Source: Deferrisoma camini S3R1
Lineage (GTDB): Bacteria > Desulfobacterota > Deferrisomatia > Deferrisomatales > Deferrisomataceae
DNA: 64,000 nt
Direction: 5' to 3'
Assembly (NCBI RefSeq): GCF_000526155.1
Contig: NZ_JAFN01000001.1
Coordinates: 1,492,501-1,556,500, forward strand
This document shows, piece after piece, positions 1 through 64,000 of this stretch. The translations under genes were made by a program, and so were the position numbers. Every line of letters starts with the position of its first letter. Within the stretch, counting starts at the first letter, position 1. The notes under the pieces were generated by a model, which was not told the DNA's origin, searched no databases, and was given only the letters and a program-made list of their open reading frames with translations.

Positions 1-495
1 ACGAGGTTTCTCGGGCTCCCGGCCGACTGGTACGGATACCTCCTGGCCGGGTACGGGGCCGCCAACATTGCAGGATACTGGCTGGCCGGCCACACGTCCC
101 TTCGAGGGGGGGGCCTGGCGGCGGGAACCATGGGGGTGGCCGGCGTTGGCTTTGTGGGGCTGGGATTGGCCCGGAGCCCCGGGGCGGCTCTCGGGTGGAT
201 CGCGGCCAGCGGTCTGGCTCTGGGGTTCTACAACAACTCTCTCCTCTCCCAGGTCCAGACCCGGGTTCCCGCCCATCTGCGGGCCCGGGCCCTGACGGCC
301 TTCCAGACCCTTACCATGGTGTTGGTGCCGCTGGGCATCGGCCTGGCCGGGGCGGCAGCGGAGCTGCCAGGGCGAAGGGTGGACCTGGTGTTTACGGGCG
401 CGGGACTGGCGACGGCGCTCGCGGCGCTGCTCGCGTCCTCACGCGCAGGGTACCGGGAGCTTCTCTCGCCCCGCTCGTCCGTTCGCCGCCAATAA
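1..495 (+). CDS. MFS transporter, C-terminal part (5' end outside window)
   Basis: The frame is open from the first base and ends with a stop at 493-495, so only the C-terminal ~164 residues are present. They form several hydrophobic, Gly/Ala-rich segments joined by short basic loops (for example RVPAHLRARAL), the usual layout of the last helices of a major facilitator transporter in the inner membrane. No substrate can be inferred. It converges on the minus-strand locus beginning at 543, and a terminator lies between them. The family call rests on topology and general likeness only. Confidence 0.55.
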   Translation, partial: TRFLGLPADWYGYLLAGYGAANIAGYWLAGHTSLRGGGLAAGTMGVAGVGFVGLGLARSPGAALGWIAASGLALGFYNNSLLSQVQTRVPAHLRARALTAFQTLTMVLVPLGIGLAGAAAELPGRRVDLVFTGAGLATALAALLASSRAGYRELLSPRSSVRRQ

Positions 496-519
496 AAAAG
501 CGGGAGCCGAAGCTCCCGC
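494..519 (-). terminator. Rho-independent terminator of the receptor/peptide locus
   Basis: GCGGGAGC and GCTCCCGC form a perfect 8-bp stem with a four-base loop. Read on the minus strand it is followed by six T. It lies just downstream of the 36-codon gene at 543-653 and would end transcripts from the binding protein/kinase/receptor locus. Confidence 0.8.
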
Positions 520-542
520 CGACAATCTTACTCAAAGGCACC

Positions 543-653
543 TTAGCCGCTCCACCGAAAAATCGCCACAGAAGTGAAGCAACACGTGGTCATCGGCCCG
601 AAAGCCTCCCCGTCGATCCCCTCGTCCAGAACCAGAATGCCGAGCTCTTCCAT
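543..653 (-). CDS. Small 36-residue peptide, unknown; possible modified-peptide precursor
   Basis: An ATG at 653 is preceded by an excellent AAGGAGGT ribosome site and opens a 36-codon frame ending at TAA 545-543. The N-terminal half is acidic (MEELGILVLDEGIDGE). The C-terminal half holds a CysCys pair followed by Thr, Ser and aromatic residues. It is the last gene before the terminator and follows the TonB-dependent receptor by 92 bases, so it is probably co-transcribed. An acidic leader with a Cys-rich tail is typical of ribosomally made, modified peptides, but no modification enzyme is in view. The function is inferred only; it could also be a small regulatory or membrane-associated peptide. 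Confidence 0.55.
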   Translation of the reverse strand: MEELGILVLDEGIDGEAFGPMTTCCFTSVAIFRWSG

Positions 654-745
654 CGTCTGACCTCCTTTCTCCGGGTGGTCGGGAACGGACGTCCAGCGCC
701 CTGCCAAAACGACGTTTTTAGTCTAGCTCGGACCGGAACCGGAAA

Positions 746-2677
746 TCAAAAGGAAAATCGCAGCCCCACCTCCACCCACCGGTCCGGGTTGGGCCGGTCC
801 GGGTCGGTGTACTGCCGCCCTTGGAACAGGTTGTGGGCCGTGAGGAACGCTTCCATGCCCACACCTGCCCCCACCCGAAACCGCTTCCACAGGTTCAGGT
901 CCCATATGGGGTCGTTGCGATCCCCCTCGTCCGGGCCCTGGTCCCACCACACGAAGTGACCGGCCAGCTCCCCGTGGAACGAGCCGGGCCAGCGGTGGAC
1001 CAAGGCCACGTCGAAGGTATACTGCTCCCGGTCGTCCCCATCCCCTTCCTGGTCGTGGTCCACGTAGCCCAGGCCCCACCGCAGCGAGGTACGGAGCACC
1101 GGCGCGGTCTCCAGCTCCAGCTCCATCCCGGCCCGGGTGGCCCCCTCGCCGTTCACCTTGCGCACGTTCCCTTCGGTGTCTGGGGACGGCTCGGCTACCC
1201 GTTGGTCCACCAACCGGTGCCAGAACCCCGTGGCCTTTACCCACAGGAACGGGATCGCCTTGGTCTCCACCCCGGCCTGGATCGACCAGATCTTCTCCGG
1301 CTCCAGATCCGGGTTCGGGTCGGTGCTTGCGCCCCCGCCCGAGAGCTCGGACAGCGGGGGGCTCGAGAACCCCCGAGCGGCCGTGGCCCGGACCACGGTC
1401 TGCCGCCCCACCCGCCGCACCGCACCGAAGCTGGGGCTGACGATCGGGCCGGTCACCGAGTGCTCGTCGTACCGCAACCCAGGGGTCAGGCTCCAGCCGG
1501 CCACCGAGAAAGTGTCGTTGAGGTAGACCCCCCACCGATCCAGCTCGGGGCTGGAGGTGAACCGGGCTGGGGTCCCCCGCGACTGGAAGACCGGCCCGGA
1601 CTCCACGGTCTGATCCAACCGGCCGTGGTCGTAATCCACCCCCAGCACCACCACGTGGCCCTCGGGACTCCACACCAACCGTGCCCGGAGACCCTCCGAA
1701 ACCTCGTCGAACCGCACCTCCCGAACCAGGGACCCCGTAGGCCCCCGCGTCCCGTCTTCATAGCCGGTCCCACGAAGACGGTGATCGTAACGGTACGCAG
1801 CGAAGTGAGCCCCCAACCGTTCCCCGAGGTCCATGTCCGCCATGATCGTGCCGAAAGCCGCGTGAAGGTCGTCTTCGGATCTGACCCCTTGCCCCACCAG
1901 GTGGCCAGATTCTGGCTCCGCCTCTGCATATCCGCCCATGAAGCCGACTCGCAGCCCTGGTCGTACAGGCAGTGAGAACTTGGCATAAGCCGCCCGGTTC
2001 CGGAAGCTTCCGTGGGTCCGTTCCCACTCGGCCCGCTGGTATCCCCCGTACAGGTAGTACCCCAGCCGGCCTGCTCGGCCGGCCGCCTCGGCCCGAGCGT
2101 CCAGGGTGGTGCCCGGCCCGTACGAGACCGAGCCGCTCCCCTCGGGCCGGGGCCGCCGGCCGACGTCCTTGGTGATCACGTTGATCACGCCGCCGAGGGA
2201 CGACCCCCAAGCCGACGAGGCCGGCCCCTTGATCACCTCGATCCGGTCCACGACCCCCACCGGTATGGTCAGGGTCTCCGCGTTCCCCCCGGACAGGAAG
2301 TTCCAGGGGATCCCGTCCACCAGCACGAGCACGTGCTCCTCGCGGGAGCCCTGGATCCGGGTCAGGGAAAGGCTTCCCAGATCCGCTCCGAAGAACTCCA
2401 CGAACACGCCGGGTACCCGGTTCAGGGCCTCGGCCAGGGTGTGGGCGTTCATGTCTCGGATCTGCTCGGCGGTGATGATCGTCACGTTCTCCGCCGTTTG
2501 GGACAGCGGCTTGGGGTGGCGGGTGGGAGCCTCCACCAAGGTTTCGCCCGGGAAGTACATGCGTTCGAACACGGCCTGGTCGCCCGCCCAAGCCGGGCAC
2601 CACCCTCCCCCCAGCACTCCGGAGCAAAGAAGGGCTGCAACCGACAGGAGGTGCGGGAACCACCGGACACTGCTCAC
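746..2677 (-). CDS. TonB-dependent outer-membrane receptor
   Basis: This 643-residue protein has a signal peptide ending near AWA-GD, then a plug domain (about residues 50-165, with ENVTIITAEQIRDM, ALNRVPGV and VLVDGIPW). A long beta-barrel follows and ends in the aromatic C-terminus RFSF expected of outer-membrane proteins. Such receptors bring siderophores, metal chelates, vitamin B12 or similar ligands across the outer membrane with TonB energy. I chose the GTG at 2677 because GGAGG lies six bases upstream and it yields a proper signal peptide; a TTG at 2704 is also in frame. It directly follows the sensor kinase gene in one transcription unit. The ligand is unknown. Confidence 0.9.
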   Translation of the reverse strand: MSSVRWFPHLLSVAALLCSGVLGGGWCPAWAGDQAVFERMYFPGETLVEAPTRHPKPLSQTAENVTIITAEQIRDMNAHTLAEALNRVPGVFVEFFGADLGSLSLTRIQGSREEHVLVLVDGIPWNFLSGGNAETLTIPVGVVDRIEVIKGPASSAWGSSLGGVINVITKDVGRRPRPEGSGSVSYGPGTTLDARAEAAGRAGRLGYYLYGGYQRAEWERTHGSFRNRAAYAKFSLPVRPGLRVGFMGGYAEAEPESGHLVGQGVRSEDDLHAAFGTIMADMDLGERLGAHFAAYRYDHRLRGTGYEDGTRGPTGSLVREVRFDEVSEGLRARLVWSPEGHVVVLGVDYDHGRLDQTVESGPVFQSRGTPARFTSSPELDRWGVYLNDTFSVAGWSLTPGLRYDEHSVTGPIVSPSFGAVRRVGRQTVVRATAARGFSSPPLSELSGGGASTDPNPDLEPEKIWSIQAGVETKAIPFLWVKATGFWHRLVDQRVAEPSPDTEGNVRKVNGEGATRAGMELELETAPVLRTSLRWGLGYVDHDQEGDGDDREQYTFDVALVHRWPGSFHGELAGHFVWWDQGPDEGDRNDPIWDLNLWKRFRVGAGVGMEAFLTAHNLFQGRQYTDPDRPNPDRWVEVGLRFSF

Positions 2678-2700
2678 CGTTCTCCTCCGCTTCCCCGGAA

Positions 2701-4440
2701 TCAACCGGAATCCGCCGTCCCGCGCACGGCCTCACTCCCACCGTCCGGCTTCCCATCCTGGGCCGGATCCGACGCCGGCAGGCTTACCGTGCACCGCGTA
2801 CCTTCGCCCACCCGGCTCACGACCTCGATGTCGCCCCGGTGGCGTTTGATGATGCCCCGGGAGATCGAAAGGCCCAAGCCGGTCCCTTCCCCCGCCGTCT
2901 TGGTGGAGAAGAACGGCCGGAAGATGTGTTCCAGATCCTTCTCCTCGATACCTCCCCCGGTGTCCTCAACGTGGATCTTCACCCACCCTTCGCTCGCCTC
3001 GGTCGCCACCCTCAATGTGCCCCCTGAAGGCATGGCGTCTCGGGCGTTGGTGATCAGGTTGAGCACCACCTGCTTCAACTGGTCCCCCACTCCCCGCACC
3101 CTGGGCAGGTCCTTCGCGAACGAGGTTTTCACTTCGATCCCCCGGACCATAAGATCCTTGGTGCACAGAAGCACCACCGAGTCCACCAGCTCGTTCACGT
3201 CCAGATCCTCTGTACGGTCCGTCGTTGGCCGGTAGAAGTCTCGAAGGTTCTTAATCAGCCGATCGATCCGATCGCATTCTTGGATCGCCAGTTTGACCAG
3301 ACGCGTCTCCCGAGCAGAGAGGCCGCCCCGGTACTCCAGTGACTCGAGCACCCCTCGGATGCCGGTGAGGGGGTTGTTCAGCTCGTGGGCCACGGAGGCG
3401 GTCAACGTACCGAGGGCGGTGAGCTTCTCCGAGTGGGCCAGCTGCTTGTACGCTGTTTCCAGCTCCTCCGTTCGTTCTTTGACCCGCTCCTCCAGCTCGT
3501 CCCGAGCCCGTTTCAGCTCTTCCTGAACCCTCGTCCGCTCCTGGACCTCGTCCTGAAGCCTCTGGTTCGCCTCGGTGAGTTCAGCGGTCCTTTCTCGGAC
3601 GCGTTCCTCCAGCCCCAACCGCAGCTCGTCGATGGTCACGAACGCCCGATCCAGCGCTTGGACCAGCTCGTAAAACGGGTCGGCCAGTAGTCCGCGGGAT
3701 GCGGGGGTCTCCGTCCAGATCCCCCGACGGCGCATCTCGTTCAGGAGGCGCCGCAGGGGCCGGGATGCGCCCCGAACCACCAAGAACGTCACACACCACC
3801 CCAACACCAAGAACGCCACCCCCGCCCCCACGCTCCGGACCACGATGGCCCGGAAGCCCGCCTCCAGAGCCCGCTTGCTGACCTCTACCCCCACATACCC
3901 CAGCACGGTTCCCGACGCCGGCTGGCCGAGGGGACCCGTAAAGAAGTACAGCCCCTCCACCGTGGGGGCGCTCAGCTCGGCCCGAACCGCCTTCCAAAAA
4001 GTAATGTTCTCCGCGTCCTCGTGATGGGCGATCCCCCCCGGCTGGGCAACGATCGCCCGTACCTCGGCCGAAGGAGCAGGCACCTGCCCTTTTGCTTCCG
4101 TGGGCGCCCCAGGCAGGTTTCGACCGTACTGCAAGAGGCGCCAAGATGGGTCGAACACGGCCACCCACTCCACATCGTCGTCCCTCAACGCTGGCAACAA
4201 CGCCGAACGGATCTCCTCTGCATTCTCCGAAAAGAGCCCGAGCCGAAGGCTCTCTGCCAGGAAGGAGACCACAGTGGTCCCTTTCTCCTGCATCTGGCGC
4301 CGGAGCATCCGCTGCTGGAAGTGGATCAAGGCTCCGCTCAGCAGGACCGTTGCGAACAGGATGGTCGCGGCCAGGTACAGGTAGGTCTGTAATGCAAAGT
4401 GCCGCGACGGCAGAAAAACGCAACGTTTCTTCGCATCCAT
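2701..4440 (-). CDS. Membrane sensor histidine kinase
   Basis: The 579-residue protein has an N-terminal membrane helix (about 17-38), a periplasmic sensing region, a second membrane helix near 200-222, a long coiled coil (about 265-335), and a HisKA domain with the phospho-acceptor in SVAHELNNP (about H350). An HATPase domain follows with N box (NLITNARDAM), G1 (DTGGGI) and G2 (GTGLGLS). It should autophosphorylate and pass phosphate to a response regulator, which is not in this window. It sits between the periplasmic binding protein (8 bases upstream) and the receptor gene. The binding protein may therefore present a ligand to the sensing domain; that link is inference from gene order. Confidence 0.92.
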   Translation of the reverse strand: MDAKKRCVFLPSRHFALQTYLYLAATILFATVLLSGALIHFQQRMLRRQMQEKGTTVVSFLAESLRLGLFSENAEEIRSALLPALRDDDVEWVAVFDPSWRLLQYGRNLPGAPTEAKGQVPAPSAEVRAIVAQPGGIAHHEDAENITFWKAVRAELSAPTVEGLYFFTGPLGQPASGTVLGYVGVEVSKRALEAGFRAIVVRSVGAGVAFLVLGWCVTFLVVRGASRPLRRLLNEMRRRGIWTETPASRGLLADPFYELVQALDRAFVTIDELRLGLEERVRERTAELTEANQRLQDEVQERTRVQEELKRARDELEERVKERTEELETAYKQLAHSEKLTALGTLTASVAHELNNPLTGIRGVLESLEYRGGLSARETRLVKLAIQECDRIDRLIKNLRDFYRPTTDRTEDLDVNELVDSVVLLCTKDLMVRGIEVKTSFAKDLPRVRGVGDQLKQVVLNLITNARDAMPSGGTLRVATEASEGWVKIHVEDTGGGIEEKDLEHIFRPFFSTKTAGEGTGLGLSISRGIIKRHRGDIEVVSRVGEGTRCTVSLPASDPAQDGKPDGGSEAVRGTADSG

Positions 4441-4448
4441 GCCGAGCC

Positions 4449-5369
4449 CTACCGTTCAGCGCCCGAAGGCACCACGCCCAAGCGTACACCCAGCTTCCGG
4501 GCCACCCTGGGGTTGACCCGAAGGAGAACCCCCTTGGGGGGCTCGGGAAGCACGTTCCCCCCGGGCTCCCCGTTGAGGATCCGCCAGGCCAAGGTCGCGG
4601 CTTGGCGCCCGATCGACGGAAAATCGAGGGTGACCGCAACGGTGGCCCCTAAAGACAGGTACCCTTCGGAGAATGTCACTAAGGGCATCCGGTGCCGGAG
4701 CGAGTACAAAAGGAGAGACTCGACCGTCTCCCGTGTGACCACGGTAGGGTCTGGGATCATCCAGAGCCCACCCACGTCGGGGGGGAGTTCCGCCAGCCTC
4801 GCAGGAACCTCCTTTGGAGACCGGACCTCCAACGCGGTGAGCCCCAACCCCTGATGGGCCGCGGCGTTCTCTGCCTTTTTCACGAAGTTGCCGGTGTTGC
4901 TCGGGTCGAAAAAGACGCCCAGACGTTTCACATCTGGGAGGGCTTCCCGGATCATTTTGATCCATCTTTCCGGAGGCACCTGCATGCCCACGCCCGTCAC
5001 GGGGGTGCGCGCCCTCTTCCAGTCGGGTGGCCGGTGCACGAGCACGTACACCACAGGGATCTCGGGTTCCGGCAACCTTCGTACCGCCTCGAGGGCCCGC
5101 GTGCCGACGGCGAAAACGAGGTCCGCTCCGAGACCGTCCCCCCCGAGGACACCTCTCCGACCTGCCTCGTCACACTCCAACTCCCGGAAAGTGACGGGCA
5201 CGAGACGCCGTGGCCCCCGGTGGGAAAAAGCCGTTTCCAAGGCCTCCTTGAAGGCGTCAACCACCTGGCGGGTCGGCGGCAACGTCGGGTCGTGGAGGAT
5301 CAACACCTCCTCGGCCACGGCGCTAGCTGTCATGCCCAGGAGTAGCACCCCGATCAAAAGCCCCCGCAT
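4449..5369 (-). CDS. ABC-type periplasmic substrate-binding protein (ABC_sub_bind family)
   Basis: The 306-residue protein starts with a signal peptide (MRGLLIGVLLLGMTASAVA) and continues as a two-lobed binding protein of the PF04392 type, with segments such as VFAVGTRALEAV, PVTGVGMQ and RLGVFFDPSN. I placed the start at ATG 5369 because it gives the signal peptide and has GGGGG upstream; the longer frame to 5561 is unlikely. No permease or ATPase gene follows. Instead come a sensor kinase and a TonB-dependent receptor, which suggests a sensing role or sharing of a transporter encoded elsewhere. The ligand is unknown. Confidence 0.85.
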   Translation of the reverse strand: MRGLLIGVLLLGMTASAVAEEVLILHDPTLPPTRQVVDAFKEALETAFSHRGPRRLVPVTFRELECDEAGRRGVLGGDGLGADLVFAVGTRALEAVRRLPEPEIPVVYVLVHRPPDWKRARTPVTGVGMQVPPERWIKMIREALPDVKRLGVFFDPSNTGNFVKKAENAAAHQGLGLTALEVRSPKEVPARLAELPPDVGGLWMIPDPTVVTRETVESLLLYSLRHRMPLVTFSEGYLSLGATVAVTLDFPSIGRQAATLAWRILNGEPGGNVLPEPPKGVLLRVNPRVARKLGVRLGVVPSGAER

Positions 5370-5568
5370 CCACAAACCCCCTTTTCGTCGTATCGGGCTC
5401 GGCCCGGCCGGATCGCGGTTCTCCGACCGGACCCCCCTCGAAACCCACATCTCCGCATCATTTCGGCAGATTGAGGCGGAAAGCTGAAAGCCTCGATCCT
5501 CCACGCCCCTACTGTCCTCCTGTCCCCCCCTAACCCTTGCCATCCTCGTCCGACGAGCCACGGTCCTC

Positions 5569-6018
5569 TTACTTCGGGGTGACCCCGTCCTTCCGGCTCT
5601 CCCCCCCCCTTCCTATCAACTTGTCACCGCTCCCAAGCAGCCACCCCCCTCCGCACCACGGATATTCGCTTAAGCTGTCCGCGAACCCCTTCCCCAAGAG
5701 GAGTTCGGCCAAAGGCCGCACAACGGCCACTGGAGAGCCAAGGACCTCGACCTCCTCCGCCACGGCCCCCCACAGCCCTTGCCCGTTCTGGGCCCGGAAC
5801 CGCTCCTCGGCCCTGCTCCGGGCCGTTTCCAGGAGGTCTGGGAGGGTGTCTGGGCCCTCGGCAACGAACCCGAACCGGTCTTCGAGGAACACCCACGCCC
5901 GCACCCGGGCCTCGGGTCCCAGAGCGGCCTCCAGAGCCTGGAGGGTCGCCCGCATCACCTTGAGGTTCGCGAAAAAGGGCCGCCCCTCGGCGGTAGGCCA
6001 CACGGCGCGGATCACCAT
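5569..6018 (-). CDS. Conserved small protein coupled to recR, unknown function
   Basis: This 149-residue soluble protein starts at ATG 6018 and overlaps the recR stop codon (TGATG), so the two are translationally coupled. The first ~110 residues look like one alpha/beta domain, with predicted strands around RAWVFLEDRFGFVAEG and EVLGSPVAVV. The last ~35 residues are Gly-rich and basic. I do not recognise the family. Coupling to recR is the only functional hint. Confidence 0.7.
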   Translation of the reverse strand: MVIRAVWPTAEGRPFFANLKVMRATLQALEAALGPEARVRAWVFLEDRFGFVAEGPDTLPDLLETARSRAEERFRAQNGQGLWGAVAEEVEVLGSPVAVVRPLAELLLGKGFADSLSEYPWCGGGWLLGSGDKLIGRGGESRKDGVTPK

Positions 6019-6611
6019 CAGAACGAACTCCTCCCCTCCAGGGCCCGGCCCAGGGTCAGGGCGTCGATGTACTCCAGATCGCCTCCCAGGGGCACCCCGC
6101 GCGCGATCCGGGTGACCCGGACCCCCAGGGGCTCGAGGAGCTTCTTGAGGTACAACGCCGTGGCCTCCCCCTCCACGTGGGGATTGGTGGCCACGATCAC
6201 CTCCCGGATCTCCCCCCGCCCGATCCGGTCCACCAGCTCCCGGATCCGAAGGTCCTCGGGCCCCACCCCCTCCATGGGCGAGAGGTGCCCGCCGAGCACG
6301 TGGTAGAGCCCGAAGAAGGTGCGAGTGCGCTCGATCGCGAGCACGCCGGCCTGGTCCTCCACCACGCACACCACGCTCCGGTCCCGTCGGGGCGAAGCGC
6401 ACACGGCGCAGGGATCGGACTCGGTGAGCTGAAAACACACCGAGCAGGGTTTCACCTTCTCTTTGAGCTCCACCAGGGCCCGGGCCAAGGACTCCACCTC
6501 GGTCCGGGGCGCCTTGAGCAGGTGGAGCACGAACCGCGTGGCGGTCTTCTCGCCCACCCCGGGGAGCCTCTGGAGTTCCCTCATCACTTTCTGGATCGGA
6601 GAAGCCAGCAT
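6018..6611 (-). CDS. recR: Recombination mediator RecR
   Basis: RecR works with RecF/RecO to load RecA at gaps in DNA. The 197-residue length is normal. The helix-hairpin-helix (about 8-40, LQRLPGVGEKTATRFVLHLL), the four-Cys zinc finger (CSVC near 56 and CAVC near 68), and the Toprim domain (VVEDQAGVLAIERT through ATNPHVEGEATALYL) are in the right order. YbaB, its usual upstream neighbour, is not present; a stretch of short repeats lies upstream instead. Confidence 0.97.
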   Translation of the reverse strand: MLASPIQKVMRELQRLPGVGEKTATRFVLHLLKAPRTEVESLARALVELKEKVKPCSVCFQLTESDPCAVCASPRRDRSVVCVVEDQAGVLAIERTRTFFGLYHVLGGHLSPMEGVGPEDLRIRELVDRIGRGEIREVIVATNPHVEGEATALYLKKLLEPLGVRVTRIARGVPLGGDLEYIDALTLGRALEGRSSF

Positions 6612-6654
6612 GGGGTTTCCTTGAAAGCTCGGGCAGGCCGCGGGTGAGGGGCCG

Positions 6655-6687
6655 TAGAAACTAGAAACTAGAGACTAGAGACTAGAA
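6655..6687. repeat. CTAGARA short tandem repeat
   Basis: Four or more degenerate copies of ACTAGARACTAG occur in tandem just upstream of recR. The same motif in opposite orientation lies at 7750-7775. Confidence 0.6.
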
Positions 6688-6769
6688 TTTGGAGCCGCGT
6701 CCGGCTCCCTAGCAGATCCCATGCTCCCGTGTCGCGGTGCTGGCGGCGCTCAGAGATCAAGGAGGGTTC

Positions 6770-6815
6770 TGGCCTCCTAGCCTCCTAGCCTCCCTGCTTC
6801 CCAGCCGCCCTGCGG
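6770..6815. repeat. CCTCCTAGC degenerate repeat, intergenic
   Basis: CCTCCTAGC is repeated and grades into CTCCCTGCTTCCCAGCCGCC. With 6612-6930 otherwise gene-free, this is part of a family of low-complexity intergenic repeats; a related purine-rich version lies at 7496-7530. Confidence 0.5.
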
Positions 6816-6838
6816 GCCAAAGGCCCCAACGTCCATAC

Positions 6839-6866
6839 AAAAACGGCAGGCCCGATCCGCCTGCCG
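6839..6866 (-). terminator. Terminator downstream of the zinc-ribbon gene
   Basis: CGGCAGGC pairs with GCCTGCCG around a seven-base loop and is followed by five T on the minus strand. It would end the FlgM-like/zinc-ribbon transcript. Confidence 0.75.
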
Positions 6867-6930
6867 CCCTGGGATTCGTCCCCCGCCGGCGGGGCGCACG
6901 CGGTTCGTGCGCCGCGCCCGCCCCAGTGGG

Positions 6931-7095
6931 TCATGCTTTCCGGCTCGTCTTGGCGAAAAATCCGGTGTACACCCGGGTCACCTTCTTCTCATGGCAACTC
7001 GGGCACTCCACGGTGCGCTTCCCCACCTCGGTGGGGCGCATCTCCACGTCGAAGTCCTTGTCACACTTGGGGCAGTGGTACGGGTACATGGGCAT
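6931..7095 (-). CDS. Small zinc-ribbon protein (FmdB-like)
   Basis: The 54-residue protein MPMYPYHCPKCDKDF... has two CxxC knuckles (HCPKC and ECPSC), as in the FmdB/CxxC_CXXC zinc-ribbon family, and a short basic tail. The start is supported by an AGGAGGT site. It lies 63 bases downstream of the FlgM-like gene on the same strand and upstream of a good terminator. The family is thought to bind zinc and perhaps nucleic acid; the specific role is unknown. Confidence 0.85.
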   Translation of the reverse strand: MPMYPYHCPKCDKDFDVEMRPTEVGKRTVECPSCHEKKVTRVYTGFFAKTSRKA

Positions 7096-7158
7096 GGCTA
7101 CACCTCCTCGGCTGGCGCCGTCCGCCGGCGATGGAACCGAGGCGGGCGCGGGGGATCC

Positions 7159-7482
7159 TCACCCGTACGGGAACGCCTCTCCTTGCCCCCCAAGGCCCCA
7201 GGCGTGCTCCCGCAGCAGGCGGGGCAGCACCTCCCGGCCGCTCACCCGATACCGGCCTTCCCGGATCGCCTGGGACAGGGCTTCGACCAGCTCCTGCCGC
7301 ACCTCCGGGGCCAGGAGCGCCAGGGTCCGGGCCCGCTGCACCTCGAGGCCCCGGTCCGAGACCTCCACCCGGTCCACGGCCACGCCGACCCCGGCCACCC
7401 CCTCCACCGGAGCCTCTCGACGGGGGCGACCCGGCGAAGGGGTACCCGACACGTATCCCCTTCGAACGTCACGAACTCGCAT
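7159..7482 (-). CDS. FlgM-like anti-sigma-28 factor
   Basis: The 107-residue protein has a disordered basic N-terminus and a C-terminal half (about 35-100) with the FlgM pattern: DRVEVSDRGLEVQRAR, then VRQELVEALSQAIREGRY, VSGREVLPRLLRE. FlgM binds the flagellar sigma factor FliA and is exported when the hook is complete. No flagellar genes are in the window, so the assignment rests on sequence pattern alone. A zinc-ribbon gene follows on the same strand. Confidence 0.75.
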   Translation of the reverse strand: MRVRDVRRGYVSGTPSPGRPRREAPVEGVAGVGVAVDRVEVSDRGLEVQRARTLALLAPEVRQELVEALSQAIREGRYRVSGREVLPRLLREHAWGLGGQGEAFPYG

Positions 7483-7495
7483 GGCACCTCTTTAC

Positions 7496-7530
7496 GCTGG
7501 AAGGCTGGGAAGCTGGAAGGCTGGAAAGCG
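7496..7530. repeat. GCTGGAAG repeat, intergenic
   Basis: GCTGGAAGGCTGGGAAGCTGG continues as AAGGCTGGAAAGCG, a run of degenerate octamers upstream of the FlgM-like gene. The stretch 7483-7764 holds no gene that I can support. Confidence 0.55.
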
Positions 7531-7749
7531 ACCATGCCAGAGAGTCGTCCAGTCCGACTTCAACGCATACAAGATGCCGTCACCGTAGCCAAAAGGCAAG
7601 ACATCTCGGGCGGTGCGGCCTCCCAGCGACTTCGGGTCTTCGGCCCGCTAGGCAGCTAGGCGGCCAGGCGACTCTCGAACCGCGCCAAAGTTCGGGGTCA
7701 TGGGGTCTGCTGGAGCGCCCGCCCCACAGGCCGAGCTACCCGGAATTTC

Positions 7750-7775
7750 TCTAGTTTCTAGTCTCTAGTCTCTAG
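7750..7775. repeat. CTAGAGACTAG repeat at the end of trpA
   Basis: TCTCTAGTTTCTAGTCTCTAG and following bases are the inverted counterpart of the repeat at 6655-6687. Here it reaches the trpA stop codon. Confidence 0.6.
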
Positions 7776-8561
7776 ACAACGCTTCCCGTAGGGAGTCCAG
7801 AAACCTGCGGGCCCGAGCCACGGCCGAGGCCCCGGCAAGGTCGCCCACGGTTCGGATCAGGGCGCTGCCCACGATCACCCCGTCCGAGCGCGCGGCGAGC
7901 GCCGCGGCCGAGGCGGCGTCCGACACCCCGAACCCCACCAGAGCGGGCAGATCCGTGTGGCGGCGCACCCGGCCGACCAGATCGTCCACGGTGGCCTCGA
8001 CGGGCCGCTTCTGCCCGGTGACCCCGGTCACGCTCACGCAGTACACGAACCCCGAGGCGCCGGCCACGATGCGGCCCACCCGCTCCTCGGGCGTGGTGGG
8101 TGCCACCAGGAGCACCGTGTCGAGCCCCTGATCCCGGGCCACAGGCAGGAACTCGCCGCTCTCCTCCCAGGGAAGGTCCACCACCAGCACCCCGTCGGCC
8201 CCGGCCTGCCGGGCCGCCCGGGCGAACCGCTCGCCCCCCCGGGACAGCACCGGGTTGTAGTAGGTCATGAACAGGGCCGGGATCCCCAGGCCCCGGTCCC
8301 GGGCGACGCGCAGATCGGCGAACGCGTGCTCTAGCCGGTACCCGGCCGCCAGCACCCGGGAGCTGGCCTCCTGAATCACCGGTCCGTCGGCCGAGGGGTC
8401 CGAGAACGGGATCCCCACCTCGAGCGCATCCGCTCCGGCCCGCTCCGCCTCCAGCAACAGATCCACAAAGGTCTGCCGGTCGGGAAACCCCGCCGTCAGG
8501 AACGGTACCAACGCCTTCCCCCCCCGATCCCGCACCGAACGAAGCGTCGACTCCAGGCGGT

Positions 8562-8565
<4 letters not shown>
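7765..8565 (-). CDS. trpA: Tryptophan synthase alpha subunit
   Basis: TrpA cleaves indole-3-glycerol phosphate to indole and glyceraldehyde 3-phosphate and channels indole to TrpB. The 266-residue length is typical. The catalytic Glu (EVGIPFSDP) and Asp (SADGP) motifs, FMTYYNP, LVAPTT and the phosphate-binding GFGVS are all present. The start is GTG 8565, supported by GGGAGGT upstream; its first bases overlap the trpB stop (GTGA), so the pair is translationally coupled. Confidence 0.97.
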
Positions 8566-9752
<1,187 letters not shown>

Positions 9753-9781
9753 GGGTGCTCCGTTTCGTGGGGAGGGGGCGC

Positions 9782-10966
9782 TCAACCCCGGACCCGCTCC
9801 AGGGCCCGGCGGAACCCGGGGAGGCTGCGCTCCACGGTCTCGTACGAGCAGCAGTAGGCCAGCCGGAAGTGGCCCGGGCCGCCGAACCCGCTTCCGGGCA
9901 CGGCCAGGATGTTCTCCTTCTGGAGCTCGCGCACAAAGGCCACGTCGTCCTCGATGGGGCTCCTGGGGAACAGGTAGAACGCCCCCTCCGGTTTGGGGCA
10001 GTCGTATCCCGCCTCCACCAGGCCCTGGTACAGGGTGTCGCGGTTGCGCCGGTAGAACTCCAGGTCCACCGTGACCCCCTGGAGCCGGGCCACCACCCGC
10101 TGGGCCAGGGCCGGGGCGTTCACGTACCCCAGGATCCGGTTGGTGAAGGTCAGGGCCCCGGTCACCAGGGCCACGTCGTCCATGCGGGGGCTCACCGCGA
10201 TGTACCCGATCCGCTCCCCCGGCAGGCTCAGATCCTTGGAGTACGAGGTGCACACGAAGGCGTGGGGGAAGATCTCGAGCACGGGCGGCACCTCGACCCC
10301 GTCGTACACGATCTTCCGGTACGGCTCGTCCGAGATCAGGTAGATCCTGCGCCCCAGCTCGGCCGACTTCCGATCCAGCAGGTTCCGCAGCGCTTCCAGG
10401 CTGGCGCGGTCATACACCTTGCCCGTGGGGTTGTTGGGCGAGTTGATCAGCACGGCCCGGGTCCGGGGGCCGATCGCCTGGTCCAGGGCGTCGAGCCGCA
10501 GGTCGAACGCCTCGGTGGTGGGCACGGTCTTGAGCACGCCGCCGTGGTTGTCCAGGTAGAAGTTGTACTCCACGAAGTAGGGCCGGGGCACCACCACCTC
10601 GTCGCCCGGGTCCAGGATGGCCCGGAACACGGTGTTCAGGGCTCCGCCGGCCCCCACGGTCATCACGATGTGGTCCGCCGTGAGGCCCACCCCCTGCTCC
10701 TTCGACACGTAGGCCGCCACGGCCTCGCGGACCTCCGGAAACCCGGCGTTGGGCATGTACCCGTGGCACCCCGGGGGGTCGTCCTGGGCCAGCTCCTGCA
10801 GCACCTGCCGGAACCGATCCGGGGGATCCAGATTGGGGTTGCCCAGGCTGAAGTCGTACACGTTCTCCGGCCCGAGCTCCTTCTTCAGACGGGCCCCTTC
10901 CTCGAACATCTTCCGGATCCACGAGGCCCGCTCGAGGGCCGTGCGAACGCGCTGGGACACGGGCAT
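9782..10966 (-). CDS. Class I/II pyridoxal-phosphate aminotransferase
   Basis: The 394-residue fold-type I aminotransferase has [13 protein letters not shown] near the N-terminus, [11 protein letters not shown] in the middle and the PLP lysine in [15 protein letters not shown]. The ATG at 10966 follows AAGGAGG. The amino-acid specificity cannot be told from sequence; the family includes aspartate, aromatic and alanine aminotransferases. It precedes trpB in one minus-strand unit, which would fit an aromatic substrate, but that is only a suggestion. Confidence 0.9.
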
Positions 10967-11161
10967 GGGGAGACCTCCTTGGCAGCTCCGATTGGAATGG
11001 ACGGCAGGGAGGCCGGGCCGGTTGACGGCTCGCCCCACCCGCCTCGGACAGGGGGCCACCGAATCTATCAGATGGGCCCATGCCGCCTCAAGGAACCCCG
11101 AGCGGCCCCTCTGGACATGACACAGGTTTCCTAGTTTTTTTGCCGAAAACGACCTTTTCGT

Positions 11162-11190
11162 TTGACAGACGTATCCGGGCCGGGTAGGGT
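11162..11190 (+). promoter_or_regulatory. Sigma-70-type promoter of slyD-like gene
   Basis: TTGACA (11162-11167), a 17-base spacer, and TAGGGT (11185-11190) precede the gene at 11262 by about 70 bases. The leader ends in a TTTTTTTGGAGG ribosome site. Confidence 0.65.
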
Positions 11191-11261
11191 GGCTCCGCAA
11201 CGTCCCGGTCTCCCCGAGACACAAGGGGGCCGGGCAAACTTTTTTTGGAGGTAAGAGAGTT

Positions 11262-11768
11262 ATGAAGGCAGAAGACAACCTGTACGTGGCCATCGACTAC
11301 ACCCTCACCCTCGACTCGGGCGAGGTGGTGGACCGTTCGGACCCGGGGGAGCCGCTGGGCTTCATCTTCGGCAAGGGCCAGATCATCCCCGGCCTGGAGC
11401 GTGCCCTGCGGGGCATGGAGGCCGGCCAGTCCGCCAAGGTGACCGTGGAGCCCGAGGACGGCTACGGCCTGCCCCGGCAGGACCTCATGCGGGAGATCCC
11501 CCGCGAGAACTTCCCGGCCGACATGGAGATCGAGCCCGGCATGGGGTTCGAGGCCCGAGGTCCCCACGGCCCCGTGGTGTTCCGGGTGAACGAGGTGCGC
11601 GACGACGTGGTCGTGGCGGACTTCAACCATCCCCTGGCCGGCGAGCGGCTCCACTTCGACGTGACCGTGGCCGAGGTTCGCAAGCCCCGGCCCGAGGAAC
11701 TGGCGGCCCTGTTCGGCGGCGGCTGCGAGCCCACCGACTGCGGAAGCTGCTCCGGCGGCTGCGCCTGA
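11262..11768 (+). CDS. FKBP-type peptidyl-prolyl isomerase, SlyD-like
   Basis: The 168-residue protein has the FKBP domain interrupted by the IF chaperone insert, as in SlyD: YTLTLDSGEVVDRS, FGKGQIIPGLERALRGM, EDGYG, then the insert and a return to FNHPLAGERLHFDVTV. The tail GGGCEPTDCGSCSGGCA is Cys-rich, as in nickel-binding SlyD proteins that help mature hydrogenases. GGAGG precedes the ATG. The gene is single and ends in a strong terminator; it was the gene next to the tRNA-Arg before the island arrived. Confidence 0.93.
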   Translation: MKAEDNLYVAIDYTLTLDSGEVVDRSDPGEPLGFIFGKGQIIPGLERALRGMEAGQSAKVTVEPEDGYGLPRQDLMREIPRENFPADMEIEPGMGFEARGPHGPVVFRVNEVRDDVVVADFNHPLAGERLHFDVTVAEVRKPRPEELAALFGGGCEPTDCGSCSGGCA

Positions 11769-11793
11769 GCCGACCGTTTCGGACCGACCCGAA

Positions 11794-11825
11794 AGCGGGG
11801 CCCCCGGTGGGGGCCCCGCTTTTTG
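11794..11825 (+). terminator. Strong terminator of slyD-like gene
   Basis: A perfect 12-bp stem, AGCGGGGCCCCC with GGGGGCCCCGCT, has a three-base loop and is followed by a T run. Confidence 0.9.
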
Positions 11826-11840
11826 CCGGAAGAACCAAGA

Positions 11841-11876
11841 CGAAGGGGCCAGCCGGATCGGCTGGCCCCTTCGTTT
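11841..11876. terminator. Hairpin next to the tRNA-Arg 3' end (left copy)
   Basis: CGAAGGGGCCAGCC pairs with GGCTGGCCCCTTCG (14 bp, five-base loop). A diverged counterpart (AAGGGGCTAGCC...) stands at the same place beside the second tRNA fragment, at 28236-28268. This is probably the tRNA terminator. Confidence 0.6.
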
Positions 11877-11881
11877 CTTAC

Positions 11882-11930
11882 TGGTGCGCGCGAGAGGATT
11901 CGAACCCCTGACCTGCGGATCCGTAGTCCG
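11882..11930 (-). repeat. att site: 3' part of tRNA-Arg(ACG), left end of island
   Basis: The 49 bases, read on the minus strand, give the 3' portion of a tRNA: part of the anticodon stem, loop CTACGGA with anticodon ACG, variable region, T arm (GGGGTTCGAATCC), acceptor strand CGCGCGC, discriminator A and encoded CCA. No 5' half follows to the right. An identical 49-bp copy lies at 28273-28321. These are the crossover repeats left by integrases that use the 3' end of a tRNA gene. Confidence 0.9.
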
Positions 11931-12059
11931 CTCTCGGCCGTTTTTCACCATTTCCCACCTTTTGCGATTAATCTCCATAACGTACCGTCATCGCTACAAC
12001 TTACTGGCTTTCACTTCTCCCCTTGACGATCACCGAATGACCTGCTTTACTGCGCTTCC

Positions 12060-12082
12060 GGTCTACTGCCGGTCTACTGCCA
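12060..12082 (+). promoter_or_regulatory. Putative integrase arm-binding repeats (left)
   Basis: GGTCTACTGCC occurs twice in tandem (12060-12070, 12071-12081). The same tandem pair recurs near the other end of the island at 28207-28228, and a single inverted copy lies at 28169-28180. Repeats at both ends of an integrating element are the usual pattern for integrase arm-type sites. Confidence 0.6.
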
Positions 12083-12127
12083 CCCGACACACGGACCTTT
12101 GACGGACCCGAACGCAGAGGTGCTCCC

Positions 12128-13435
12128 ATGCCCGCCCGCCCGACGACGAAAACGAAGGCTCGCAAGACCTACCCGACCAGGACCTTGGAACCCCGCAAGC
12201 TCACCAAGCGCGCCATCGAGGCGATTCCGGTTCCGGCCGAGGGCGCGGTGCTGGTGCGCGACACGGCGTTGACCGGGTTCGGTGTGAAGGTGGCGCATAC
12301 GGGCCGGGCGGTGTTCTTCTTCGAGGCGAAGGTCCGAGGCCGCGCCAAGCGGTGGACCATCGGCCCCTTCGGACCGCTCACCGTTGACCAGGCGCGCTTG
12401 CAGGCGAAGGCCCTCGCGGGGGAACTCGCCAAGGGCGAAGACCCCGACTCGAAGGCGAAGGCCGAGGAACTGGAAGCCCGTACGCTGGGCGATGCCGTGG
12501 CCGAGTACCTGGAAACCCGCGACCTCAAGGAACGCACCCGCCAAGACGTGACCAAGACCTTGAACCGGAACTTCAAGGACTGGATGAAGCGACGGGTGAC
12601 CGACCTGCGGCCCGAAGACGTGCGGAAGCGCTACGTGGAGGTTTCCGCCCGGGCGCCCGGGGAGGCGAACCGCGCCTTCCGGTACCTCCGGGCCGTTCTG
12701 GGGTTCGTGCAGGCCGCCTGGCGCACCCCGGACGGGGAACCCGTGCTGCGGGAGAACCCTGTGAAGGTGCTTTCGGCTGCACGTGCATGGAAGAAGCTGC
12801 AACCTCGCCGGACCGTGATCGAACCCCACGAACTCGGCCCGTGGTTCGAGGCCGTGCTGGCCGACCCCGACCCGGTGGCCCGGGACTTCTTCCGGTTCGT
12901 GCTCCTGACCGGGTGCCGCCGCTCGGAGGCCACGAACCTCACCTGGGACCAGGTGGACCTCGTGGGCGGAAAGGTGACCTTCCGGGACACGAAGGCCCGG
13001 CGGGACCATACCTTGCCCCTGGGCCCCTACCTCTGGGGGCTCCTGAAGCGCCGCCGGGAGACAGCCGGCGACCCCTGGGTGTTCTCCGAACGGGTGACCA
13101 CGGACCGGCGCCGCCAGGACGAACGGTTCGAGAACGTGCGCTACGCCCTGAACCGGATCCAAAAGGCTTCGGGCGTGACCTTCACCGTTCACGACCTCCG
13201 GCGCACCTTCGCCACGGTGGCCGAGAGCCTGGACCTTTCGAGCTACGCCGTGAAGGCCCTTCTGAACCACGCCCTGCCCCGGGAAGACGTGACGGCCGGC
13301 TACCTACGCTTGACCCCCGAGCGCCTGCGGGACGCGATGGAGAAGGTGGAGCGCCGCATCCTCACATTGGCCGGGATCGAGCCGGGTGCCGAAGTGATCC
13401 CGTTTCCGGGTGCCGGGAACGGCGCCGACGGGTAG
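12128..13435 (+). CDS. Tyrosine integrase of the island (P4-like)
   Basis: The 435-residue site-specific recombinase has an N-terminal DUF4102-like DNA-binding domain (LTKRAIEAIPVP through FGPLTVDQARLQAKALAGELAKG), a SAM-like core-binding domain (about 120-200) and a catalytic domain. Catalytic residues are visible in LLTGCRRSEATNL (first Arg), HDLRRTF (His-x-x-Arg), LLNHALP and the Tyr in VTAGYLRL. Its place beside the left att repeat and the nearby excisionase-like gene identify it as the enzyme of this island. It should recombine the tRNA 3' end. Confidence 0.93.
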   Translation: MPARPTTKTKARKTYPTRTLEPRKLTKRAIEAIPVPAEGAVLVRDTALTGFGVKVAHTGRAVFFFEAKVRGRAKRWTIGPFGPLTVDQARLQAKALAGELAKGEDPDSKAKAEELEARTLGDAVAEYLETRDLKERTRQDVTKTLNRNFKDWMKRRVTDLRPEDVRKRYVEVSARAPGEANRAFRYLRAVLGFVQAAWRTPDGEPVLRENPVKVLSAARAWKKLQPRRTVIEPHELGPWFEAVLADPDPVARDFFRFVLLTGCRRSEATNLTWDQVDLVGGKVTFRDTKARRDHTLPLGPYLWGLLKRRRETAGDPWVFSERVTTDRRRQDERFENVRYALNRIQKASGVTFTVHDLRRTFATVAESLDLSSYAVKALLNHALPREDVTAGYLRLTPERLRDAMEKVERRILTLAGIEPGAEVIPFPGAGNGADG

Positions 13436-13546
13436 GCCGACGGGTATTGCGTGTTTCGGGTATAGGGAAAAGCGAAGGCGCAACACGCGGGAACCGGTCC
13501 GAAAGGGAACGCGAACTCGCGGACCGCTCTCCCGGCTCTGCCCCTC

Positions 13547-13762
13547 CTATGCCGCGACTTTGGGGCCGGCGTCCGATGTGGACGCTCTCGTACACTCTTC
13601 GAGAAACGCATCCAAATCGCTCAGGGCATACCTGACGGCGCGGCCCAACTTTTTCCAAGCGGGGCCGATACCCTTCTGCCTCCAGGCCTGCAAAGTCCGC
13701 ACGGAGAGTCCCAGGTACGCCGCCGCCTCTTTCTCGTTCATCAGCTTGACCTTCTCGCTCAT
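13547..13762 (-). CDS. Excisionase-like helix-turn-helix protein
   Basis: The 71-residue protein is a winged helix-turn-helix of the excisionase/AlpA-like type: MNEKEAAAYLGLSVRTLQAWRQKGIGPAW followed by a YALSDLDAFLEE wing. AGGAGGT precedes the ATG at 13762. Such proteins bend att DNA to direct excision. It is convergent with the integrase gene, a common arrangement in integrative islands. Confidence 0.85.
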   Translation of the reverse strand: MSEKVKLMNEKEAAAYLGLSVRTLQAWRQKGIGPAWKKLGRAVRYALSDLDAFLEECTRASTSDAGPKVAA

Positions 13763-14152
13763 CTAGCACCTCCTTTCGCCCTGGAGTTGTCTGGACTCCC
13801 TTCCCGCGCCCGGGCGTTCGGCGACGGGACAGGGAATGCGCTGCCCCCTCATCCTGTACTGCCCGGACAGAGGACATTCTTGGGGCCCACCTCCGGAAAA
13901 AAATCGCATCCCGGGCTCGTGGGGGTCCGGCGACGGGGGTCTTGACGAGGGGCAAAAGGCGGGGCGGACTCCGCTGGAGCGTTGGCAATGACGTTTTCCG
14001 TTCCCGGAAGAGATCGCAACGCATGGCACTTGACAGTAAAAGAACGCCACCAACAGTAACAGCGCTCTTCGCCTCATCACTCAGGCCACGGCGCTACGTA
14101 AGTGCCCGTCCATGATGTGTGGCTCAATGCCATTTTCTTGCCCGCGTTCTGC
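13763..14152. other. Gene-free stretch upstream of the excisionase-like gene
   Basis: A 105-codon frame on the minus strand (14080-13763) is open but has no credible ribosome site or domain and abuts the excisionase start. I see no supported gene here. Confidence 0.5.
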
Positions 14153-14181
14153 TTGACGAACCTGGGTGGGTGTGTTATAGG
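14153..14181 (+). promoter_or_regulatory. Promoter of the hairpin-rich leader
   Basis: TTGACG (14153-14158), a 17-base spacer and TATAGG (14176-14181) form a convincing sigma-70-type promoter. No start codon with a ribosome site follows closely. A transcript from here would run through the structured region towards the recombinase gene at 15243. Confidence 0.6.
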
Positions 14182-14201
14182 GGTTGCAAGCTTTCCTTCC
14201 T

Positions 14202-15068
14202 CCGCCTGTCGCCATACAGGCGGTGAATCCCCCACTGAGGGGAACCTAGACACCACGGTTTGAGTGTCTCATCAGCAGACCCAAGGGCCTCCTTGCGTCT
14301 GCGGTGCCTTCGCAGTCGTTGTCCCTCCACGTCGTCATGCCTGCCCCACGGGCGGGCACGAGCGCCAAGGACTCACCCGGTACGCCTCACGTGACATGAG
14401 AGGCTGCGCGTTTCGCACGGCTTCTCATCCGGACACTCTGGAACAGCCACACGAGCGGTATCGATCTCGCACGGGGCCGACGCCGGCTTGCAGGCCGCCG
14501 GGCGTCCGGACCCCCTGAACTGCGACGACTGAACCGCGGCGACGGGCCGCTGCGCGCCGCACCGGCCCGGAGACGACCATCACGCCTTGGGCCTGCCGGA
14601 GAGGGGCACCCCTGGCCGGCGGGCCGGGTCTCTGTCTCTGCGCCCCGCAGAGACAGAGACCCCGGAAGACCCCCGAAGGGAAACGGCAAGAAGACGCAAC
14701 CACCGACATTTTCTGGGCATTTCGCACGGCAAGGGCGACCGAACATCGGCCGGAAGGCCGACGAAAAATCCCGAAAATCCCGTCTTCCAGGGGGGGAGGC
14801 TGACGAGGACGAGTCAGCCCCCTTCGGTGTGAACCCGGTATCCCACGGCGTCGCGCCCGGACGCAGACGAGGGGAGTCTGCGTCGGCCGCATCCTCCACC
14901 GGGATCTTCCCCGTGTCCGTTTTGGACACCGTGGGGCCTTGCGGCCACCGCGTCGTGGGAAGACGCTGACGAGGCGAGTCAGCGTCCCGGCGCCCCACTC
15001 TCCCTGCCTGCTCCTTCCGCCACCTCCCGAAAAAAATCCCGCCCGGCTCGGCGTCCGGATCGGACGCC
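14202..15068 (+). other. Gene-free region with a series of perfect hairpins; candidate structured RNA or DNA element
   Basis: No reading frame with a ribosome site is supported between 14190 and 15240. The stretch contains a series of inverted repeats: 14202-14223 (8 bp), 14248-14269 (6 bp), 14626-14662 (17 bp, three-base loop), 14746-14761 (6 bp, GGAA loop), three related hairpins at 14798-14819, 14861-14883 and 14962-14986, 14913-14929 (6 bp) and 15050-15068 (7 bp). A promoter lies just upstream and a recombinase gene downstream. Several loops contain GGA, as in CsrA-titrating RNAs, but a DNA role such as a transfer or replication site is equally possible. Confidence 0.5.
14798..14986 (+). 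repeat. Three related hairpins with conserved GAGG-GA loop
   Basis: The stems are GGCTGAC/GTCAGCC (14798-14819), ACGCAGAC/GTCTGCGT (14861-14883) and GACGCTGAC/GTCAGCGTC (14962-14986). The loops are GAGGACGA, GAGGGGA and GAGGCGA. The second copy changes T-A to A-T within the stem on both arms, so pairing is kept while sequence varies. Confidence 0.7.
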
Positions 15069-15122
15069 CTCGCCTACCCGCGACCCGGCTCTGGTGGGTC
15101 CACAAAGGCGACGAGAGCCCGG

Positions 15123-15219
15123 CGGTTCACATAGATGCCCTGTGAGGGAACGCCCCTCACACCGCAGCTCGGGCGGCGAACCGAGTGACCACTGAACCGT
15201 CTCCCAGGGTGGCATCTAT
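15123..15219 (+). promoter_or_regulatory. Pseudoknot-like inverted repeats in the leader of the Integrase_1 gene
   Basis: CGGTTCA (15123-15129) can pair with TGAACCG (15193-15199), and ATAGATGCC (15131-15139) with GGCATCTAT (15211-15219). The order a-b-a'-b' is that of a pseudoknot. GTGAGGG with CCCCTCAC forms a further hairpin between them. The structure ends about 13 bases before the AAAGGAGGT ribosome site, so it could control translation; the repeats might instead be recombinase binding sites. Confidence 0.45.
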
Positions 15220-15242
15220 CCCCCACAGGAAAGGAGGTCCGC

Positions 15243-16190
15243 ATGAAGGTAGGAGGCCACAGGAACTTTGGCTGGGGCCGCAAGATGGCCTGGGCGGGAC
15301 GCCAGGCCCTCAACCATGCGTATGGCGGCGGGCACTACGCCACGGTCGCGGCTCACGCGAGCCGATGGGGAGAGTTCGCGCGATGGGCAAAGGAACAGGG
15401 GATCCGCGACGCGCGGGACGTGACCCGGGAGGTGCTGGAGCGATACGGGCAACACCTCGCCGAGAGGGTGCTGAAAGGAGAGATGAAAGTCGCCTACGCT
15501 CAAAACCTCTTGTCGAGCGCCAACGTGACGCTGTCGGCGTTGCGGCAGGACGATCGGGTCCGTGTCTCGCCGCGCGAGCTTGTCGGTCAGCGCACTACGG
15601 TGCGAACGGACGCCCCGAAGGGACTGGACCGCGACGCCGTGGCCCGTGCGGCAGATGCCCTACGGGAGCGCGGGCACGAACGGGCGGCGGCGGTCATCGA
15701 ATTGGCCCGGGATCTCGGCCTTCGGATGCGCGAGGCGTCCATGTTGGACGCCAAGAGCGCCCTGCGGCAGGCCGAGCGCACGGGCCGGGTGGACATTCGA
15801 GAAGGAACGAAGGGAGGCCGAGGCGCGTTCGTCGAGCGGTTGGTCCCGGTGTCGGACCGGGCGATGGAGACGCTCAGGCGGGCGGCCGAGGCCCAGGGCG
15901 AGGCCAGGAACCTCATCCCGACGGACAACTCCTGGAAGGAGTTCCGAAACCACGTCCACGGGGTGTGGCGGGAGGTTCGCGACGAGTATGGACTGGGAAA
16001 GATCCACGACCTGCGGGCGGCCTACGCCTGCGAGCGCTACGAGGAGTTGACCGGGCACGAGGCCCCGGTCCTCGCGGGCGGGCGCACCGCGTCCGACGAA
16101 GACGACAAGGCGGCCCGCAGGCAGGTCTCCTACGAACTCGGCCACGGCCGCATGGACGTGGCGAGCGAGTACATCGGTGGAAGGAGGTAA
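15243..16190 (+). CDS. Integrase_1-type tyrosine recombinase
   Basis: The 315-residue protein matches the Phage_int_SAM_2 plus Integrase_1 class found in integrative elements. The N-terminal region starts GHRNFGWGRKMAWAGRQAL. A SAM-like domain (about 25-110) follows, then a catalytic domain with Arg in LGLRMREASML, HDLRAAYACERY and the Tyr in ELGHGRMDVASEYIGG. AAGGAGGT precedes the ATG. It is followed after five bases by a small basic gene, and preceded by the structured leader. Proteins of this class often act in element-specific recombination; the target here is unknown. Confidence 0.85.
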   Translation: MKVGGHRNFGWGRKMAWAGRQALNHAYGGGHYATVAAHASRWGEFARWAKEQGIRDARDVTREVLERYGQHLAERVLKGEMKVAYAQNLLSSANVTLSALRQDDRVRVSPRELVGQRTTVRTDAPKGLDRDAVARAADALRERGHERAAAVIELARDLGLRMREASMLDAKSALRQAERTGRVDIREGTKGGRGAFVERLVPVSDRAMETLRRAAEAQGEARNLIPTDNSWKEFRNHVHGVWREVRDEYGLGKIHDLRAAYACERYEELTGHEAPVLAGGRTASDEDDKAARRQVSYELGHGRMDVASEYIGGRR

Positions 16191-16195
16191 GCGCG

Positions 16196-16576
16196 ATGGC
16201 GGCACCGAAGACCCACGTTCGGGCCAGACAAATCGGCGAGAGCCTGCTTGCCCGGTCGATCCCGGGAAGCAGCAAGCGAAAGCGCGACTACCTGGGTCTC
16301 GCTGGCCTCATCGCCGAGAGGATTTGGAAGCGCTGGAAGGTGGGGCCGTGGCAGTGGCGGTGCAAGCACGTCCGGTGGTACCTGGACGTGGCCACTGCCG
16401 ACCTGTCGCCCCGGTGGAGATACAAGCACTGGCTCGCCCTGAAGGCCATGATCGCGGCCCGAGGCAAGCTGAACGATTGGGAGCCGCGTCTGCGCGGCCC
16501 GTGGCTGAGGCCCACGGGCGAGTGGACGAAGCCCGTCGCAACGCGCCGACCGTTCCGGCTCCCCCGGTCGGCCTGA
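16196..16576 (+). CDS. Small basic protein downstream of the recombinase, unknown
   Basis: The 126-residue protein begins at ATG 16196 after AAGGAGGTAAGCGCG. It is rich in Trp, Arg and Lys (KRWKVGPWQWRCKHVRWYL, RWRYKHWLALKAMI) with a Pro-rich tail, which suggests a nucleic-acid-binding partner. It starts five bases after the recombinase stop and ends before a terminator, so the two form an operon. I do not recognise the family. Confidence 0.75.
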   Translation: MAAPKTHVRARQIGESLLARSIPGSSKRKRDYLGLAGLIAERIWKRWKVGPWQWRCKHVRWYLDVATADLSPRWRYKHWLALKAMIAARGKLNDWEPRLRGPWLRPTGEWTKPVATRRPFRLPRSA

Positions 16577-16587
16577 CCCGACCCCAC

Positions 16588-16624
16588 AGCCCTGCCCGGG
16601 AATCCCAGCGGCAGGGCTTTTTTT
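16588..16624 (+). terminator. Terminator of the recombinase operon
   Basis: AGCCCTGCC pairs with GGCAGGGCT-type bases (9 bp) around a 13-base loop, followed by seven T. Confidence 0.85.
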
Positions 16625-16835
16625 GTTTGATCGCAATCCGTGGAAGCGGGCCAACCCGGAGAGGGTGGGCCCGCGAGCGCCACGCGACTTGTCCACGAAA
16701 CCGGGGCAAGCCCGGTCGCAGGCTGCCTCGGCAGTGTTGGGCCGGCCTTGTCGCCGGCTTCACCGTGCGGTTCCACAGGGCGTGATTTCCGACCGTCGGC
16801 CCGCCGGGCGGCCCGTTCTCCCCCCCCGTTCCAGC

Positions 16836-16865
16836 TTGACACACACGGGCGCCCGCCCGTATACA
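16836..16865 (+). promoter_or_regulatory. Strong promoter upstream of a short terminated transcript
   Basis: TTGACA (16836-16841), an 18-base spacer and TATACA (16860-16865) form a near-consensus promoter. Confidence 0.7.
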
Positions 16866-16871
16866 ACAGGA

Positions 16872-16976
16872 ACCCGCTACAACAGGGAAATCGACCGGGG
16901 GAGGCGATGTCCCGACACCCGACCCTAGGCACCATCCACGGCCGCAACGCCCGACGAGGCGTGTGCGGCCGTTTTG
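16872..16976 (+). ncRNA. Candidate small RNA
   Basis: A promoter at 16836-16865 and a terminator hairpin at 16938-16972 (ACGGCCGCA-ACGCC with GGCGT-GTGCGGCCGT, one bulge, followed by TTTT) define a transcript of about 100 bases. The only start codon inside (16908) has GGAGG just two bases away and its frame runs through the terminator, so it is probably not coding. The RNA points at the 3' end of the decayed integron integrase. Function unknown; it may be a leader stranded by the integron insertion. Confidence 0.5.
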
Positions 16977-16978
16977 CG

Positions 16979-17701
16979 TCAAGGGAGGGGGTGCAACGGT
17001 TCCCGATGGGCCACAGGGTCGCCGAAGTCGGCGGGGCTTTGGACGGCAAGGCCGGGCCGGTTCAGAACGTGCGTGTAGATCATGGTCGCCGACACATCCG
17101 CATGGCCGAGCAGCTCCTGAACCGTCCGGATGTCCGAACCGGCCTCGAGCAAGCAGGTGGCAGACGAATGGCGCAAGGGGTGGCGGGAAACGGGCTTTGC
17201 GATACCAGCCCTTTTCGCGGCACGCCGGACCGCCTTCAGGGCCCCTGCCTCATGGATGTGGCGACGTCGTACGATCCCCGATTTTGGATCGGTGGAGAGC
17301 CTGTGCGAGGGGAAGACCCACTGCCACGGCCATTCGGCCCCGGCGGAAGGACACTGGACACCGGGCGCCCAAGGAACGTTGAGCATGGTGTAGAGCAGGC
17401 GGACGACATCGACCCACCGGGCGACCTGCCATGCCTCCAGAGCGGGCTTCCTCAGGTAGCGGGAGAAGTAAGCCTCAACGTCTTCGGGGAAACGGTTGGC
17501 AATCCTCCGCCCCGTTCCATAGCGGACAAAGTGTTGAGCGCGACGCACGCACCAGTCCGCAGCGTATCCCCTCGTCCCCGAGAACATCCCGGTAGCGCTT
17601 CCAAAAGATCCTTGCCTTGGCGGAGGACCTCCCCTGGATTGGTAGTGGGGATACCATGACGAGTCTCTAGGGCTGGCGTTCGCGCGTGCACGTTTCGTCA
17701 C
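16979..17701 (-). pseudogene. Decayed integron integrase gene
   Basis: The C-terminal ~130 residues are clearly an integron integrase: [65 protein letters not shown]. The segment between the N-terminal domain ([17 protein letters not shown]...LLYTMLN) and this part, about 200 residues holding the first catalytic Arg, is missing. The usual N-terminal motif [13 protein letters not shown] is present but in another frame (near 17590), so there is a frameshift as well. The layout suggests the long variant of IntI with an extra N-terminal domain. It could not recombine, so the cassette array is frozen unless an integrase acts in trans. Confidence 0.8.
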
Positions 17702-17711
17702 CCTACAGCCC

Positions 17712-17770
17712 CTTATGCCGACGTCAAGATAAATGTCTTATGTGGACGTCCGCATAAGGCCCTGTTAGCG
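17712..17770 (+). other. attI-like palindromic zone at the start of the cassette array
   Basis: Two similar imperfect palindromes follow each other: CTTATGCCGACGTCAAGATAA (17712-17732) and CTTATGTGGACGTCCGCATAAG (17737-17758, one mismatch). Their outer arms can also pair with each other over 13 bases. The first cassette junction GTTAGCG lies at 17764-17770. This is where attI and the integrase promoter are expected, between the intI start and the first cassette. Confidence 0.5.
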
Positions 17771-17785
17771 CAAGGGAGAAATGAA

Positions 17786-18199
17786 ATGCCAAGAACGTAC
17801 AATTTATTTATAAGCCATTCGTGGGCATATAGTGATGCATATGAAAAATTGGTATCATTGCTTGATGCAAAGCCATACTTCATATATAAAAATCACTCTG
17901 TCCCTAAAAATGACCCAATTCATAATGCACCTTACGACTATCAGTTGTATGAAGCAATAAAAAATAAGATTACTGGAGTTCACGTTGTGTTAATTTTGGC
18001 TGGGGTGTATTCCAGTTACAGCAAATGGATTGATAAGGAAATAAAAATTGCAAAAACAGAATTCATGAGACCAAAACCTATCGTTGCTATTCAGCCTTGG
18101 GGTGCTGAGAAAACTTCTAGGAAAGTCAAAGAAGCTGCGGATAGAATCGTTGGATGGAACACTGATTCAATAGTTTCTGCTATTAGAGAATTGGCATAA
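17786..18199 (+). CDS. TIR-domain protein of the ThsB-like class
   Basis: The 137-residue protein is a single TIR-like domain of the PF08937 type: first strand and loop YNLFISHSWAYSD, then HVVLILAGVYSSYSKWIDKEI with the candidate catalytic Glu (E85), and a final PKPIVAIQPWG strand. ThsB-type TIR proteins of Thoeris defence make NAD-derived signal molecules after phage infection. It starts at ATG 17786, 16 bases after the cassette junction, and is followed after 11 bases by a three-helix membrane protein. The gene is AT-rich, unlike the flanks. The enzymatic role is inferred from the family. Confidence 0.8.
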   Translation: MPRTYNLFISHSWAYSDAYEKLVSLLDAKPYFIYKNHSVPKNDPIHNAPYDYQLYEAIKNKITGVHVVLILAGVYSSYSKWIDKEIKIAKTEFMRPKPIVAIQPWGAEKTSRKVKEAADRIVGWNTDSIVSAIRELA

Positions 18200-18210
18200 G
18201 GCAAAAAATA

Positions 18211-18732
18211 ATGTCCTTAGAAGAAACGCTATTCAGGGTAAAAAAGGCAGAATATGGGGCAAATTATGAGAGCCATTACATTGAACAGTATAAATTGTAT
18301 GTTGAAATGGCAGATCGTATTAGCAGTAGGAGACAATCTGCAAATTCATTTTTCTTATCAGTAAATACGGCAGTGGTTGCTTTAATTGGATATGTGCAGT
18401 TAGGAGGTGCTGTTGACACAAGTAATAAATTTTATTGGTTGGTAAGCATTGCTGGCATGGCCTTATGTTATACATGGTATCGACTGATTCGTTCATACAA
18501 AGATCTTAATTCGGGTAAATTTAAAGTCATTCATGTTATGGAGAAAAATTTACCAATAGCGCCATATGATGCAGAATGGGAATCATTGGAACGCGGTAAG
18601 AATCCTAAGATTTATCATCCATTTACAAGAGTAGAAATGGTTGTGCCGTGGGTGTTTTTTGCACTCCACTTGTCGGTTTTAGTGAATGTTGTTCCTTGGT
18701 CATATTGTTTTCACGTGCTAATAAACAAATAG
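18211..18732 (+). CDS. Three-helix membrane protein, RipA-like; putative partner of the TIR protein
   Basis: The 173-residue protein has a soluble N-terminal helix region (1-42, VKKAEYGANYESHYIEQYKLYVEMADRIS is its core), membrane helices at about 44-64, 74-93 and 141-163, and a cytoplasmic stretch between the second and third. The N-terminal pattern and topology resemble the RipA family of octameric membrane proteins. It follows the TIR gene by 11 bases inside the same integron cassette, so the two travel together. In known TIR systems the second gene is the effector that responds to the signal; a membrane effector is a plausible reading, not shown. Confidence 0.7.
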   Translation: MSLEETLFRVKKAEYGANYESHYIEQYKLYVEMADRISSRRQSANSFFLSVNTAVVALIGYVQLGGAVDTSNKFYWLVSIAGMALCYTWYRLIRSYKDLNSGKFKVIHVMEKNLPIAPYDAEWESLERGKNPKIYHPFTRVEMVVPWVFFALHLSVLVNVVPWSYCFHVLINK

Positions 18733-18736
18733 AGAA

Positions 18737-18748
18737 GCGCTAACACGT
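18737..18748 (+). other. attC1, left fragment
   Basis: GCGCTAACAC is the left core of the attC of cassette 1, cut off by the IS110/IS1111-type element. The right part is at 20391-20449. Confidence 0.6.
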
Positions 18749-18762
18749 ATATGGCCTCCTCC

Positions 18763-19251
18763 GGTCAAGGCGAAAACGGTCCCTGAACCGAGGTTTTTCT
18801 CGGTTTTGCGTAAGTGACGGGTCCCAGCGTCGGTGGTTTCGGTCTCTGACTTCGTTTGCTGGTTTTCGGGTTTGCAGACGTTCGTGTCTGCACCAAACAC
18901 GTATCGACGGTCGTTTGGCTGAGGTCCTTGAAAAGCCGGGCCTCGCCGGTAGAAACAGCTTCGTGCCCTCGTGCCGGCCGACTCTTTGCGGTGGGGCTCA
19001 GGTGGTTGACCTGTCCAGTTCGTAGCGCGGCTCGGGGGAGGGGCAGAGCACGAACCCCGAAGACCGGGACGTCACACAAACCAGCGGGGCCCGGGGCATG
19101 GGTCCAATCAAAGCGACATGGGCTCGGGTCGAAGGGCCGAGGCACCCGGGGCACGCGCGCTCGGAGCGCAAACGGAGAGTTCTTCGGGTGCAACGCGCGG
19201 CTGAGACCCCATCGTCCCAGTTAGACGAAACGGCTCCCATGCCCCGGCCCA
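18763..19251 (-). ncRNA. Putative guide RNA region of the IS1111-type element
   Basis: In the IS1111 group the RNA that directs the transposase to its target (bridge or seek RNA) is encoded downstream of the transposase gene, as this gene-free stretch is. Read on the minus strand, a small hairpin starts 25 bases after the stop codon: CGTC / GACG stem with loop TAACTGG (19213-19227). The segment GTCTAAC there equals an attC core-type sequence. The RNA borders cannot be set by eye. Confidence 0.45.
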
Positions 19252-20298
19252 TCAGGTGGTTGCAAAGAAGCGGTTTTCGTCAAAAGCCTCCCGCCGCTTG
19301 AGCATGAAGTAGAGCGCGCGGCCGAGCTTGTGGGCGAGAATCGAAAGGGCCTTGCCCTTGCCGTGCTTGCCGGCGAGGCGCTCGACATGGCGCTTGGCGC
19401 GCGAAGACTCGCGAAGGAGAAGAATGGCCGCCTCGGAGAACGCCCACTTGAGATGCGGGTTGCCGATCTTTCGTCCACCCGAGCCTTTTCGCTTACCGGC
19501 GGACTCGTGAGCAGGGGTTACAAGCCGGGCGTAGGAGCAGAAGTCCTGGACACGGGGGAAGCGGCGGATGTCGTGGATCTCGTAGAGGAAGGTCAGCGCG
19601 AGGATCTTGCCGACGCCTGGGATGGTGCGAAGGCAGTGGAAGGCATGGGGGTCGTGGATCTTGGCGGTGCGGACGAGATGGAGCTCGATCTCGGCGAGGA
19701 GCTGGTCGTAGACATCAACGAGGTCCACATCCATCTCGATCATGGTACGCACGCTGGGGTCTTCGAAGCGATCGGCCACATCGACGCGGTTGGCGGCATA
19801 AGCGAGCTTTTTGCGAAACGGGGGCAGATTGTACTGGGAGTTGGTGTTCTCGATGTGGGCCAGGAGCTCGGCGCGGCGGCGCATGAGGTAGTGGCGGCGC
19901 CGAAGGAGATCGCGAGTAGAGCGCATCTGGGCGGGGTAGACGTAGGCCTGGGGAAAGGTGCCACCCCGGAGGAGATGGGCGATCTTGAGGGAGTCGATGC
20001 GATCGTTCTTGGCCTTGGCGCCGTGGATGGCGCGCATGTAGAGGGCGTGACCGAGAACGAAGGGGAGGTTTTCTCGGGCGCACAGATCGCTGATCCAGTA
20101 CCAGGCGAACATGCACTCCACGGCAACGGCCACGTCAGGGCGAAAGGGCTCGAGGACCCGCAAGAGGGCCTCCGGAGAAGCTGGGATCTTTCGGTGGAGG
20201 CGCACCTCACCGGCGTGGTCGAGGATGCAGACATAGAGACTCCGGGCATGGAGATCGATGCCGCAGTAGAAGTCATGTTGTCCCAGGTAGAAACGCAT
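19252..20298 (-). CDS. IS110-family transposase (IS1111 type)
   Basis: The 348-residue protein has an N-terminal DEDD RuvC-like domain (FYCGIDLHARSLYVCILD, AVAVECMFAWYWISDLC, KNDRIDSLKIAHLL) and a C-terminal Transposase_20 domain (LRTIPGVGKILALTFLYEI, KIGNPHLKWAFSEAA) with the conserved Ser region. ATG 20298 follows AAGGAGGAGGCC, which itself matches the inverted repeat. These enzymes cut and rejoin with RNA guidance. Confidence 0.93.
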   Translation of the reverse strand: MRFYLGQHDFYCGIDLHARSLYVCILDHAGEVRLHRKIPASPEALLRVLEPFRPDVAVAVECMFAWYWISDLCARENLPFVLGHALYMRAIHGAKAKNDRIDSLKIAHLLRGGTFPQAYVYPAQMRSTRDLLRRRHYLMRRRAELLAHIENTNSQYNLPPFRKKLAYAANRVDVADRFEDPSVRTMIEMDVDLVDVYDQLLAEIELHLVRTAKIHDPHAFHCLRTIPGVGKILALTFLYEIHDIRRFPRVQDFCSYARLVTPAHESAGKRKGSGGRKIGNPHLKWAFSEAAILLLRESSRAKRHVERLAGKHGKGKALSILAHKLGRALYFMLKRREAFDENRFFATT

Positions 20299-20390
20299 GG
20301 CCTCCTCCTTGGCGAGAGGGTTTGAGGACACCCTGGAGCGTAGCCGAGGTCGGCGGCTCCGAGGAGGAGGCCATCAACAGTATCCAGGCG

Positions 20391-20449
20391 CTGCACTGGA
20401 CCGCTATTCCGCTGCGCTCCATAGCGGCCAGTGAGCTTAGTCGTTAGGC
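20391..20449 (+). other. attC1, right part
   Basis: CACTGG-A-CCGCTA pairs with TAGCGG-CCAGTG, leaving one extrahelical A, and the site ends with GTTAGGC (20443-20449). This is the stem and right core of the attC split by the IS1111-type element. Confidence 0.8.
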
Positions 20450-20639
20450 CAAAGAAAGGATAGCAATGAGCTACGACGAACAAGATGCCGCAATGGATGA
20501 GTTCTATGACCAAATAAGCAAAGAACTTTATCCGGAGCATAAAGAGCAAGCGATTGAGGAATTCACTCAGGAGAAGCTGAAATCATATTACCTGCAAAAT
20601 CCTGGCGTAATGCGGCCCGCAGTAGAAGCAACTGAACGA

Positions 20640-20721
20640 CCACCGGCTAAAGCCGGTGGGTTCTGTTGCGACTGAAAGTCGCTGGTTGCGGCTGAAGCCG
20701 CTGTCGTGCGGCTAAAGCCGG
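20640..20721. repeat. Four tandem hairpins at the IS200 end
   Basis: CACCGGCT-AA-AGCCGGTG, GCGACT-GAA-AGTCGC, GCGGCT-GA-AGCCGC and CGGCT-AA-AGCCG follow each other at roughly 20-30 base spacing. Stems vary in step on both arms and all carry CT-(G)AA-AG at the top. Confidence 0.75.
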
Positions 20722-20722
20722 C

Positions 20723-21163
20723 TCAAGCCCGTGCTTCGTCGGACACCTTGAAGTCGTCCTCCGGCGGCACAGTCTGCTGCTCGATATACGCTTTGATCAC
20801 CTCGTCCGTCACCGTGCCCGACGAAGCACAAAAGTAGCCCCGAGCCCAAATGTGCTGCCCCCAATACCGTTTCCGAAGAGACGGAAACTCTTGCTGCAAC
20901 ATCTTTGACGATCGTCCCTTCACATACTGCATGATCCGAGCCGGCGACAAGCTCGGAGGAGCTGACACAAACAGATGAACATGATCCTTACTTACATAGC
21001 CCTTCAGTATCGTGATCTCTCGCGCCATGCATATTTGCCGGATAATATCCCGCGCGCGCTCCGCTATCTCCCCTCTCAGAATCTTGTATCGATATTTCGT
21101 CACCCATACAAAGTGATACTTGATGTCATGGACTGTGTGTGCCCCTCTTCGATACTCTGCCAT
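20723..21163 (-). CDS. tnpA: IS200-type Y1 transposase TnpA
   Basis: The 146-residue single-domain HUH transposase has HIS motif KDHVHLFVS and the nucleophile Tyr in IKAYIEQQ. YHFVWVTKYRYKIL at the N-terminus is typical of IS200. AAGGAGG precedes ATG 21163; the longer frame is not needed. It moves single-stranded DNA by recognising the end hairpins. Confidence 0.93.
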   Translation of the reverse strand: MAEYRRGAHTVHDIKYHFVWVTKYRYKILRGEIAERARDIIRQICMAREITILKGYVSKDHVHLFVSAPPSLSPARIMQYVKGRSSKMLQQEFPSLRKRYWGQHIWARGYFCASSGTVTDEVIKAYIEQQTVPPEDDFKVSDEARA

Positions 21164-21710
21164 CGCGGACCTCCTTGCTGGTCCGCCAACCCTACAAAGA
21201 AAAACCTGCTGAAGCAATTCCGCCTAAAGGCGAAGGATTGTGACCTGGCACTTCGAAATTCAAGAGGGTAATTGGCAACTAGAACAAAAAAGATACTCTC
21301 CAGCACTTGTTTTCTATGTGACTGCTATCGAGCTTTTGTTAAAAGCAACATTATTACGTCCGGTGCTTTATGGGTTAATTCACAATGAGGGGCTTGCTGA
21401 AATAATGATCAAGCATATTCTTGGCCAAACTGGTGTTGAGAGATATGAAAATCTATTGGCGCAGTTGTTTGATAATCTGGCCGATATAGATGTAAAGAAA
21501 ATATCAAGGGAAGGTACAAAAACAAAGTTATTTGTAGAATGTCGGGAACTTCAAAAGGTCAGAAACAACGTAATTCACCAAGGTCAAAGCTGTACTGACA
21601 AAGACGCAGAAAAGGGTAAATTGGTCTCTATTGCAGTATTCGAACAAATTGTGCGGCCAATGCTTTATTCGCTTGGTCTTACCGTTATCGAGAAAGGGCG
21701 GATCGTTGAG

Positions 21711-21779
21711 GCCTAACACGCTCGTTCGGACGCAAACTACGCTGCGCTTCGTTTGCGCCGCACAGCTTTATCGTTAGTC
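21711..21779 (+). other. attC2
   Basis: The site runs from GCCTAAC (21711) to GTTAGTC (21779). CGG-A-CGCAAA pairs with TTTGCG-CCG, leaving an extrahelical A. The HEPN stop codon lies inside the left core. Confidence 0.85.
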
Positions 21780-21796
21780 CATGAAAGGATAATAAG

Positions 21797-22408
21797 ATGA
21801 AGAAAATTAACTTCAAAAAGGAACTTAAACCGTTATACAGTGCATCTTCAAAAAAGGTAGCAATTGTAGATGTACCAAAAATGAATTTTCTTATGATAGA
21901 CGGCGAAGGCGATCCAAATACCTCAAGGGAATTTCAAGAGGCAGTTGAAGCCTTATTCAGTCTTTCTTATACCTTAAAATTTATGATAAAGAAGAGTGAA
22001 TTATCTATTGATTATGGAGTCATGCCATTAGAAGGTTTATGGTGGGTTGATGATATGACCCAATTCAGCATAGAAAATAAAGAAGATTGGAAATGGACAT
22101 TAATGATTATGCAACCAAAATTTGTGAAGGAGAAGTTAGTTATTGAGGCCAAAGAACAACCCAAAAAGAAGAAAAACTTACCTGCATTGTCTAAAGTGCA
22201 TTTTAAGGAATTTTCAGAAGGAAAAGTAGCACAGATAATGCATATTGGTCCGTTTTCAGAAGAAGGTCCAACTATTGAAAAGCTCCATGATTTCATTAAG
22301 GATAATGGTTATAAACTTTACGGCAAGCACCATGAAATATATTTAAGTGATATTAGGAGGGCAACACCAGAGAATTGGAAAACTATTATAAGACAACCAA
22401 TAAGATAA
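21797..22408 (+). CDS. GyrI-like small-molecule-binding protein (cassette 3)
   Basis: The 203-residue protein follows the GyrI-like/SOUL-type pattern: VPKMNFLMIDGEGDPN, LFSLSYTLKFMIKK, PLEGLWWVDD and a C-terminal repeat HFKEFSEGKVAQIMHIGPFSEE ... YLSDIRRATPENWKTIIRQP. The ATG at 21797 follows AAAGGATAAT. Such domains bind drugs or lipophilic ligands and occur often as integron cassettes; the role here is unknown. Low GC content matches the other cassettes. Confidence 0.8.
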   Translation: MKKINFKKELKPLYSASSKKVAIVDVPKMNFLMIDGEGDPNTSREFQEAVEALFSLSYTLKFMIKKSELSIDYGVMPLEGLWWVDDMTQFSIENKEDWKWTLMIMQPKFVKEKLVIEAKEQPKKKKNLPALSKVHFKEFSEGKVAQIMHIGPFSEEGPTIEKLHDFIKDNGYKLYGKHHEIYLSDIRRATPENWKTIIRQPIR

Positions 22409-22411
22409 AAG

Positions 22412-22483
22412 GGCTAACAAGCCGGTTCAGGGGACGCAAAAACTTGCTGCGCTCGTTTTGCGCCCCTGACCTCAGCGTTCGGC
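22412..22483 (+). other. attC3
   Basis: GGCTAAC (22412) to GTTCGGC (22483). TCAGGGG-A-CGCAAAA pairs with TTTTGCG-CCCCTGA, with one extrahelical A. Confidence 0.85.
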
Positions 22484-22527
22484 CTCAAAGGCCCAAGGAT
22501 GGGATGGTTTGATAAAAGGTAAAGCAG

Positions 22528-23319
22528 ATGGCAAAAGATGGGCAGTTGTCTGAACTCGTTGAGTTGGTCGCTGATTTTGAAAGGATAGACAGCTCTATAC
22601 CCTCAGCCATCAGCGCCGGTGATTTCGACGTAATCGAGAAGGCAATGGAGGCCAAGAAGAAGGTTAAACGATACCTGTCAGACTGCAAGCCTCTTAATAT
22701 GGGCCGAGATCTGGGGATCAAACTGAAAAAGATACGGGATAATTACGGATATAACATTGATCGCCTTCTGGAGGCCCTCGAAAGCAAAACTGGAACTCAT
22801 GTGTCACAAGAATCTGAGGAGGATATGGACTATGTCGATGCGTTATTCAGCCTGGGTACTGCTGATTACGTAGACGATAATTTCTTTAGGAGAAAGAACC
22901 AAGTCGGCACACTTATCGTCAACGAGTCACTTCCTGACCATTTCGTTCAGCATTTCGACAATCTCCGTGAATGTTACTCATTAGGCCTCTTTCAGGCGGT
23001 TGTTGTCTACTGCCGAGCGGTCATCGAAACGGGTTGTTTTGAAGCGCTTCGTCGCAGGGGGCGGGTGAAACTCGATCCCAAAGTTGACGACATTCGTGAG
23101 TTCCGTCTCAAGCGGCTTATGTGGAGCGTGAAACCATTCGTCTATACGCCAAATTGGGATAAAGCCGACGCGACGATTAAGAAAGCGAACGAGGTCCTTC
23201 ACTCAAAGCGAAGGAAAGTCGTAATTTCGGAACAAGAGGCGTTTGATGCCATCCAAAACACTTTCGCTATTATCGAGGAATTGTTCTCCGGCGGCCAGAT
23301 GAAGAATCGAGGAAGATAG
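22528..23319 (+). CDS. DUF4145-like cassette protein, unknown (cassette 4)
   Basis: The 263-residue soluble protein has a helical N-terminal half (LSELVELVADFERIDSS, charged coiled-coil region near 60-90). Its C-terminal half contains FDNLRECYSLGLFQAVVVYCRAVIETGCFEALRRRG, followed by KKANEVLHSKRR and a last helix. That half fits the DUF4145/HEPN-like class of nucleic-acid-associated domains, though the strict R-x4-6-H motif is not evident. Codon use is closer to 50 percent GC than in neighbouring cassettes, so it probably has a different origin. Confidence 0.65.
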   Translation: MAKDGQLSELVELVADFERIDSSIPSAISAGDFDVIEKAMEAKKKVKRYLSDCKPLNMGRDLGIKLKKIRDNYGYNIDRLLEALESKTGTHVSQESEEDMDYVDALFSLGTADYVDDNFFRRKNQVGTLIVNESLPDHFVQHFDNLRECYSLGLFQAVVVYCRAVIETGCFEALRRRGRVKLDPKVDDIREFRLKRLMWSVKPFVYTPNWDKADATIKKANEVLHSKRRKVVISEQEAFDAIQNTFAIIEELFSGGQMKNRGR

Positions 23320-23320
23320 G

Positions 23321-23392
23321 CCCGAACAATGCCATGCACTGGATTTGTGTTCCGATGCGCTCCACACAAACCAGTGATGGCAGGCGTTATGT
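23321..23392 (+). other. attC4
   Basis: CCCGAAC (23321) to GTTATGT (23392). CACTGG-A-TTTGTGT pairs with ACACAAA-CCAGTG, with one extrahelical A. Confidence 0.85.
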
Positions 23393-23429
23393 AAAAAAAG
23401 ACTATACTCAACAACTTAGGATTATAATT

Positions 23430-24062
23430 ATGGAAACCATACAGACACAAATAGCCTTTTATTTTAATACCGATTTTAAAAAAGATTTTGAAATATTATC
23501 ATTGTCAATAAAAGAATTATTTGGACATAAGGCTCAAACGATTTTAATCCCTATTCCTAAAGATGAACCAAGTGAAATACCGAGACTGATTTTACAATAT
23601 GATAAATTTAAAATTAATGTTTCAAAAAATAGGTTAGATATTTTCACTTCTGAGGACATTACTGCAATTTACCAGAAAATAATATATGACCTATTTGACA
23701 GGTTAAATATTAAAATTATTAGAATTGGATTTGTAAAAACATTTTTTTTGCCGTCCAAAATAGATGACTTAAAAAAAATATTGAATGAGAAGTTGCAATC
23801 AATCTCCTATAAGGAGATTAGTTTGCGTTTAGGAATTGAAATAACATGCAAAGGATTTAAGTGCAATAATATTGAAAAAATTGATTTTGGTCAGGCACAG
23901 AAATTTGAAAACGGCAAAATCATTCGTACTGAAGGACAGATTATTCAAAGGGATATTAATACTTCACCTGAGAATTCAGATGTTATACCTGCTGATAAAA
24001 TTGAATCACTAATTCAAGAGTTTATGAACATTGCACACAGCAGAATCATAAATATTAAATAA
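23430..24062 (+). CDS. Soluble cassette protein paired with a membrane protein, unknown (cassette 5, first gene)
   Basis: The 210-residue protein is very AT-rich (Ile, Lys, Asn, Phe). Predicted strands alternate (TQIAFYFNT, AQTILIPIP, KFKINVSKNRLDIFT, IKIIRIGFVKTFFLP, ISLRLGIEITC), suggesting an alpha/beta sandwich. The pattern of an N-terminal half ending in RIGFVKTF followed by a second alike half recalls proteins in the TIGR04255 group, but I am not sure. It ends 18 bases before the membrane-protein gene in the same cassette. Confidence 0.65.
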   Translation: METIQTQIAFYFNTDFKKDFEILSLSIKELFGHKAQTILIPIPKDEPSEIPRLILQYDKFKINVSKNRLDIFTSEDITAIYQKIIYDLFDRLNIKIIRIGFVKTFFLPSKIDDLKKILNEKLQSISYKEISLRLGIEITCKGFKCNNIEKIDFGQAQKFENGKIIRTEGQIIQRDINTSPENSDVIPADKIESLIQEFMNIAHSRIINIK

Positions 24063-24080
24063 ATAGTAAGGAAAAATTTG

Positions 24081-24647
24081 ATGGAAGAAATCATAATTCC
24101 GAAAAATACTGGCACAGATCATACTGAATTGCCACCAGGTTATCAGCGTTATGTGATTCCAGATAGTTTACAGGAACAAGACCGTCTAAAATTGTTTGGT
24201 GAGCAGATAAATGCCGTTATTAACAAACAGATTGAAATAGAAAAAATAATACAACAATATAAGGCACAGGTCGATGAGTATGCCAAAGAATTAAAAATTC
24301 AAACCAATAGAAATATGGAGGTTATCGGCGTATTTTCCTCCATCATTGCCTTATTAATTATTGATGTAAATATTATAAAAAGTGCTCAGACTTTCTTATC
24401 ATCTATTCTTTTAATAATAGCTTTGACCTGCTGTGTGGCAATATTTAGTATAATGATTCATTCTTTTTTTAGTGAAGAACCATCAAAGAAATTTAATAAG
24501 CACTTCTGGATACCTGCACTTATTTTATCATTATTGCTATGCTATGGCATAGCAGTAGAAACGGGATTTTTGAAAAACGAGAAGCAACAACAGCTTGAAA
24601 ATATTTCTAAGTATCGTGATTCTAAGAAAATAGAAATAAAAAAATGA
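24081..24647 (+). CDS. Three-helix membrane protein with coiled coil (cassette 5, second gene)
   Basis: The 188-residue protein has a disordered N-terminus, a coiled coil (about 40-76), then membrane helices at about 81-97, 104-126 and 142-159 and a charged tail. AAGGAAAAATTTG precedes ATG 24081. The pairing of a soluble protein with a small membrane protein in one mobile cassette is a frequent layout for two-gene stress or phage-defence modules, where the membrane protein is the effector. No family was recognised. Confidence 0.7.
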   Translation: MEEIIIPKNTGTDHTELPPGYQRYVIPDSLQEQDRLKLFGEQINAVINKQIEIEKIIQQYKAQVDEYAKELKIQTNRNMEVIGVFSSIIALLIIDVNIIKSAQTFLSSILLIIALTCCVAIFSIMIHSFFSEEPSKKFNKHFWIPALILSLLLCYGIAVETGFLKNEKQQQLENISKYRDSKKIEIKK

Positions 24648-24649
24648 AT

Positions 24650-24734
24650 ACATAACAAAAGGGTGCACTTGACCGCTATTCCGCTGCGGCCTTTGGCCTT
24701 GCTCCATAGCGGCAAGTGACCCTATGCGTTAACT
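24650..24734 (+). other. attC5
   Basis: ACATAAC (24650) to GTTAACT (24734). CACTTG-A-CCGCTA pairs with TAGCGG-CAAGTG, with one extrahelical A. Its stem base is close to that of attC1. Confidence 0.85.
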
Positions 24735-24746
24735 GGAGGAAGCAAA

Positions 24747-25337
24747 GTGCAAATCAAACATCTGTGGATCACCATGGCAGTGATCATTGTTTTGGCCGGA
24801 ATTAGCGGGTGCGCTACAGAACGTCACATCGCCCCAACGCTATCTGACTCCCCCAAGAGTGGGCTTGATTTGAAACCGCCGGTTCTTTGTGCTGTTTTTG
24901 ATGGCAGAGCAAGTCAGGAACCAAAAGACGCAGCGGCACAACTACAAGAAGATTTGAAGCGGATTTACGGTTCTTCGATTGAATGGAGTAACTACTTTAC
25001 AAAAACACCCCAAGGTCGTGTGGCGGTGCGAGTTCGGCTTGTCATCTTAGGAGCCACATTTGGAAGTCGCCTAATTTCTACAGTGGCCTTTGCGGATGCC
25101 GTGAGTTCAGCGCAGGGTAGCGCCATCGGCCCATGGGGGACCGTTGTGGGTAATATATCGGCCCAGCAGACACTGTTTGCAGGATCTTTTTCCGGTGAAG
25201 GCTGGTGGAATGGTGCCGCTTGGATTGATCTTGAAGTGCAGGACTACCGAGGCGCAAAGCCAATAAACTTTACCCTGCCTATTTCTACTTTGTCAGATTC
25301 GCCGAGGCCTTGGCAAAGAGCGGGTCCGGAAGTATAG
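24747..25337 (+). CDS. Lipoprotein, unknown (cassette 6)
   Basis: The 196-residue protein starts (GTG 24747, after GGAGGAAGC) with a lipoprotein signal, IIVLAGISGC, whose Cys would be lipidated. The mature part alternates short strands (VAVRVRLVILGATFGSRL, AWIDLEVQDY) with a Gly/Ser-rich middle. It contains the only secretion signal in the array. No family was recognised. Confidence 0.75.
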   Translation: MQIKHLWITMAVIIVLAGISGCATERHIAPTLSDSPKSGLDLKPPVLCAVFDGRASQEPKDAAAQLQEDLKRIYGSSIEWSNYFTKTPQGRVAVRVRLVILGATFGSRLISTVAFADAVSSAQGSAIGPWGTVVGNISAQQTLFAGSFSGEGWWNGAAWIDLEVQDYRGAKPINFTLPISTLSDSPRPWQRAGPEV

Positions 25338-25384
25338 TAGCTCTGGGATTCATCGTAACACTTTGAAATAAAAGGAGGATTAGA

Positions 25385-25414
25385 ATGATTACTAAATCGG
25401 AACTGACTAGGTAA
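25385..25414 (+). pseudogene. 5' stub of a second cassette-6 gene
   Basis: AAAGGAGG stands six bases before ATG 25385, but only nine codons (MITKSELTR) follow before a stop at the border of the IS701-type element. A good ribosome site with almost no gene behind it suggests that the element removed or displaced the rest. Confidence 0.4.
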
Positions 25415-26806
25415 TAATTCTTCTAATCTAGCCAGCTCCCCTCACCCCCTCGCGGAGTTGGAGCACGACCTGGATCGGTTCACAGCACGCTACCGATCGC
25501 ATTTCACCTCTCGTACCCGCTCGTGCGTGAAGGCCGCCGAGGCGTATTTTGCCGGCTTGGCGCAAGCCCGGAAGCGAAACATGGAGCGCATCGCAGAAGT
25601 CGTTCCGGACGCCGACGACCAACGCCTGCAGCATTTTGTGTCGTACTCCCCGTGGGATCACCGCGAGGTGATCGACCATGTGGCCCGTGACGCCGACCGG
25701 TTGTTGGGAGGCTCCCCCAACACGTGTCTGATCGTGGACGAAAGTGGGTTCCCCAAGAAGGGCGACCGATCGGTTGGCGTTGCGCGCCAGTGGTGTGGGC
25801 GCCTGGGCAAGGTGGAGAACTGCCAGGTGGGCGTGTTTGCCGCCCTGGCCCGCGACGGGGAGGTGACGCTCACCGATGCACGGCTGTACCTGCCGAAGGC
25901 GTGGGCCGAGGATTCGGCCCGGTGCAAGCGGGCGAAGGTTCCGGAAGCCGAGCGGGGGTATCGCACCAAACCGGAACTGGCCTTGGAGATGGTTCGGCAC
26001 GCCCGGCGCCTGGGGGTGGAGTTCGCCTGGGTGGGGGCAGATTCGTTCTACGGGGCCGACCCGAAGTTCCTGCGGGGGTTGGACGCCGACGGGGAAGTGT
26101 TCGTGGTGGATGTGAAGGCGTCCCAGCGGATCTACCTGGAGGATCCTCGGCCCCAGGTACCCCCGCGGCGCAGTGCGCGTGGGAGAGCGCCCCAACGGCC
26201 TCGGGCGCAGGGGCCGGAACCGATCCGGGTGGATGCGTGGGTGCGCAACCAACCGGGGGAGGCCTGGCGGCGTTTGTCGTATCGGGACTCCACGAAGGGC
26301 CCACTGTGGGTGGAGGTGCTTCACCGCAGAGTGTGGGTGTGGGACGGGCGGGAGTCCAAGGCCCACTGCTGGCACCTGATTGTGCGGCGCTCGGTGCGCA
26401 ACCCGGGGGAGATCAAGTACACGCTGAGCAACGCGCCGGAGCAGACGTCGGTGCGGCGATTGGCGTACATGCAGGGGCAGCGCTATTGGGTGGAGCGAAG
26501 CCTGCAGGAGGCCAAGAGCGAAGTGGGCATGGCCGAGTATCAGGTGCGGTTGTGGCAGGGGTGGCATCACCACATGGCGATGGTGCTGATGGCGTTGTTG
26601 TTCTTGTTGGAGGCACGCCGAAAGCATCGTGGTGCGTTCCCCTTGTTGAGCGCGCGCGACGTGCGGGAAGTGCTCAGCGTTTTGCTGCCGCGCGCGAACG
26701 CGACACTGGAAGACGCCTTGGCGCAGATGGCCCGACGTCACCGGCGAAGGGCATCCGCGATGGCATCGCACACCAGAAAAGCCAATCAAAGCCAAGCGTT
26801 ATGAAA
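25415..26806 (+). mobile_element. IS701-family insertion sequence
   Basis: A single GC-rich transposase gene sits in AT-rich cassette DNA with abrupt composition changes at both sides. I could not define terminal inverted repeats or a target duplication by eye, so both ends are approximate. Confidence 0.65.
25458..26804 (+). CDS. IS701-family DDE transposase
   Basis: The 448-residue protein has the IS701 signature: first Asp region CLIVDESGFPKKGDRSVGVARQW, second Asp in FAWVGADSFYG, and the Glu region RYWVERSLQEAKSEVGMAEYQVR. The frame can begin at TTG 25458; an earlier start is not visible. The last codons run into GCGTTATGA, which resembles an attC right core, so the natural C-terminus may have been altered by insertion. 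Confidence 0.88.
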   Translation: MEHDLDRFTARYRSHFTSRTRSCVKAAEAYFAGLAQARKRNMERIAEVVPDADDQRLQHFVSYSPWDHREVIDHVARDADRLLGGSPNTCLIVDESGFPKKGDRSVGVARQWCGRLGKVENCQVGVFAALARDGEVTLTDARLYLPKAWAEDSARCKRAKVPEAERGYRTKPELALEMVRHARRLGVEFAWVGADSFYGADPKFLRGLDADGEVFVVDVKASQRIYLEDPRPQVPPRRSARGRAPQRPRAQGPEPIRVDAWVRNQPGEAWRRLSYRDSTKGPLWVEVLHRRVWVWDGRESKAHCWHLIVRRSVRNPGEIKYTLSNAPEQTSVRRLAYMQGQRYWVERSLQEAKSEVGMAEYQVRLWQGWHHHMAMVLMALLFLLEARRKHRGAFPLLSARDVREVLSVLLPRANATLEDALAQMARRHRRRASAMASHTRKANQSQAL

Positions 26807-27023
26807 ATCTGACAAAGCAGAACTATTGTAGCAGAGCATAGAGAATCGAACATGTGGGGTTACTCGTCGGGAGACAAAGCAGCACGCATCGCATGGCAAC
26901 GAGTGTCTGTTCAGCTTACAAGAGCCATGGATACAATTTTTCGTACTGTTCGGGATCAGCAACCCTAAGAATGCGGCCTTTCGGACAATATTTCATTTAG
27001 GTTAAAATTGTTTGCGAGAACAC

Positions 27024-27752
27024 ATGGCGTGTAGATTATGCAAGAAGGACAGGCCACTGAGAAAGTCTCATGTCTTCCCAGAATGGCTTTACAAATCGCT
27101 GTATGACGATAATCATCGTTTCTTTGTTCTTTCTACAGATAAGAACAAGAGAAGAGGCACACGCCCAAAAGGGATTTATGAAAGACTTTTATGCCATAAG
27201 TGCGAACAGCGGTTTAGTAAGTGGGAAGGATACGCTCGAGATGTTTTCTACGATCTGTCACTAAAGGTGGTTGAGGATAATCGAGCTTTTGTATTTTCGG
27301 GCCTGCAATATACACCTTTCAAGCTATTCCAAATGTCCTTGATTTGGCGAGCCTCTATCACGAGCAGACCAGAGGTACACAGGATCGACTTGGGACATCA
27401 TACTGAGAGGCTTCGTAAGATGCTACTTGAGGACCATCCGGGAGAGGTTTATGAATACGGCTCAATTTTGATGTTGCCGGCGTTGAGTCAAGAACTAATG
27501 CAACAATTTGTTTATCCACCTGAAAGTCTTCCCACGAAAATAGACGGTCACTCGGCCTATCGAGCCGTTTTTGGCGGATTATTCTGGCTATACATTGTCT
27601 CGAATCACTCGGCTCGTCTTTCCCATAAAGAAGTGTTTCTTTCAAAAGATGGGAACCTCCCTGTTTTCAAGACTGGCGGGCCAGCCGTAGAATTCATGCA
27701 ACAGTTAGCATCCGATTTCTTTGCAGCAGGCATGCTGAATGATCTGAAATGA
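27024..27752 (+). CDS. Cys-rich HNH-like protein (cassette 7)
   Basis: The 242-residue protein has two Cys pairs, CRLC at the N-terminus and CHKC near residue 50, with KSHVFPEWLYK between them and FSKWEGYARDVFYD after. This arrangement resembles zinc-bound HNH endonuclease folds, but the full catalytic set cannot be confirmed. The rest is helical with aromatic-rich segments. I prefer ATG 27024 over TTG 27012. It is the last cassette; attC6 follows its stop by 12 bases. Confidence 0.65.
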   Translation: MACRLCKKDRPLRKSHVFPEWLYKSLYDDNHRFFVLSTDKNKRRGTRPKGIYERLLCHKCEQRFSKWEGYARDVFYDLSLKVVEDNRAFVFSGLQYTPFKLFQMSLIWRASITSRPEVHRIDLGHHTERLRKMLLEDHPGEVYEYGSILMLPALSQELMQQFVYPPESLPTKIDGHSAYRAVFGGLFWLYIVSNHSARLSHKEVFLSKDGNLPVFKTGGPAVEFMQQLASDFFAAGMLNDLK

Positions 27753-27763
27753 TATAATAGATC

Positions 27764-27887
27764 AGCCAACAACTTTATGAACCGGACTGGCTACCCCGCG
27801 CGTTTTCCGGAGGTTACTAAACGTTCAATGCTTCGCTCCAAGTTGATTGCTTATGCCACGGCCAGCCGGTGATAATTGCCGTTAGCC
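27764..27887 (+). other. attC6, end of the cassette array
   Basis: AGCCAAC (27764) to GTTAGCC (27887), 124 bases. ACCGG-A-CTGGC (27781) pairs with GCCAG-CCGGT (27861), again leaving one extrahelical A. Confidence 0.8.
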
Positions 27888-27936
27888 GTACAGAAAGATT
27901 GATGTCTGTTCGCTTTGGTGCACCATATGAAGACTC

Positions 27937-27964
27937 TTGACACCCCGGGCCGCCCCGCTACGCT
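27937..27964 (+). promoter_or_regulatory. Possible promoter at the right end of the island
   Basis: TTGACA (27937-27942), a 16-base spacer and TACGCT (27959-27964). The -10 box is weak. Confidence 0.4.
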
Positions 27965-27970
27965 GGTGCG

Positions 27971-28043
27971 TGCTGTGTTCAGGTTGGTGCGCTTCGTTCG
28001 CCCGTCGGTTGGGAGATCCACGGCTCCCGCCGGCGTTCTTTTT
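27971..28043 (+). ncRNA. Candidate small RNA near the island right end
   Basis: Behind the promoter at 27937 a hairpin (CGTCGG..GGGAG with CTCCC..CCGGCG, 28002-28035) is followed by TTCTTTTT. A transcript of about 70 bases is possible. The stretch 27888-28272 has no supported gene. Confidence 0.35.
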
Positions 28044-28168
28044 GGGAGGACCGGAGCGGACTCTGGGCCGACCCGCACCCCGTGCCTCCCTGGGAGTGGA
28101 GACGGACCCGCAAACCAGGAATGGTTACACTCGGGTTCCGGTGCCTTTTCCCTGTCCACTTGCGACTC

Positions 28169-28229
28169 CGGCAGTAGACCACTGGAGGCGCCTGAGTCGC
28201 CTTGCGGGTCTACTGCCGGTCTACTGCCA
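28169..28229. promoter_or_regulatory. Putative integrase arm-binding repeats (right)
   Basis: GGTCTACTGCC occurs twice in tandem (28207-28217, 28218-28228) and once inverted (28169-28180). It matches the pair at 12060-12081 by the island integrase. Confidence 0.6.
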
Positions 28230-28235
28230 AAAACA

Positions 28236-28268
28236 AAGGGGCTAGCCGCATCGGCTAACCCCTTGTTT
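28236..28268. terminator. Second tRNA-Arg terminator-like hairpin
   Basis: AAGGGGCTAGCC pairs with GGCTAACCCCTT around a short loop, with T-rich runs on both sides. It is the diverged counterpart of 11841-11876, so the incoming element appears to have brought its own terminator for the tRNA gene. Confidence 0.6.
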
Positions 28269-28272
28269 TAAT

Positions 28273-28321
28273 TGGTGCGCGCGAGAGGATTCGAACCCCT
28301 GACCTGCGGATCCGTAGTCCG
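28273..28321 (-). repeat. att site: second tRNA-Arg(ACG) 3' fragment, junction of island and prophage
   Basis: The 49 bases are identical to 11882-11930, but the bases beyond the anticodon stem (ACGAGCTGGG) differ and no 5' half of the tRNA follows. It serves as the right end of the island and the left end of the prophage. Confidence 0.9.
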
Positions 28322-28360
28322 ACGAGCTGGGGTTGTCGTATGATGCCAGGCTATACCAAT

Positions 28361-28440
28361 TGTTGCCATATCATGGGGTTACGGATATCCTGATGTTGCC
28401 ATGCGTGCCCATGGATGGCCATGGAATGCCATGGAATGGG
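28361..28440 (+). promoter_or_regulatory. Short repeats upstream of the prophage integrase
   Basis: TGTTGCCAT occurs at 28361-28369 and 28394-28402, followed by CCATGGATGGCCATGGAATGCC and more CCATGG units. These lie between att and the integrase gene, where arm-type integrase sites are expected. Confidence 0.45.
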
Positions 28441-28471
28441 ATAAGGGCGGGATAAACGATGAGGGGTTGGT

Positions 28472-29623
28472 ATGGGTGCGTGGACGTGGTCAAAAAAATT
28501 CGTGGGGGTGGGGTACCGAAAAAATTCGAACGGTAGAAAGACGTTTTATATTCGGTACAGGGTTGGCGGTCGCCGCGTCATGGAACGGGTAGGGTCTGAG
28601 ACGGAGGGCTACTCGCTCCAGCTTGCCAATAGGATTCGCCAAGAGCGCATTCAGCAGGCCCGCCATGGCGAGATCCTCCCGGCCCGTCGGGGCGGGCTCA
28701 CGGTGGAAGAGCTCCTGGACGCCTGGCTCCAACACTCCACCAAGCGCAGCCGCAAGGACGATGCCCAGCGCATCGCCGACCATCTGCAGCCCGCCCTGGG
28801 CGACGTTCCTGCCGCGAGGCTTCGGCCCGATGATTGCCTCGATCTCTACCGCTCACTCCGCGAGGGGGGTCTCTCCGACGCGACGGCCCGGCACTGCCTG
28901 GTAATTTTGCGCACGGCCTGGAACCGGGGGTTGGAGCGGGGTCTTGTGACAGGGGCGAATCCAGCCTCCATGGCCCTCAAACAGCTCGGCCGGCCCGCGC
29001 CGAACCGCAGGCTCCGATATCTCACCGAGGAGGAGTTCGAGCGGCTCCTGGAGGCCGTGGAGCACTCCCGGGCGGCGTGGGATCTCGCGGTGGTAGGGTG
29101 GCACACGGGGGCCCGGTTCGGCGAGTTGGCGGCGCTTCGGTGGTCGGACGTGGACCTCGGGCACGGTTACCTGACGTTTCGAGACACGAAGGCCGGTGAC
29201 CCCCGGCGGGTGCCCATGAACGTCGCAGTCCGCCGTGTGCTGGAGGCGAAGCCGCGCGGGCTGCCCGAGGTGCTCGTCTGGTCCACCCGGAGCGGGCGGC
29301 CCTACCGCGACCCGCCCATGACACTTCGGCGGGCGATGGACCGCTTGTTCAACCGGGAGGTCGAGGATCGGCGCCAGCGCGTGAGCTTCCACACGCTCCG
29401 GCATTCGTTCATCTCGCACCTCGTTATGCGGGGCGTCCCCTTGCCGGTGATCCAGTCCCTCACCGGCCACAAGACCTTGGAGATGCTCCAGCGATACACG
29501 CATCTCGCCCCAGACGCCCGCTGGGCTGCCGTCGAGAGCCTCGCCGGGGAAAACCGGCGCACAGAATCGCCCAGGATTGAACGATTGGAAGGGGGGTCGC
29601 TACCTAACCCCTCGGAGAGCTGA
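28472..29623 (+). CDS. Prophage tyrosine integrase
   Basis: The 383-residue recombinase has an arm-binding N-terminal domain (KNSNGRKTFYIRYRVGG), a SAM-like core-binding domain (about 75-165) and a catalytic domain with Arg in WHTGARFGELAALRW, HTLRHSF, LTGHKTL and Tyr in MLQRYTHL. It lies 150 bases from the tRNA-Arg att site and points away from it, opposite to the late operon. It uses the same crossover site as the island integrase but is otherwise unlike it. Confidence 0.95.
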   Translation: MGAWTWSKKFVGVGYRKNSNGRKTFYIRYRVGGRRVMERVGSETEGYSLQLANRIRQERIQQARHGEILPARRGGLTVEELLDAWLQHSTKRSRKDDAQRIADHLQPALGDVPAARLRPDDCLDLYRSLREGGLSDATARHCLVILRTAWNRGLERGLVTGANPASMALKQLGRPAPNRRLRYLTEEEFERLLEAVEHSRAAWDLAVVGWHTGARFGELAALRWSDVDLGHGYLTFRDTKAGDPRRVPMNVAVRRVLEAKPRGLPEVLVWSTRSGRPYRDPPMTLRRAMDRLFNREVEDRRQRVSFHTLRHSFISHLVMRGVPLPVIQSLTGHKTLEMLQRYTHLAPDARWAAVESLAGENRRTESPRIERLEGGSLPNPSES

Positions 29624-29658
29624 CACCGCCCTCTCGCGGCCAGAATCGGCCATAGAGC

Positions 29659-29699
29659 AAAAAACGCCCCGCCGGCCAGGAGGAGGGAACCGACGGGGC
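29659..29699 (-). terminator. Terminator at the end of the late operon
   Basis: GCCCCG pairs with CGGGGC around a 22-base loop that can pair further, with six T on the minus strand. It follows the last small late gene. Confidence 0.6.
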
Positions 29700-29733
29700 C
29701 AAGGGGGCCGCTGGGAGGGGCGGCGGGTAACGT

Positions 29734-29943
29734 CTAAAGGTGGCTGTGCCCGGCATTTGGCCGAGGCCCGGATGCTCCGCCCGCGCATGGTGGGTGAGAC
29801 TTGCACTCGCGGCAGCGCTCCACCGCGAGGCGGTTCGCGTAGTCGATCACCTGCAGGATCTCCTGCGGTGTCACCGGTTCGCCCGAGGCGGCGATCCGAT
29901 AAAGATACTCGTGGAGCTCCCGATCCTGGCGCGTGGGGGTCAT
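29734..29943 (-). CDS. Small phage protein, unknown
   Basis: The 69-residue protein (MTPTRQDRELHEYLYRIA...) overlaps the holin stop by ATGA and has a CRECKSHPPC motif that may bind metal. It is the last gene of the late operon. No family recognised. Confidence 0.65.
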   Translation of the reverse strand: MTPTRQDRELHEYLYRIAASGEPVTPQEILQVIDYANRLAVERCRECKSHPPCAGGASGPRPNAGHSHL

Positions 29944-30329
29944 CGCCTCATCGTCTCCGCGATCAGGGGCAGCACCTTCTCGGCGCTCCGGCCGATCACA
30001 TAGCCGCCGATGCCGAGCTCCACGATATCCCAGAGCTTGAGGTACTCGGCCTCGCTCAGGTTCGGGGCGGTCCAGCCCATCCACCTAGCAACGATCAGCG
30101 CGCCGAAGGTGAGCATCAGGAGCGGCCGCCAGTTTGCGGCGAGCCAGTGCTTGGATGCTGCCTCGGTGCGGATGATCTGGGCTGCGGCCTGCTCGATCTC
30201 ATGGCTCTGCTCCATCAGGAGCCTAACCGCCTCGGCCTGGGCCTTCGCCTGGGCCTCCTTGTCGGGCACAAGCCGCTCGATGACCTTTCCTACCACCGGG
30301 ATCAGGCTACCGATTAGGGCGCTCACCAT
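29940..30329 (-). CDS. 3TM-type phage holin
   Basis: The 129-residue protein fits the GTA/phage 3TM holin type: an N-terminal hydrophobic stretch (SALIGSLIPVVGKVIERLVPD), a charged helix rich in Ala/Glu/Gln (about 25-65), a membrane helix WRPLLMLTFGALIVARWMGW, and a third hydrophobic segment (VELGIGGYVIGRS). Holins form holes that release endolysin. I place the start at ATG 30329, seven bases after GGAGG; this site overlaps the endolysin end. Confidence 0.8.
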   Translation of the reverse strand: MVSALIGSLIPVVGKVIERLVPDKEAQAKAQAEAVRLLMEQSHEIEQAAAQIIRTEAASKHWLAANWRPLLMLTFGALIVARWMGWTAPNLSEAEYLKLWDIVELGIGGYVIGRSAEKVLPLIAETMRR

Positions 30330-30331
30330 CG

Positions 30332-30742
30332 TCAATCCTCCACCAGTTCGAAGTGCGGCAGATCGTCGAAGCTGTGCCGCCGTTCATCACTCGGCCGAGT
30401 GCAGAGCTCGCCGTGCCAATCGCCGCCCCACCGCAGGCGAATCCCCATCGCGGCGGCGAGGCCCAGGAGGTACCCGGCGAACACCCGGGCCCGGTCGGTA
30501 TCCACCCAGCGGATCGGGTAGGGCCACAGATCCACGGCCCGGCTCGGCCACGCATTGTGCGGGCTCTCCCCCCACCGGGCCTTGCTGCGGCCCTCCCGGT
30601 AGGCCCGCTCTTGCTCCTCACGGCCCCGGTGGCCGCAGAGCACCGAGAAGTCCCAATTCTGGATCGCCCGCTCGCACAGGCGCACCAGGTCCGGATGGCA
30701 TGTGTCCAAGCGGACGCGGCTCGTCTCGCTGAAATGGGGCAT
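30332..30742 (-). CDS. Endolysin, M15-type peptidase
   Basis: The 136-residue protein resembles L-alanyl-D-glutamate peptidases of the M15 family: LCGHRGREEQERAYREGRSKARWG, then the zinc-site region SPHNAWPSRAVDLWP and the C-terminal HFELVED with its His. It would cut peptidoglycan cross-links at lysis. ATG 30742 follows GGAGG; gene order endolysin-holin is tight. Confidence 0.85.
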   Translation of the reverse strand: MPHFSETSRVRLDTCHPDLVRLCERAIQNWDFSVLCGHRGREEQERAYREGRSKARWGESPHNAWPSRAVDLWPYPIRWVDTDRARVFAGYLLGLAAAMGIRLRWGGDWHGELCTRPSDERRHSFDDLPHFELVED

Positions 30743-30744
30743 CG

Positions 30745-30996
30745 TCACGCCTCCACGTCGATCATGGTGCCCCTGCGGCACCCGGGGCACCGGTCGCAGG
30801 GGGTGAGGCCGCGGTATCGGGCCTCGATGCGCTGCACCCGCTCGCGGATCATCACCAGATACCGCCGTTGCTCTGTCGTTACCCCGGCCCGCAGCATCCG
30901 TTGCACGGCCAGAGCCAGCACCGTCACATCATTGCCGAGGGCGTCCTCGAGGATCTCGCACGCCCCCCGACACAGCACCACCGGGCGCGGCGGCAT
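30745..30996 (-). CDS. Small zinc-finger-like phage protein
   Basis: The 83-residue protein has a helical body and a CDRCPGCRRG motif near the C-terminus. It is in the lysis cluster, two bases upstream of the endolysin start. Function unknown. Confidence 0.65.
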   Translation of the reverse strand: MPPRPVVLCRGACEILEDALGNDVTVLALAVQRMLRAGVTTEQRRYLVMIRERVQRIEARYRGLTPCDRCPGCRRGTMIDVEA

Positions 30997-31000
30997 CGCC

Positions 31001-31234
31001 TCACTCCTCTAGCCGCACACGGCCCCGGAACAGGGGCGGGGGGCAGCTCGGCTCCTGCTTTGGGCGGTCGGGGCTGTAGCTCCACATGGGCGCTCCTGGG
31101 CGACGCATCCACCCGAAGTGCGGGCCCCACCAGTGGTGTGAGCGCCGCACCCAGAGGTACCCCCCTTTGCGCCGCCACACGGCCAGGGCCCACAGCAGGC
31201 AGTTCGAGCGGATCCTACGGCCGGCCTTGACCAT
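31001..31234 (-). CDS. Small basic Trp-rich phage protein, unknown
   Basis: The 77-residue protein is rich in Arg and Trp (CLLWALAVWRRKGGYLWVRRSHHWWG). The start at ATG 31234 overlaps the preceding gene by 20 bases. It may belong to the lysis cassette, but there is no recognisable family. Confidence 0.5.
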   Translation of the reverse strand: MVKAGRRIRSNCLLWALAVWRRKGGYLWVRRSHHWWGPHFGWMRRPGAPMWSYSPDRPKQEPSCPPPLFRGRVRLEE

Positions 31235-31508
31235 TCCGATTTCTGATCGCGTCCGCGATCTCATCGAGCCGGCCGAAGATGCGGCCGTGGTCTTCCCGGT
31301 TTTCGGACCGCAGCACTGTCACGGCCTGCTCCAATACCTCCACCCGCTGCGTCGTGCCCCGGCTGCACAGGTGGCACTCCTGGCGGCTCACGTAGTCGCG
31401 CCGCAGCCGGGCATCAAGCCGATCCGTGGCGATCCACCGGTCCCACAGCACCCGGCCCACCAGGGCCATCGCCGCACCCGTAGCTCCCGTCAGTAGGATT
31501 TCGGTCAC
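31215..31508 (-). CDS. Membrane-anchored coiled-coil protein, spanin-like position
   Basis: The 97-residue protein has one N-terminal membrane helix (ILLTGATGAAMALVGRVLW) and a coiled coil (about 50-90). GTG 31508 follows AGGAG. In size, topology and place it resembles an inner-membrane spanin, but the assignment is only by analogy. Confidence 0.55.
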   Translation of the reverse strand: MTEILLTGATGAAMALVGRVLWDRWIATDRLDARLRRDYVSRQECHLCSRGTTQRVEVLEQAVTVLRSENREDHGRIFGRLDEIADAIRNRNGQGRP

Positions 31509-31522
31509 GGGTCACTCCTATC

Positions 31523-31879
31523 TCAGGCGCTCCGGTCGCCTGCGATCACGCGCCGGGCGTCGTATACGAGCACGGCGCCGGTGTTGAGGGTGAGCCGGTA
31601 TTCGAGGGTGTACACGCCGTCTCCCGAGGTAGCCGGATACGAGAGCGTGCAGAGCACGTCGTCCCCGTCCACGCTGACGCTGCCCGAGTCCACGAGGTCG
31701 TCAGCCTTGGTGCCACTGGAGTCGTAGGCCTTGACCGTGGCCGACGAGATCGTGGTCCCATAGGGCCTGGCGCCATCGTTGGCATCCGGGGCCGACGCTG
31801 CCGGGAACGCGGCCCGCACGGGGTAGGCGCTCGTCCCCGGCTGGATGTAAATCTTGGCGGAGCCCTTGAAGTCGGGCAT
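31523..31879 (-). CDS. Small beta-rich tail-associated protein
   Basis: The 118-residue protein alternates beta strands with Thr/Ser/Asp turns (TTISSATVKAYDSSGTKADD, VYTLEYRLTLNTGAVLVYDARR), like an Ig-type domain. It lies at the end of the tail-fibre cluster. Function unknown. Confidence 0.65.
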   Translation of the reverse strand: MPDFKGSAKIYIQPGTSAYPVRAAFPAASAPDANDGARPYGTTISSATVKAYDSSGTKADDLVDSGSVSVDGDDVLCTLSYPATSGDGVYTLEYRLTLNTGAVLVYDARRVIAGDRSA

Positions 31880-31882
31880 CGC

Positions 31883-32386
31883 TTACGCTCCGTCATCCGC
31901 CGCGCTGAAGTCGTACTGGACATTCAGCGTGTCCCCGGAGCCCACAGCCTTGTCGCCGGCCGAGAACGCCCCGGCGCACAAGAGCGTGCCGGTCGTACCG
32001 CCCTTGGTGGAGTCGCTCGCGAGGAACGCGCCCCCAACGGTGGCCGTCCCGTTGATGCTGAAGGCGGCCTTTGAGGAGCTGTTCGACACCGTCTGGTTCG
32101 TCCGGCTCCCGCTGTACGCCGGGCGGGTCGCCTCGGAGTAGGCCGTGACCTCGGTCCAGCCCGCGTGCGAGGTCATGGTGTCTCCCGCCGCCACAGTCGG
32201 GGTGCCGTCGGTGAGCCCCACGTACCATGTGCCCACCTGCGCCCCGCCCAGGAGACCGGCGTCCAGGAGGTACTGGAGCCCCTGGTTGGTCACGAGGTTC
32301 TCGAAGGTGTCCCGCCACTTGAGCCGCCCATCGGGTCCGTAGCATTCCACCCGGAACCGCCCGCCGAACTTTGCTTTCGCCTTCAT
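31883..32386 (-). CDS. Tail-associated protein, unknown
   Basis: The 167-residue protein begins RVECYGPDGRLKWRDTFENLVTNQGL and contains WYVGLTDGTPTVAAGDTM, a pattern common in phage tail-fibre region proteins. The remainder is Gly/Ser/Thr-rich beta. ATG 32386 follows a GGAGG-type site. Confidence 0.65.
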   Translation of the reverse strand: MKAKAKFGGRFRVECYGPDGRLKWRDTFENLVTNQGLQYLLDAGLLGGAQVGTWYVGLTDGTPTVAAGDTMTSHAGWTEVTAYSEATRPAYSGSRTNQTVSNSSSKAAFSINGTATVGGAFLASDSTKGGTTGTLLCAGAFSAGDKAVGSGDTLNVQYDFSAADDGA

Positions 32387-32399
32387 CTTCTGCCTCCGG

Positions 32400-33866
32400 T
32401 CAGTGGGTCTTTGCCGATAGCGCAAACGTCCGAGCCTTCACCTCGAACCGCCACGTGCGGCCCTTCGCGTAGAGCGTAATGACCGCGCCATCTCCCGTGA
32501 TCACAAACCTGGGCGTGTCCCCGGCCTGGAACCCGTCCGTCACGGTGGCTAGGAACTGCACGATCGCCTGCACCGCCTCGCCGAACGCCGCCCCATCGGC
32601 CACCGTGACGGTGAAATCGGTCCGTACCGAGGCACCGTCCGTCAGGGTAAGGCCGTCGGCCAGGCTCGCAGCGATGATGAGCGCCCGGTTCGCCTGATCG
32701 GACGCGAGCACCCCGTCGGCCACCATGGCATCAATCACGGTCCCGAGGATGGTGCCGATCGGCGTGTCGCCTATGGCCGCGCCGTCAGACAGGGCCGCGT
32801 GCAGCACAGCAGCAGCCGCCAGGGCATCTCCAAGGCTCACGCCGTCCACCGCTTCCGCCTGGTAGCTGGCCGTGGCGCTCGCCCCGTCCCCGAATGCCGT
32901 GCCGTCCGTCACGGTGAGGGCGATCCCCACCTCGTAGGTCGCCGTATCGGAAAGGGTCATCCCGTCGGCCGACGCCACGGCGAAATCCGCCACGCCGGTG
33001 TCCCCGTCGCCGAGGCTCAGGCCATCCACTACTGCCGCCAGATAGGCCGCCGTGACGCCAGCGGTGTCGCTCATGGCCAGCCCGTCCAGCACGCTCACGT
33101 CGTAAGTCGTCCCCGCCCCCACATCGAACACCAGCGGCCGCGAGATCGGGCGGATGAGGGCGTAGGGGTCTTCATTGAGTGTAGCTATTACACCACTAAA
33201 TAGGATCTGATTTGTAATAAAAATCTGACGTATCTCTCCATCTAAGTAGTCTTGATCAGAATACCTAGCACCAAAATACCAATCCGATGAAAAACTACCC
33301 AAACTTGCATCAGTACCATCACCAATCAGCTCCCCATTCAAGTAGAGTAGATTACTACCCCACACAACAGCAATATGTTTTCTGCCAGTAAAAGTATAAC
33401 CACTCACAGACAATCTATTTGATGTTTGTGTATATACTGATAAATTATTACTATTGTCATAAGCCAACAAAAACCTTTGATTAGCCCCACCATAAGAATC
33501 AAAAAAATAATTCCAAGTGCTGCTTATACTGCGTTTAGATGTAGTTTCAATTACGATAGTACCAGAGGCAGTGTCCACTCCTAATGTAGGAACTTTTATA
33601 TACTGCTCGATGGTGGAAATTTGAAGCCCAAGCCGCATCCACGCAGGCGTAATTATTGTTCCATGATTTTGTCCAACATAATCATAGACAGTATTTCCAC
33701 TCTCTTCCCAGAGAGTCAAAAGAGACACTATCTGGGCCGGATCAATCCCCAGCCGCTCGGCGTTGTAGAACACGGCCGACTGCACAGCCCACAAAGGCCC
33801 CCACTGGCGGGGCTTCTGCCTGGCCTTATACGTCGCGCTGTTGCGGGTAAGAAGGAGCAGGGCCAT
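32400..33866 (-). CDS. Tail fibre/adhesin with LamG-like domain and DG repeats
   Basis: The 488-residue protein has three parts. Residues 1-45 are GC-rich coding and resemble a phage attachment segment. Residues about 50-230 form a LamG/concanavalin-like domain (RKHIAVVWGSNLLYLNGELIGDG, YFGARYSDQDYLDGEIRQIFI). Residues about 240-460 are about nine degenerate ~23-residue repeats centred on V-x-DG-(L/A/M)-x-(L/F)-(G/S)-D. The lectin part is coded by strikingly AT-rich DNA (33170-33720), unlike the rest. This is probably the receptor-binding fibre. Confidence 0.75.
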   Translation of the reverse strand: MALLLLTRNSATYKARQKPRQWGPLWAVQSAVFYNAERLGIDPAQIVSLLTLWEESGNTVYDYVGQNHGTIITPAWMRLGLQISTIEQYIKVPTLGVDTASGTIVIETTSKRSISSTWNYFFDSYGGANQRFLLAYDNSNNLSVYTQTSNRLSVSGYTFTGRKHIAVVWGSNLLYLNGELIGDGTDASLGSFSSDWYFGARYSDQDYLDGEIRQIFITNQILFSGVIATLNEDPYALIRPISRPLVFDVGAGTTYDVSVLDGLAMSDTAGVTAAYLAAVVDGLSLGDGDTGVADFAVASADGMTLSDTATYEVGIALTVTDGTAFGDGASATASYQAEAVDGVSLGDALAAAAVLHAALSDGAAIGDTPIGTILGTVIDAMVADGVLASDQANRALIIAASLADGLTLTDGASVRTDFTVTVADGAAFGEAVQAIVQFLATVTDGFQAGDTPRFVITGDGAVITLYAKGRTWRFEVKARTFALSAKTH

Positions 33867-34262
33867 CTACGCCGTGATCTCCGTAATCTCTGCGCTCACC
33901 GTACAAGCGTCTGAGGCATTGCTCACGACCTTCAGCCGCCCGTACTGCGCCAAACCGTAAAGCCCGAAGCTGCGCACGTAGGTGGAACTCGCAGCTCCCA
34001 CGTCCATCGTGCCCAGGTACGTTCCGTCGGTCTCGTAGTCGTTGGTGCTGTCGCCGTCAGGGTCGCCACGGCCCTCCCAGTAAAGTTCAAGCGTGTCGCC
34101 GCTCGCGCCAGCAGCACCGGTCACGGCCTTTACCCGCACCTCCCGGGCCCACGCAGTAGAACTGAGCGTCGCATCGTCGCTCGTCTGCGTCCCAGAAGCC
34201 GCCACGCTCACGGTATTCGCAGAGCTCCAGGTGACCTGTACTCGGTTCAGAGCCGTCGCCAT
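33867..34262 (-). CDS. Tail-associated beta-rich protein, unknown
   Basis: The 131-residue protein is a Thr/Ser-rich beta protein (VTWSSANTVSVAASGTQTSDDATL, GLAQYGRLKVVSNASDACTVS). It starts directly upstream of the fibre gene. No family recognised. Confidence 0.65.
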   Translation of the reverse strand: MATALNRVQVTWSSANTVSVAASGTQTSDDATLSSTAWAREVRVKAVTGAAGASGDTLELYWEGRGDPDGDSTNDYETDGTYLGTMDVGAASSTYVRSFGLYGLAQYGRLKVVSNASDACTVSAEITEITA

Positions 34263-34265
34263 CGG

Positions 34266-34706
34266 TTATTCTCCTCGCGCCTTGACGATTTCCCAGTTCT
34301 GCACCGTCCCCAGCCCCGCCGCCTCGGCCGGGCTCACCGTACGCGCCGCCAAGGCCCGGAGTTGATCCGCCTCGGCCTGGGTCAGGAGCCCTGCGGCCAC
34401 CCAACCATTCAACAGAATCTCGGCCTGGGCGTCGCCGATGTTCACGCCGGCGTCGCTCTTGAGCCATGCCAGCACCCTGGCCGCAACTGGGTCAGCAGCC
34501 GCCGCCGCCTCAAAGCCCTGAAGGATCTCCTCCCCCCGGGTCGGCCCGAACTCCGTGTAGATCCGACGCTCGGTGATGTACCGATCCTCGTACACCGTCA
34601 ATGTCTTGCCATTGGCCCACGAGACCACGTCGGCCGGGGGCTCGGTCCGCCACCCCGGCCGGGCCGAGTCGAGCCAGGCGGCGATCTGGGCGATACGGTC
34701 TGCCAT
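34266..34706 (-). CDS. Tail-region protein, unknown
   Basis: The 146-residue protein is helical (MADRIAQIAAWLDSARPGW, AEADQLRALAARTVSPAEAAGLG) and lies between the papain-like protein and the tail-fibre set. No family recognised. Confidence 0.65.
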   Translation of the reverse strand: MADRIAQIAAWLDSARPGWRTEPPADVVSWANGKTLTVYEDRYITERRIYTEFGPTRGEEILQGFEAAAAADPVAARVLAWLKSDAGVNIGDAQAEILLNGWVAAGLLTQAEADQLRALAARTVSPAEAAGLGTVQNWEIVKARGE

Positions 34707-34709
34707 CTC

Positions 34710-35207
34710 TCACACCTCCAGCGGGTACACCACGGGGCACCGGGCCAGGTAGTCGCCCGGGTCCCGGGGCGGGGGCTCGCCGTAGCCAGCGGCCCGCCAG
34801 ATCTCGTACACGTAGCTGTGGCACTGCGGCCCCCGGGCCCGGTAGGGCCGGCCCAGGAGCTGGTGCCACCAGATCACCGGCAGCTCCCACCACGCGTAGT
34901 CCGGTGGCTCGGCCGACCACTCGCGCACCGCCCGGGCGATCTCGGCCCGGTGCTCCCGCACCTCGGCCGGGGCCTGCCCGTGCCACAGCCGCCGGCCCCG
35001 GTAGCGACGCAGCCACTCGGGCAGCGCGAGCACCCGCTGGCCCTCGCGCAGCGTGTAGTCAGTCACCACTACATAGGGCCGGGTCCTGGGGGCCATGCCG
35101 AGCGCCCCGCACACCAGGGCCACGTGCGAGATGCTCTCGCCCGTGAGCACCCGGATCCAGCGCGAGCCCTGGACCAGCAGCAGGTCGCCGATATGTAAGC
35201 GGCTCAT
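34710..35207 (-). CDS. Papain-like (NlpC/YiiX-type) tail protein
   Basis: The 165-residue protein has the pattern of permuted papain-like enzymes: GDLLLVQGSRWIRVLTG, ISHVALVCG with a candidate His, and QCHSYVYEIWRAAG with a candidate Cys. Such phage proteins may cut peptidoglycan or act in tail assembly. It overlaps the next gene by four bases. Confidence 0.6.
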   Translation of the reverse strand: MSRLHIGDLLLVQGSRWIRVLTGESISHVALVCGALGMAPRTRPYVVVTDYTLREGQRVLALPEWLRRYRGRRLWHGQAPAEVREHRAEIARAVREWSAEPPDYAWWELPVIWWHQLLGRPYRARGPQCHSYVYEIWRAAGYGEPPPRDPGDYLARCPVVYPLEV

Positions 35208-36103
35208 ACCCAGTAGCTCCCGGTGCTAACGACGAGAGCCCCGTCTCCGGCCGTCGATACGACCACCCGGAACCTGGCCTCAGGGTCGAGCCGCACCTGG
35301 TGGAGGCTCGGGGCCTCCACCCAGGCGGAGCCGTCCCATTGCTGCACCGTGTAGTCGTATAACGTGTTCACGCTCTGGTCGTCCGGGAACACGTCCACCG
35401 CCCTGGGGTGCTCGTCTCCGGCGGCCACGGTGTAGGTGTACGTGCCCGTGGTCGAGATGGTGCCGGCCGTGGACCGAGCTCTAGCTACCTTCCCCCGATA
35501 GACCCCCGCCCGCACCCCGTCCACGGTGACCGTGCCGGTCACCCCGCCGGCCTCGGCCACGGTCACCCTCACCCGGTACGCCTGGGCCGGGTTCGTGCCG
35601 CTGGGCGCCACGGCCTGGCCGGCGCGCCGGGCCCAGGAGGTGGGGTTCGAGGTGGAGGAGTACACCGTGGAGCTCGGCGTGCTGGCCGCGGCCCAGGCCG
35701 AGCCGGTCCAGTAGTACCAAAGGAGCTCCACGGTCACGCTCACCCCGGCGGCCGAGGCCTTGAGGTCGAGCCCCACATCGATCCGCTCCCCTGGTGCGCA
35801 GGGGATGTAGTGGTCGCTCGTTGCCTGCGCCTGGTCGCCCGAGGCCAGCACCGCGAGCTCCAGGGCCTGCTTGCCGTGGCGCGCGGTGCTCGTGAGGGCG
35901 GCCGTGGCCGTGCCGGTGAGGCTGAACGTCCACCCCTCGGCGCCGCCGGCGCCATCCGAGGTCTCGAACGACCCGTTGGGCAGGACTTGGGCCTCGATCA
36001 CGCCGATCCGGGTCTCGTGATCGCCCAGGGCGTCCACCACGGCGTCGGCCCACGACTTCTTGGTCTGCTCGCCAACGGAGGGTTTGCTCGGGATCGTCGC
36101 CAT
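35204..36103 (-). CDS. Tail protein with carbohydrate-binding-like domain
   Basis: The 299-residue protein has a short helical N-terminus followed by a jelly-roll-like domain (LPNGSFETSDGAGGAEGWTF through VTVDGVRAGVY), as in CBM4/9-type domains, and a beta-rich C-terminal part. It would add carbohydrate binding to the tail tip. Confidence 0.65.
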   Translation of the reverse strand: MATIPSKPSVGEQTKKSWADAVVDALGDHETRIGVIEAQVLPNGSFETSDGAGGAEGWTFSLTGTATAALTSTARHGKQALELAVLASGDQAQATSDHYIPCAPGERIDVGLDLKASAAGVSVTVELLWYYWTGSAWAAASTPSSTVYSSTSNPTSWARRAGQAVAPSGTNPAQAYRVRVTVAEAGGVTGTVTVDGVRAGVYRGKVARARSTAGTISTTGTYTYTVAAGDEHPRAVDVFPDDQSVNTLYDYTVQQWDGSAWVEAPSLHQVRLDPEARFRVVVSTAGDGALVVSTGSYWV

Positions 36104-36104
36104 G

Positions 36105-37652
36105 TCAGCTCCACACGCTCTCGTTCAGAGAGTCCGCATCTCCAGGGGCCGTGTAGCCGTCGTCGTCGCTCCAGTACCCCAGATTCTCGCGGGCCCACGC
36201 CTTTTGTTCCGCCGTCCAGTTCGGATCCCACGGGGCCGCCGGTCCCCCGCCCAGGCGCGCCGGGAACACCGGGTTGTCCTCGCTCCACCAGGCCCCGCGG
36301 GGGCCGAACCCCCGGCGGTCCACCAGCACCAGCCGCACCCGGTGGGCGCCCAGGTCGCGCTCCACCTCGGCCACTTCCAAGAGCTCCGAGACCGATGGGC
36401 GGGATAGCACCAGCCGCACGGCATCACCCGGCTCCAGGAGCATGGCCCGGGCGCCGGCGTCCACGGTCCACACCGTGTGCGGCTCGTCGTCCATGGCCAG
36501 CCGGCGGGAGGCGTAGGCCTGGGCGTCGGCCAGGCGGTCCATGTGCAGGTCCACCTCGGCGATGGCCGGGGCCGGGAGCCCCCGGCGGTACTGGGCGGCG
36601 GGCCGGTCCTCCACGTAGGATTGCCAGGCGTCGGCGGCATGCCTGCGCCGGTACCGGGCCACCACCCGGGTCACCACGTCCCGCGGCCGGCGCTCGCGCT
36701 CGGCTCGGTCCACGTCGGCATCGGTGAGCTCCAGCACGCCCTCCCCGGTGAGCAGCGCCCAGGGGCGCAGCACCAGCCGACCCTGGCCGTCGGTGTAGAG
36801 CAGCCCCCCGATCTGCCCCAGCAGCTCCTCCACGTGGTCGAGCAGCGGCCGGCGCTTGGCCAGGTACCAGCTCACCTCGGGCGCATGTCCCTCGATGCCG
36901 TCCTCCGGGTCGGTGCCCACCACCCAGGCGAGCCTCGCGCCGTAGGCCCCGAACCCCCGGCCGGCCTGGGGGTCGCCCGCCGAAGCGGGGATCAGAAGGT
37001 CGGCGTCCTGCGCCCCGGCATCCCGCAGCACGTACTCCACCGCGTCGGCCGGATTGAGGATCGGGTGGCTGTTGGAGTCCGCCACCCCCACCACGTCGGC
37101 CGTCACCCGGGCCCAGGTCTCGTACCCCGATGCCCCCGTGACGAGCACCGTGGCCTCGTCCATCGTGACCGTGGCCGCGGCCAGGTCCACCGAGCTCGGG
37201 GCCTGGGGCCGGCCGTCCACGTACACGGCCGTCACGGCCGAGAGAGCATGGGTCGCCAGGTGGTACGTGACCGTCCCGGCCCCCTCGTCCCGCCCGATCC
37301 GCACGGCCGGCACGTCGTAGCACCGGCCGATGATCACCGGCACGGGCCGGCCGTCGGCGTCCGGATCGAGCCCGGCCCAGGTGTGGTTGCTCGGATCGTC
37401 TGCCGTGCCCAGCCGGTATGTGCCCAGGGGGTAATCCACGTCCCAGGCCCGCTTGCGCTCCTCCAGCACCAGCTCCAGGCGGTCGCGCCGCCACACCCAC
37501 CGGCTGGGCCGCAGCGTGGCCAGGGCCACGTAGTTGGCCCGGTCCATCTCGCGCCAGCTGGGCGCATAGCGCCGGAGCCCGTAATCGGGCCAATACCGGT
37601 CGGCCCAGTAGCCGGATGGGAAGTAGCGATTCGGGAAGTACCCGATGCCCAT
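36105..37652 (-). CDS. Tail tip / baseplate hub-like protein
   Basis: The 515-residue protein starts with an aromatic segment (GIGYFPNRYFPSGYWADRYWP) and contains a domain typical of tail-tip proteins (VPVIIGRCYDVPAVRIG, LLDHVEELLGQIGGLLYTDGQGRLVLRPW, VVARYRRRHAADAW) and an OB-like part near residues 395-440. It would sit at the distal end of the tail. The C-terminal ~60 residues are acidic and Trp-rich. Confidence 0.65.
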   Translation of the reverse strand: MGIGYFPNRYFPSGYWADRYWPDYGLRRYAPSWREMDRANYVALATLRPSRWVWRRDRLELVLEERKRAWDVDYPLGTYRLGTADDPSNHTWAGLDPDADGRPVPVIIGRCYDVPAVRIGRDEGAGTVTYHLATHALSAVTAVYVDGRPQAPSSVDLAAATVTMDEATVLVTGASGYETWARVTADVVGVADSNSHPILNPADAVEYVLRDAGAQDADLLIPASAGDPQAGRGFGAYGARLAWVVGTDPEDGIEGHAPEVSWYLAKRRPLLDHVEELLGQIGGLLYTDGQGRLVLRPWALLTGEGVLELTDADVDRAERERRPRDVVTRVVARYRRRHAADAWQSYVEDRPAAQYRRGLPAPAIAEVDLHMDRLADAQAYASRRLAMDDEPHTVWTVDAGARAMLLEPGDAVRLVLSRPSVSELLEVAEVERDLGAHRVRLVLVDRRGFGPRGAWWSEDNPVFPARLGGGPAAPWDPNWTAEQKAWARENLGYWSDDDGYTAPGDADSLNESVWS

Positions 37653-37661
37653 GGTCGTGCC

Positions 37662-38123
37662 TTAGCTCGCATCCAGGGTCATGGCGGTGCGGTTCTCGCT
37701 GGCGTCCACCGTAGCGATCACACGGTCCTTGGTATCGGCCAGGTCCCGGAACGTCATGGTATTGGTGCCGCCTCCGGAGCTCTTGCCGAAGAGCACGGCG
37801 GCCATGAGCCGGAGCAGGTCCTGGTCCGAGTACGATCCCTCGCCCAGGTCTCTCACCACGAGCACGCGCTCCCCCGGGTCGGCCCCGGTGGCCGTGCAGC
37901 GCACCACCAGGTCGCCCACCGTGTCGGTGTCGGTGGCCGCAAGACTCACGGCATACCAGCCGTTTCCCCGCTCGGTCACCGTGGGGCTGATCGTGGTAAA
38001 CGCCCCGCCATCCTTCGAGATCTCCACCGTCAGAGTCAGGCCGGTCTTTCCCGTGACGTGGTCGGTCGAGTCCACCATCAGGATCATGACCGTAGCGGCC
38101 GTCGACTGCTTGATCACCCTCAT
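37662..38123 (-). CDS. Tail protein, beta-rich, unknown
   Basis: The 153-residue protein resembles small phage tail domains with an Ig-like first half (TLTVEISKDGGAFTTISPTVTERGNGWYAVSL) and a helical middle (YSDQDLLRLMAAVLFG). Function unknown. Confidence 0.65.
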   Translation of the reverse strand: MRVIKQSTAATVMILMVDSTDHVTGKTGLTLTVEISKDGGAFTTISPTVTERGNGWYAVSLAATDTDTVGDLVVRCTATGADPGERVLVVRDLGEGSYSDQDLLRLMAAVLFGKSSGGGTNTMTFRDLADTKDRVIATVDASENRTAMTLDAS

Positions 38124-38126
38124 CGA

Positions 38127-38837
38127 TCATCCTCCCGCCATGGCGATGTGGGACCGGATGGCCGGGCCCAAGCCGCCGGCGTTCACCAGCCTGGATCTGG
38201 ACGAGAACGCCCCACCGCCTGCGGCCGGCGTGCCTGTCCATGTAATATCGTTCACCGCAGCCTGGTCGGCTGTTGTATACGTCAGACCTATTCCTATCGC
38301 ACCATCATGTGTATATGTCGCCTCTTCAATATCGATCTGCACCGTTCCATCGTATTTTATGATATGCCGCCCACTTGCCGTTCTGGTCCATTCAAATGTA
38401 TGTGTGCCCACAGAGGTCTCTGTTGACAAGTAAGGCCCCGAGGCAATAGTTGTGACGTCATAACTCGTTCCATTCCAATCATAGCGACGCAAATAAAAGC
38501 GTCGTCCTGTCGCATTGAAGTATACGTCGTAATATCCCGTCGTCGTGTCGGGATCGTCCACCAGCATGTATGCTATAGGCCATCGCCTGTCCACCATGAC
38601 CTGGACGGTCATCGAAAGCGTCTGATCCTGCGAGCCAGACGCTTTCGCCTTTGCCAACACGGAATTTGCACTCGTGGTCGATGCTTTCTTGGCGGCGCTG
38701 TTTGACACGATCACCAGGGCATCCGCATAGACCGCGTTCCCGGTGAAGATCTCCCATCCGGGGCCCGTATCCGGGGTGTGGGCCACGACGTGTGTGCCAT
38801 CTGGGGCTGTAAAGGTGTCGTAGATCAATGTGCCCAT
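38127..38837 (-). CDS. Lectin-like tail protein
   Basis: The 236-residue protein looks like a single concanavalin/LamG-type domain (TLIYDTFTAPDGTHVVAHTPD, YMLVDDPDTTTGYYDVYFN, HTFEWTRTASGRHIIKYDG). Its DNA is less GC-rich than the neighbours between 38260 and 38700, as in the fibre gene. It may help bind the host surface. Confidence 0.65.
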   Translation of the reverse strand: MGTLIYDTFTAPDGTHVVAHTPDTGPGWEIFTGNAVYADALVIVSNSAAKKASTTSANSVLAKAKASGSQDQTLSMTVQVMVDRRWPIAYMLVDDPDTTTGYYDVYFNATGRRFYLRRYDWNGTSYDVTTIASGPYLSTETSVGTHTFEWTRTASGRHIIKYDGTVQIDIEEATYTHDGAIGIGLTYTTADQAAVNDITWTGTPAAGGGAFSSRSRLVNAGGLGPAIRSHIAMAGG

Positions 38838-38841
38838 ATCG

Positions 38842-39378
38842 CTACCTCAGCACGTCCGCCCCGAGCTCCAGGGTCACGCTCCCCGCGTCCCAATCCAGGG
38901 CCTCGAGGCCGTCGGCCCATCCGTCGCCGGCCTCGATCACCAGCCGGCCGCCGCCGATCTGGCCCAGGCCCCCGAACCGCTCCGGGACCCGGATCGAGAC
39001 TCCTACGCGTTCGGCCAGCCGCGGCTCGAACCGCTCGGCCCCCCAGCGCTTGGGGTGGTTCGCCACCCGCACGACCACCCGGGCCTGGATCAGGGCCTGG
39101 TGGGGGTTCGAGGCGGTCGGGTTGACGTACACGCGGCCGGCGGCCCGGTCCCAGTAGTACGAGCCATCGGTGGTATTGGCCGTGGCCAGGTCGGCCGCCG
39201 CCGTGAGGTCCGAGCCGTCCTCGCGCACCCCCTCCACCTCCAGGGATGTCGAGCTCCACCAGAGGTTGGTGTACGTGGCGTCCTGAGTCCATGCCTCCAG
39301 GGTCTGGCCCGTGCGGATCGTGGCCAGCACCACCAACCGGCTCGTGGGCTCCTTGATGGCGTCGGCCAGGGTGGTCAC
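38842..39378 (-). CDS. Minor tail protein, unknown
   Basis: The 178-residue protein starts at GTG 39378, overlapping the preceding stop (GTGA). It has beta-rich segments (YYWDRAAGRVYVNPTA, RVGVSIRVPERFGGLG). It lies between tape measure and tail tip, where minor tail proteins occur. Confidence 0.6.
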   Translation of the reverse strand: MTTLADAIKEPTSRLVVLATIRTGQTLEAWTQDATYTNLWWSSTSLEVEGVREDGSDLTAAADLATANTTDGSYYWDRAAGRVYVNPTASNPHQALIQARVVVRVANHPKRWGAERFEPRLAERVGVSIRVPERFGGLGQIGGGRLVIEAGDGWADGLEALDWDAGSVTLELGADVLR

Positions 39379-40139
39379 AGCGCCTCCTCCATCTCCAGGG
39401 CCACGTCCCACAGGTGGCCGCCGTCGTACGTGCGGTACTCGGCGCCGCCGAGCCGGGTGAGCCGGCCGTACAGGGCCCACCCGGACGGGTCGAGGTCTGG
39501 GTTGAGATGCACGAACCAGGGGGTGTGCGTGCCCATCGAGTCCGCCAGCGCCTGGAGCTCGTCCACGTCGGCCTGGGGCAGCGCAGGCAGCGCAGCCGAG
39601 AGCGTGCGGAGTACCGCCCCGGCATCCGCATGGGCCTGGCCGCCCGGCACCACCCGCACGGTCGAAAGATCCCGATGGCCCCACCGGAAGCCGTCGCGCC
39701 GCGGGCCCCAGGTGAGCTCGTACGAGGGGCCCAGCATGAGCCGGCCGGCGCTTCGCAGGTCCGCGGCCGAGGCCTTGGTGAACACCAGCCGCCACCAGCG
39801 GTACGTCTGCTCGGCGAAGAACGCCGCGATCACTCCGGGCTGGTACGTGAGGCTCAGCGTCCAGGCCGGGCTGGTCCAGTCGTCCGTCGCGTTGGCCTGG
39901 AGCGAGAGCCCGGTCTCCGTGCCGTCCAGGTCATGGCCGATCAGGGCGAATCCGCCGCACGCCACGGCCGAGCCCAGGTCCAGCTTGATCCACTCGGCAG
40001 CTTGGCTCCCGGTGCACTGCCACGCGTCGGAGAGGTGCGGCCGGGTAAGAGCGGCCGCCTCGGTGCCGTCGGCCGTGCTCGAGGCCGTCACCGTGGCTTG
40101 CCGGGCCGCGTCGCGCCAGAGGAGCCGGGGCTTGGCCAT
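39375..40139 (-). CDS. Distal tail-like protein with discoidin-like segment
   Basis: The 254-residue protein has an N-terminal part resembling F5/8-type domains (AEWIKLDLGSAVACGGFALIGHDL, YRWWRLVFTK). The second half has alternating strands and a helix (LPQADVDELQALADSMG). Immediately downstream of the tape measure, it takes the distal-tail position. Confidence 0.6.
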   Translation of the reverse strand: MAKPRLLWRDAARQATVTASSTADGTEAAALTRPHLSDAWQCTGSQAAEWIKLDLGSAVACGGFALIGHDLDGTETGLSLQANATDDWTSPAWTLSLTYQPGVIAAFFAEQTYRWWRLVFTKASAADLRSAGRLMLGPSYELTWGPRRDGFRWGHRDLSTVRVVPGGQAHADAGAVLRTLSAALPALPQADVDELQALADSMGTHTPWFVHLNPDLDPSGWALYGRLTRLGGAEYRTYDGGHLWDVALEMEEAL

Positions 40140-40142
40140 GGC

Positions 40143-42161
40143 TCAGGCCCTCAGCACCACGGGGAAGCGGCCTTCCTCGGCCAGGTCCACCAGGGCCTGT
40201 GCCAGCGTGCGGCCGTCGAGCACCAACTCCACCACCGCGGGCCGGCTCCGTTCCTCGCGCTCCCGGCGGATCCAGTCGGTCCACTCCCGGTTCTGCTCGC
40301 GCGAGAGGATCCGCTCCCCCGTCTGGGCGATGATCGGCACCTCGTCGGGGGCCAGATTCAGGCCGGTGTGGGCCCGGGGGAGGGCGGGGACCTCGCCGCC
40401 GTCGTGGAACTTGAAGATCGATCCGAGGGAGAATCCGAGATCCAAGCCAAACAGCCCGAACACGCTGCCCACGGCGGCACGGGCGAACACGCTTGTGACG
40501 TAGCTGGCCAGGTCAGAGAAAAGCCCTTTCATGCTTTCCGAGAACTTCTGCCCATACACCAGGGACTGGGCAAAGGCGCTCCCGAACCCCATCTGGATCT
40601 GCCGGGCCGCACCCTGGGCCACCCCTGCGGTCTCCACCAGCTCGCCTCGAAACCGCTCCTGAATCTCCTGAATCACACCCCAGTCCTGCTCGCCCACCTC
40701 CTTGAGCCGCCGCAGCGGGTTCGTGGTGGCGTTGTCCATGAGGGCGCCGATCTTGCGGGCCTGTTCCTCCATGAGCCGGGCCCACCGCTCGGCCCCTTCG
40801 GTGGGGTCGATCCACGCCCAATGGGCATCGGGCGTGAGTGGTTCGTTGAGGCGGCGTTTGAGGTCGGCGAACGAAGCGCCCCATTCTTCTTCCGAGGCGA
40901 TTAGGGCCTTAAGGCGGTCCTCTTCGGTCAACGTGCCGGAAAAACGGAGCGTCGTTCCCTGGGCGGGGGGGAAGACGTCCTTCGGTACGCTCACGCCGAG
41001 CAGGCGTTCCAGCGTCTCCTTGCCGGCGCGCTCCTCAATGAGCTTCGACAAGGACTCGAAATCGCTGGTGGCCGAGTTAGTGAACCATTCCTTCAGGGAA
41101 ACGATGCCTTCCTTCCGGGCCTTGAAGAACAGGGCGTCGGTTCTCAGGCGCTCCGCCGCTACGGCCATACCGAGCAGCAGGAACCGGCCGCGCACGCCGC
41201 CCACCAGGGCCCCGAAGATCCCAACCTCCTTCATCCAAGTGGGCAGCGCCCGGAAGCCGTCGATAAGGGCCTTGAAGGTCCGAACGAGCCCCTGCATGGG
41301 GGTCTTGAGGTCTTTGACGATCTTCACGGCCCGGTCGAACGTCTGCACGATCGCCTGCCCGGCACGGTCGGCCCACTCGGTGAGCTTGCCTTCCTGGTCG
41401 AGCCGATCGAGCTCATCGAGGAACGACGAAAGCCGCTCCTTGAGCAGCATGAACGGACCCGATTCCATCACCTTGCGTTTGAACAAGGTGAGCCGGTCCA
41501 GCAGGTTCGACCACATGCCCGACCACGAGGTGCTGAGCTCCTCCATGCCGCCGGCGTAGCGGTCGTTCCAGATCATGGCCAGGGTCTCGCGGATGATGTC
41601 CGCGCGCTTGGCCACGGTGACCTCGCGCATGCGGCCCATGGCATCGGTCCACGCGAACGTCACCTCGTCGGCCGTGGATCGAGCCCGGATTCCGAACTCC
41701 TTGAGCCGCTCGAACTCCCCCTGGCTCGCGTCGGCGAATGCCTCCACGGCCTGGTCCAGGCTCTTGCCCATGGCGGCGGCCGTGTCGCCCAGGGTGCGGA
41801 GTGTGCCCTCGGTGGGGTCGATGCCATAGGCCTTGAGCTTGACGAACGCTGCCGTGACCTCGGCGATCTCGTAGGGGGTCCTGGACGTGAACTCGGTGAT
41901 CCAGTCAAGGCTGCGCTTCGCTGCGGCGGCCGACCCCTCGATGGTCTTGAGCTGTAGCTCGAAGCGCTCGAACTGGGTGGCGGTGTCGAGAAAGCTCTTG
42001 GCCACCAGGCCGGCACCCAGGGCCGCGAACGCGGCCTTGAGGCTGAAGACCAGGCGGGTGGTGCGCTGCACGTTGCGGTTGATCTGACGCAGGGTGCGCT
42101 GCAGGGGGCGCGCCGCCTGGTCCTTGAACCGCATCAGGATGTCGATGGTCGCCCGGTTCAC
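40143..42161 (-). CDS. Tail tape measure protein
   Basis: The 672-residue, largely helical protein opens with the tape-measure N-terminus (FKDQAARPLQRTLRQINRNVQ) and contains the conserved ALGAGLVAKSFLDTATQFE and SRTPYEIAEVTAAFVKLKAYG segments, hydrophobic stretches around 330-350 and 560-600, and a C-terminal HDGGEVPALPRAHTG motif common to these proteins. It sets tail length. It follows the frameshift pair directly, as expected. Confidence 0.92.
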   Translation of the reverse strand: MNRATIDILMRFKDQAARPLQRTLRQINRNVQRTTRLVFSLKAAFAALGAGLVAKSFLDTATQFERFELQLKTIEGSAAAAKRSLDWITEFTSRTPYEIAEVTAAFVKLKAYGIDPTEGTLRTLGDTAAAMGKSLDQAVEAFADASQGEFERLKEFGIRARSTADEVTFAWTDAMGRMREVTVAKRADIIRETLAMIWNDRYAGGMEELSTSWSGMWSNLLDRLTLFKRKVMESGPFMLLKERLSSFLDELDRLDQEGKLTEWADRAGQAIVQTFDRAVKIVKDLKTPMQGLVRTFKALIDGFRALPTWMKEVGIFGALVGGVRGRFLLLGMAVAAERLRTDALFFKARKEGIVSLKEWFTNSATSDFESLSKLIEERAGKETLERLLGVSVPKDVFPPAQGTTLRFSGTLTEEDRLKALIASEEEWGASFADLKRRLNEPLTPDAHWAWIDPTEGAERWARLMEEQARKIGALMDNATTNPLRRLKEVGEQDWGVIQEIQERFRGELVETAGVAQGAARQIQMGFGSAFAQSLVYGQKFSESMKGLFSDLASYVTSVFARAAVGSVFGLFGLDLGFSLGSIFKFHDGGEVPALPRAHTGLNLAPDEVPIIAQTGERILSREQNREWTDWIRREREERSRPAVVELVLDGRTLAQALVDLAEEGRFPVVLRA

Positions 42162-42493
42162 CGCTCATCCTTGCCGGCCGCGCTCTGCAGCCGGGGCCAG
42201 AGGTATGTCTCCAATGCCAGGACCCGTTCCACTTCGCCCATGGCCGCGCCGCACGATCGGGCCAGGTCGAGCAGGGGGCCGAGCATCAGCCTGCCGGTCA
42301 TGCCGTCGCGGCCATGGGCGTGACACAGGGTCCACAGGTGCCACACCAGCTCGTTGGCCGGGTGCAGGGGCTCGGGGTCGGCCGATGGGCAGCCCCCGCA
42401 CGGAGGGTCCACCCCATCCAGTTCGTGTGCTTCGGCGCAGTCTTCGCACGACACGCGGCCCGGCCGGACCTGCGCGTCGGCGAAGCGCCTCAG
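42158..42493 (-). CDS. T-frame extension of the tail assembly chaperone (-1 frameshift product)
   Basis: The frame has no good start and reads on from the chaperone gene by a -1 shift at GGGAAAC. The extension has about 111 residues with a zinc-like Cys set (SCEDC, CGGC) and helices. The fusion product would total about 226 residues, as in lambda gpGT. It ends at the tape-measure start. Confidence 0.8.
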   Translation of the reverse strand: MRRFADAQVRPGRVSCEDCAEAHELDGVDPPCGGCPSADPEPLHPANELVWHLWTLCHAHGRDGMTGRLMLGPLLDLARSCGAAMGEVERVLALETYLWPRLQSAAGKDER

Positions 42494-42837
42494 TTTCCCT
42501 CCAGTTCCTCCCGGTGTTTGCGCCGCGCCTCGTCGATCTTGTCGAGCACCTCGCCGGCGACGTCGCTGTGCTTCTCGAACACCCAACGCCGGTTTTCGGG
42601 GGTGCACTCCAGGGGCTCGCCGGCCCGGGTCACGTTGCCCCAGGCCGTGATCGTGCGCTCGAACAGCTCACGGCCGAACCCGGCCACGTCGAACTCCTCG
42701 TGGGTCCGGCCGCGTTTCACCGTGACGGTGGTGTGCTTCTTGACTAGCCGGTTCAGCTCGGTGGTGTCGAGGGGCGTGCCCTCGAACCACGCATCGCCCA
42801 CGGTGACCCGGTAGCGTTCGGGGATTCCGAGTTCCAT
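42490..42837 (-). CDS. Tail assembly chaperone (gpG-like)
   Basis: The 115-residue protein (ELGIPERYRVTVGDAWFEGTPLDT...) lies between the tail tube and tape measure and ends in a charged helix (DKIDEARRKHREELEGN). Position, size and the slippery site in its penultimate codons mark it as the G protein of a G/GT pair. Confidence 0.8.
   Translation of the reverse strand: MELGIPERYRVTVGDAWFEGTPLDTTELNRLVKKHTTVTVKRGRTHEEFDVAGFGRELFERTITAWGNVTRAGEPLECTPENRRWVFEKHSDVAGEVLDKIDEARRKHREELEGN
42493..42499 (-). promoter_or_regulatory. Programmed -1 frameshift site GGGAAAC
   Basis: Read on the minus strand in the chaperone frame it is G-GGA-AAC followed at once by TGA. This is a classic X-XXY-YYZ slippery heptamer in the correct phase, and the -1 frame is open for 111 more codons. 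Confidence 0.88.
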
Positions 42838-42871
42838 GCTTCTGTCTCCTCCTGTGGTTGCCGCAAGCGGC

Positions 42872-44038
42872 TTAGCTGTACGTGAACTTGATCTCGTCCT
42901 CGAGGGCCGAGCTGGCCTTGGCGTCGAACGGCAGGGTGATCTCCAGGGTGGGATCGGCCGTCTCCACCTCGCCCACGTTGTAACGGCCCTGGGGTAGCTC
43001 GATGAGCAGGCGCGAGCCGGCCGAGCGGTGGGTCCAGTCGACGGCGAAGCTCTTGTCGGTATCGTCGGCCCGCAGATTCACCACGCTGGACGTGCGCATC
43101 ACCGAGCGCACGCTGGCGTTGACGGTGCGGGTCTTGGCCGCCAGCCCCACGGGGTAGTCGGCCTGGGTCGGATCCTCGGGGACCTCCGTGATCTCGGAGA
43201 GCTCGCGGGTGTACTCCACCGACCACTCCTTCCATTTGACCGCCGTGCCGTTCACCTTCACGGCCGGCCGGTCGTCGATGGGCGCGCCCACCTTGGTGGG
43301 CGTGGGCAGGGCCAGGGGCACCACGGCGGCACCCGAGCTCTGGTCGGTGTTCACGTCGGGGCTGACGGTGAGCTCGTTGGTGCTGGTGTCCACGGCCGTC
43401 ACGGTGTAGCCCGAGCCGCCGTTGTCGTCGGTGCCCACCTGGATCCGCGCGCCCACGCTGAACGGCTTGGCGTCGGCCACCGGCACGGTGGGGGTGGGAG
43501 TGGTGGCGCCGTTGATGGCCGAGCTCAGGCTGCTCTCGCCGCACCAGCCCAGCCGCACGAACTGGGCCCCGGCCTCGGCCTCGGCGAACCCGTTCTCGCT
43601 CTGGCGGATCGAGAGCTGGTTGATCTTGGCCCCGGTGGCGAAGACCACCACGTTGCCCACGCCGAACCAGATCGTGTAAGGGCTCTGGTCCTTGTGCAGC
43701 GTGTAGACCACGCTGGTGCCGGCGTTGACCGTTTCGGTGCCGCACAGGGCCTTGAGGATCGGCGCCTCCTGCGGTTTACTGCCGGCCGTGCCGCTGGGCC
43801 GGAAGTAGAACGGGAGCCGCAGCGTGCCGGAACTGCGCAGGTCGCGGATGAGCGCCGTGACCGAGCCCGTGTCGGCCACTTCGTTGGCCCGGGTGTGCGC
43901 GGTGGGCTGGCTGGGCAGGCCGATGCCGTCGCGCAACTGCACGGCGTCGGCCGCCGCGGGGAACACCGGGGTGCCCTCGGTGGTCTCGGCCACCACGAAG
44001 CACGTCAGCCCTTCGGGGATCAGGATCTGTTCGGACAT
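42872..44038 (-). CDS. Major tail tube protein
   Basis: The 388-residue protein lies just upstream of the frameshift pair. It has a beta-rich core typical of tail tubes (FVVAETTEGTPVFPAAADAV, LPFYFRPSGTAGSKPQEAPILKALCG, VGNVVVFATGAKINQLSI) and a middle insert with AVDTSTNELTV. The C-terminal part resembles a second tube or Ig-like domain. Confidence rests mostly on position and general pattern. Confidence 0.8.
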   Translation of the reverse strand: MSEQILIPEGLTCFVVAETTEGTPVFPAAADAVQLRDGIGLPSQPTAHTRANEVADTGSVTALIRDLRSSGTLRLPFYFRPSGTAGSKPQEAPILKALCGTETVNAGTSVVYTLHKDQSPYTIWFGVGNVVVFATGAKINQLSIRQSENGFAEAEAGAQFVRLGWCGESSLSSAINGATTPTPTVPVADAKPFSVGARIQVGTDDNGGSGYTVTAVDTSTNELTVSPDVNTDQSSGAAVVPLALPTPTKVGAPIDDRPAVKVNGTAVKWKEWSVEYTRELSEITEVPEDPTQADYPVGLAAKTRTVNASVRSVMRTSSVVNLRADDTDKSFAVDWTHRSAGSRLLIELPQGRYNVGEVETADPTLEITLPFDAKASSALEDEIKFTYS

Positions 44039-44049
44039 GGATCAGCCTC

Positions 44050-44475
44050 CTATCGACTCACCAACGTCGGCACGGCGTAGCTCTGGGCGTAGCAGTATCT
44101 GCCCCTGTGGGCGGCCATGAGCTCCTCGTCGCCCACCAGGCGCACCCGGCGGCCGTCGATCGACGAGGTCGTCAGGTGCGCTTCGAGGGCGTCCAGGATC
44201 GTCAGGGCCCGGGTCTGGCCGTCGCCGAAGTCGTCGGTCTCGGTGAACACGAGCACGTCGTACAGGTACGTGGCCTCGTGGGTATCGGCCCCGGCCTCCA
44301 GGGGTGGGCCGTTCGAGATTCGATCCAGGGACACGGCGATATGGGGGAACGCGGCGTCGGGGTTCAGCGTGAGGTCCTCGCCGTCCCACACGTCCACCTC
44401 GTCGTCGGGCACCCCGGTGTTGGCAGCCTTCACCAGGGCCAGAAACGCGTCGAGGTGCTGCTGGCGAGTGAGCAT
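44050..44475 (-). CDS. Tail terminator-like protein
   Basis: The 141-residue protein precedes the tail tube gene and has the pattern of gpU-like terminators: helical N-terminus (MLTRQQHLDAFLALVKAA), then strands TYLYDVLVFTETDD and a helix (ALTILDALEAHL). Position fits. Confidence 0.65.
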   Translation of the reverse strand: MLTRQQHLDAFLALVKAANTGVPDDEVDVWDGEDLTLNPDAAFPHIAVSLDRISNGPPLEAGADTHEATYLYDVLVFTETDDFGDGQTRALTILDALEAHLTTSSIDGRRVRLVGDEELMAAHRGRYCYAQSYAVPTLVSR

Positions 44476-44478
44476 GGG

Positions 44479-45285
44479 TTACCTCCACAGTGGCTTCGGG
44501 CGGGTCCGCCAGAAGTTCGATCCGAGCCGCTTGACATCGCTGACAGAACCTCCAGCTAGGTCACTGAAATCGGCATGCTCCCACCATCGCCCCTTGCTCC
44601 AGCGCCGACCTTCCATCTGCATCTGGTACAGGCGCAGGATGTAGCGCGGCGACCGCAGGCGTTCCGCTGCTACGATGTCAGCAACCCAGTTCCGCTCGGG
44701 CCAATGAATGAGCGTGCCCCTTTTCGGGATCCAACCCTTTGGGATCTCCCGCCACCTGCGGCCCCCCGACATGTAGCGGGCCCGGCGTTTCTGCCAGCGC
44801 TCGCTATAAGGTGTCGTCCTGCGAGGGTTCTGTACCGGCTCCCCCCAGCGCCGGCGCAGTTTGTACGCGATCCATGCCTGTTGCTCGCGGGTCACATAGT
44901 GCGTGCCCCCGGTGGCGAGCTCCTCGATCATCTTGATGGGCACCGCGGAGATGCGGGTGCGCATCTGCCCCTTGACGCTGCCGACCCGGCGCCATTGCCC
45001 GGGGCCGACCCATAGCTCCATGTCGTCGCCATGGTCTCGCACGGTATAGGCGATGCGCTTCCCGAAGGCGTACAGCGCTTTGTTCTGCGCGCGGTAAGTT
45101 CTGGCGAGCTCCCGGGTGAGGGGAGCCCTTGGCGGGCCGACGCCGGCAAAGAACTCGTCCTGCACCACCGTCCGTAGCCGGAAGCCTTCGCCCTGGAACG
45201 CCCGCCGGATGGCCCGTCGGTGCCCCCGGTACCACCCCTCGCTCAGGGCCTTGATCTGATCGGTGTCGAGGTGGATGTCGATCAC
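44479..45285 (-). CDS. Minor tail / tail completion protein
   Basis: The 268-residue basic protein is in the gpZ/HK97-gp10 position. It has a helical N-terminal region (IKALSEGWYRGHRRAIRRAFQGEGF) and is rich in Arg and Trp. No firm family match is evident. Confidence 0.6.
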   Translation of the reverse strand: MIDIHLDTDQIKALSEGWYRGHRRAIRRAFQGEGFRLRTVVQDEFFAGVGPPRAPLTRELARTYRAQNKALYAFGKRIAYTVRDHGDDMELWVGPGQWRRVGSVKGQMRTRISAVPIKMIEELATGGTHYVTREQQAWIAYKLRRRWGEPVQNPRRTTPYSERWQKRRARYMSGGRRWREIPKGWIPKRGTLIHWPERNWVADIVAAERLRSPRYILRLYQMQMEGRRWSKGRWWEHADFSDLAGGSVSDVKRLGSNFWRTRPKPLWR

Positions 45286-45288
45286 GGC

Positions 45289-45657
45289 TCACCGCCTCGC
45301 CAGGGGCCTCACGTTGCGCTCCACCCGCAGCCGCCACATGCCCGCCTCGCGGCGGATCGACTCGACCTCCCAGGTCTCCGCGGCGCTCACGTCGTCCGGG
45401 TAACGCGTGAGCATGGCCCGGCGCTTGGGGTTCACGCTGCCGGCCACGTCCTGGAGGTCCGCCTCGGGCACCAGCACCTCGCACGCGTCGGCCACGAACC
45501 CCGCGCCCACCTCGGCCACCTCCACCGCGCCCCACACCGCCCGCACCCGCACGGGCGTGGAGGCCAGGTCGGGGTGGTCGTAGTCGGAGGTCTCGGCGAA
45601 GTCCGGGCCGAACAGGGTGCGCTCCATGTCGTGGGCGGCCATGGTCGAAAGGGGCAT
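45289..45657 (-). CDS. Head-tail connector-like protein
   Basis: The 122-residue, acidic beta-rich protein (RVRAVWGAVEVAEVGAGFVADACEVLV) has the size and position of head-closure proteins between capsid and tail completion genes. Family not certain. Confidence 0.6.
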   Translation of the reverse strand: MPLSTMAAHDMERTLFGPDFAETSDYDHPDLASTPVRVRAVWGAVEVAEVGAGFVADACEVLVPEADLQDVAGSVNPKRRAMLTRYPDDVSAAETWEVESIRREAGMWRLRVERNVRPLARR

Positions 45658-45732
45658 GGGGCCTCCTCGAAATGCGGCCGGCCCGGGCCCGGAGGCGGGG
45701 GCGTACCTCCTGGGCCCGGGCGCCGCGGCCGG

Positions 45733-46068
45733 CTACTGCTTCAGCAGCACCGGGATCGTGGTGGTGGCCCCGGCCGTCACCGCGCCCAGGGCGTAGCCGA
45801 ACAGGGTGCCGCTGGTATCCTTGTTGAGCTCCGAGCCGTCATGGTAGATGGCATCGCCCACCGCCACGGCCGCGTTGGCCGCCCCGTCCCAGCCGTGCAC
45901 GGCCAGGTCGAACACGCCCCGGATCTCCACGGCCCCGGACGAGCCGTTGGCAATGTCCACCAGGGCCACGCCCGTGATCTGCCCCACCACCACCGGATCG
46001 CCCGAGCTGGCGCCCCCGGAGGGGGCCAGGTCGAGGATCCGCCCATCCTGAACCTTGTTCGTCGCCAT
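45733..46068 (-). CDS. Capsid decoration protein (DUF2190-like)
   Basis: The 111-residue beta-rich protein (GDPVVVGQITGVALVDI, AVAVGDAIYHDGSELNK, GTLFGYALGAVTAG) matches the DUF2190 capsid-cement type. It follows the capsid gene, as usual. Confidence 0.85.
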   Translation of the reverse strand: MATNKVQDGRILDLAPSGGASSGDPVVVGQITGVALVDIANGSSGAVEIRGVFDLAVHGWDGAANAAVAVGDAIYHDGSELNKDTSGTLFGYALGAVTAGATTTIPVLLKQ

Positions 46069-46084
46069 GATCCCTTCTCCTTTG

Positions 46085-46165
46085 GTCTTGGGAATCGGTC
46101 GTCGGTCAACGGTCTACGGTCGTCGGTTCCCCGTCACCCGTCACCGATCACGCGTCACCGCTCAT
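46085..46165. repeat. GTCACCCGTCACCGATCACG degenerate repeat
   Basis: Short units related to GTCACC, GATCAC and GGTCGTCGGT are repeated between the capsid and decoration genes. A related run lies at 57605-57735. Confidence 0.6.
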
Positions 46166-48255
46166 CACGCGCCGGGGTTCTTCGCCAGGGCCTTCCAGCT
46201 CACGGCCTTGGCGCCGGCGTCGATACGCACCTTGTACTCCACCCCGTCCACGGTCCACCCGTTGCGGGTCTCCAGGTACGGCCGCTGCACGCCATTCAGG
46301 AAGTACACCACCACCGTCTTGCCCCGGGGCCCGGCCAGGTACCACGCGGTGGCCGAGTCGTCGTCGAGCCGCGGCTCGTATACCCGCGTGAAGTAGGTGC
46401 CCGCGTAGGGGTTGGCCCGGGTGGCGCCGGTGTCGGTGGCGTGGAACTGCATGCTGTTGAAGAACACCTCGGCCGAGCCTTCCAGGGCCACCGGAGCGAT
46501 GAAGAACCGCGGCCGGATGTTGAGCCGGCGCTTGCCCTGCAGGTCCTTATGGAGCTTCATCAGCTTGATCAGCTCGGCGATGGTGGTCTCGCTGGGCGCG
46601 CCGGCCGTGCCCAGGTTCCCGTGGTTCGAGTGGAACAGGGCCACACCGTCGCCCATGGTGGGGTTCGTGGTGAGCTCGGCGTACGCCACGTCGCCCACCT
46701 TGCGGGCGGCGGCCTCGCCGTGGGCCCGGGGGATGTCGGTCAGGGCCTGGAGGTCGTCGTTGATGATCGTCTGCCGGGAAATCACGAACAGCTTCCCGTA
46801 CGTGGCGATCCGGTACTCCTCCTTGGCCTCGGTGCGCTTGCCGTGCTTGTACTCCTCGTCCTCGTCGATCTGATCGAGGTCCGAGGCCTCGCTCACGCTC
46901 ACCAGCGTGTGGGTCTTGAAGTCGCTCACCTGGCCGGTGGCGCACCAGAGCCTCCAGGTCTCCTCGGCCGTGTCGAACCCGGTGAACAGGCTCTTGTTGG
47001 CCACGTTGGCCAGGATGTTCGGGAAGTCGCTCGTGCTGAGCGCCCGGCCCACCACGTCGCGCGGGTCGCCGTAGAGCCGGCCCTGGCCGGCCATGCGCAG
47101 GCTCTCCCGGGCCATGTCCACCAGGCTCATGCCCAGCAGCTCGTCGTGCCCCGCGGCGGCCCCATCGGCCTCGATGATGCCGCCCCGCACCAGCAGGGCG
47201 TCCTGGGCGGCCGCGCGGAACTTGTCGCGGTCCTCCAGCCCCACCTCGATGTGCGCGGCAGGGGTCGGGGCCTTCTCGGCCCGCTCGGCCACCACCTCCA
47301 GAGCCTCGGCCCGGGCCCGGTCCACGGTCACGCCGTCACGGATCCATCCGCTGAGCCTGTCGCCCAGGTCGAACCGCTCGGCCATGGCCGTCAGCTCGGC
47401 CACGCGCTCGCGCTCCGCGCGGATCTCGTCCCGGATCTTGGCGCGGTAGTCGTCGAGCGAGATCACGTTGCCGCCGTCGGCGCGCGCGGCAGCATCGCCG
47501 CCGTCGGACGCATCGCCACCGGCCCGGGCGGCCTCGGCCTCGGCGACCGTGAGCTTTCCCCCCTCGATCGCCTCCTCGAGGAACCGCAGGGCCTCCTCGG
47601 TGTCGGCCTCGGCCCGCAGGCCCAGCTTTTCCAGCAGTTTCCGCAGCTTCTCGTTCATCTCCGTCACCTCCTCGATGGGTTGATCGTCCGCCCGGGCCTT
47701 CGCCGCCTCGTCCGCGCCGATGGGGCACGCGCTGAGCTCCCGCGGAGTCCAGCGCGTCACCAGGATGGCCGGGCCTTTCCATTTGCGGCCGTACACCACG
47801 GCCGTCTCTCCCTCTTTGAGCCGCCGGAACTCGTCGCGGCGGTACCCGATGCTGAAGTCCGTTAGGTGCCCCTCGGCGATCTTCTCGAACGCCTGCTCGG
47901 CCCGCTCGTCGCTGGCGAACACCGCCCGGGCCATGAGCCGGTCGCCCTCCACCCGCAGCTCCCGGGCCGAGCCGATCACGTCCTGGGTGCTCCACCGGCT
48001 GTGGGTGTCGAGCAGCGGCACCTGCCGGCTCTCGGGGATCTGACACCCCTGCATCAGCAGATACTCGGGCACCCGGCCGAGCTCCCAGTCGTACACGTCC
48101 ACCGGGTTCTCGGTGGCGGCCACCACCTCCACCGAGCGGGTCTTGCGGTCGAGCGTGGCCGGCCCGGGCCCGTCGCCGTCGGGCTTGGGCAGGGGCACGG
48201 CCCGGCGACCGAGCTCGGGCAGGCGCGTATGCTTCCTCTTCTGGCGTCGCGGCAT
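46165..48255 (-). CDS. Prohead protease-major capsid protein fusion
   Basis: In the 696-residue protein, residues about 30-200 resemble a prohead protease (VVAATENPVDVYDWELGRV, QVPLLDTHSRWS as candidate His region, GHLTDFSIGYR as candidate Ser region). A charged helical linker or scaffold (about 200-330) follows, and then an HK97-type major capsid domain (ALSTSDFPNILANVANKSL, GVALFHSNHGNLGTAG, RPRFFIAPVALEGSAEVFFNS). Protease, scaffold and capsid are normally separate genes; this fused form is known in some phages. It is probably processed during head maturation. Confidence 0.88.
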   Translation of the reverse strand: MPRRQKRKHTRLPELGRRAVPLPKPDGDGPGPATLDRKTRSVEVVAATENPVDVYDWELGRVPEYLLMQGCQIPESRQVPLLDTHSRWSTQDVIGSARELRVEGDRLMARAVFASDERAEQAFEKIAEGHLTDFSIGYRRDEFRRLKEGETAVVYGRKWKGPAILVTRWTPRELSACPIGADEAAKARADDQPIEEVTEMNEKLRKLLEKLGLRAEADTEEALRFLEEAIEGGKLTVAEAEAARAGGDASDGGDAAARADGGNVISLDDYRAKIRDEIRAERERVAELTAMAERFDLGDRLSGWIRDGVTVDRARAEALEVVAERAEKAPTPAAHIEVGLEDRDKFRAAAQDALLVRGGIIEADGAAAGHDELLGMSLVDMARESLRMAGQGRLYGDPRDVVGRALSTSDFPNILANVANKSLFTGFDTAEETWRLWCATGQVSDFKTHTLVSVSEASDLDQIDEDEEYKHGKRTEAKEEYRIATYGKLFVISRQTIINDDLQALTDIPRAHGEAAARKVGDVAYAELTTNPTMGDGVALFHSNHGNLGTAGAPSETTIAELIKLMKLHKDLQGKRRLNIRPRFFIAPVALEGSAEVFFNSMQFHATDTGATRANPYAGTYFTRVYEPRLDDDSATAWYLAGPRGKTVVVYFLNGVQRPYLETRNGWTVDGVEYKVRIDAGAKAVSWKALAKNPGA

Positions 48256-48258
48256 GGC

Positions 48259-49776
48259 TCACTCTCCGATCAGCGCGGCGGTCACGGCCTCGTCGTCCCC
48301 GTCGAGCAGCGCCTGGGTCACGCGCTCCTCGCTCGCGCCCAGGGCCGCGGGGTTCTGCTGCAGGGCCGTCGACCCCGTGCCCAGGTCCAGCTCGATGCCG
48401 GCCTCCTCGGCCATGCGCCGGGCCTCGGCGATCTGCGCGTACACCTCTTCGAGGTCCCAGCCCCGGCGGGCCACGATCTGCTGGGGCGCGATCAGCCCGG
48501 CCCGCAGGGCCTCCACGTCGGCCTTGATCTCCCTGAGCGGATCGATGGGCTCCTGGCCCGGCGGCATCCACTCCACCCGGCGGTAGGCCCAGGGATTGCG
48601 CCAGTACCCGGGCAGGTCGAGCCGGCCGCTCAACACTGCCCACTCCAGGAACGCGTGGAACAGGGGCTGGCAGAACTGCCGCACGTGGCGGGTGATCACG
48701 GGCCGGAGCTGCTTGGTAAGGTCCGAGCGGCTCACCCGCAGGCTCGAGTAGTTGTGCTCGCTGTAGTCGGCGGCCAGCAGGTCGTAGCTGGTGCCGATGG
48801 TGGCGGCCACGGTGCGCAGCACGAACTTGACGAACAGCCCGAACGACTCGGCCGGCCGGTTGTAGCTGGCGAACTCCACCTTCTCGCCGGGCCGCAGCAG
48901 CTCCACCAGGCCGCCCTCCACCTCCTGCACAACCCGCTCAGACCCGTCGGCCGCGGTCTCGCGCTGGGCGCCCGGGAAGATCGACCCCGGGTCCAGCGAG
49001 TACACGAACGCGACCCACCGGCTGGCCAGTTGCGCCGCGCCCACCTCGTTCTCGATCACGTCGCGGAGCGCGTGGGTCAGCAGCACGGCCGGTGCGAACG
49101 GGCTCACTCCCAACACCTGGCCGGGCCGCAACGTCTGGAACCCGTGGAGCACCCGGTCAGCCGGCACCCGCACCGGCTGCTGCACCAGCCCCTGGGGGTC
49201 GGCCATGTGGTACGCCACCCGCCGGCCCGTATCTGGGTCGATCTCCACCCCGCTCACCACCCGGTTCCGGCCCTGGGGCCGGGCCATCGAATCGGTGAGC
49301 CAGTCCACCTCGTAGGCCTGCACGGCCAGGGGCAGATACCGGCCCGGCTCGCGCACCACCCGCAGCACGTAGAGGAACGCGCCGCTCTCCAGCTCGGTGC
49401 GCTTGGCCAGCCGCATGTGCTCGTGCAGGTGGTTCACGCCGGAGATGTCGGCCTCGTCGCACCACCACTTCCAGGCGTCCTCGATGCGCCGGTTCACCTG
49501 GCGCATCAGGTTCCCGTCGGGGTCGCGCACCCGGGCCTGCAGGGTGAGGCCCTCGCCCACGCCGAAGTCGATCAGGTTGTTCACGGCCCGGGCGAAGTAG
49601 GGGAAGTCGCGCACGAGCTGGCGCACCCGCGCGCGGATGATGGGGGCCGACTGGCCGATCAGCTCGTTCACGTCCACGTCGATCGGCTGCCAGTCGCCGG
49701 TGAGGCGGGTCGTCTTGGCCGCGGCGTACCGCCGGCCCTGGGCCATCAGTCGCCCGAGCTTGGCCCACCCGCTCAC
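48259..49776 (-). CDS. Portal protein, lambda family
   Basis: The 505-residue protein has the PF05136 pattern: RVRQLVRDFPYFARAVNNLIDFGVGEGL, VNRRIEDAWKWWCDEADISG, SGAFLYVLRVV, ADRVLHGFQTLRPGQVLGVSPFAP, and GTSYDLLAADYSEHNYSSLR near residue 330. It forms the dodecamer at the head vertex through which DNA passes. GTG 49776 overlaps the gpW-like stop (GTGA). Confidence 0.93.
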   Translation of the reverse strand: MSGWAKLGRLMAQGRRYAAAKTTRLTGDWQPIDVDVNELIGQSAPIIRARVRQLVRDFPYFARAVNNLIDFGVGEGLTLQARVRDPDGNLMRQVNRRIEDAWKWWCDEADISGVNHLHEHMRLAKRTELESGAFLYVLRVVREPGRYLPLAVQAYEVDWLTDSMARPQGRNRVVSGVEIDPDTGRRVAYHMADPQGLVQQPVRVPADRVLHGFQTLRPGQVLGVSPFAPAVLLTHALRDVIENEVGAAQLASRWVAFVYSLDPGSIFPGAQRETAADGSERVVQEVEGGLVELLRPGEKVEFASYNRPAESFGLFVKFVLRTVAATIGTSYDLLAADYSEHNYSSLRVSRSDLTKQLRPVITRHVRQFCQPLFHAFLEWAVLSGRLDLPGYWRNPWAYRRVEWMPPGQEPIDPLREIKADVEALRAGLIAPQQIVARRGWDLEEVYAQIAEARRMAEEAGIELDLGTGSTALQQNPAALGASEERVTQALLDGDDEAVTAALIGE

Positions 49777-50018
49777 CACGTCCCCCCCGAGCCGACCTTC
49801 AGGCTCACCCGGCGCGGCGCCGTGCCGGCCTCCTCGGCCGCCAGCCGATCCACCAGAGCCAGCAGCTCGCCGAGCTCCTGCACCGTGCGGCACTGCACCT
49901 CCTTGCCGTCGGGCAGGCGGTACCGGGCCACCGTGAGGTCGCGGTTCACCAGGTCGTTCCGCAACCGGTCACGCACATCGGACCACGAGCTGAACGTCAG
50001 GGTCTGAACCTCGGCCAT
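49773..50018 (-). CDS. gpW-like head-tail joining protein
   Basis: The 81-residue protein fits the gpW family: SDVRDRLRNDLVNRDL then a short hairpin YRLPDGKEVQCRTVQELGELLALVDRLAAEE. GGGAGGTGTGC precedes ATG 50018. gpW stabilises packaged DNA at the portal. Confidence 0.85.
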   Translation of the reverse strand: MAEVQTLTFSSWSDVRDRLRNDLVNRDLTVARYRLPDGKEVQCRTVQELGELLALVDRLAAEEAGTAPRRVSLKVGSGGTW

Positions 50019-50110
50019 GCACACCTCCCATGGGCTGGGCAGCCTGGCGGCTGGGCGGCCAGGCGGCACAACATCTTGTGGTGTGCGTTTAGTCTACGGG
50101 CCGATCTTGG

Positions 50111-50161
50111 GGGTGAAGGCGATTGAAAGGAATTGAAAGGCGGGTGAAAGCTGTTGAAAGG
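50111..50161. repeat. Five 10-bp phased TTGAAAGG repeats
   Basis: GGGTGAAGGC, GATTGAAAGG, AATTGAAAGG, CGGGTGAAAG and CTGTTGAAAG follow one another without gaps, each ten bases long, so the TGAAAG motif falls on one face of the helix. They lie upstream of both the gpW gene (minus) and the DUF3800 gene (plus). Confidence 0.75.
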
Positions 50162-50250
50162 ATTTTTGGGGTTGACAGGTGGAAGACTCGTTGGCTATCC
50201 CTGGCTCCATGGGAAATGTGGGAAAACCTGGGAAAGGACGTCAAGACCTC

Positions 50251-50281
50251 TTGACATTCGGGATCCCATGGTCGATATATA
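50251..50281 (+). promoter_or_regulatory. Promoter upstream of the DUF3800 gene
   Basis: TTGACA (50251-50256) is followed 17 bases later by GATATA and 19 bases later by TATATA (50276-50281). The surrounding AT run is unusual in this GC-rich DNA. Confidence 0.65.
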
Positions 50282-50287
50282 TGGTAC

Positions 50288-50381
50288 CTACTGCAGCACA
50301 CACGTTTGCGCCGCACCGACCGGCAGACCCCGGTACGGGCGGCACGTCCTACGGCCACCTCGGTGGCCGTAGTTGCTTTTT
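50288..50381 (+). ncRNA. Candidate terminated leader or small RNA ahead of DUF3800
   Basis: The transcript from the promoter at 50251 would meet a strong terminator at 50349-50381 (CTACGGCCAC and GTGGCCGTAG, loop CTCG, then TTGCTTTTT), only 19 bases before the DUF3800 start. About 94 bases would be made. It could be an independent small RNA or an attenuator controlling the gene. Confidence 0.55.
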
Positions 50382-50399
50382 GGGCTCAGGGGAGCGGCC

Positions 50400-51257
50400 A
50401 TGCATATCTGCTATGTGGACGAATCCGGAGACCTTTCCTCCCTGCCTGCCGTCGCTCATCATGACAGGCCGTGTAATCTTCAGCCCCTGCTGGTGATTGT
50501 TGGCCTCATCTTGTCGCTGGATCGCCTGCGCACCATTACAGAGCACTTCATCCACCTGAAGCGTGACTTTTTCCCTGGCAGGCACGAGAACCTTGACCAC
50601 TTTCTGGATTCGAACTTGGTGGAGGTCAAAGGCAGATATCTTCGGAAGGCGGCAGCGTCAAACAGCCGACGCGAATGGCGTCACGCGGTTGGATTTATCG
50701 ACAAACTTTTTGATTTATTGGAGCAATGTGAAGCAAAAATCGTAGGTCACATATGGGTCAAATGGCCAGGCGCTGAATTCGATGGCCGATCAACGTATAC
50801 AAGCGCGATTCAGGGTATATGCAGATCTTTCGACTCCTTCCTGGCAGAATATCGTGATCTCGGGATAATGGTGCTCGACAGCAGGGACCACAACAAAGAC
50901 AGGATTGTCTCACATTCCATTTTCACCCAAAAGTTCAAGAGCACTGGCGATTCGTATCCGCATATTGCAGAGATGCCTCTCTTCGGCCGGAGCAACAACC
51001 ATGCCGGCATCCAAATCGCTGACCTCATCGCCTCGGCGGTGGTGTGGCCGCTGGCAATCCACGCCTATTGTGACGGGCACATCAACAACGTTCACATACG
51101 CCCCAATTACTCCAGACTCCGGGAACGATTCGGTCCCAGGCTAAAGCAGCTTCAATATACGTACAGGGATCCAGAGGGCCGGCCTCGGTACGCCCTTCGC
51201 ATCTCGGGTGATCTCAGAGGGCAACGCCGCACAGCGCTGTATGAACCACCGGCGTGA
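50400..51257 (+). CDS. DUF3800 protein, prophage accessory gene
   Basis: The 285-residue protein begins MHICYVDESGD, the DUF3800 hallmark. It contains conserved acidic residues consistent with an RNase H-like fold (YVDESG; IMVLDSRDHN; NNHAGIQIADLIASA). ATG 50400 follows GGGGAGCGGCC. It is the only plus-strand gene in the late region, is less GC-rich than its neighbours and has its own promoter, so it is a moron. DUF3800 proteins occur in defence islands and phages, but the activity is not known to me. 51258-51373 holds nothing I can identify. Confidence 0.85.
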   Translation: MHICYVDESGDLSSLPAVAHHDRPCNLQPLLVIVGLILSLDRLRTITEHFIHLKRDFFPGRHENLDHFLDSNLVEVKGRYLRKAAASNSRREWRHAVGFIDKLFDLLEQCEAKIVGHIWVKWPGAEFDGRSTYTSAIQGICRSFDSFLAEYRDLGIMVLDSRDHNKDRIVSHSIFTQKFKSTGDSYPHIAEMPLFGRSNNHAGIQIADLIASAVVWPLAIHAYCDGHINNVHIRPNYSRLRERFGPRLKQLQYTYRDPEGRPRYALRISGDLRGQRRTALYEPPA

Positions 51258-51373
51258 TCCGAGGCATTTACCCTTCGCTCCCCGTTCGCTTCCGCATGCT
51301 TCGCCTTGGCATGCCCCCAATCAATGCTGGCGATTTCGCCCGGACCTTATCCGTATGATCAATCCTCCAGGAA

Positions 51374-51646
51374 TCAACTCGACCTCATCAGCTCGATCAG
51401 CGGATCGAGCACCTTGATCTGATCCTCCAGCTCCTCGATCCGCTCGCGCAGGGCTCGCTCCCGGGTCTCCACCCTCCGGATCATGTGCTCCAGCCCCAGC
51501 ACGCCCCACTGGGCCAGGGCGTCGTGCATGACGGCGCAGCCCAGGCACATGGGATCATGGTCGTCATCGGCGCAGGTGCAGAACAGTCGGCGCCATCGGG
51601 CATACAGCTCGGCCCGCCGGCGCATCACCTCGGCGTGGCTGGTCAT
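51374..51646 (-). CDS. Small coiled-coil phage protein with Cys cluster
   Basis: The 90-residue protein has CTCADDDHDPMCLGC in the middle and a coiled coil (about 58-85, RRVETRERALRERIEELEDQ). It follows the HTH protein. Function unknown. Confidence 0.65.
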   Translation of the reverse strand: MTSHAEVMRRRAELYARWRRLFCTCADDDHDPMCLGCAVMHDALAQWGVLGLEHMIRRVETRERALRERIEELEDQIKVLDPLIELMRSS

Positions 51647-51650
51647 GGGC

Positions 51651-51941
51651 TCAGCCCCCCGTCCCGGTCCGGGCACGGCGGCGGCGCTTGGGTTGGCCGA
51701 CCAGGGCGGCCAGCTCCGAGTGGAAGTGGGCCTCGATCTCGTCCACCGTGGCGCCCAGGGCCACCAGCTCGGCCCACTGGTCGATGAGCTTGCGGCTCGA
51801 CACCAGCTCGCCCCCCAGCTTGCGGGCCGGGAACCCCTGGGTCTGCCGCCGGCGCCACAGGGTGGCCTCGCTGATGCCGCCGGCGTACTGGCAGATGGCC
51901 TTCGTTCCGATCAGGATCCCATTGTCACGAGGGTTCACCAT
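51651..51941 (-). CDS. Helix-turn-helix phage protein
   Basis: The 96-residue protein has an excisionase/Nu1-like winged HTH (GTKAICQYAGGISEATLWRR then GELVSSRKLIDQW) and a basic C-terminus (PKRRRRARTGTGG). It overlaps the TerL end by seven bases. It may be a DNA-binding regulator or a packaging helper. Confidence 0.75.
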   Translation of the reverse strand: MVNPRDNGILIGTKAICQYAGGISEATLWRRRQTQGFPARKLGGELVSSRKLIDQWAELVALGATVDEIEAHFHSELAALVGQPKRRRRARTGTGG

Positions 51942-53842
51942 AGCTTCTGCCTCCGGGTCAGGGGTGGAGGTTTGGGTTTCTCGGCGGTCTCCTCGGGCTT
52001 GCGCCAGTGCCGCACCCCCAGGATCTCGGCCGCGGCCAGGCACAGCACGCCGCAGTCCCACAGGTGGTTCGGCCGGCTGCCGCGCGGCTGCCAGATGCCG
52101 GCCTCGTCTCGGTACTCGGCCGTGTAGTGCCGGGCGTAGTCCTCGGCGGTCTCGGCGTGCAGCAGCCACGCGCCCGGGTCGGCCGGGGCCACCTGCAACC
52201 GGGCCGACAGGGCGTCCTTGAAGTATGTGGTGTTCACCCGCACGAGCTGCACCCCGCCCGGAATCGGCTTGGTGCTGCCTGGGTAGGTGTCGATCTTGCT
52301 GTAGGCGATGGGCGTGCGCATCCGCTGCTCGCCCCGGCTGGGCCGCACCACGCGCACGCGGCGGCACCAGTCGTACACCTCGGCCGTGCGGTGACCGCCC
52401 GAGTCCTGCAGCCCGAGCTGGACCGTCAGCTCCTGGCCCTCGGGGTCCCGGTACCGGTCGTGCAACACCACCCGCTCCAGGTCCTCCCACGCCGTCACGA
52501 ACCCGTACCGCACCAGCCACGAGGTCAGCGTGACGGCGGCGAACGCCCGGATCTCGTACCAGAACCCATCGTCCTGGGTGTCGATGCCCACCACCAGGGC
52601 CGCGGCCTCGGCCGGCACCAGGCCGGCGGGCCGGTCGTCGCGCAGGGCCAGAATGGCCGACTCGGCCCGCTCGGCCGGTGGCTCCTCGACCCAGGGCAGG
52701 GCCGGGTAGTTGTTGGTCCAGGCCTTGAGCTTCTCGCGCCGGGCCGCCGGATCGGGCTCGTGGTGGGCCTTGAGGAACTCGGCCACGGCCTTGGCCAGCG
52801 GCACGAACTTGCTGCACCAGGCCGGCAGGTGAAACCCCACGCTGATGGGCTCCCGGGCCGGTCTGGCCGGAGGCTGGGGGAAGGGATCGTCCAGCAGCTC
52901 GCGCCGCTCCAGGTCCAGGTACCGCTTGTCCACGGCCTGCCACCGGCCGGCGTCCACGGCCCGGTCGCGGTCGGCGTCGTCCCACTGGCTGCCGCACCCG
53001 GCGCACTCGTACACGGCCAGGCGCTCGGCCAGGATCCGCTCTGGGTCGCGCTCGGCCTCGGGCCACCGGATGCGCGGCCACACCATGCGCTGCTCGGCGC
53101 CGCACTCGGGGCACCGCACCAGGTACACGCGCACCTCCTGGCACCCCACCAGCTTCGACCAGATCCCCTCGGGCAGCACCGGCGAGCTCACGAGGGTGAG
53201 CTTCGACTCCCTGGGGTACGTCCGGAGCCGCACGTCGAAGAGGGCCTCGGGGTCGCCGCCCCGGTCGCCCGACGAGGTGGGCCAGTCGTCCACCTCGTCG
53301 CCCACGCCGTAGCAGGCCGGGAACGTCTTGAGGAGCTGGGGGCTCGTGCTCCATGCCGTGTACAGGCGCATCCCGTTGGCCAGCCGGATCCGGTAGGCCG
53401 TGAGGTCGTCGGGGTCGGGCGGGAACAGCGCCCGCAGCCGCGGGGTCTCGCGCATGATCGGCAGGATGTAGTCCTTGCTGATCTTCTTGGCGCCGTCCTG
53501 CCCGCTCATCACGATGAGCGCCGGCAGCCCCTTGGGCCGGTCCATGTCGCGGAACAGCGGCACATACGCGCTCAAGGTCTTGCCGGTCTGCGGCGCGGCG
53601 CAGAACACCGTGCGCCGCACGTGGGGCTCGTCGCGGGTATCCATTACTCCGCGCAGGTACGGGGTGCGGCTCAGGCGGAACGGCCCGGGCATCGAGGTCA
53701 CGCTGGCCGGCAGCCGCAGGTACTTCTCGGCCCACACCGAGCTCTTGATCTTCTCGGGCCGCCGGAACACCCGGCGCTCGGCCGGGTAGAACCGGAACCG
53801 CACCTCGCGCACGAGTTCGAGTTGGCGTGCGGCTTCACCCAT
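51935..53842 (-). CDS. Terminase large subunit, gpA family
   Basis: The 635-residue protein is a lambda-gpA-type packaging motor and nuclease: YLRLPASVTSMPGPFRLSRTPY near the N-terminus, ATPase motif CAAPQTGKTLSA, Walker B-like region ACYGVGDEVDDWP, a zinc knuckle pair (CPECGAEQ, CAGCGSQ) and nuclease-domain VVGIDTQDDGFWYEI. It lies between the HTH gene and the small subunit. Confidence 0.95.
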   Translation of the reverse strand: MGEAARQLELVREVRFRFYPAERRVFRRPEKIKSSVWAEKYLRLPASVTSMPGPFRLSRTPYLRGVMDTRDEPHVRRTVFCAAPQTGKTLSAYVPLFRDMDRPKGLPALIVMSGQDGAKKISKDYILPIMRETPRLRALFPPDPDDLTAYRIRLANGMRLYTAWSTSPQLLKTFPACYGVGDEVDDWPTSSGDRGGDPEALFDVRLRTYPRESKLTLVSSPVLPEGIWSKLVGCQEVRVYLVRCPECGAEQRMVWPRIRWPEAERDPERILAERLAVYECAGCGSQWDDADRDRAVDAGRWQAVDKRYLDLERRELLDDPFPQPPARPAREPISVGFHLPAWCSKFVPLAKAVAEFLKAHHEPDPAARREKLKAWTNNYPALPWVEEPPAERAESAILALRDDRPAGLVPAEAAALVVGIDTQDDGFWYEIRAFAAVTLTSWLVRYGFVTAWEDLERVVLHDRYRDPEGQELTVQLGLQDSGGHRTAEVYDWCRRVRVVRPSRGEQRMRTPIAYSKIDTYPGSTKPIPGGVQLVRVNTTYFKDALSARLQVAPADPGAWLLHAETAEDYARHYTAEYRDEAGIWQPRGSRPNHLWDCGVLCLAAAEILGVRHWRKPEETAEKPKPPPLTRRQKLW

Positions 53843-54623
53843 GCCTGACGTCCTCCTCGTGGGGCAGGTCCGGTCCCGCGATCACCGCAACGAACTCCTT
53901 GTCGTCGCTGTACTGGTCGAACCACTCCTCCCCCGCCTCCAGCAGGTAGGCCACCAGGTCGGGGGCCCGCTCGGGGTTGCCCTCCACCAGCTTGACCATC
54001 TGGTCGGCCTCGGCTCGCACGAAGTCCTCGAAGCCCGACCGCAGAACCACGGCCCGGGCCGCCAGGGCCGTCTCCACCTCGGAGCGCTTCACGTAGTAGC
54101 CGCGCTCGATCTTCGTGCGCAGCTCCCAGTGCCGTGCCTGGGCCTCGGTCTTCTCTTTCTCGGCCCGGAGCTTGGCCCGCTGCAGGGCCTCGAGCTCGTC
54201 CTTGGGCTTGCCACCGCCGTCGAGCCGCTTCAGGAACGTGCGGGCGTAGCGGTCCACGGCCCGCTTGGTGTATGTGCCGTCCTCCTCCTGCCGGATCCGG
54301 CCCTCGCGGCGGTGCTGGTACAGGGCAGACTTGCCGATCTTCCACCCCTCGCGCTGCAGGTACTCGAGCACCCGCAGCAGGTTCGGGAACCGCTCCTCGT
54401 CCGAATCCGCCTCGTCCGACTCCGCCGCCGGAGCCGGAGCCTTGGCCAGCCGGGCCCGGGCCTCCTCCAGCGCACGCGTGGCCTCGTTGAACGCCCGCAC
54501 GTTCGCGGCCGACGGCTCGGCCATCATGGCCTGCTTGGCGGCCTCCTTCACCCGCAGCAGCGCCGCCAGGTCGGTCGAGGCCGACTTCTCCAGCAGCTCC
54601 TGGAGCTTCGCCTGGTCGGTCAT
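53835..54623 (-). CDS. Terminase small subunit, Nu1-like
   Basis: The 262-residue protein has an N-terminal helical region, an acidic linker (AESDEADSDEERFP), a winged HTH (NLLRVLEYLQREGWKIGKSALYQHRREGRI) and a C-terminal helical region (EALQRAKLRAEKEKTEAQARHWELRT) as in Nu1-like small subunits. It overlaps the large subunit by eight bases. It recognises the packaging site. Confidence 0.8.
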   Translation of the reverse strand: MTDQAKLQELLEKSASTDLAALLRVKEAAKQAMMAEPSAANVRAFNEATRALEEARARLAKAPAPAAESDEADSDEERFPNLLRVLEYLQREGWKIGKSALYQHRREGRIRQEEDGTYTKRAVDRYARTFLKRLDGGGKPKDELEALQRAKLRAEKEKTEAQARHWELRTKIERGYYVKRSEVETALAARAVVLRSGFEDFVRAEADQMVKLVEGNPERAPDLVAYLLEAGEEWFDQYSDDKEFVAVIAGPDLPHEEDVRHG

Positions 54624-57343
54624 GGCTCGCCCTCCGCGAGCCCCACCCCCTCATACGTCGTCTTCCCCCCCACGGCGCTCTTGCCCCGGCGGAAGCCCAG
54701 GGCGGTCATGGCCCGGCCGAACTTGGCCTGGCTCATCACGGCCTCGGCGCCCTCGGCCCACCGCTCGTACGCGTGGTACAGATCCGAGGCATAGCACCAC
54801 AGCCCCTCCCCGGTAACGCAGCACTCGCTCAGGAACCGGCCGATCACGTCCTCGCGGCTCGCGTACTCGCGGGTGGCCGCCTCCACCGTGCGGGGGGGCC
54901 GCAGGCCGCCCGTGCGGTACTCCACCGCGCCTTGAATCGCCCACCACAGGATCCCGGGGGCCTCCTCCCGGAGCTTGTGCCGCAGCCGGGGGTCCCGCCG
55001 GTCCTCGGGGATCACCACCGTCCAGGGGATCCGCTTCACCCGCCGCCAGATCCCGCCGTCGCGGCCGCGGATCTGGGGCAGGTGGTTCACGGCCAGGTGC
55101 AGGGTGTGCGAGGGCCGGAACTCGAACGGCTGCTGGTGTAGGTACCGGGCCGTGATCACGTCGTCTCCGGTGAGCTGCTTGATCAGCCCCTCGGCCAGCC
55201 GCACCCCCTCGTCCGGCTCGGCCGCCACGGCCAGGCGCGCGCCGTGCAGCCGGGCCAGCTCGGGCGTGGGCCCCACGCTCACCCGCTCCTGGTGCAGCAG
55301 CGCGGCCACCGGCACCGTGCACGCGTAGTCGCCGAGGATCTCCTGGAAGATGCCGAGGAACGTGCTCTTGCCGTTCGCGCCGTCGCCGTGGTGGATGGGC
55401 AGGATGTGCTCGTCCACCGAGCCGAACAGGGTGCAGCCCATCAGCCGCTGGATGAACTCGATCAGGTCCTCGTCCACGTCGAACCACGTGGCCAGGCACT
55501 CGGTCCACAGCGGGGTGGGGCACCTGGGGTCCGGGGCCACCCCGGTCACCTTGGAGCACCGCGCGGCCCGGTCGTGGGGCCTCAGCTCGCCCGTGGTCAG
55601 GTCCACCAGCCCGGCCGGGGTGTTCAGCAGGTCGGGGTCGGGGTCGAACTCCTGGGGCTCCACCGGGCGGTGGTGCTGGGCCAGCCGAATCATCTCGCGG
55701 ATGCGCCGGCCGTCCTCCGACTTCTGGGCCCATGCCAGCAGCTCGGTGCGGTGGCCGTTGGGCGCGCGCTGGGCCTCGTGCCACAGCGCGTCGATGGTCT
55801 GGTCGGCCTTCCGGTACACCAACCCCCGCCAGTCCTGGAGCCACCGCCGGCCGTCCCACACGTACCATCGGCCGATCCGCTCGCAGTACAGCAGGTCCTC
55901 CCCGGCCACCCGCACCAGCCGCAGGGCGTTCCCCCGGTCGGTGCACCGCTCGGCCGGGTCGGTGTCGGGGTCGGGCGGGCCCGACGCGCCCCCGCGCACC
56001 CGCCGGCCCGCGTCGCCCATGGCCCGGCGGAATGCCCGGGTGCCGATGCCCAGGGCCTCCCGGGCCTCCTGGGCCATCAGCTCGCGCACGGCCGGCGCGG
56101 CCAACTCCCACAGGGGCTTGAGCTCGCGCTCCAGCACCGCCGGCAGGGCCTGGGCCTCCAGCCCCTGCTCGGCGATTCGCTCGCACAGCGTCCGCCACAC
56201 CCCGGGCGCGGCCTCCACCGCCTCGGCCAGCCACCGGGCCCCGCTCGTGCGCTCGCCGAACGCCCCCCCGGCCGGCTCGCGCGCCACCCGGTCGGGGTCC
56301 CACTTGCCGCCGGCGTCCTCGGGCGGCAGGGTCACCACCCGCAGGGGCAGCCCGGCCTCCAGCGCGTGGGCCAGGGCCTGGCCCAGCCGGAACCGGCCGT
56401 CGCCGTCGGGCACCAGCACCGCGTCCGTGGCCCCGGCCCGCTTGAGCAGCGCGGCTTGCTCGGCCGTAAGGGTCGAGCCCTGCACCGCCACGGCCGGAAG
56501 CCCCTCGATCTGCAGCGCCAGGGCGTCGGCCGGGCCCTCCACCACCACCGCCCGGCCCGTGCGCCGCACCAGCCCCGCGCACTCGGCCAGGCCGTAGAGC
56601 TCCCTGCCCTTGTGGTACACCGGCGTTTCCGGCGTGTTCCAGTACTTGGCCTTGGCGCGGCCCGTCACGTCGCGGCCGGCGAACCCCACCACCCGGCCGT
56701 CGAGCCGGCGCTGGGGGAACACCACCCGGCCCCGCATCCGGGGGTACTCGCGGCCGTCCTCGGCCAGGGCCGTGATGCCGGCCGTCACCCGGTCGGCCTG
56801 GCTCACCCCCTGCTCGTGGAGCCACCGCACCAGCCCGTACCCGGTGGGCGCGTAGCCCAGGCCGTGGCTCGCCACGGCCGGCCCCAGGCCCCGCCGGGCC
56901 AGGTACCACCGGGCCGCGGCAGCCTCCTGGTGATTGTTCTGCAGCGCCCGCCGGTAGTAGGCGTCGGCCAGATCCAGCGCCCGCAGCAGCCGCTCGGCAG
57001 CGGCCCGGGCCTCGGCCCGCTCGGCCGCCGCCTCGGGGCTCTGGCGCCGCTCCTCGTAGGCGATGCCGTAGCGCCGGGCCAGCTCCCGGGCGGCCTCCAG
57101 CGGCTCCAGCCCCTGGGTCTGGGCCACCCAGTCCACCGCAGAGCCGTGCGCCCCGCACCCGAAGCAGTGGTAGCGCCACTCGCCGTGCTTCTGGAACAGC
57201 GTGAACGAGGGGTCCTTGTCCTCGTGGAACGGGCACCGTCCGGCCCATTCCCCACCGCGCGGCCGCAGATCCGGCACCCGCTCGGCCACCAGGGCCGGCA
57301 GGTCGGCCGCCTCGCGCACCGCCTGGAACAGATCGGCCGGCAC
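54620..57343 (-). CDS. Primase-helicase fusion
   Basis: The 907-residue protein combines a CHC2 zinc-finger primase head (CPFHEDKDPSF near 37, CFGCG near 60), a Toprim catalytic domain (AVVVEGPADALALQ near 268), and a D5/SF3-type helicase C-terminus (GDGANGKSTFLG near 655, followed by ITARYLHQQPFEF and LAVNHLPQI). One protein thus primes and unwinds, as in P4-alpha-like replication proteins. It overlaps the terminase small subunit by four bases, so replication and packaging are on one transcript. Confidence 0.92.
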   Translation of the reverse strand: MPADLFQAVREAADLPALVAERVPDLRPRGGEWAGRCPFHEDKDPSFTLFQKHGEWRYHCFGCGAHGSAVDWVAQTQGLEPLEAARELARRYGIAYEERRQSPEAAAERAEARAAAERLLRALDLADAYYRRALQNNHQEAAAARWYLARRGLGPAVASHGLGYAPTGYGLVRWLHEQGVSQADRVTAGITALAEDGREYPRMRGRVVFPQRRLDGRVVGFAGRDVTGRAKAKYWNTPETPVYHKGRELYGLAECAGLVRRTGRAVVVEGPADALALQIEGLPAVAVQGSTLTAEQAALLKRAGATDAVLVPDGDGRFRLGQALAHALEAGLPLRVVTLPPEDAGGKWDPDRVAREPAGGAFGERTSGARWLAEAVEAAPGVWRTLCERIAEQGLEAQALPAVLERELKPLWELAAPAVRELMAQEAREALGIGTRAFRRAMGDAGRRVRGGASGPPDPDTDPAERCTDRGNALRLVRVAGEDLLYCERIGRWYVWDGRRWLQDWRGLVYRKADQTIDALWHEAQRAPNGHRTELLAWAQKSEDGRRIREMIRLAQHHRPVEPQEFDPDPDLLNTPAGLVDLTTGELRPHDRAARCSKVTGVAPDPRCPTPLWTECLATWFDVDEDLIEFIQRLMGCTLFGSVDEHILPIHHGDGANGKSTFLGIFQEILGDYACTVPVAALLHQERVSVGPTPELARLHGARLAVAAEPDEGVRLAEGLIKQLTGDDVITARYLHQQPFEFRPSHTLHLAVNHLPQIRGRDGGIWRRVKRIPWTVVIPEDRRDPRLRHKLREEAPGILWWAIQGAVEYRTGGLRPPRTVEAATREYASREDVIGRFLSECCVTGEGLWCYASDLYHAYERWAEGAEAVMSQAKFGRAMTALGFRRGKSAVGGKTTYEGVGLAEGEP

Positions 57344-57580
57344 TCAGCCCCCCTCCGTGGTCCTCATGCCCCTCAGTTGCCGGGCCAGCGCGTCCATGGC
57401 CTCGCGCACCCCGGGCCGGCCGTCGGCCCGGCCGGCTCTGAGCGCCAGCGACGCCGCCACCCCCAGGGCCACGTCCCACCCCCGGGCCAGCTCGCCGTCC
57501 TGGTCGGGGTACCAGATGCGGCCCAAGTGGTGCCAGATCTCCTGGATCTCCCGCTCCATCGCCTCGATCCGCTCCTGCAC
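57344..57580 (-). CDS. Small phage protein upstream of the primase, unknown
   Basis: The 78-residue protein starts at GTG 57580 after AAAGGAGG. It is helical (VQERIEAMEREIQEIWHHLG) and abuts the primase-helicase. Function unknown. Confidence 0.65.
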   Translation of the reverse strand: MQERIEAMEREIQEIWHHLGRIWYPDQDGELARGWDVALGVAASLALRAGRADGRPGVREAMDALARQLRGMRTTEGG

Positions 57581-57604
57581 CCCTGCCTCCTTTCCGGACT
57601 GCCG

Positions 57605-57735
57605 TGAATCGTGAATCGTGAATCGTCCGTCACCGATCACCGATCACCCGTCACGGCCTTCCCCACCCGTCACGGCCCTCCCCACCCGTCACCGAAGTTC
57701 CCCCAATCACACGTCACCGATCACCCGTCACTGAA
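57605..57735. repeat. CGTGAATC and GTCACCGATCACC repeats
   Basis: CGTGAATCGTGAATCGTGAATCG is followed by several degenerate units of GTCACCGATCACC and CCCGTCACGG. The run extends over the 3' end of the gene at 57714. It is related to 46085-46165. Confidence 0.65.
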
Positions 57736-58139
57736 CTCACAGCCAGCCTCTCGATCATGTGTGCCGCGTGGTGTAGGGCCAGCATCGCCTTCTGATTCCC
57801 GTTGGCCGCTTCCGCCTCTTTCGCGCACCGAAGCAGCGCCACCGCCGTCCGGATCGCATCGTCCCAGCCCGATGCCCGGGACTGGGTCTCCGGGTGCACC
57901 CGCGAGGCCACGCCCTGGATCTCAAGCCCCTCCACCCGCTCGTCCATCGAGGTCACCGCGACCTCCAACTCCACGAGCCGCACGTGGAGCCGGTCCATCA
58001 CGGTGTGCAGCTCCCGGATCTCCTGCCGCATCGCGTCCACCTCCTCCCTGCTCACCCGCACCTCCCCGTGCGCCGGCCGCCCGCCCCGGGGCGGCGCCTT
58101 GCACGCCAGGCACCCCGACACCCACGCAATCCCGATCAT
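57714..58139 (-). CDS. Phage protein with coiled coil, unknown
   Basis: The 141-residue protein has an N-terminal hydrophobic segment with a Cys pair (GIAWVSGCLACKAPP), then a long coiled coil (about 30-75) and a helical C-terminus (MLALHHAAHMIERL). The N-terminus may be a lipoprotein-like or membrane-associated signal. ATGA overlap with the upstream gene. Confidence 0.6.
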   Translation of the reverse strand: MIGIAWVSGCLACKAPPRGGRPAHGEVRVSREEVDAMRQEIRELHTVMDRLHVRLVELEVAVTSMDERVEGLEIQGVASRVHPETQSRASGWDDAIRTAVALLRCAKEAEAANGNQKAMLALHHAAHMIERLAVSSVTGDR

Positions 58140-58639
58140 GTTCTGCGCTCCTTCCCGGCGGCCGTCTGGTAGTGCGCGGTCAGGGCCGGGCACTCGCCGT
58201 TGTAACGGCATGCCTCGCATACCGTGTCCACCGCCACGTCCTGCCCGGCATTGGGCCCCTCGCACCGGATCCGGACCACCGGCTCCGCGGCCACCGGGCC
58301 CACCGGGTGCATGTAGCCCGACGTGTACACGTACGGCTCCCACCCCTCGCCGTGCTGAACCAGGTCGAGGATCTCCGCCCGGGCCCGCATGGCCACCCGC
58401 AGGGCCACCGTGGCCACGTCCAGGGCCTCCTCCTCCACCCTCCGCCGGATCGGCTCGCGGGCCCGGATCTCGTCCAGGAGCTCCGCCGTCTCCTCCATCA
58501 GCAGCCCGTACCCCTCGTGGAAGCTGGCGCAGCACCCGAACTTCATCTCCAGGGCGATCACCCGCTCCCGCAGCTTGTCGAGGTATGCATCCAGGCTCCG
58601 CTCCAGGCAGGTCCGAAGATCCATCCGGTCTCCGTCCAT
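58136..58639 (-). CDS. MazG-like nucleotide pyrophosphohydrolase, putative
   Basis: The 167-residue protein contains the E-E-x-x-E and later D-V-A pattern of all-alpha NTP pyrophosphatases (LLMEETAELLDEIRA, then EEALDVATVALRVAM). A C-terminal part has a Cys pair (VCEACRYNGEC). Phage MazG-type enzymes can lower nucleotide alarmones. Overlaps flanking genes by four bases or fewer. Confidence 0.65.
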   Translation of the reverse strand: MDGDRMDLRTCLERSLDAYLDKLRERVIALEMKFGCCASFHEGYGLLMEETAELLDEIRAREPIRRRVEEEALDVATVALRVAMRARAEILDLVQHGEGWEPYVYTSGYMHPVGPVAAEPVVRIRCEGPNAGQDVAVDTVCEACRYNGECPALTAHYQTAAGKERRT

Positions 58640-58833
58640 CACGCCGTCTCCCTCCGCGGCAGGTCCCGCAGCGTCCACAGCTCCCCCAACTTCTCCTTGT
58701 ACTCCTTGGCGATCTCGGACCCGTGGCGCAGGCAGTACACCCCGCCCGGCACGCTCCGACCCATAGGGTCATGCAATCTCACCTCCGCCTCGGCCCGGCA
58801 CCTCGTCCCCTCACCCCAGTACCGGCATCGCAT
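58639..58833 (-). CDS. Small phage protein, possible zinc knuckle
   Basis: The 64-residue protein (MRCRYWGEGTRCRAEAEVRL..., CLRHGSEI) has three Cys and a His that could bind metal. AGGAGG lies seven bases before ATG 58833. Confidence 0.65.
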   Translation of the reverse strand: MRCRYWGEGTRCRAEAEVRLHDPMGRSVPGGVYCLRHGSEIAKEYKEKLGELWTLRDLPRRETA

Positions 58834-59219
58834 CACGCCACCTCCTCGAACAGGCTCAGTTGCTCCCGGTCCGGCACGAGCCGCAGCAGTTCCTCGATCG
58901 CGCGGCGCGCATCCGGGCTCATCTCTCGCCAGGTCGGGCGCAATGCATCCTCTAGCTCGCGCCGAACCGCGGCCCGGGCCGCCCTCAGCGCCGCGTCCCG
59001 CGACGGGTAGGCCGGGTCCCTCTCATGGGCCGGCCTGATCCGGCCCCCGGCGCCTACCCCACAGCCGCCGAACGATACGTGATACCCGTACCGCCACCCG
59101 TCCCCATACCTGACTAGCTCCACCACGATGTACCGCCGGGGGAACTCGTCGGCGATGAGCACCCGCTCGGCGCGGCTCACTTGCTCAGGTATTTCGTGAA
59201 GTACAGCCATGCGATCCAT
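58833..59219 (-). CDS. Phage protein, unknown
   Basis: The 128-residue protein has a beta-rich N-terminal half (RYIVVELVRYGDGWRYGYHVSFGG) and a helical C-terminal half. The start overlaps the 36-codon membrane gene; ATG 59210 is an alternative. Function unknown. Confidence 0.6.
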   Translation of the reverse strand: MDRMAVLHEIPEQVSRAERVLIADEFPRRYIVVELVRYGDGWRYGYHVSFGGCGVGAGGRIRPAHERDPAYPSRDAALRAARAAVRRELEDALRPTWREMSPDARRAIEELLRLVPDREQLSLFEEVA

Positions 59220-59287
59220 CCGAAGAGCGCCAACAACCCAAGGAACCCGACCGTCCGGCAGATCAGCTCAATCGATCGCGCATCCAT
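59177..59287 (-). CDS. 36-residue single-helix membrane peptide
   Basis: ATG 59287 follows GGAGGAGG and opens 36 codons ending at TGA 59179-59177. Residues about 11-30 (CRTVGFLGLLALFGWIAWLYF) form one membrane helix. The gene overlaps the next one by 43 bases in another frame, so it would be easily missed. It could be a phage membrane microprotein, for example an exclusion or lysis modulator; that is a guess. Confidence 0.7.
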   Translation of the reverse strand: MDARSIELICRTVGFLGLLALFGWIAWLYFTKYLSK

Positions 59288-59290
59288 CCC

Positions 59291-59464
59291 TCACCTCCTC
59301 CCCCGGTTGATCCGCCGCGACCGTGCGGCGATCTTCCGCAATCGCTTCTTCTTTGCCTTGGGGACGGGCTTCTTGCTGGTATAGCCCAGCCGACGTTTGA
59401 CACTGCCTTTCCGCCATACCGTCCTCGGTATGCGAAACATCCACAGCGGGGGCATCGCTACCAT
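59291..59464 (-). CDS. Small highly basic phage protein
   Basis: The 57-residue protein starts at ATG 59464 after GGAGGAGG and ends KKPVPKAKKKRLRKIAARSR plus a further Arg-rich tail. It may bind nucleic acid. It starts at the border of the repeat array 59486-59792. Confidence 0.65.
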   Translation of the reverse strand: MVAMPPLWMFRIPRTVWRKGSVKRRLGYTSKKPVPKAKKKRLRKIAARSRRINRGRR

Positions 59465-59485
59465 CACACCACCTCCTCCAAAGGT

Positions 59486-59792
59486 CCCGGGTTGATCGTG
59501 GGCCCAACCCGGGAAAGCCACTGCCCTGCCTTGCCTCGCCCCGCCACGCCATGCCTCGCCTGGCCAAGCCCTGCCTCGCCATGCCTCGCCTTGCCTGGCC
59601 AAGCCGCGCTCGATTGGTCCCTGGTTGATCGTGGGCCCAACCAGGGAAAGCCACTGCCCTGCCTTGACACGCCTCGCCTCGCCTGGCCCTGCCACGCCTG
59701 GCCATGCCCGGCCAAGCCGCGCCCCGCCATGCCATGCCAATCCCGGCCATGCCATGCCCAACCAGACCTTGCCCAGCCATGCCGCGCCCTGG
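59486..59792. repeat. Two hairpins each followed by an (NNGCC)n pentanucleotide array
   Basis: Unit 1: hairpin CCCGGGTTG/CAACCCGGG (59486-59513) and then about 19 five-base units ending in GCC. Unit 2: hairpin CCCTGGTTG/CAACCAGGG (59619-59646) and then about 27 units. The loop ATCGTGGGCC is identical in both and the stem change C-G to T-A is made on both arms. Long frames over this array exist in several phases only because the repeat lacks stops. No gene is supported in 59465-59803. Confidence 0.85.
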
Positions 59793-59803
59793 TTAGCGTT
59801 TGG

Positions 59804-60316
59804 CTACTCGCCTTCGTCGTCCAGATTCTGCAGCCCAGGCAGGGCCTTCGGGGTGGTGTTCGTCACCGTTATGGTGAGCCCCAAGAGCTTCTTGGCCCGA
59901 GTCGGTGAGTTCGCGAGCAGCGTGTGGCCGAAGCGCAGCATCTTCGAGTCGAGCAGCCGCGCATCCTCTTCGTCCAGCTCCTCGCGGCTGACCGTGAGCA
60001 AAGTGAGGATGCCGTTGATCATGGCATTGCGTGCTCTGGCCTCGAGCTGGTCGGTCACCACGCGGACCCGCTCCTCGTCGGTGGCGATCTTGTAGCCACC
60101 GGCCCGGTATGGCCTGTAGATGACGATGTTGTGCTTCCTGAGCAGTACCTTCTTGGCCGCCAGCATGGAGAAGGTGAACTCATCGGTGCCCGCGGGTAGC
60201 TCCAGCATCTCGGAGAGCTCGTCGTCCGAGTAGAACCTGCCTGGGCTCTCGGCGGAGTCGCGGAGAACCGCCTCGACGACCTCCTTCCATGTGGGGTGCT
60301 TCTTCAAGCCGGTCAT
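59804..60316 (-). CDS. Phage early protein, unknown
   Basis: The 170-residue protein (MTGLKKHPTWKEVVEAVL...) has a winged-helix-like first half (YSDDELSEMLELPAGTDEF, KVLLRKHNIVIY) and a beta-hairpin/helical second half. It overlaps the upstream gene by ATGA. No family recognised. Confidence 0.65.
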   Translation of the reverse strand: MTGLKKHPTWKEVVEAVLRDSAESPGRFYSDDELSEMLELPAGTDEFTFSMLAAKKVLLRKHNIVIYRPYRAGGYKIATDEERVRVVTDQLEARARNAMINGILTLLTVSREELDEEDARLLDSKMLRFGHTLLANSPTRAKKLLGLTITVTNTTPKALPGLQNLDDEGE

Positions 60317-60900
60317 TGGGCCCACTCGATCACTTCGAACCGCCCGTACTTCGGGCGGTACTCCCCGATGCCGACGTAGAGCCCGGCCTCCATGAGGGCG
60401 TTGTGGACCACGGACACGTCGATGACGTCGGAGAAGATCTGCAGCTCGAACGTAGCCCTCCACTCCGGGAACATCGGGCGCGTGCGCAGCGTGCGGTTGC
60501 GCTGCACCATGACCATCATCCTCGACACGAACCGCTGGTCCGCGTACAACGCGTCCGGATCCCTAGGCCCGTCGTATTCGAGCGGCGCATCGGCCATGCA
60601 GATCACCCCTGCGGTTACGGCCTTGCCCAGCCGGTTGCGCTTGGCCCCGTCGCGGATCGCCCCCTCGATCCATGTGGACGGGATGTATGGGCCCTTCTGT
60701 TCGTCCCAGTACAGGCCGCCCAGGTACTCCAGCCGCATGATCTCGGCGATGTCGCTGTCCGTCTTCTTCCGCTTTGCCGTGTACCCCTTGATCTTCTTGA
60801 CCAGCGGGTCCAGAGGGTTACTCAGGCGAGCGTTGTGCATGAGCAGCGGTATGCCCTGGAACCCCTTGATCGTCGCCAGTACTGTCGTTGCTCGTGACAT
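60313..60900 (-). CDS. Phage early protein with LLMHN motif, unknown
   Basis: The 195-residue protein begins TTVLATIKGFQGIPLLMHNARLSNPLDP and has GGLYWDEQKGPYIPSTWIEGAIRDGAKR and PMFPEWRATFELQI segments. The first strand plus LLMHN and the IPxxxIEGAI motif recur in a phage/prophage family that I recall but cannot name with a function. ATG 60900 follows an AGGAGGACAC site. Confidence 0.7.
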   Translation of the reverse strand: MSRATTVLATIKGFQGIPLLMHNARLSNPLDPLVKKIKGYTAKRKKTDSDIAEIMRLEYLGGLYWDEQKGPYIPSTWIEGAIRDGAKRNRLGKAVTAGVICMADAPLEYDGPRDPDALYADQRFVSRMMVMVQRNRTLRTRPMFPEWRATFELQIFSDVIDVSVVHNALMEAGLYVGIGEYRPKYGRFEVIEWAQ

Positions 60901-61162
60901 GATGTGTCCTCCTGTTGTGTTGAAGTTCAGCCACCCGGCAGCAGTGCTCGGCCAGGCTCAGCGGCATGGGGTCGAGCGGCGTGCCGAACTCCACCCGCCT
61001 CTCGCACCCCCTCTCCCACAGCCCCGTGGTCATCCAGCACGGCCGATCGGGGTGGCGGCACCGCACCGCCATCCCCGGCCCCCACCCCAGATACCCGCAC
61101 CCCCCACACCCCGGCCCCGTGCGCCGGCGTCCGGAGTCGGGGTCGCGGTTGGGCCAGGTCAT
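60818..61162 (-). CDS. Cys-rich small phage protein, partly overlapping
   Basis: The 114-residue frame has its plausible part at the N-terminus (CGGCGYLGWGPG, CRHPDRPCWMT, GCERRVEFG). The last ~28 residues overlap the next gene in another frame. It may be a zinc protein; the extent is uncertain. Confidence 0.5.
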   Translation of the reverse strand: MTWPNRDPDSGRRRTGPGCGGCGYLGWGPGMAVRCRHPDRPCWMTTGLWERGCERRVEFGTPLDPMPLSLAEHCCRVAELQHNRRTHHVTSNDSTGDDQGVPGHTAAHAQRSPE

Positions 61163-61172
61163 GGGGTGCCGC

Positions 61173-61928
61173 TCACGCGCCCTGGTACACGTGCCAGCCG
61201 TCGCCCAGGCCGGTGCGCAGGTCCTGGATGCAGCGCTGGAGGAACCGGTCCACGGCGCCGTCGCGGTCGAGGTGGATCAGGCGGAACCGCGGCACACCGT
61301 CGGCCACGCCGGCCACCAGGCGGAACCGGTGGGGCTCCTCGTACTCGCGGGTGCCGATGCGCAGCGTGATGGTGATGTACTTGGGCAGGTCCACCGGGCG
61401 GTCCTTGACGTCCCTGGCCTGCACCCCGCGGGCGGCCTTGATCTCGATCCGCGTGGACGCGCCCGTGTCGCGGGTGACGAGGTCCTTGCCCTCCACGGCG
61501 TGCACCACCGAGAGCACCGCCCGGATCGCGTCCTCGTCCTCGATCTTGCCGGTGTGGCGGTCGAGGTAGAGCAGCAGATCCTCGTGGGAGAGGGGTCGTT
61601 CGGGGGGCAGGTCGGCATCGAAAAAGGGCACGGTGACGATGTCGCGGCGGTGAGCCGATGTCTCGTCCATGTGCGCGCAGATCCCCCTCGGCGACACGAT
61701 GACGGTGGCGGCCTCAGGTTTGGCCCATTCCCTCAGGTACTCCACCAGCGCGGCCACGGTGCCGAAGGCGTGGGTCATGTCGGGAGCGTCGAGGGGCTTC
61801 ACCTCGCAGTACTTGCCGGTCTCCGGCTGAAACAAGTAGGTGCGGCCGCATGTCTCGACCACGGTGGGCCGGGTGGCGGCGGTGGCCTGCTGGAACAGAT
61901 ACTCGAGTCCTTGCTTGAGCCAGCTCAT
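61173..61928 (-). CDS. Phage protein, DUF2303-like
   Basis: The 251-residue protein has an N-terminal AFGTVAALVEYLREW and ATVIVSPRGICAHMDE, HRRDIVTVPFFDADLP, SHEDLLLYLDRH, which resemble the DUF2303 (YfdQ-like) pattern, and a beta-rich C-terminal half (YITITLRIGTREYEEPHRFRLV). It forms a pair with the next gene (overlap by four bases). Function unknown. Confidence 0.6.
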   Translation of the reverse strand: MSWLKQGLEYLFQQATAATRPTVVETCGRTYLFQPETGKYCEVKPLDAPDMTHAFGTVAALVEYLREWAKPEAATVIVSPRGICAHMDETSAHRRDIVTVPFFDADLPPERPLSHEDLLLYLDRHTGKIEDEDAIRAVLSVVHAVEGKDLVTRDTGASTRIEIKAARGVQARDVKDRPVDLPKYITITLRIGTREYEEPHRFRLVAGVADGVPRFRLIHLDRDGAVDRFLQRCIQDLRTGLGDGWHVYQGA

Positions 61929-62269
61929 TGGGTCTCCTCCTTCTCTGCGGGGAACGGCTCGACGTTGTCGGCGAAGGGCAGGGACTCCTGCCGGTCGCGG
62001 TACTGCAGCAGCTTGCCCCGGTCGTCGATCACGCCCAGGGTGCGCACGGCCACGCGCTTGGCGAGCTTTGTGTTGCCCGAGACGACGATGTCCACGGCGT
62101 TGTCGCGCTCGTGCGGCGTGATCTGAATGGTGAGGGTGATGGTGCGGGTGGCGGTGCGCACCTTGGCCTCGTCCTCGATGTCGCGCAGCACCTCCTGGAC
62201 GGATGCCTCGAAGATGGCCTGCAACTCACCGTCGCCCACGGTTTCCAGAGTCAGCGCTTCGAAGTTCAT
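61925..62269 (-). CDS. Phage early protein paired with the DUF2303-like protein
   Basis: The 114-residue protein has a helical N-terminus (LQAIFEASVQEVLRDIEDEA) and strands TRTITLTIQITPHE and VDIVVSGNTKL. It lies between the clamp homologue and the DUF2303-like gene. Function unknown. Confidence 0.65.
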   Translation of the reverse strand: MNFEALTLETVGDGELQAIFEASVQEVLRDIEDEAKVRTATRTITLTIQITPHERDNAVDIVVSGNTKLAKRVAVRTLGVIDDRGKLLQYRDRQESLPFADNVEPFPAEKEETQ

Positions 62270-62279
62270 GGTCTCCTCC

Positions 62280-63365
62280 TTATTCCAGCCTCACCGGCAT
62301 GATGATCTCGCCCCACCCGGGCAGGGCGTCCGTGCGCAGCAGGATCGGGGCCAGGGGGTCCTGGATGGTGAGCGTGATCTCCACGTCCCCGGCCGCCTCG
62401 CACGCCTGAACGGCGTACTTGGCGTTCCAGCCCCACTCGATCTCGTCGTCGCCGCTGTGCGAGCACCCCACCGAGGCCGTGGCCGAGCCCGGCGCGGCCA
62501 GCCCCGGGCCGGATGTGATGACCAGCTCGCCCGAGCCGGGCACCGACCGCAGCCGCACCAGGGCCACGTCGGCCGGCGCGAACGGCAGCACCTGCCGGGT
62601 CCGCTCCAGCAGCTCGGCCGCCGACACCCGCAAGGTGTGCACCGTCCGCGGGGCCACTGACGACACGTCCGGGAACACCCCGTCCCGTTGCCGCAGCACC
62701 CAGCGCCATGCGGCCGTCTCGTCGGCGTGGACGATGAGCACCCGGTCGTCGTCCGCGGCGATCTGGCCCTCACCAGGGGGCAGGGCCGGCAGCAGGTGCT
62801 CGGCCTCCAGCAGCACCTCCCTGGGCCAGTGGGGGCACTCGGCCCGGCTCCACGCGGCCCGGTGGCTGTCGGTGACCTCGGCCAGCACGCCCCCGTCCAC
62901 CGGCACAAGGTGCACGCACCGCAGCACCGGCCGCGTGATGTCGCGGCTCACCGCGTGCCGCACCCGCTCCACCGCCAGCCGCAGGGCGGCCAGGTTCGTA
63001 TCGCGCGGCAGGGCCACCTGTGGGGGGTCCGGCACCAGGCCCTCTCCCAGGTTTCCAAGGCACGCCTGGTACCTGTGGCCGGTCACCTCAAGCAGCGAGC
63101 CGTTTTGCCGCAGCTCCACGGCCTCGGGCTCGCTGCGCACCGCCGCCAGCAGGGCCCGGGCCGACACCGTCACCGCGCCCTGCACCGGTCCCGCGCCGTC
63201 GAGCCGGGCCTCCACGTGGGTGCGCGTGTCCGACGCGCGCACCCACAGCGCGCCGGCCTCCACCCGCAGCTCCACCGGGTCGTGGTCCTGCGGATACCCC
63301 TCCGCCACGGGCATGATGGCCTTGAGCACCCGCACCAACCGCCGAGCTTCAACCCTGATCTGCAT
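62280..63365 (-). CDS. Sliding clamp homologue (DNA polymerase III beta-like)
   Basis: The 361-residue protein has the three-domain beta-clamp layout. Recognisable parts are ALWVRASDTRTHVEARL in domain 1, ITRPVLRCVHLVPVDGGVLAEVTDSHRAAW in domain 2, and a C-terminal end WNAKYAVQACEAAGDVEITLTI ... PILLRTDALPGWGEIIMPVRL, equivalent to the end of DnaN. A phage-borne clamp would recruit polymerase or other clamp binders. ATG 63365 follows GGAGGAG. Similarity to host DnaN is partial, so the role could differ. Confidence 0.75.
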   Translation of the reverse strand: MQIRVEARRLVRVLKAIMPVAEGYPQDHDPVELRVEAGALWVRASDTRTHVEARLDGAGPVQGAVTVSARALLAAVRSEPEAVELRQNGSLLEVTGHRYQACLGNLGEGLVPDPPQVALPRDTNLAALRLAVERVRHAVSRDITRPVLRCVHLVPVDGGVLAEVTDSHRAAWSRAECPHWPREVLLEAEHLLPALPPGEGQIAADDDRVLIVHADETAAWRWVLRQRDGVFPDVSSVAPRTVHTLRVSAAELLERTRQVLPFAPADVALVRLRSVPGSGELVITSGPGLAAPGSATASVGCSHSGDDEIEWGWNAKYAVQACEAAGDVEITLTIQDPLAPILLRTDALPGWGEIIMPVRLE

Positions 63366-63366
63366 G

Positions 63367-63546
63367 TCAGTGCTCCTCCGGCCGATGCGAAAGGGCCGCA
63401 CTCAGAAACCTGAGAACCTCCAGGTGCTGGTCCACATCGTCCGTTGCGGTCATCATCGCCCGAACCTGGCGCTGCCCCTCCTCCGTCTCCGCATAGGCCG
63501 CCGCCTTCTCCAGCACCCGGATCAGCTCATCCACATCAATCTGCAT
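63367..63546 (-). CDS. Small helical phage protein
   Basis: A 59-residue frame from ATG 63546 to TGA 63369-63367 (MQIDVDELIRVLEKAAAYAE...) is helical and acidic and ends two bases before the clamp gene, with which it should be co-translated. No family recognised. Confidence 0.7.
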   Translation of the reverse strand: MQIDVDELIRVLEKAAAYAETEEGQRQVRAMMTATDDVDQHLEVLRFLSAALSHRPEEH

Positions 63547-64000
63547 GGCCGTTCTCCAGATGATGGAGTATCTGCGGGAGCACCTCTTCCAGCACGTGGA
63601 TCGCCTGGGCCTCTGGGGTGCGCCGCGCGAACTGCGCGACCTGGTGCAGAGCCATCATCACCCGCCGGTCGCGCTCGGTGTGGAACTCCAGCGTGAGCCG
63701 CCGGGTATCGTCGGGCTCCGGCTGCGTGTCGCCGCCCCCGGCACGCAGCCGATCCAGCTCGGCCTCCAGCTCCGCCACCCGCTGGGCCGAGGCCTGCGCC
63801 TCCTCGCGCAGCCCCTCCACCTCGGCCCGGAGCTCCTCCGCCTGCCGACGGGCCCCGTCCAGCTCGTGGCGCAGCGCCCGCACCAGCTCCGTCTCGTCCT
63901 GTGGGACGCCCATCATCCCGAACCGATCCAGCGTCCCGGCCCGCTTGTGCTTGCTGTAGCACTTGGGGCAAAGCCCGCTGCCCTGGTTCCGGGCCTGCTG
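63536..64000 (-). CDS. Phage protein with CxxC and coiled coil (5' end outside window)
   Basis: The frame is open to the right edge. Upstream of the internal Met pair (63916) it reads CPKCYSKHKRAGTLDRFG, a zinc-knuckle-like motif, so the true start probably lies outside. Downstream is a long coiled coil (about 40 residues, ARRQAEELRAEVEGLREEA) and a helical C-terminus. Function unknown. Confidence 0.6.
   Translation of the reverse strand, partial: QQARNQGSGLCPKCYSKHKRAGTLDRFGMMGVPQDETELVRALRHELDGARRQAEELRAEVEGLREEAQASAQRVAELEAELDRLRAGGGDTQPEPDDTRRLTLEFHTERDRRVMMALHQVAQFARRTPEAQAIHVLEEVLPQILHHLENGHAD

Follow-up and report, generated by a model that had tools for sequence, protein, structure and literature searches.

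Structured RNAs and repeats known next to integrase genes

The radC RNA (RF01754) is a structured non-coding RNA located before DNA-handling genes, e.g. integrases (Weinberg et al. 2010), and STAXI (RF01728) comprises pseudoknots, often with UUCG loops, that occur in 2-3 tandem copies near integrase or DNA-handling genes (PMC2864571). Both were reported before integrases in 2010 as candidates without tested function (Weinberg et al. 2010). In the literature searched we found no later mechanism for either of them, nor one for the Integrase_1 family and its leader.

We analyzed a window of 64,000 nt from Deferrisoma camini S3R1, in which three similar hairpins (hereafter, the array) precede a gene for an Integrase_1 tyrosine recombinase. 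The region thus adjoins an integrase gene, which is the placement (before DNA-handling genes) of radC RNA. The likeness extends to being structured, non-coding and upstream of integrase genes of mobile elements, but the sequence of radC RNA is unrelated to the three hairpins. At the membership threshold (40 bits or more with the covariance model) no radC RNA was identified in the window or in its whole genome; the one sub-threshold match in the region scores 19.5 bits and lies on the opposite strand. STAXI (threshold 40.5 bits) was rejected, with no match in the genome at E up to 10, and inspection solely by eye revealed no consistent pseudoknot loop partner beside the hairpins. The STAXI repeats, which like the three copies of the array form a repeated small structure near an integrase, are nevertheless the nearest published analogue in layout, with a model that finds no match. 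Rfam searches at gathering and at relaxed thresholds returned no family for the array region.

The integrase and its mobile island

The array and the integrase lie inside an island of 16.4 kb that is flanked on both sides by a 49-bp tRNA segment in direct repeat, an extra copy of which is present past the end of the window:

11882-11930: left 49-bp direct repeat, tRNA segment, likely attL
12128-13435, plus strand: P4-type integrase of the island (Arm-DNA-bind_3 + Phage_integrase)
13547-13762, minus strand: AlpA-like helix-turn-helix gene (HTH_17)
13763-15242, plus strand: non-coding stretch of 1.48 kb, from the AlpA-like gene to the integrase start
15243-16190, plus strand: Integrase_1 (PF12835) tyrosine recombinase, Pfam match above cut-off
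16196-16576, plus strand: small partner ORF of ~126 aa, with homologues 3' of most related integrases
28273-28321: right 49-bp direct repeat, likely attR

Comparison across 16 homologues showed that the catalytic set of the Integrase_1 protein (R161, K190, H255, R258, H301, Y310) is intact. Homologues with ~34-48% identity were found on small plasmids, in Pseudomonas chromosomes and in IMG/VR contigs. Some homologues of the partner ORF match phage-integrase SAM-like domains weakly, below the curated cut-offs. The same island encodes a C-terminal fragment of a tyrosine recombinase (16979-17701, minus strand), which Pfam identifies as Phage_integrase only and which we take to resemble an integron integrase, and, at 17786-18732, a TIR protein of the ThsB type and after it an 8xMP membrane protein, possibly a defence pair.

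The non-coding leader

In the stretch that separates the integrase start from the AlpA-like gene we distinguish the following elements, all on the plus strand:

14626-14662: perfect 17-bp hairpin, GGGTCTCTGTCTCTGCG-ccc-CGCAGAGACAGAGACCC, upstream of the array
14754-14785: stretch with the short direct repeat CGAAAAATCCCGAAAATCCCG
14798-14819: hairpin 1 of the array, GGCTGAC-GAGGACGA-GTCAGCC, 7-bp stem, loop GAGGACGA; the stem resumes past an A/C mismatch
14860-14884: hairpin 2 of the array, GACGCAGAC-GAGGGGA-GTCTGCGTC, 9-bp stem; the loop is GAGGAGA in the sister species
14962-14986: hairpin 3 of the array, GACGCTGAC-GAGGCGA-GTCAGCGTC, 9-bp stem

The order in the window is thus the hairpin at 14626, the array and the intact integrase. 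The region 14600-15245 folds strongly (z = -5.9). A minus-strand ORF (14387-14998) spans all three hairpins and repeats the peptide DADSPR; indels relative to the sister in this stretch (1 and 4 bases) argue against its being coding, and it was set aside. No promoter passed a consensus scan. Just before the integrase start, 15129-15219 forms a closed multi-branch fold (ATAGATGCC...GGCATCTAT), of which ~90 bases are identical in the sister. In addition, a near-identical 19-base repeat, CCACCTCCSGAAAAAAATC, flanks the non-coding stretch (13887-13905 and 15020-15038), and its second copy could pair with the ribosome-binding site of the integrase.

The three-hairpin array

All three hairpins that the initial annotation had claimed for 14798-14986 are found there, and they exist far beyond chance: three hairpins with the same loop were obtained in 0 of 3000 dinucleotide shuffles of 13763-15242, and two in 0.07%. 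They have the same orientation and share a loop of the GAGG-N-GA type. Copies 2 and 3 match exactly the core GACGAGG-N-GAGTC that had been ascribed to all of them, whereas in copy 1 the gap comprises two bases.

A common purine-rich loop on several hairpins also characterizes the CsrA-site arrays of the CsrB/RsmY type. CsrA is encoded in this genome, and GGA is present in loops 1 and 2. However, in CsrA-binding RNAs GGA occurs in each hairpin loop, and loop 3 (GAGGCGA) lacks it both here and in the sister; the array also has far fewer sites. We therefore regard it as very improbable that these are CsrA-binding hairpins, be it as in CsrB/RsmY-type RNAs or as in CsrA-repressed leaders.

When 14190-15245 is folded as the plus strand, the stems of the array have pairing probabilities of 0.87-1.00, and the minus strand of this region folds equally well. 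Hairpins that can form on either strand, next to a tyrosine recombinase, invite comparison with integron attC sites, where hairpins likewise accompany such an enzyme: when the DNA becomes single-stranded in replication or transfer, the array might fold and be recognized by the recombinase. Weinberg et al. raise single-strand recognition by recombinases for the STAXI repeats near integrases (PMC2864571). Against this, by inspection the three hairpins contain none of the RYYYAAC/GTTRRRY boxes (R/L boxes) typical of attC, the neighbouring enzyme is Integrase_1 rather than IntI, and other members of the integrase family share the enzyme but not the array. An attC-like role thus appears improbable.

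The flanks of the copies are mostly unrelated, so that the repeat is limited to the hairpin itself. This speaks against the idea that the copies arose by recent duplication of a single palindrome and lack any function, as does the compensation of both stem differences within the 7-bp core. The copies are nonetheless similar enough for a local origin, and their only carriers are this element and its sister; on balance we consider mere duplication unlikely.

A stronger competitor, albeit one we would still call rather unlikely, is that a dimeric protein binds the hairpins as palindromes in duplex DNA, where they would serve as operators or accessory sites; candidates for such a protein would be the AlpA-like one, the integrase and the SAM-like partner. 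Inverted arms of 9 bp around a 7-bp centre would suit a dimer, the array lies between the AlpA-like gene and the recombinase, and the centres of hairpins 1 and 2 are ~63 bp apart, i.e. near six helical turns. The centres of hairpins 2 and 3, however, are separated by 102 bp, which is no whole number of turns. Moreover, a symmetric duplex site would need neither a constant GAGG-N-GA centre nor its single orientation in three copies, and a joint change of both half-sites is more readily explained by base pairing than by contacts made independently. Because of the conserved loop, the single orientation and the paired stem changes, we regard a folded single strand as a better candidate for recognition than a symmetric duplex site; the simplest such strand would be a transcript running into the integrase.

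Covariation and comparison with the sister element

The stem changes between the copies had been described as always matched. At two positions both partners have indeed changed with pairing kept (T:A to A:T and C:G to G:C), and the eighth position of copy 1 is an unpaired A/C. In an alignment of the three copies with the three sister copies 95.6% of cells pair, as compared to 25-37% when the partner is slid. Four cells are changed on both sides, a value reached by 3 of 500 shuffles, while by the number of pairs altered in both partners the array does not surpass the shuffles (249/500). All these counts derive from a single locus plus a sister of 97-98% identity, and effectively represent about two events.

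The stems of the sister element (L007/G001) are identical to those in the window, and the differences comprise a single loop position, GAGGGGA versus GAGGAGA, as well as bases in the linkers. This sparing of the stems adds little, because with about five substitutions the 50 stem bases among 189 would be expected to escape ~1 time in 5 by chance. Since the sister stems show no change at all, the case for structural selection rests on the three copies in one locus. The initial annotation had drawn that case from repetition together with covariation: the repeats, the loop in one orientation and the matched changes do fit a folded single strand, but the covariation is thin, amounting to two positions and about two events.

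Distribution of the array

Among 395 genomes of the phylum, the array is present only in its own genome and in one sister species, and the same two are the only ones in which the leader is matched along its length; elsewhere the short core pattern is limited to single occurrences. Lack of further copies in related elements had been named beforehand as evidence against selection on structure, and such copies are indeed mostly absent, with the sister species as the sole exception: no GAGG-N-GA hairpin was found at any other related integrase locus fetched for comparison. In the viral contigs scanned, the CAGAC version was matched seven times singly and never as an array. Its own genome contains no further copies of GACGAGGNGAGTC beyond the array. 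REP-type repeats are dispersed through a genome in many copies, and dispersed REP-like repeats were rejected, as no further copies were found. The three-hairpin array is best read as element-specific, i.e. as this lineage's own part of the integrase leader.

A hairpin common to most integrase relatives

The hairpin at 14626-14662 is the only GTCTCTG...CAGAGAC in its own genome. In nearly all full-length homologues fetched, a hairpin with GTCTCT/AGAGAC arms is located ~330-620 nt upstream of the integrase gene (L008-L015, L031-L034, L036-L039, L042-L050, L053). The distance is larger in L010 and L047, which have two genes in between. The homologues with this hairpin mostly share about 35-48% identity and are found both on plasmids and on chromosomes. 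Exceptions are L051 and L035, the latter with a truncated annotated integrase and one arm of the hairpin only; in L040 the upstream sequence is too short to judge. Eleven pairs (-3 to +7) are complete in 21 of 21 loci, and beyond the GTCTCT core the pairs show compensated variation; the core itself served as the search key, hence its invariance in these 21 loci is by construction. The spacer ranges from 3 to more than 10 bases between loci, and because of this variation the hairpin is ill-suited as a classical crossover core. This family-wide inverted repeat is as palindromic as the array hairpins, which is a point in favour of duplex sites. We found no description of it.

Several plasmid loci have a comparable GAAA repeat pair 3' of the GTCTCT hairpin (cf. 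the repeat at 14754-14785). In an inspection of the cointegrate junctions of the Halomonas plasmids pTHAF12_a and pTHAF12_c for a crossover site, identity stopped exactly where a record begins, possibly as an artefact of assembly.

A radC RNA is located upstream of the GTCTCT hairpin in L008, L009, L010, L043, L044 and L046-L050; at the Pseudomonas loci it ends ~100 nt before the hairpin. The Pseudomonas leader is well conserved over ~700 nt, and compensated pairs continue past the Rfam radC model towards the integrase. The other plasmid loci scanned contain no radC RNA above the cut-off. In L010 a YfjI-like gene and a hypothetical one, and in L047 a similar stretch, separate the radC-type leader from the integrase; the spacing at that point in the other Pseudomonas loci is ~35 bases. 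A structured non-coding leader is a general feature of this Integrase_1 group.

Tentatively, and at odds below even, the GTCTCT hairpin could combine with the structured leader and, in this element, with the array into an unnamed cis-acting module of Integrase_1 recombinases, of which radC RNA would be the Pseudomonas version and each lineage would have its own repeat set. The integrase or the small SAM-like protein might recognize such a module in folded form, be it RNA or DNA.

Possible role of the array

Our main reading, to which we assign a probability of roughly 45%, is that the array represents repeated putative binding sites, probably for a protein acting on the transcript, in the structured integrase leader of a mobile island. 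A transcript towards the integrase would carry the array as three copies of one putative binding site, in which the stem would provide the shape and the GAGG-N-GA loop the identity of the recognition site. A protein that binds to the array would probably tune the expression of the integrase. Counting against this reading are the negative promoter scan, the equal folding of the minus strand, the small number of covarying positions and the lack of such an array at integrase loci other than that of the sister. The locus is compact, and the combination of three matched hairpins with an intact recombinase makes it a tractable test of action at the level of RNA versus DNA; the presence of relatives of the GTCTCT hairpin on plasmids only a few kb long adds to this tractability.
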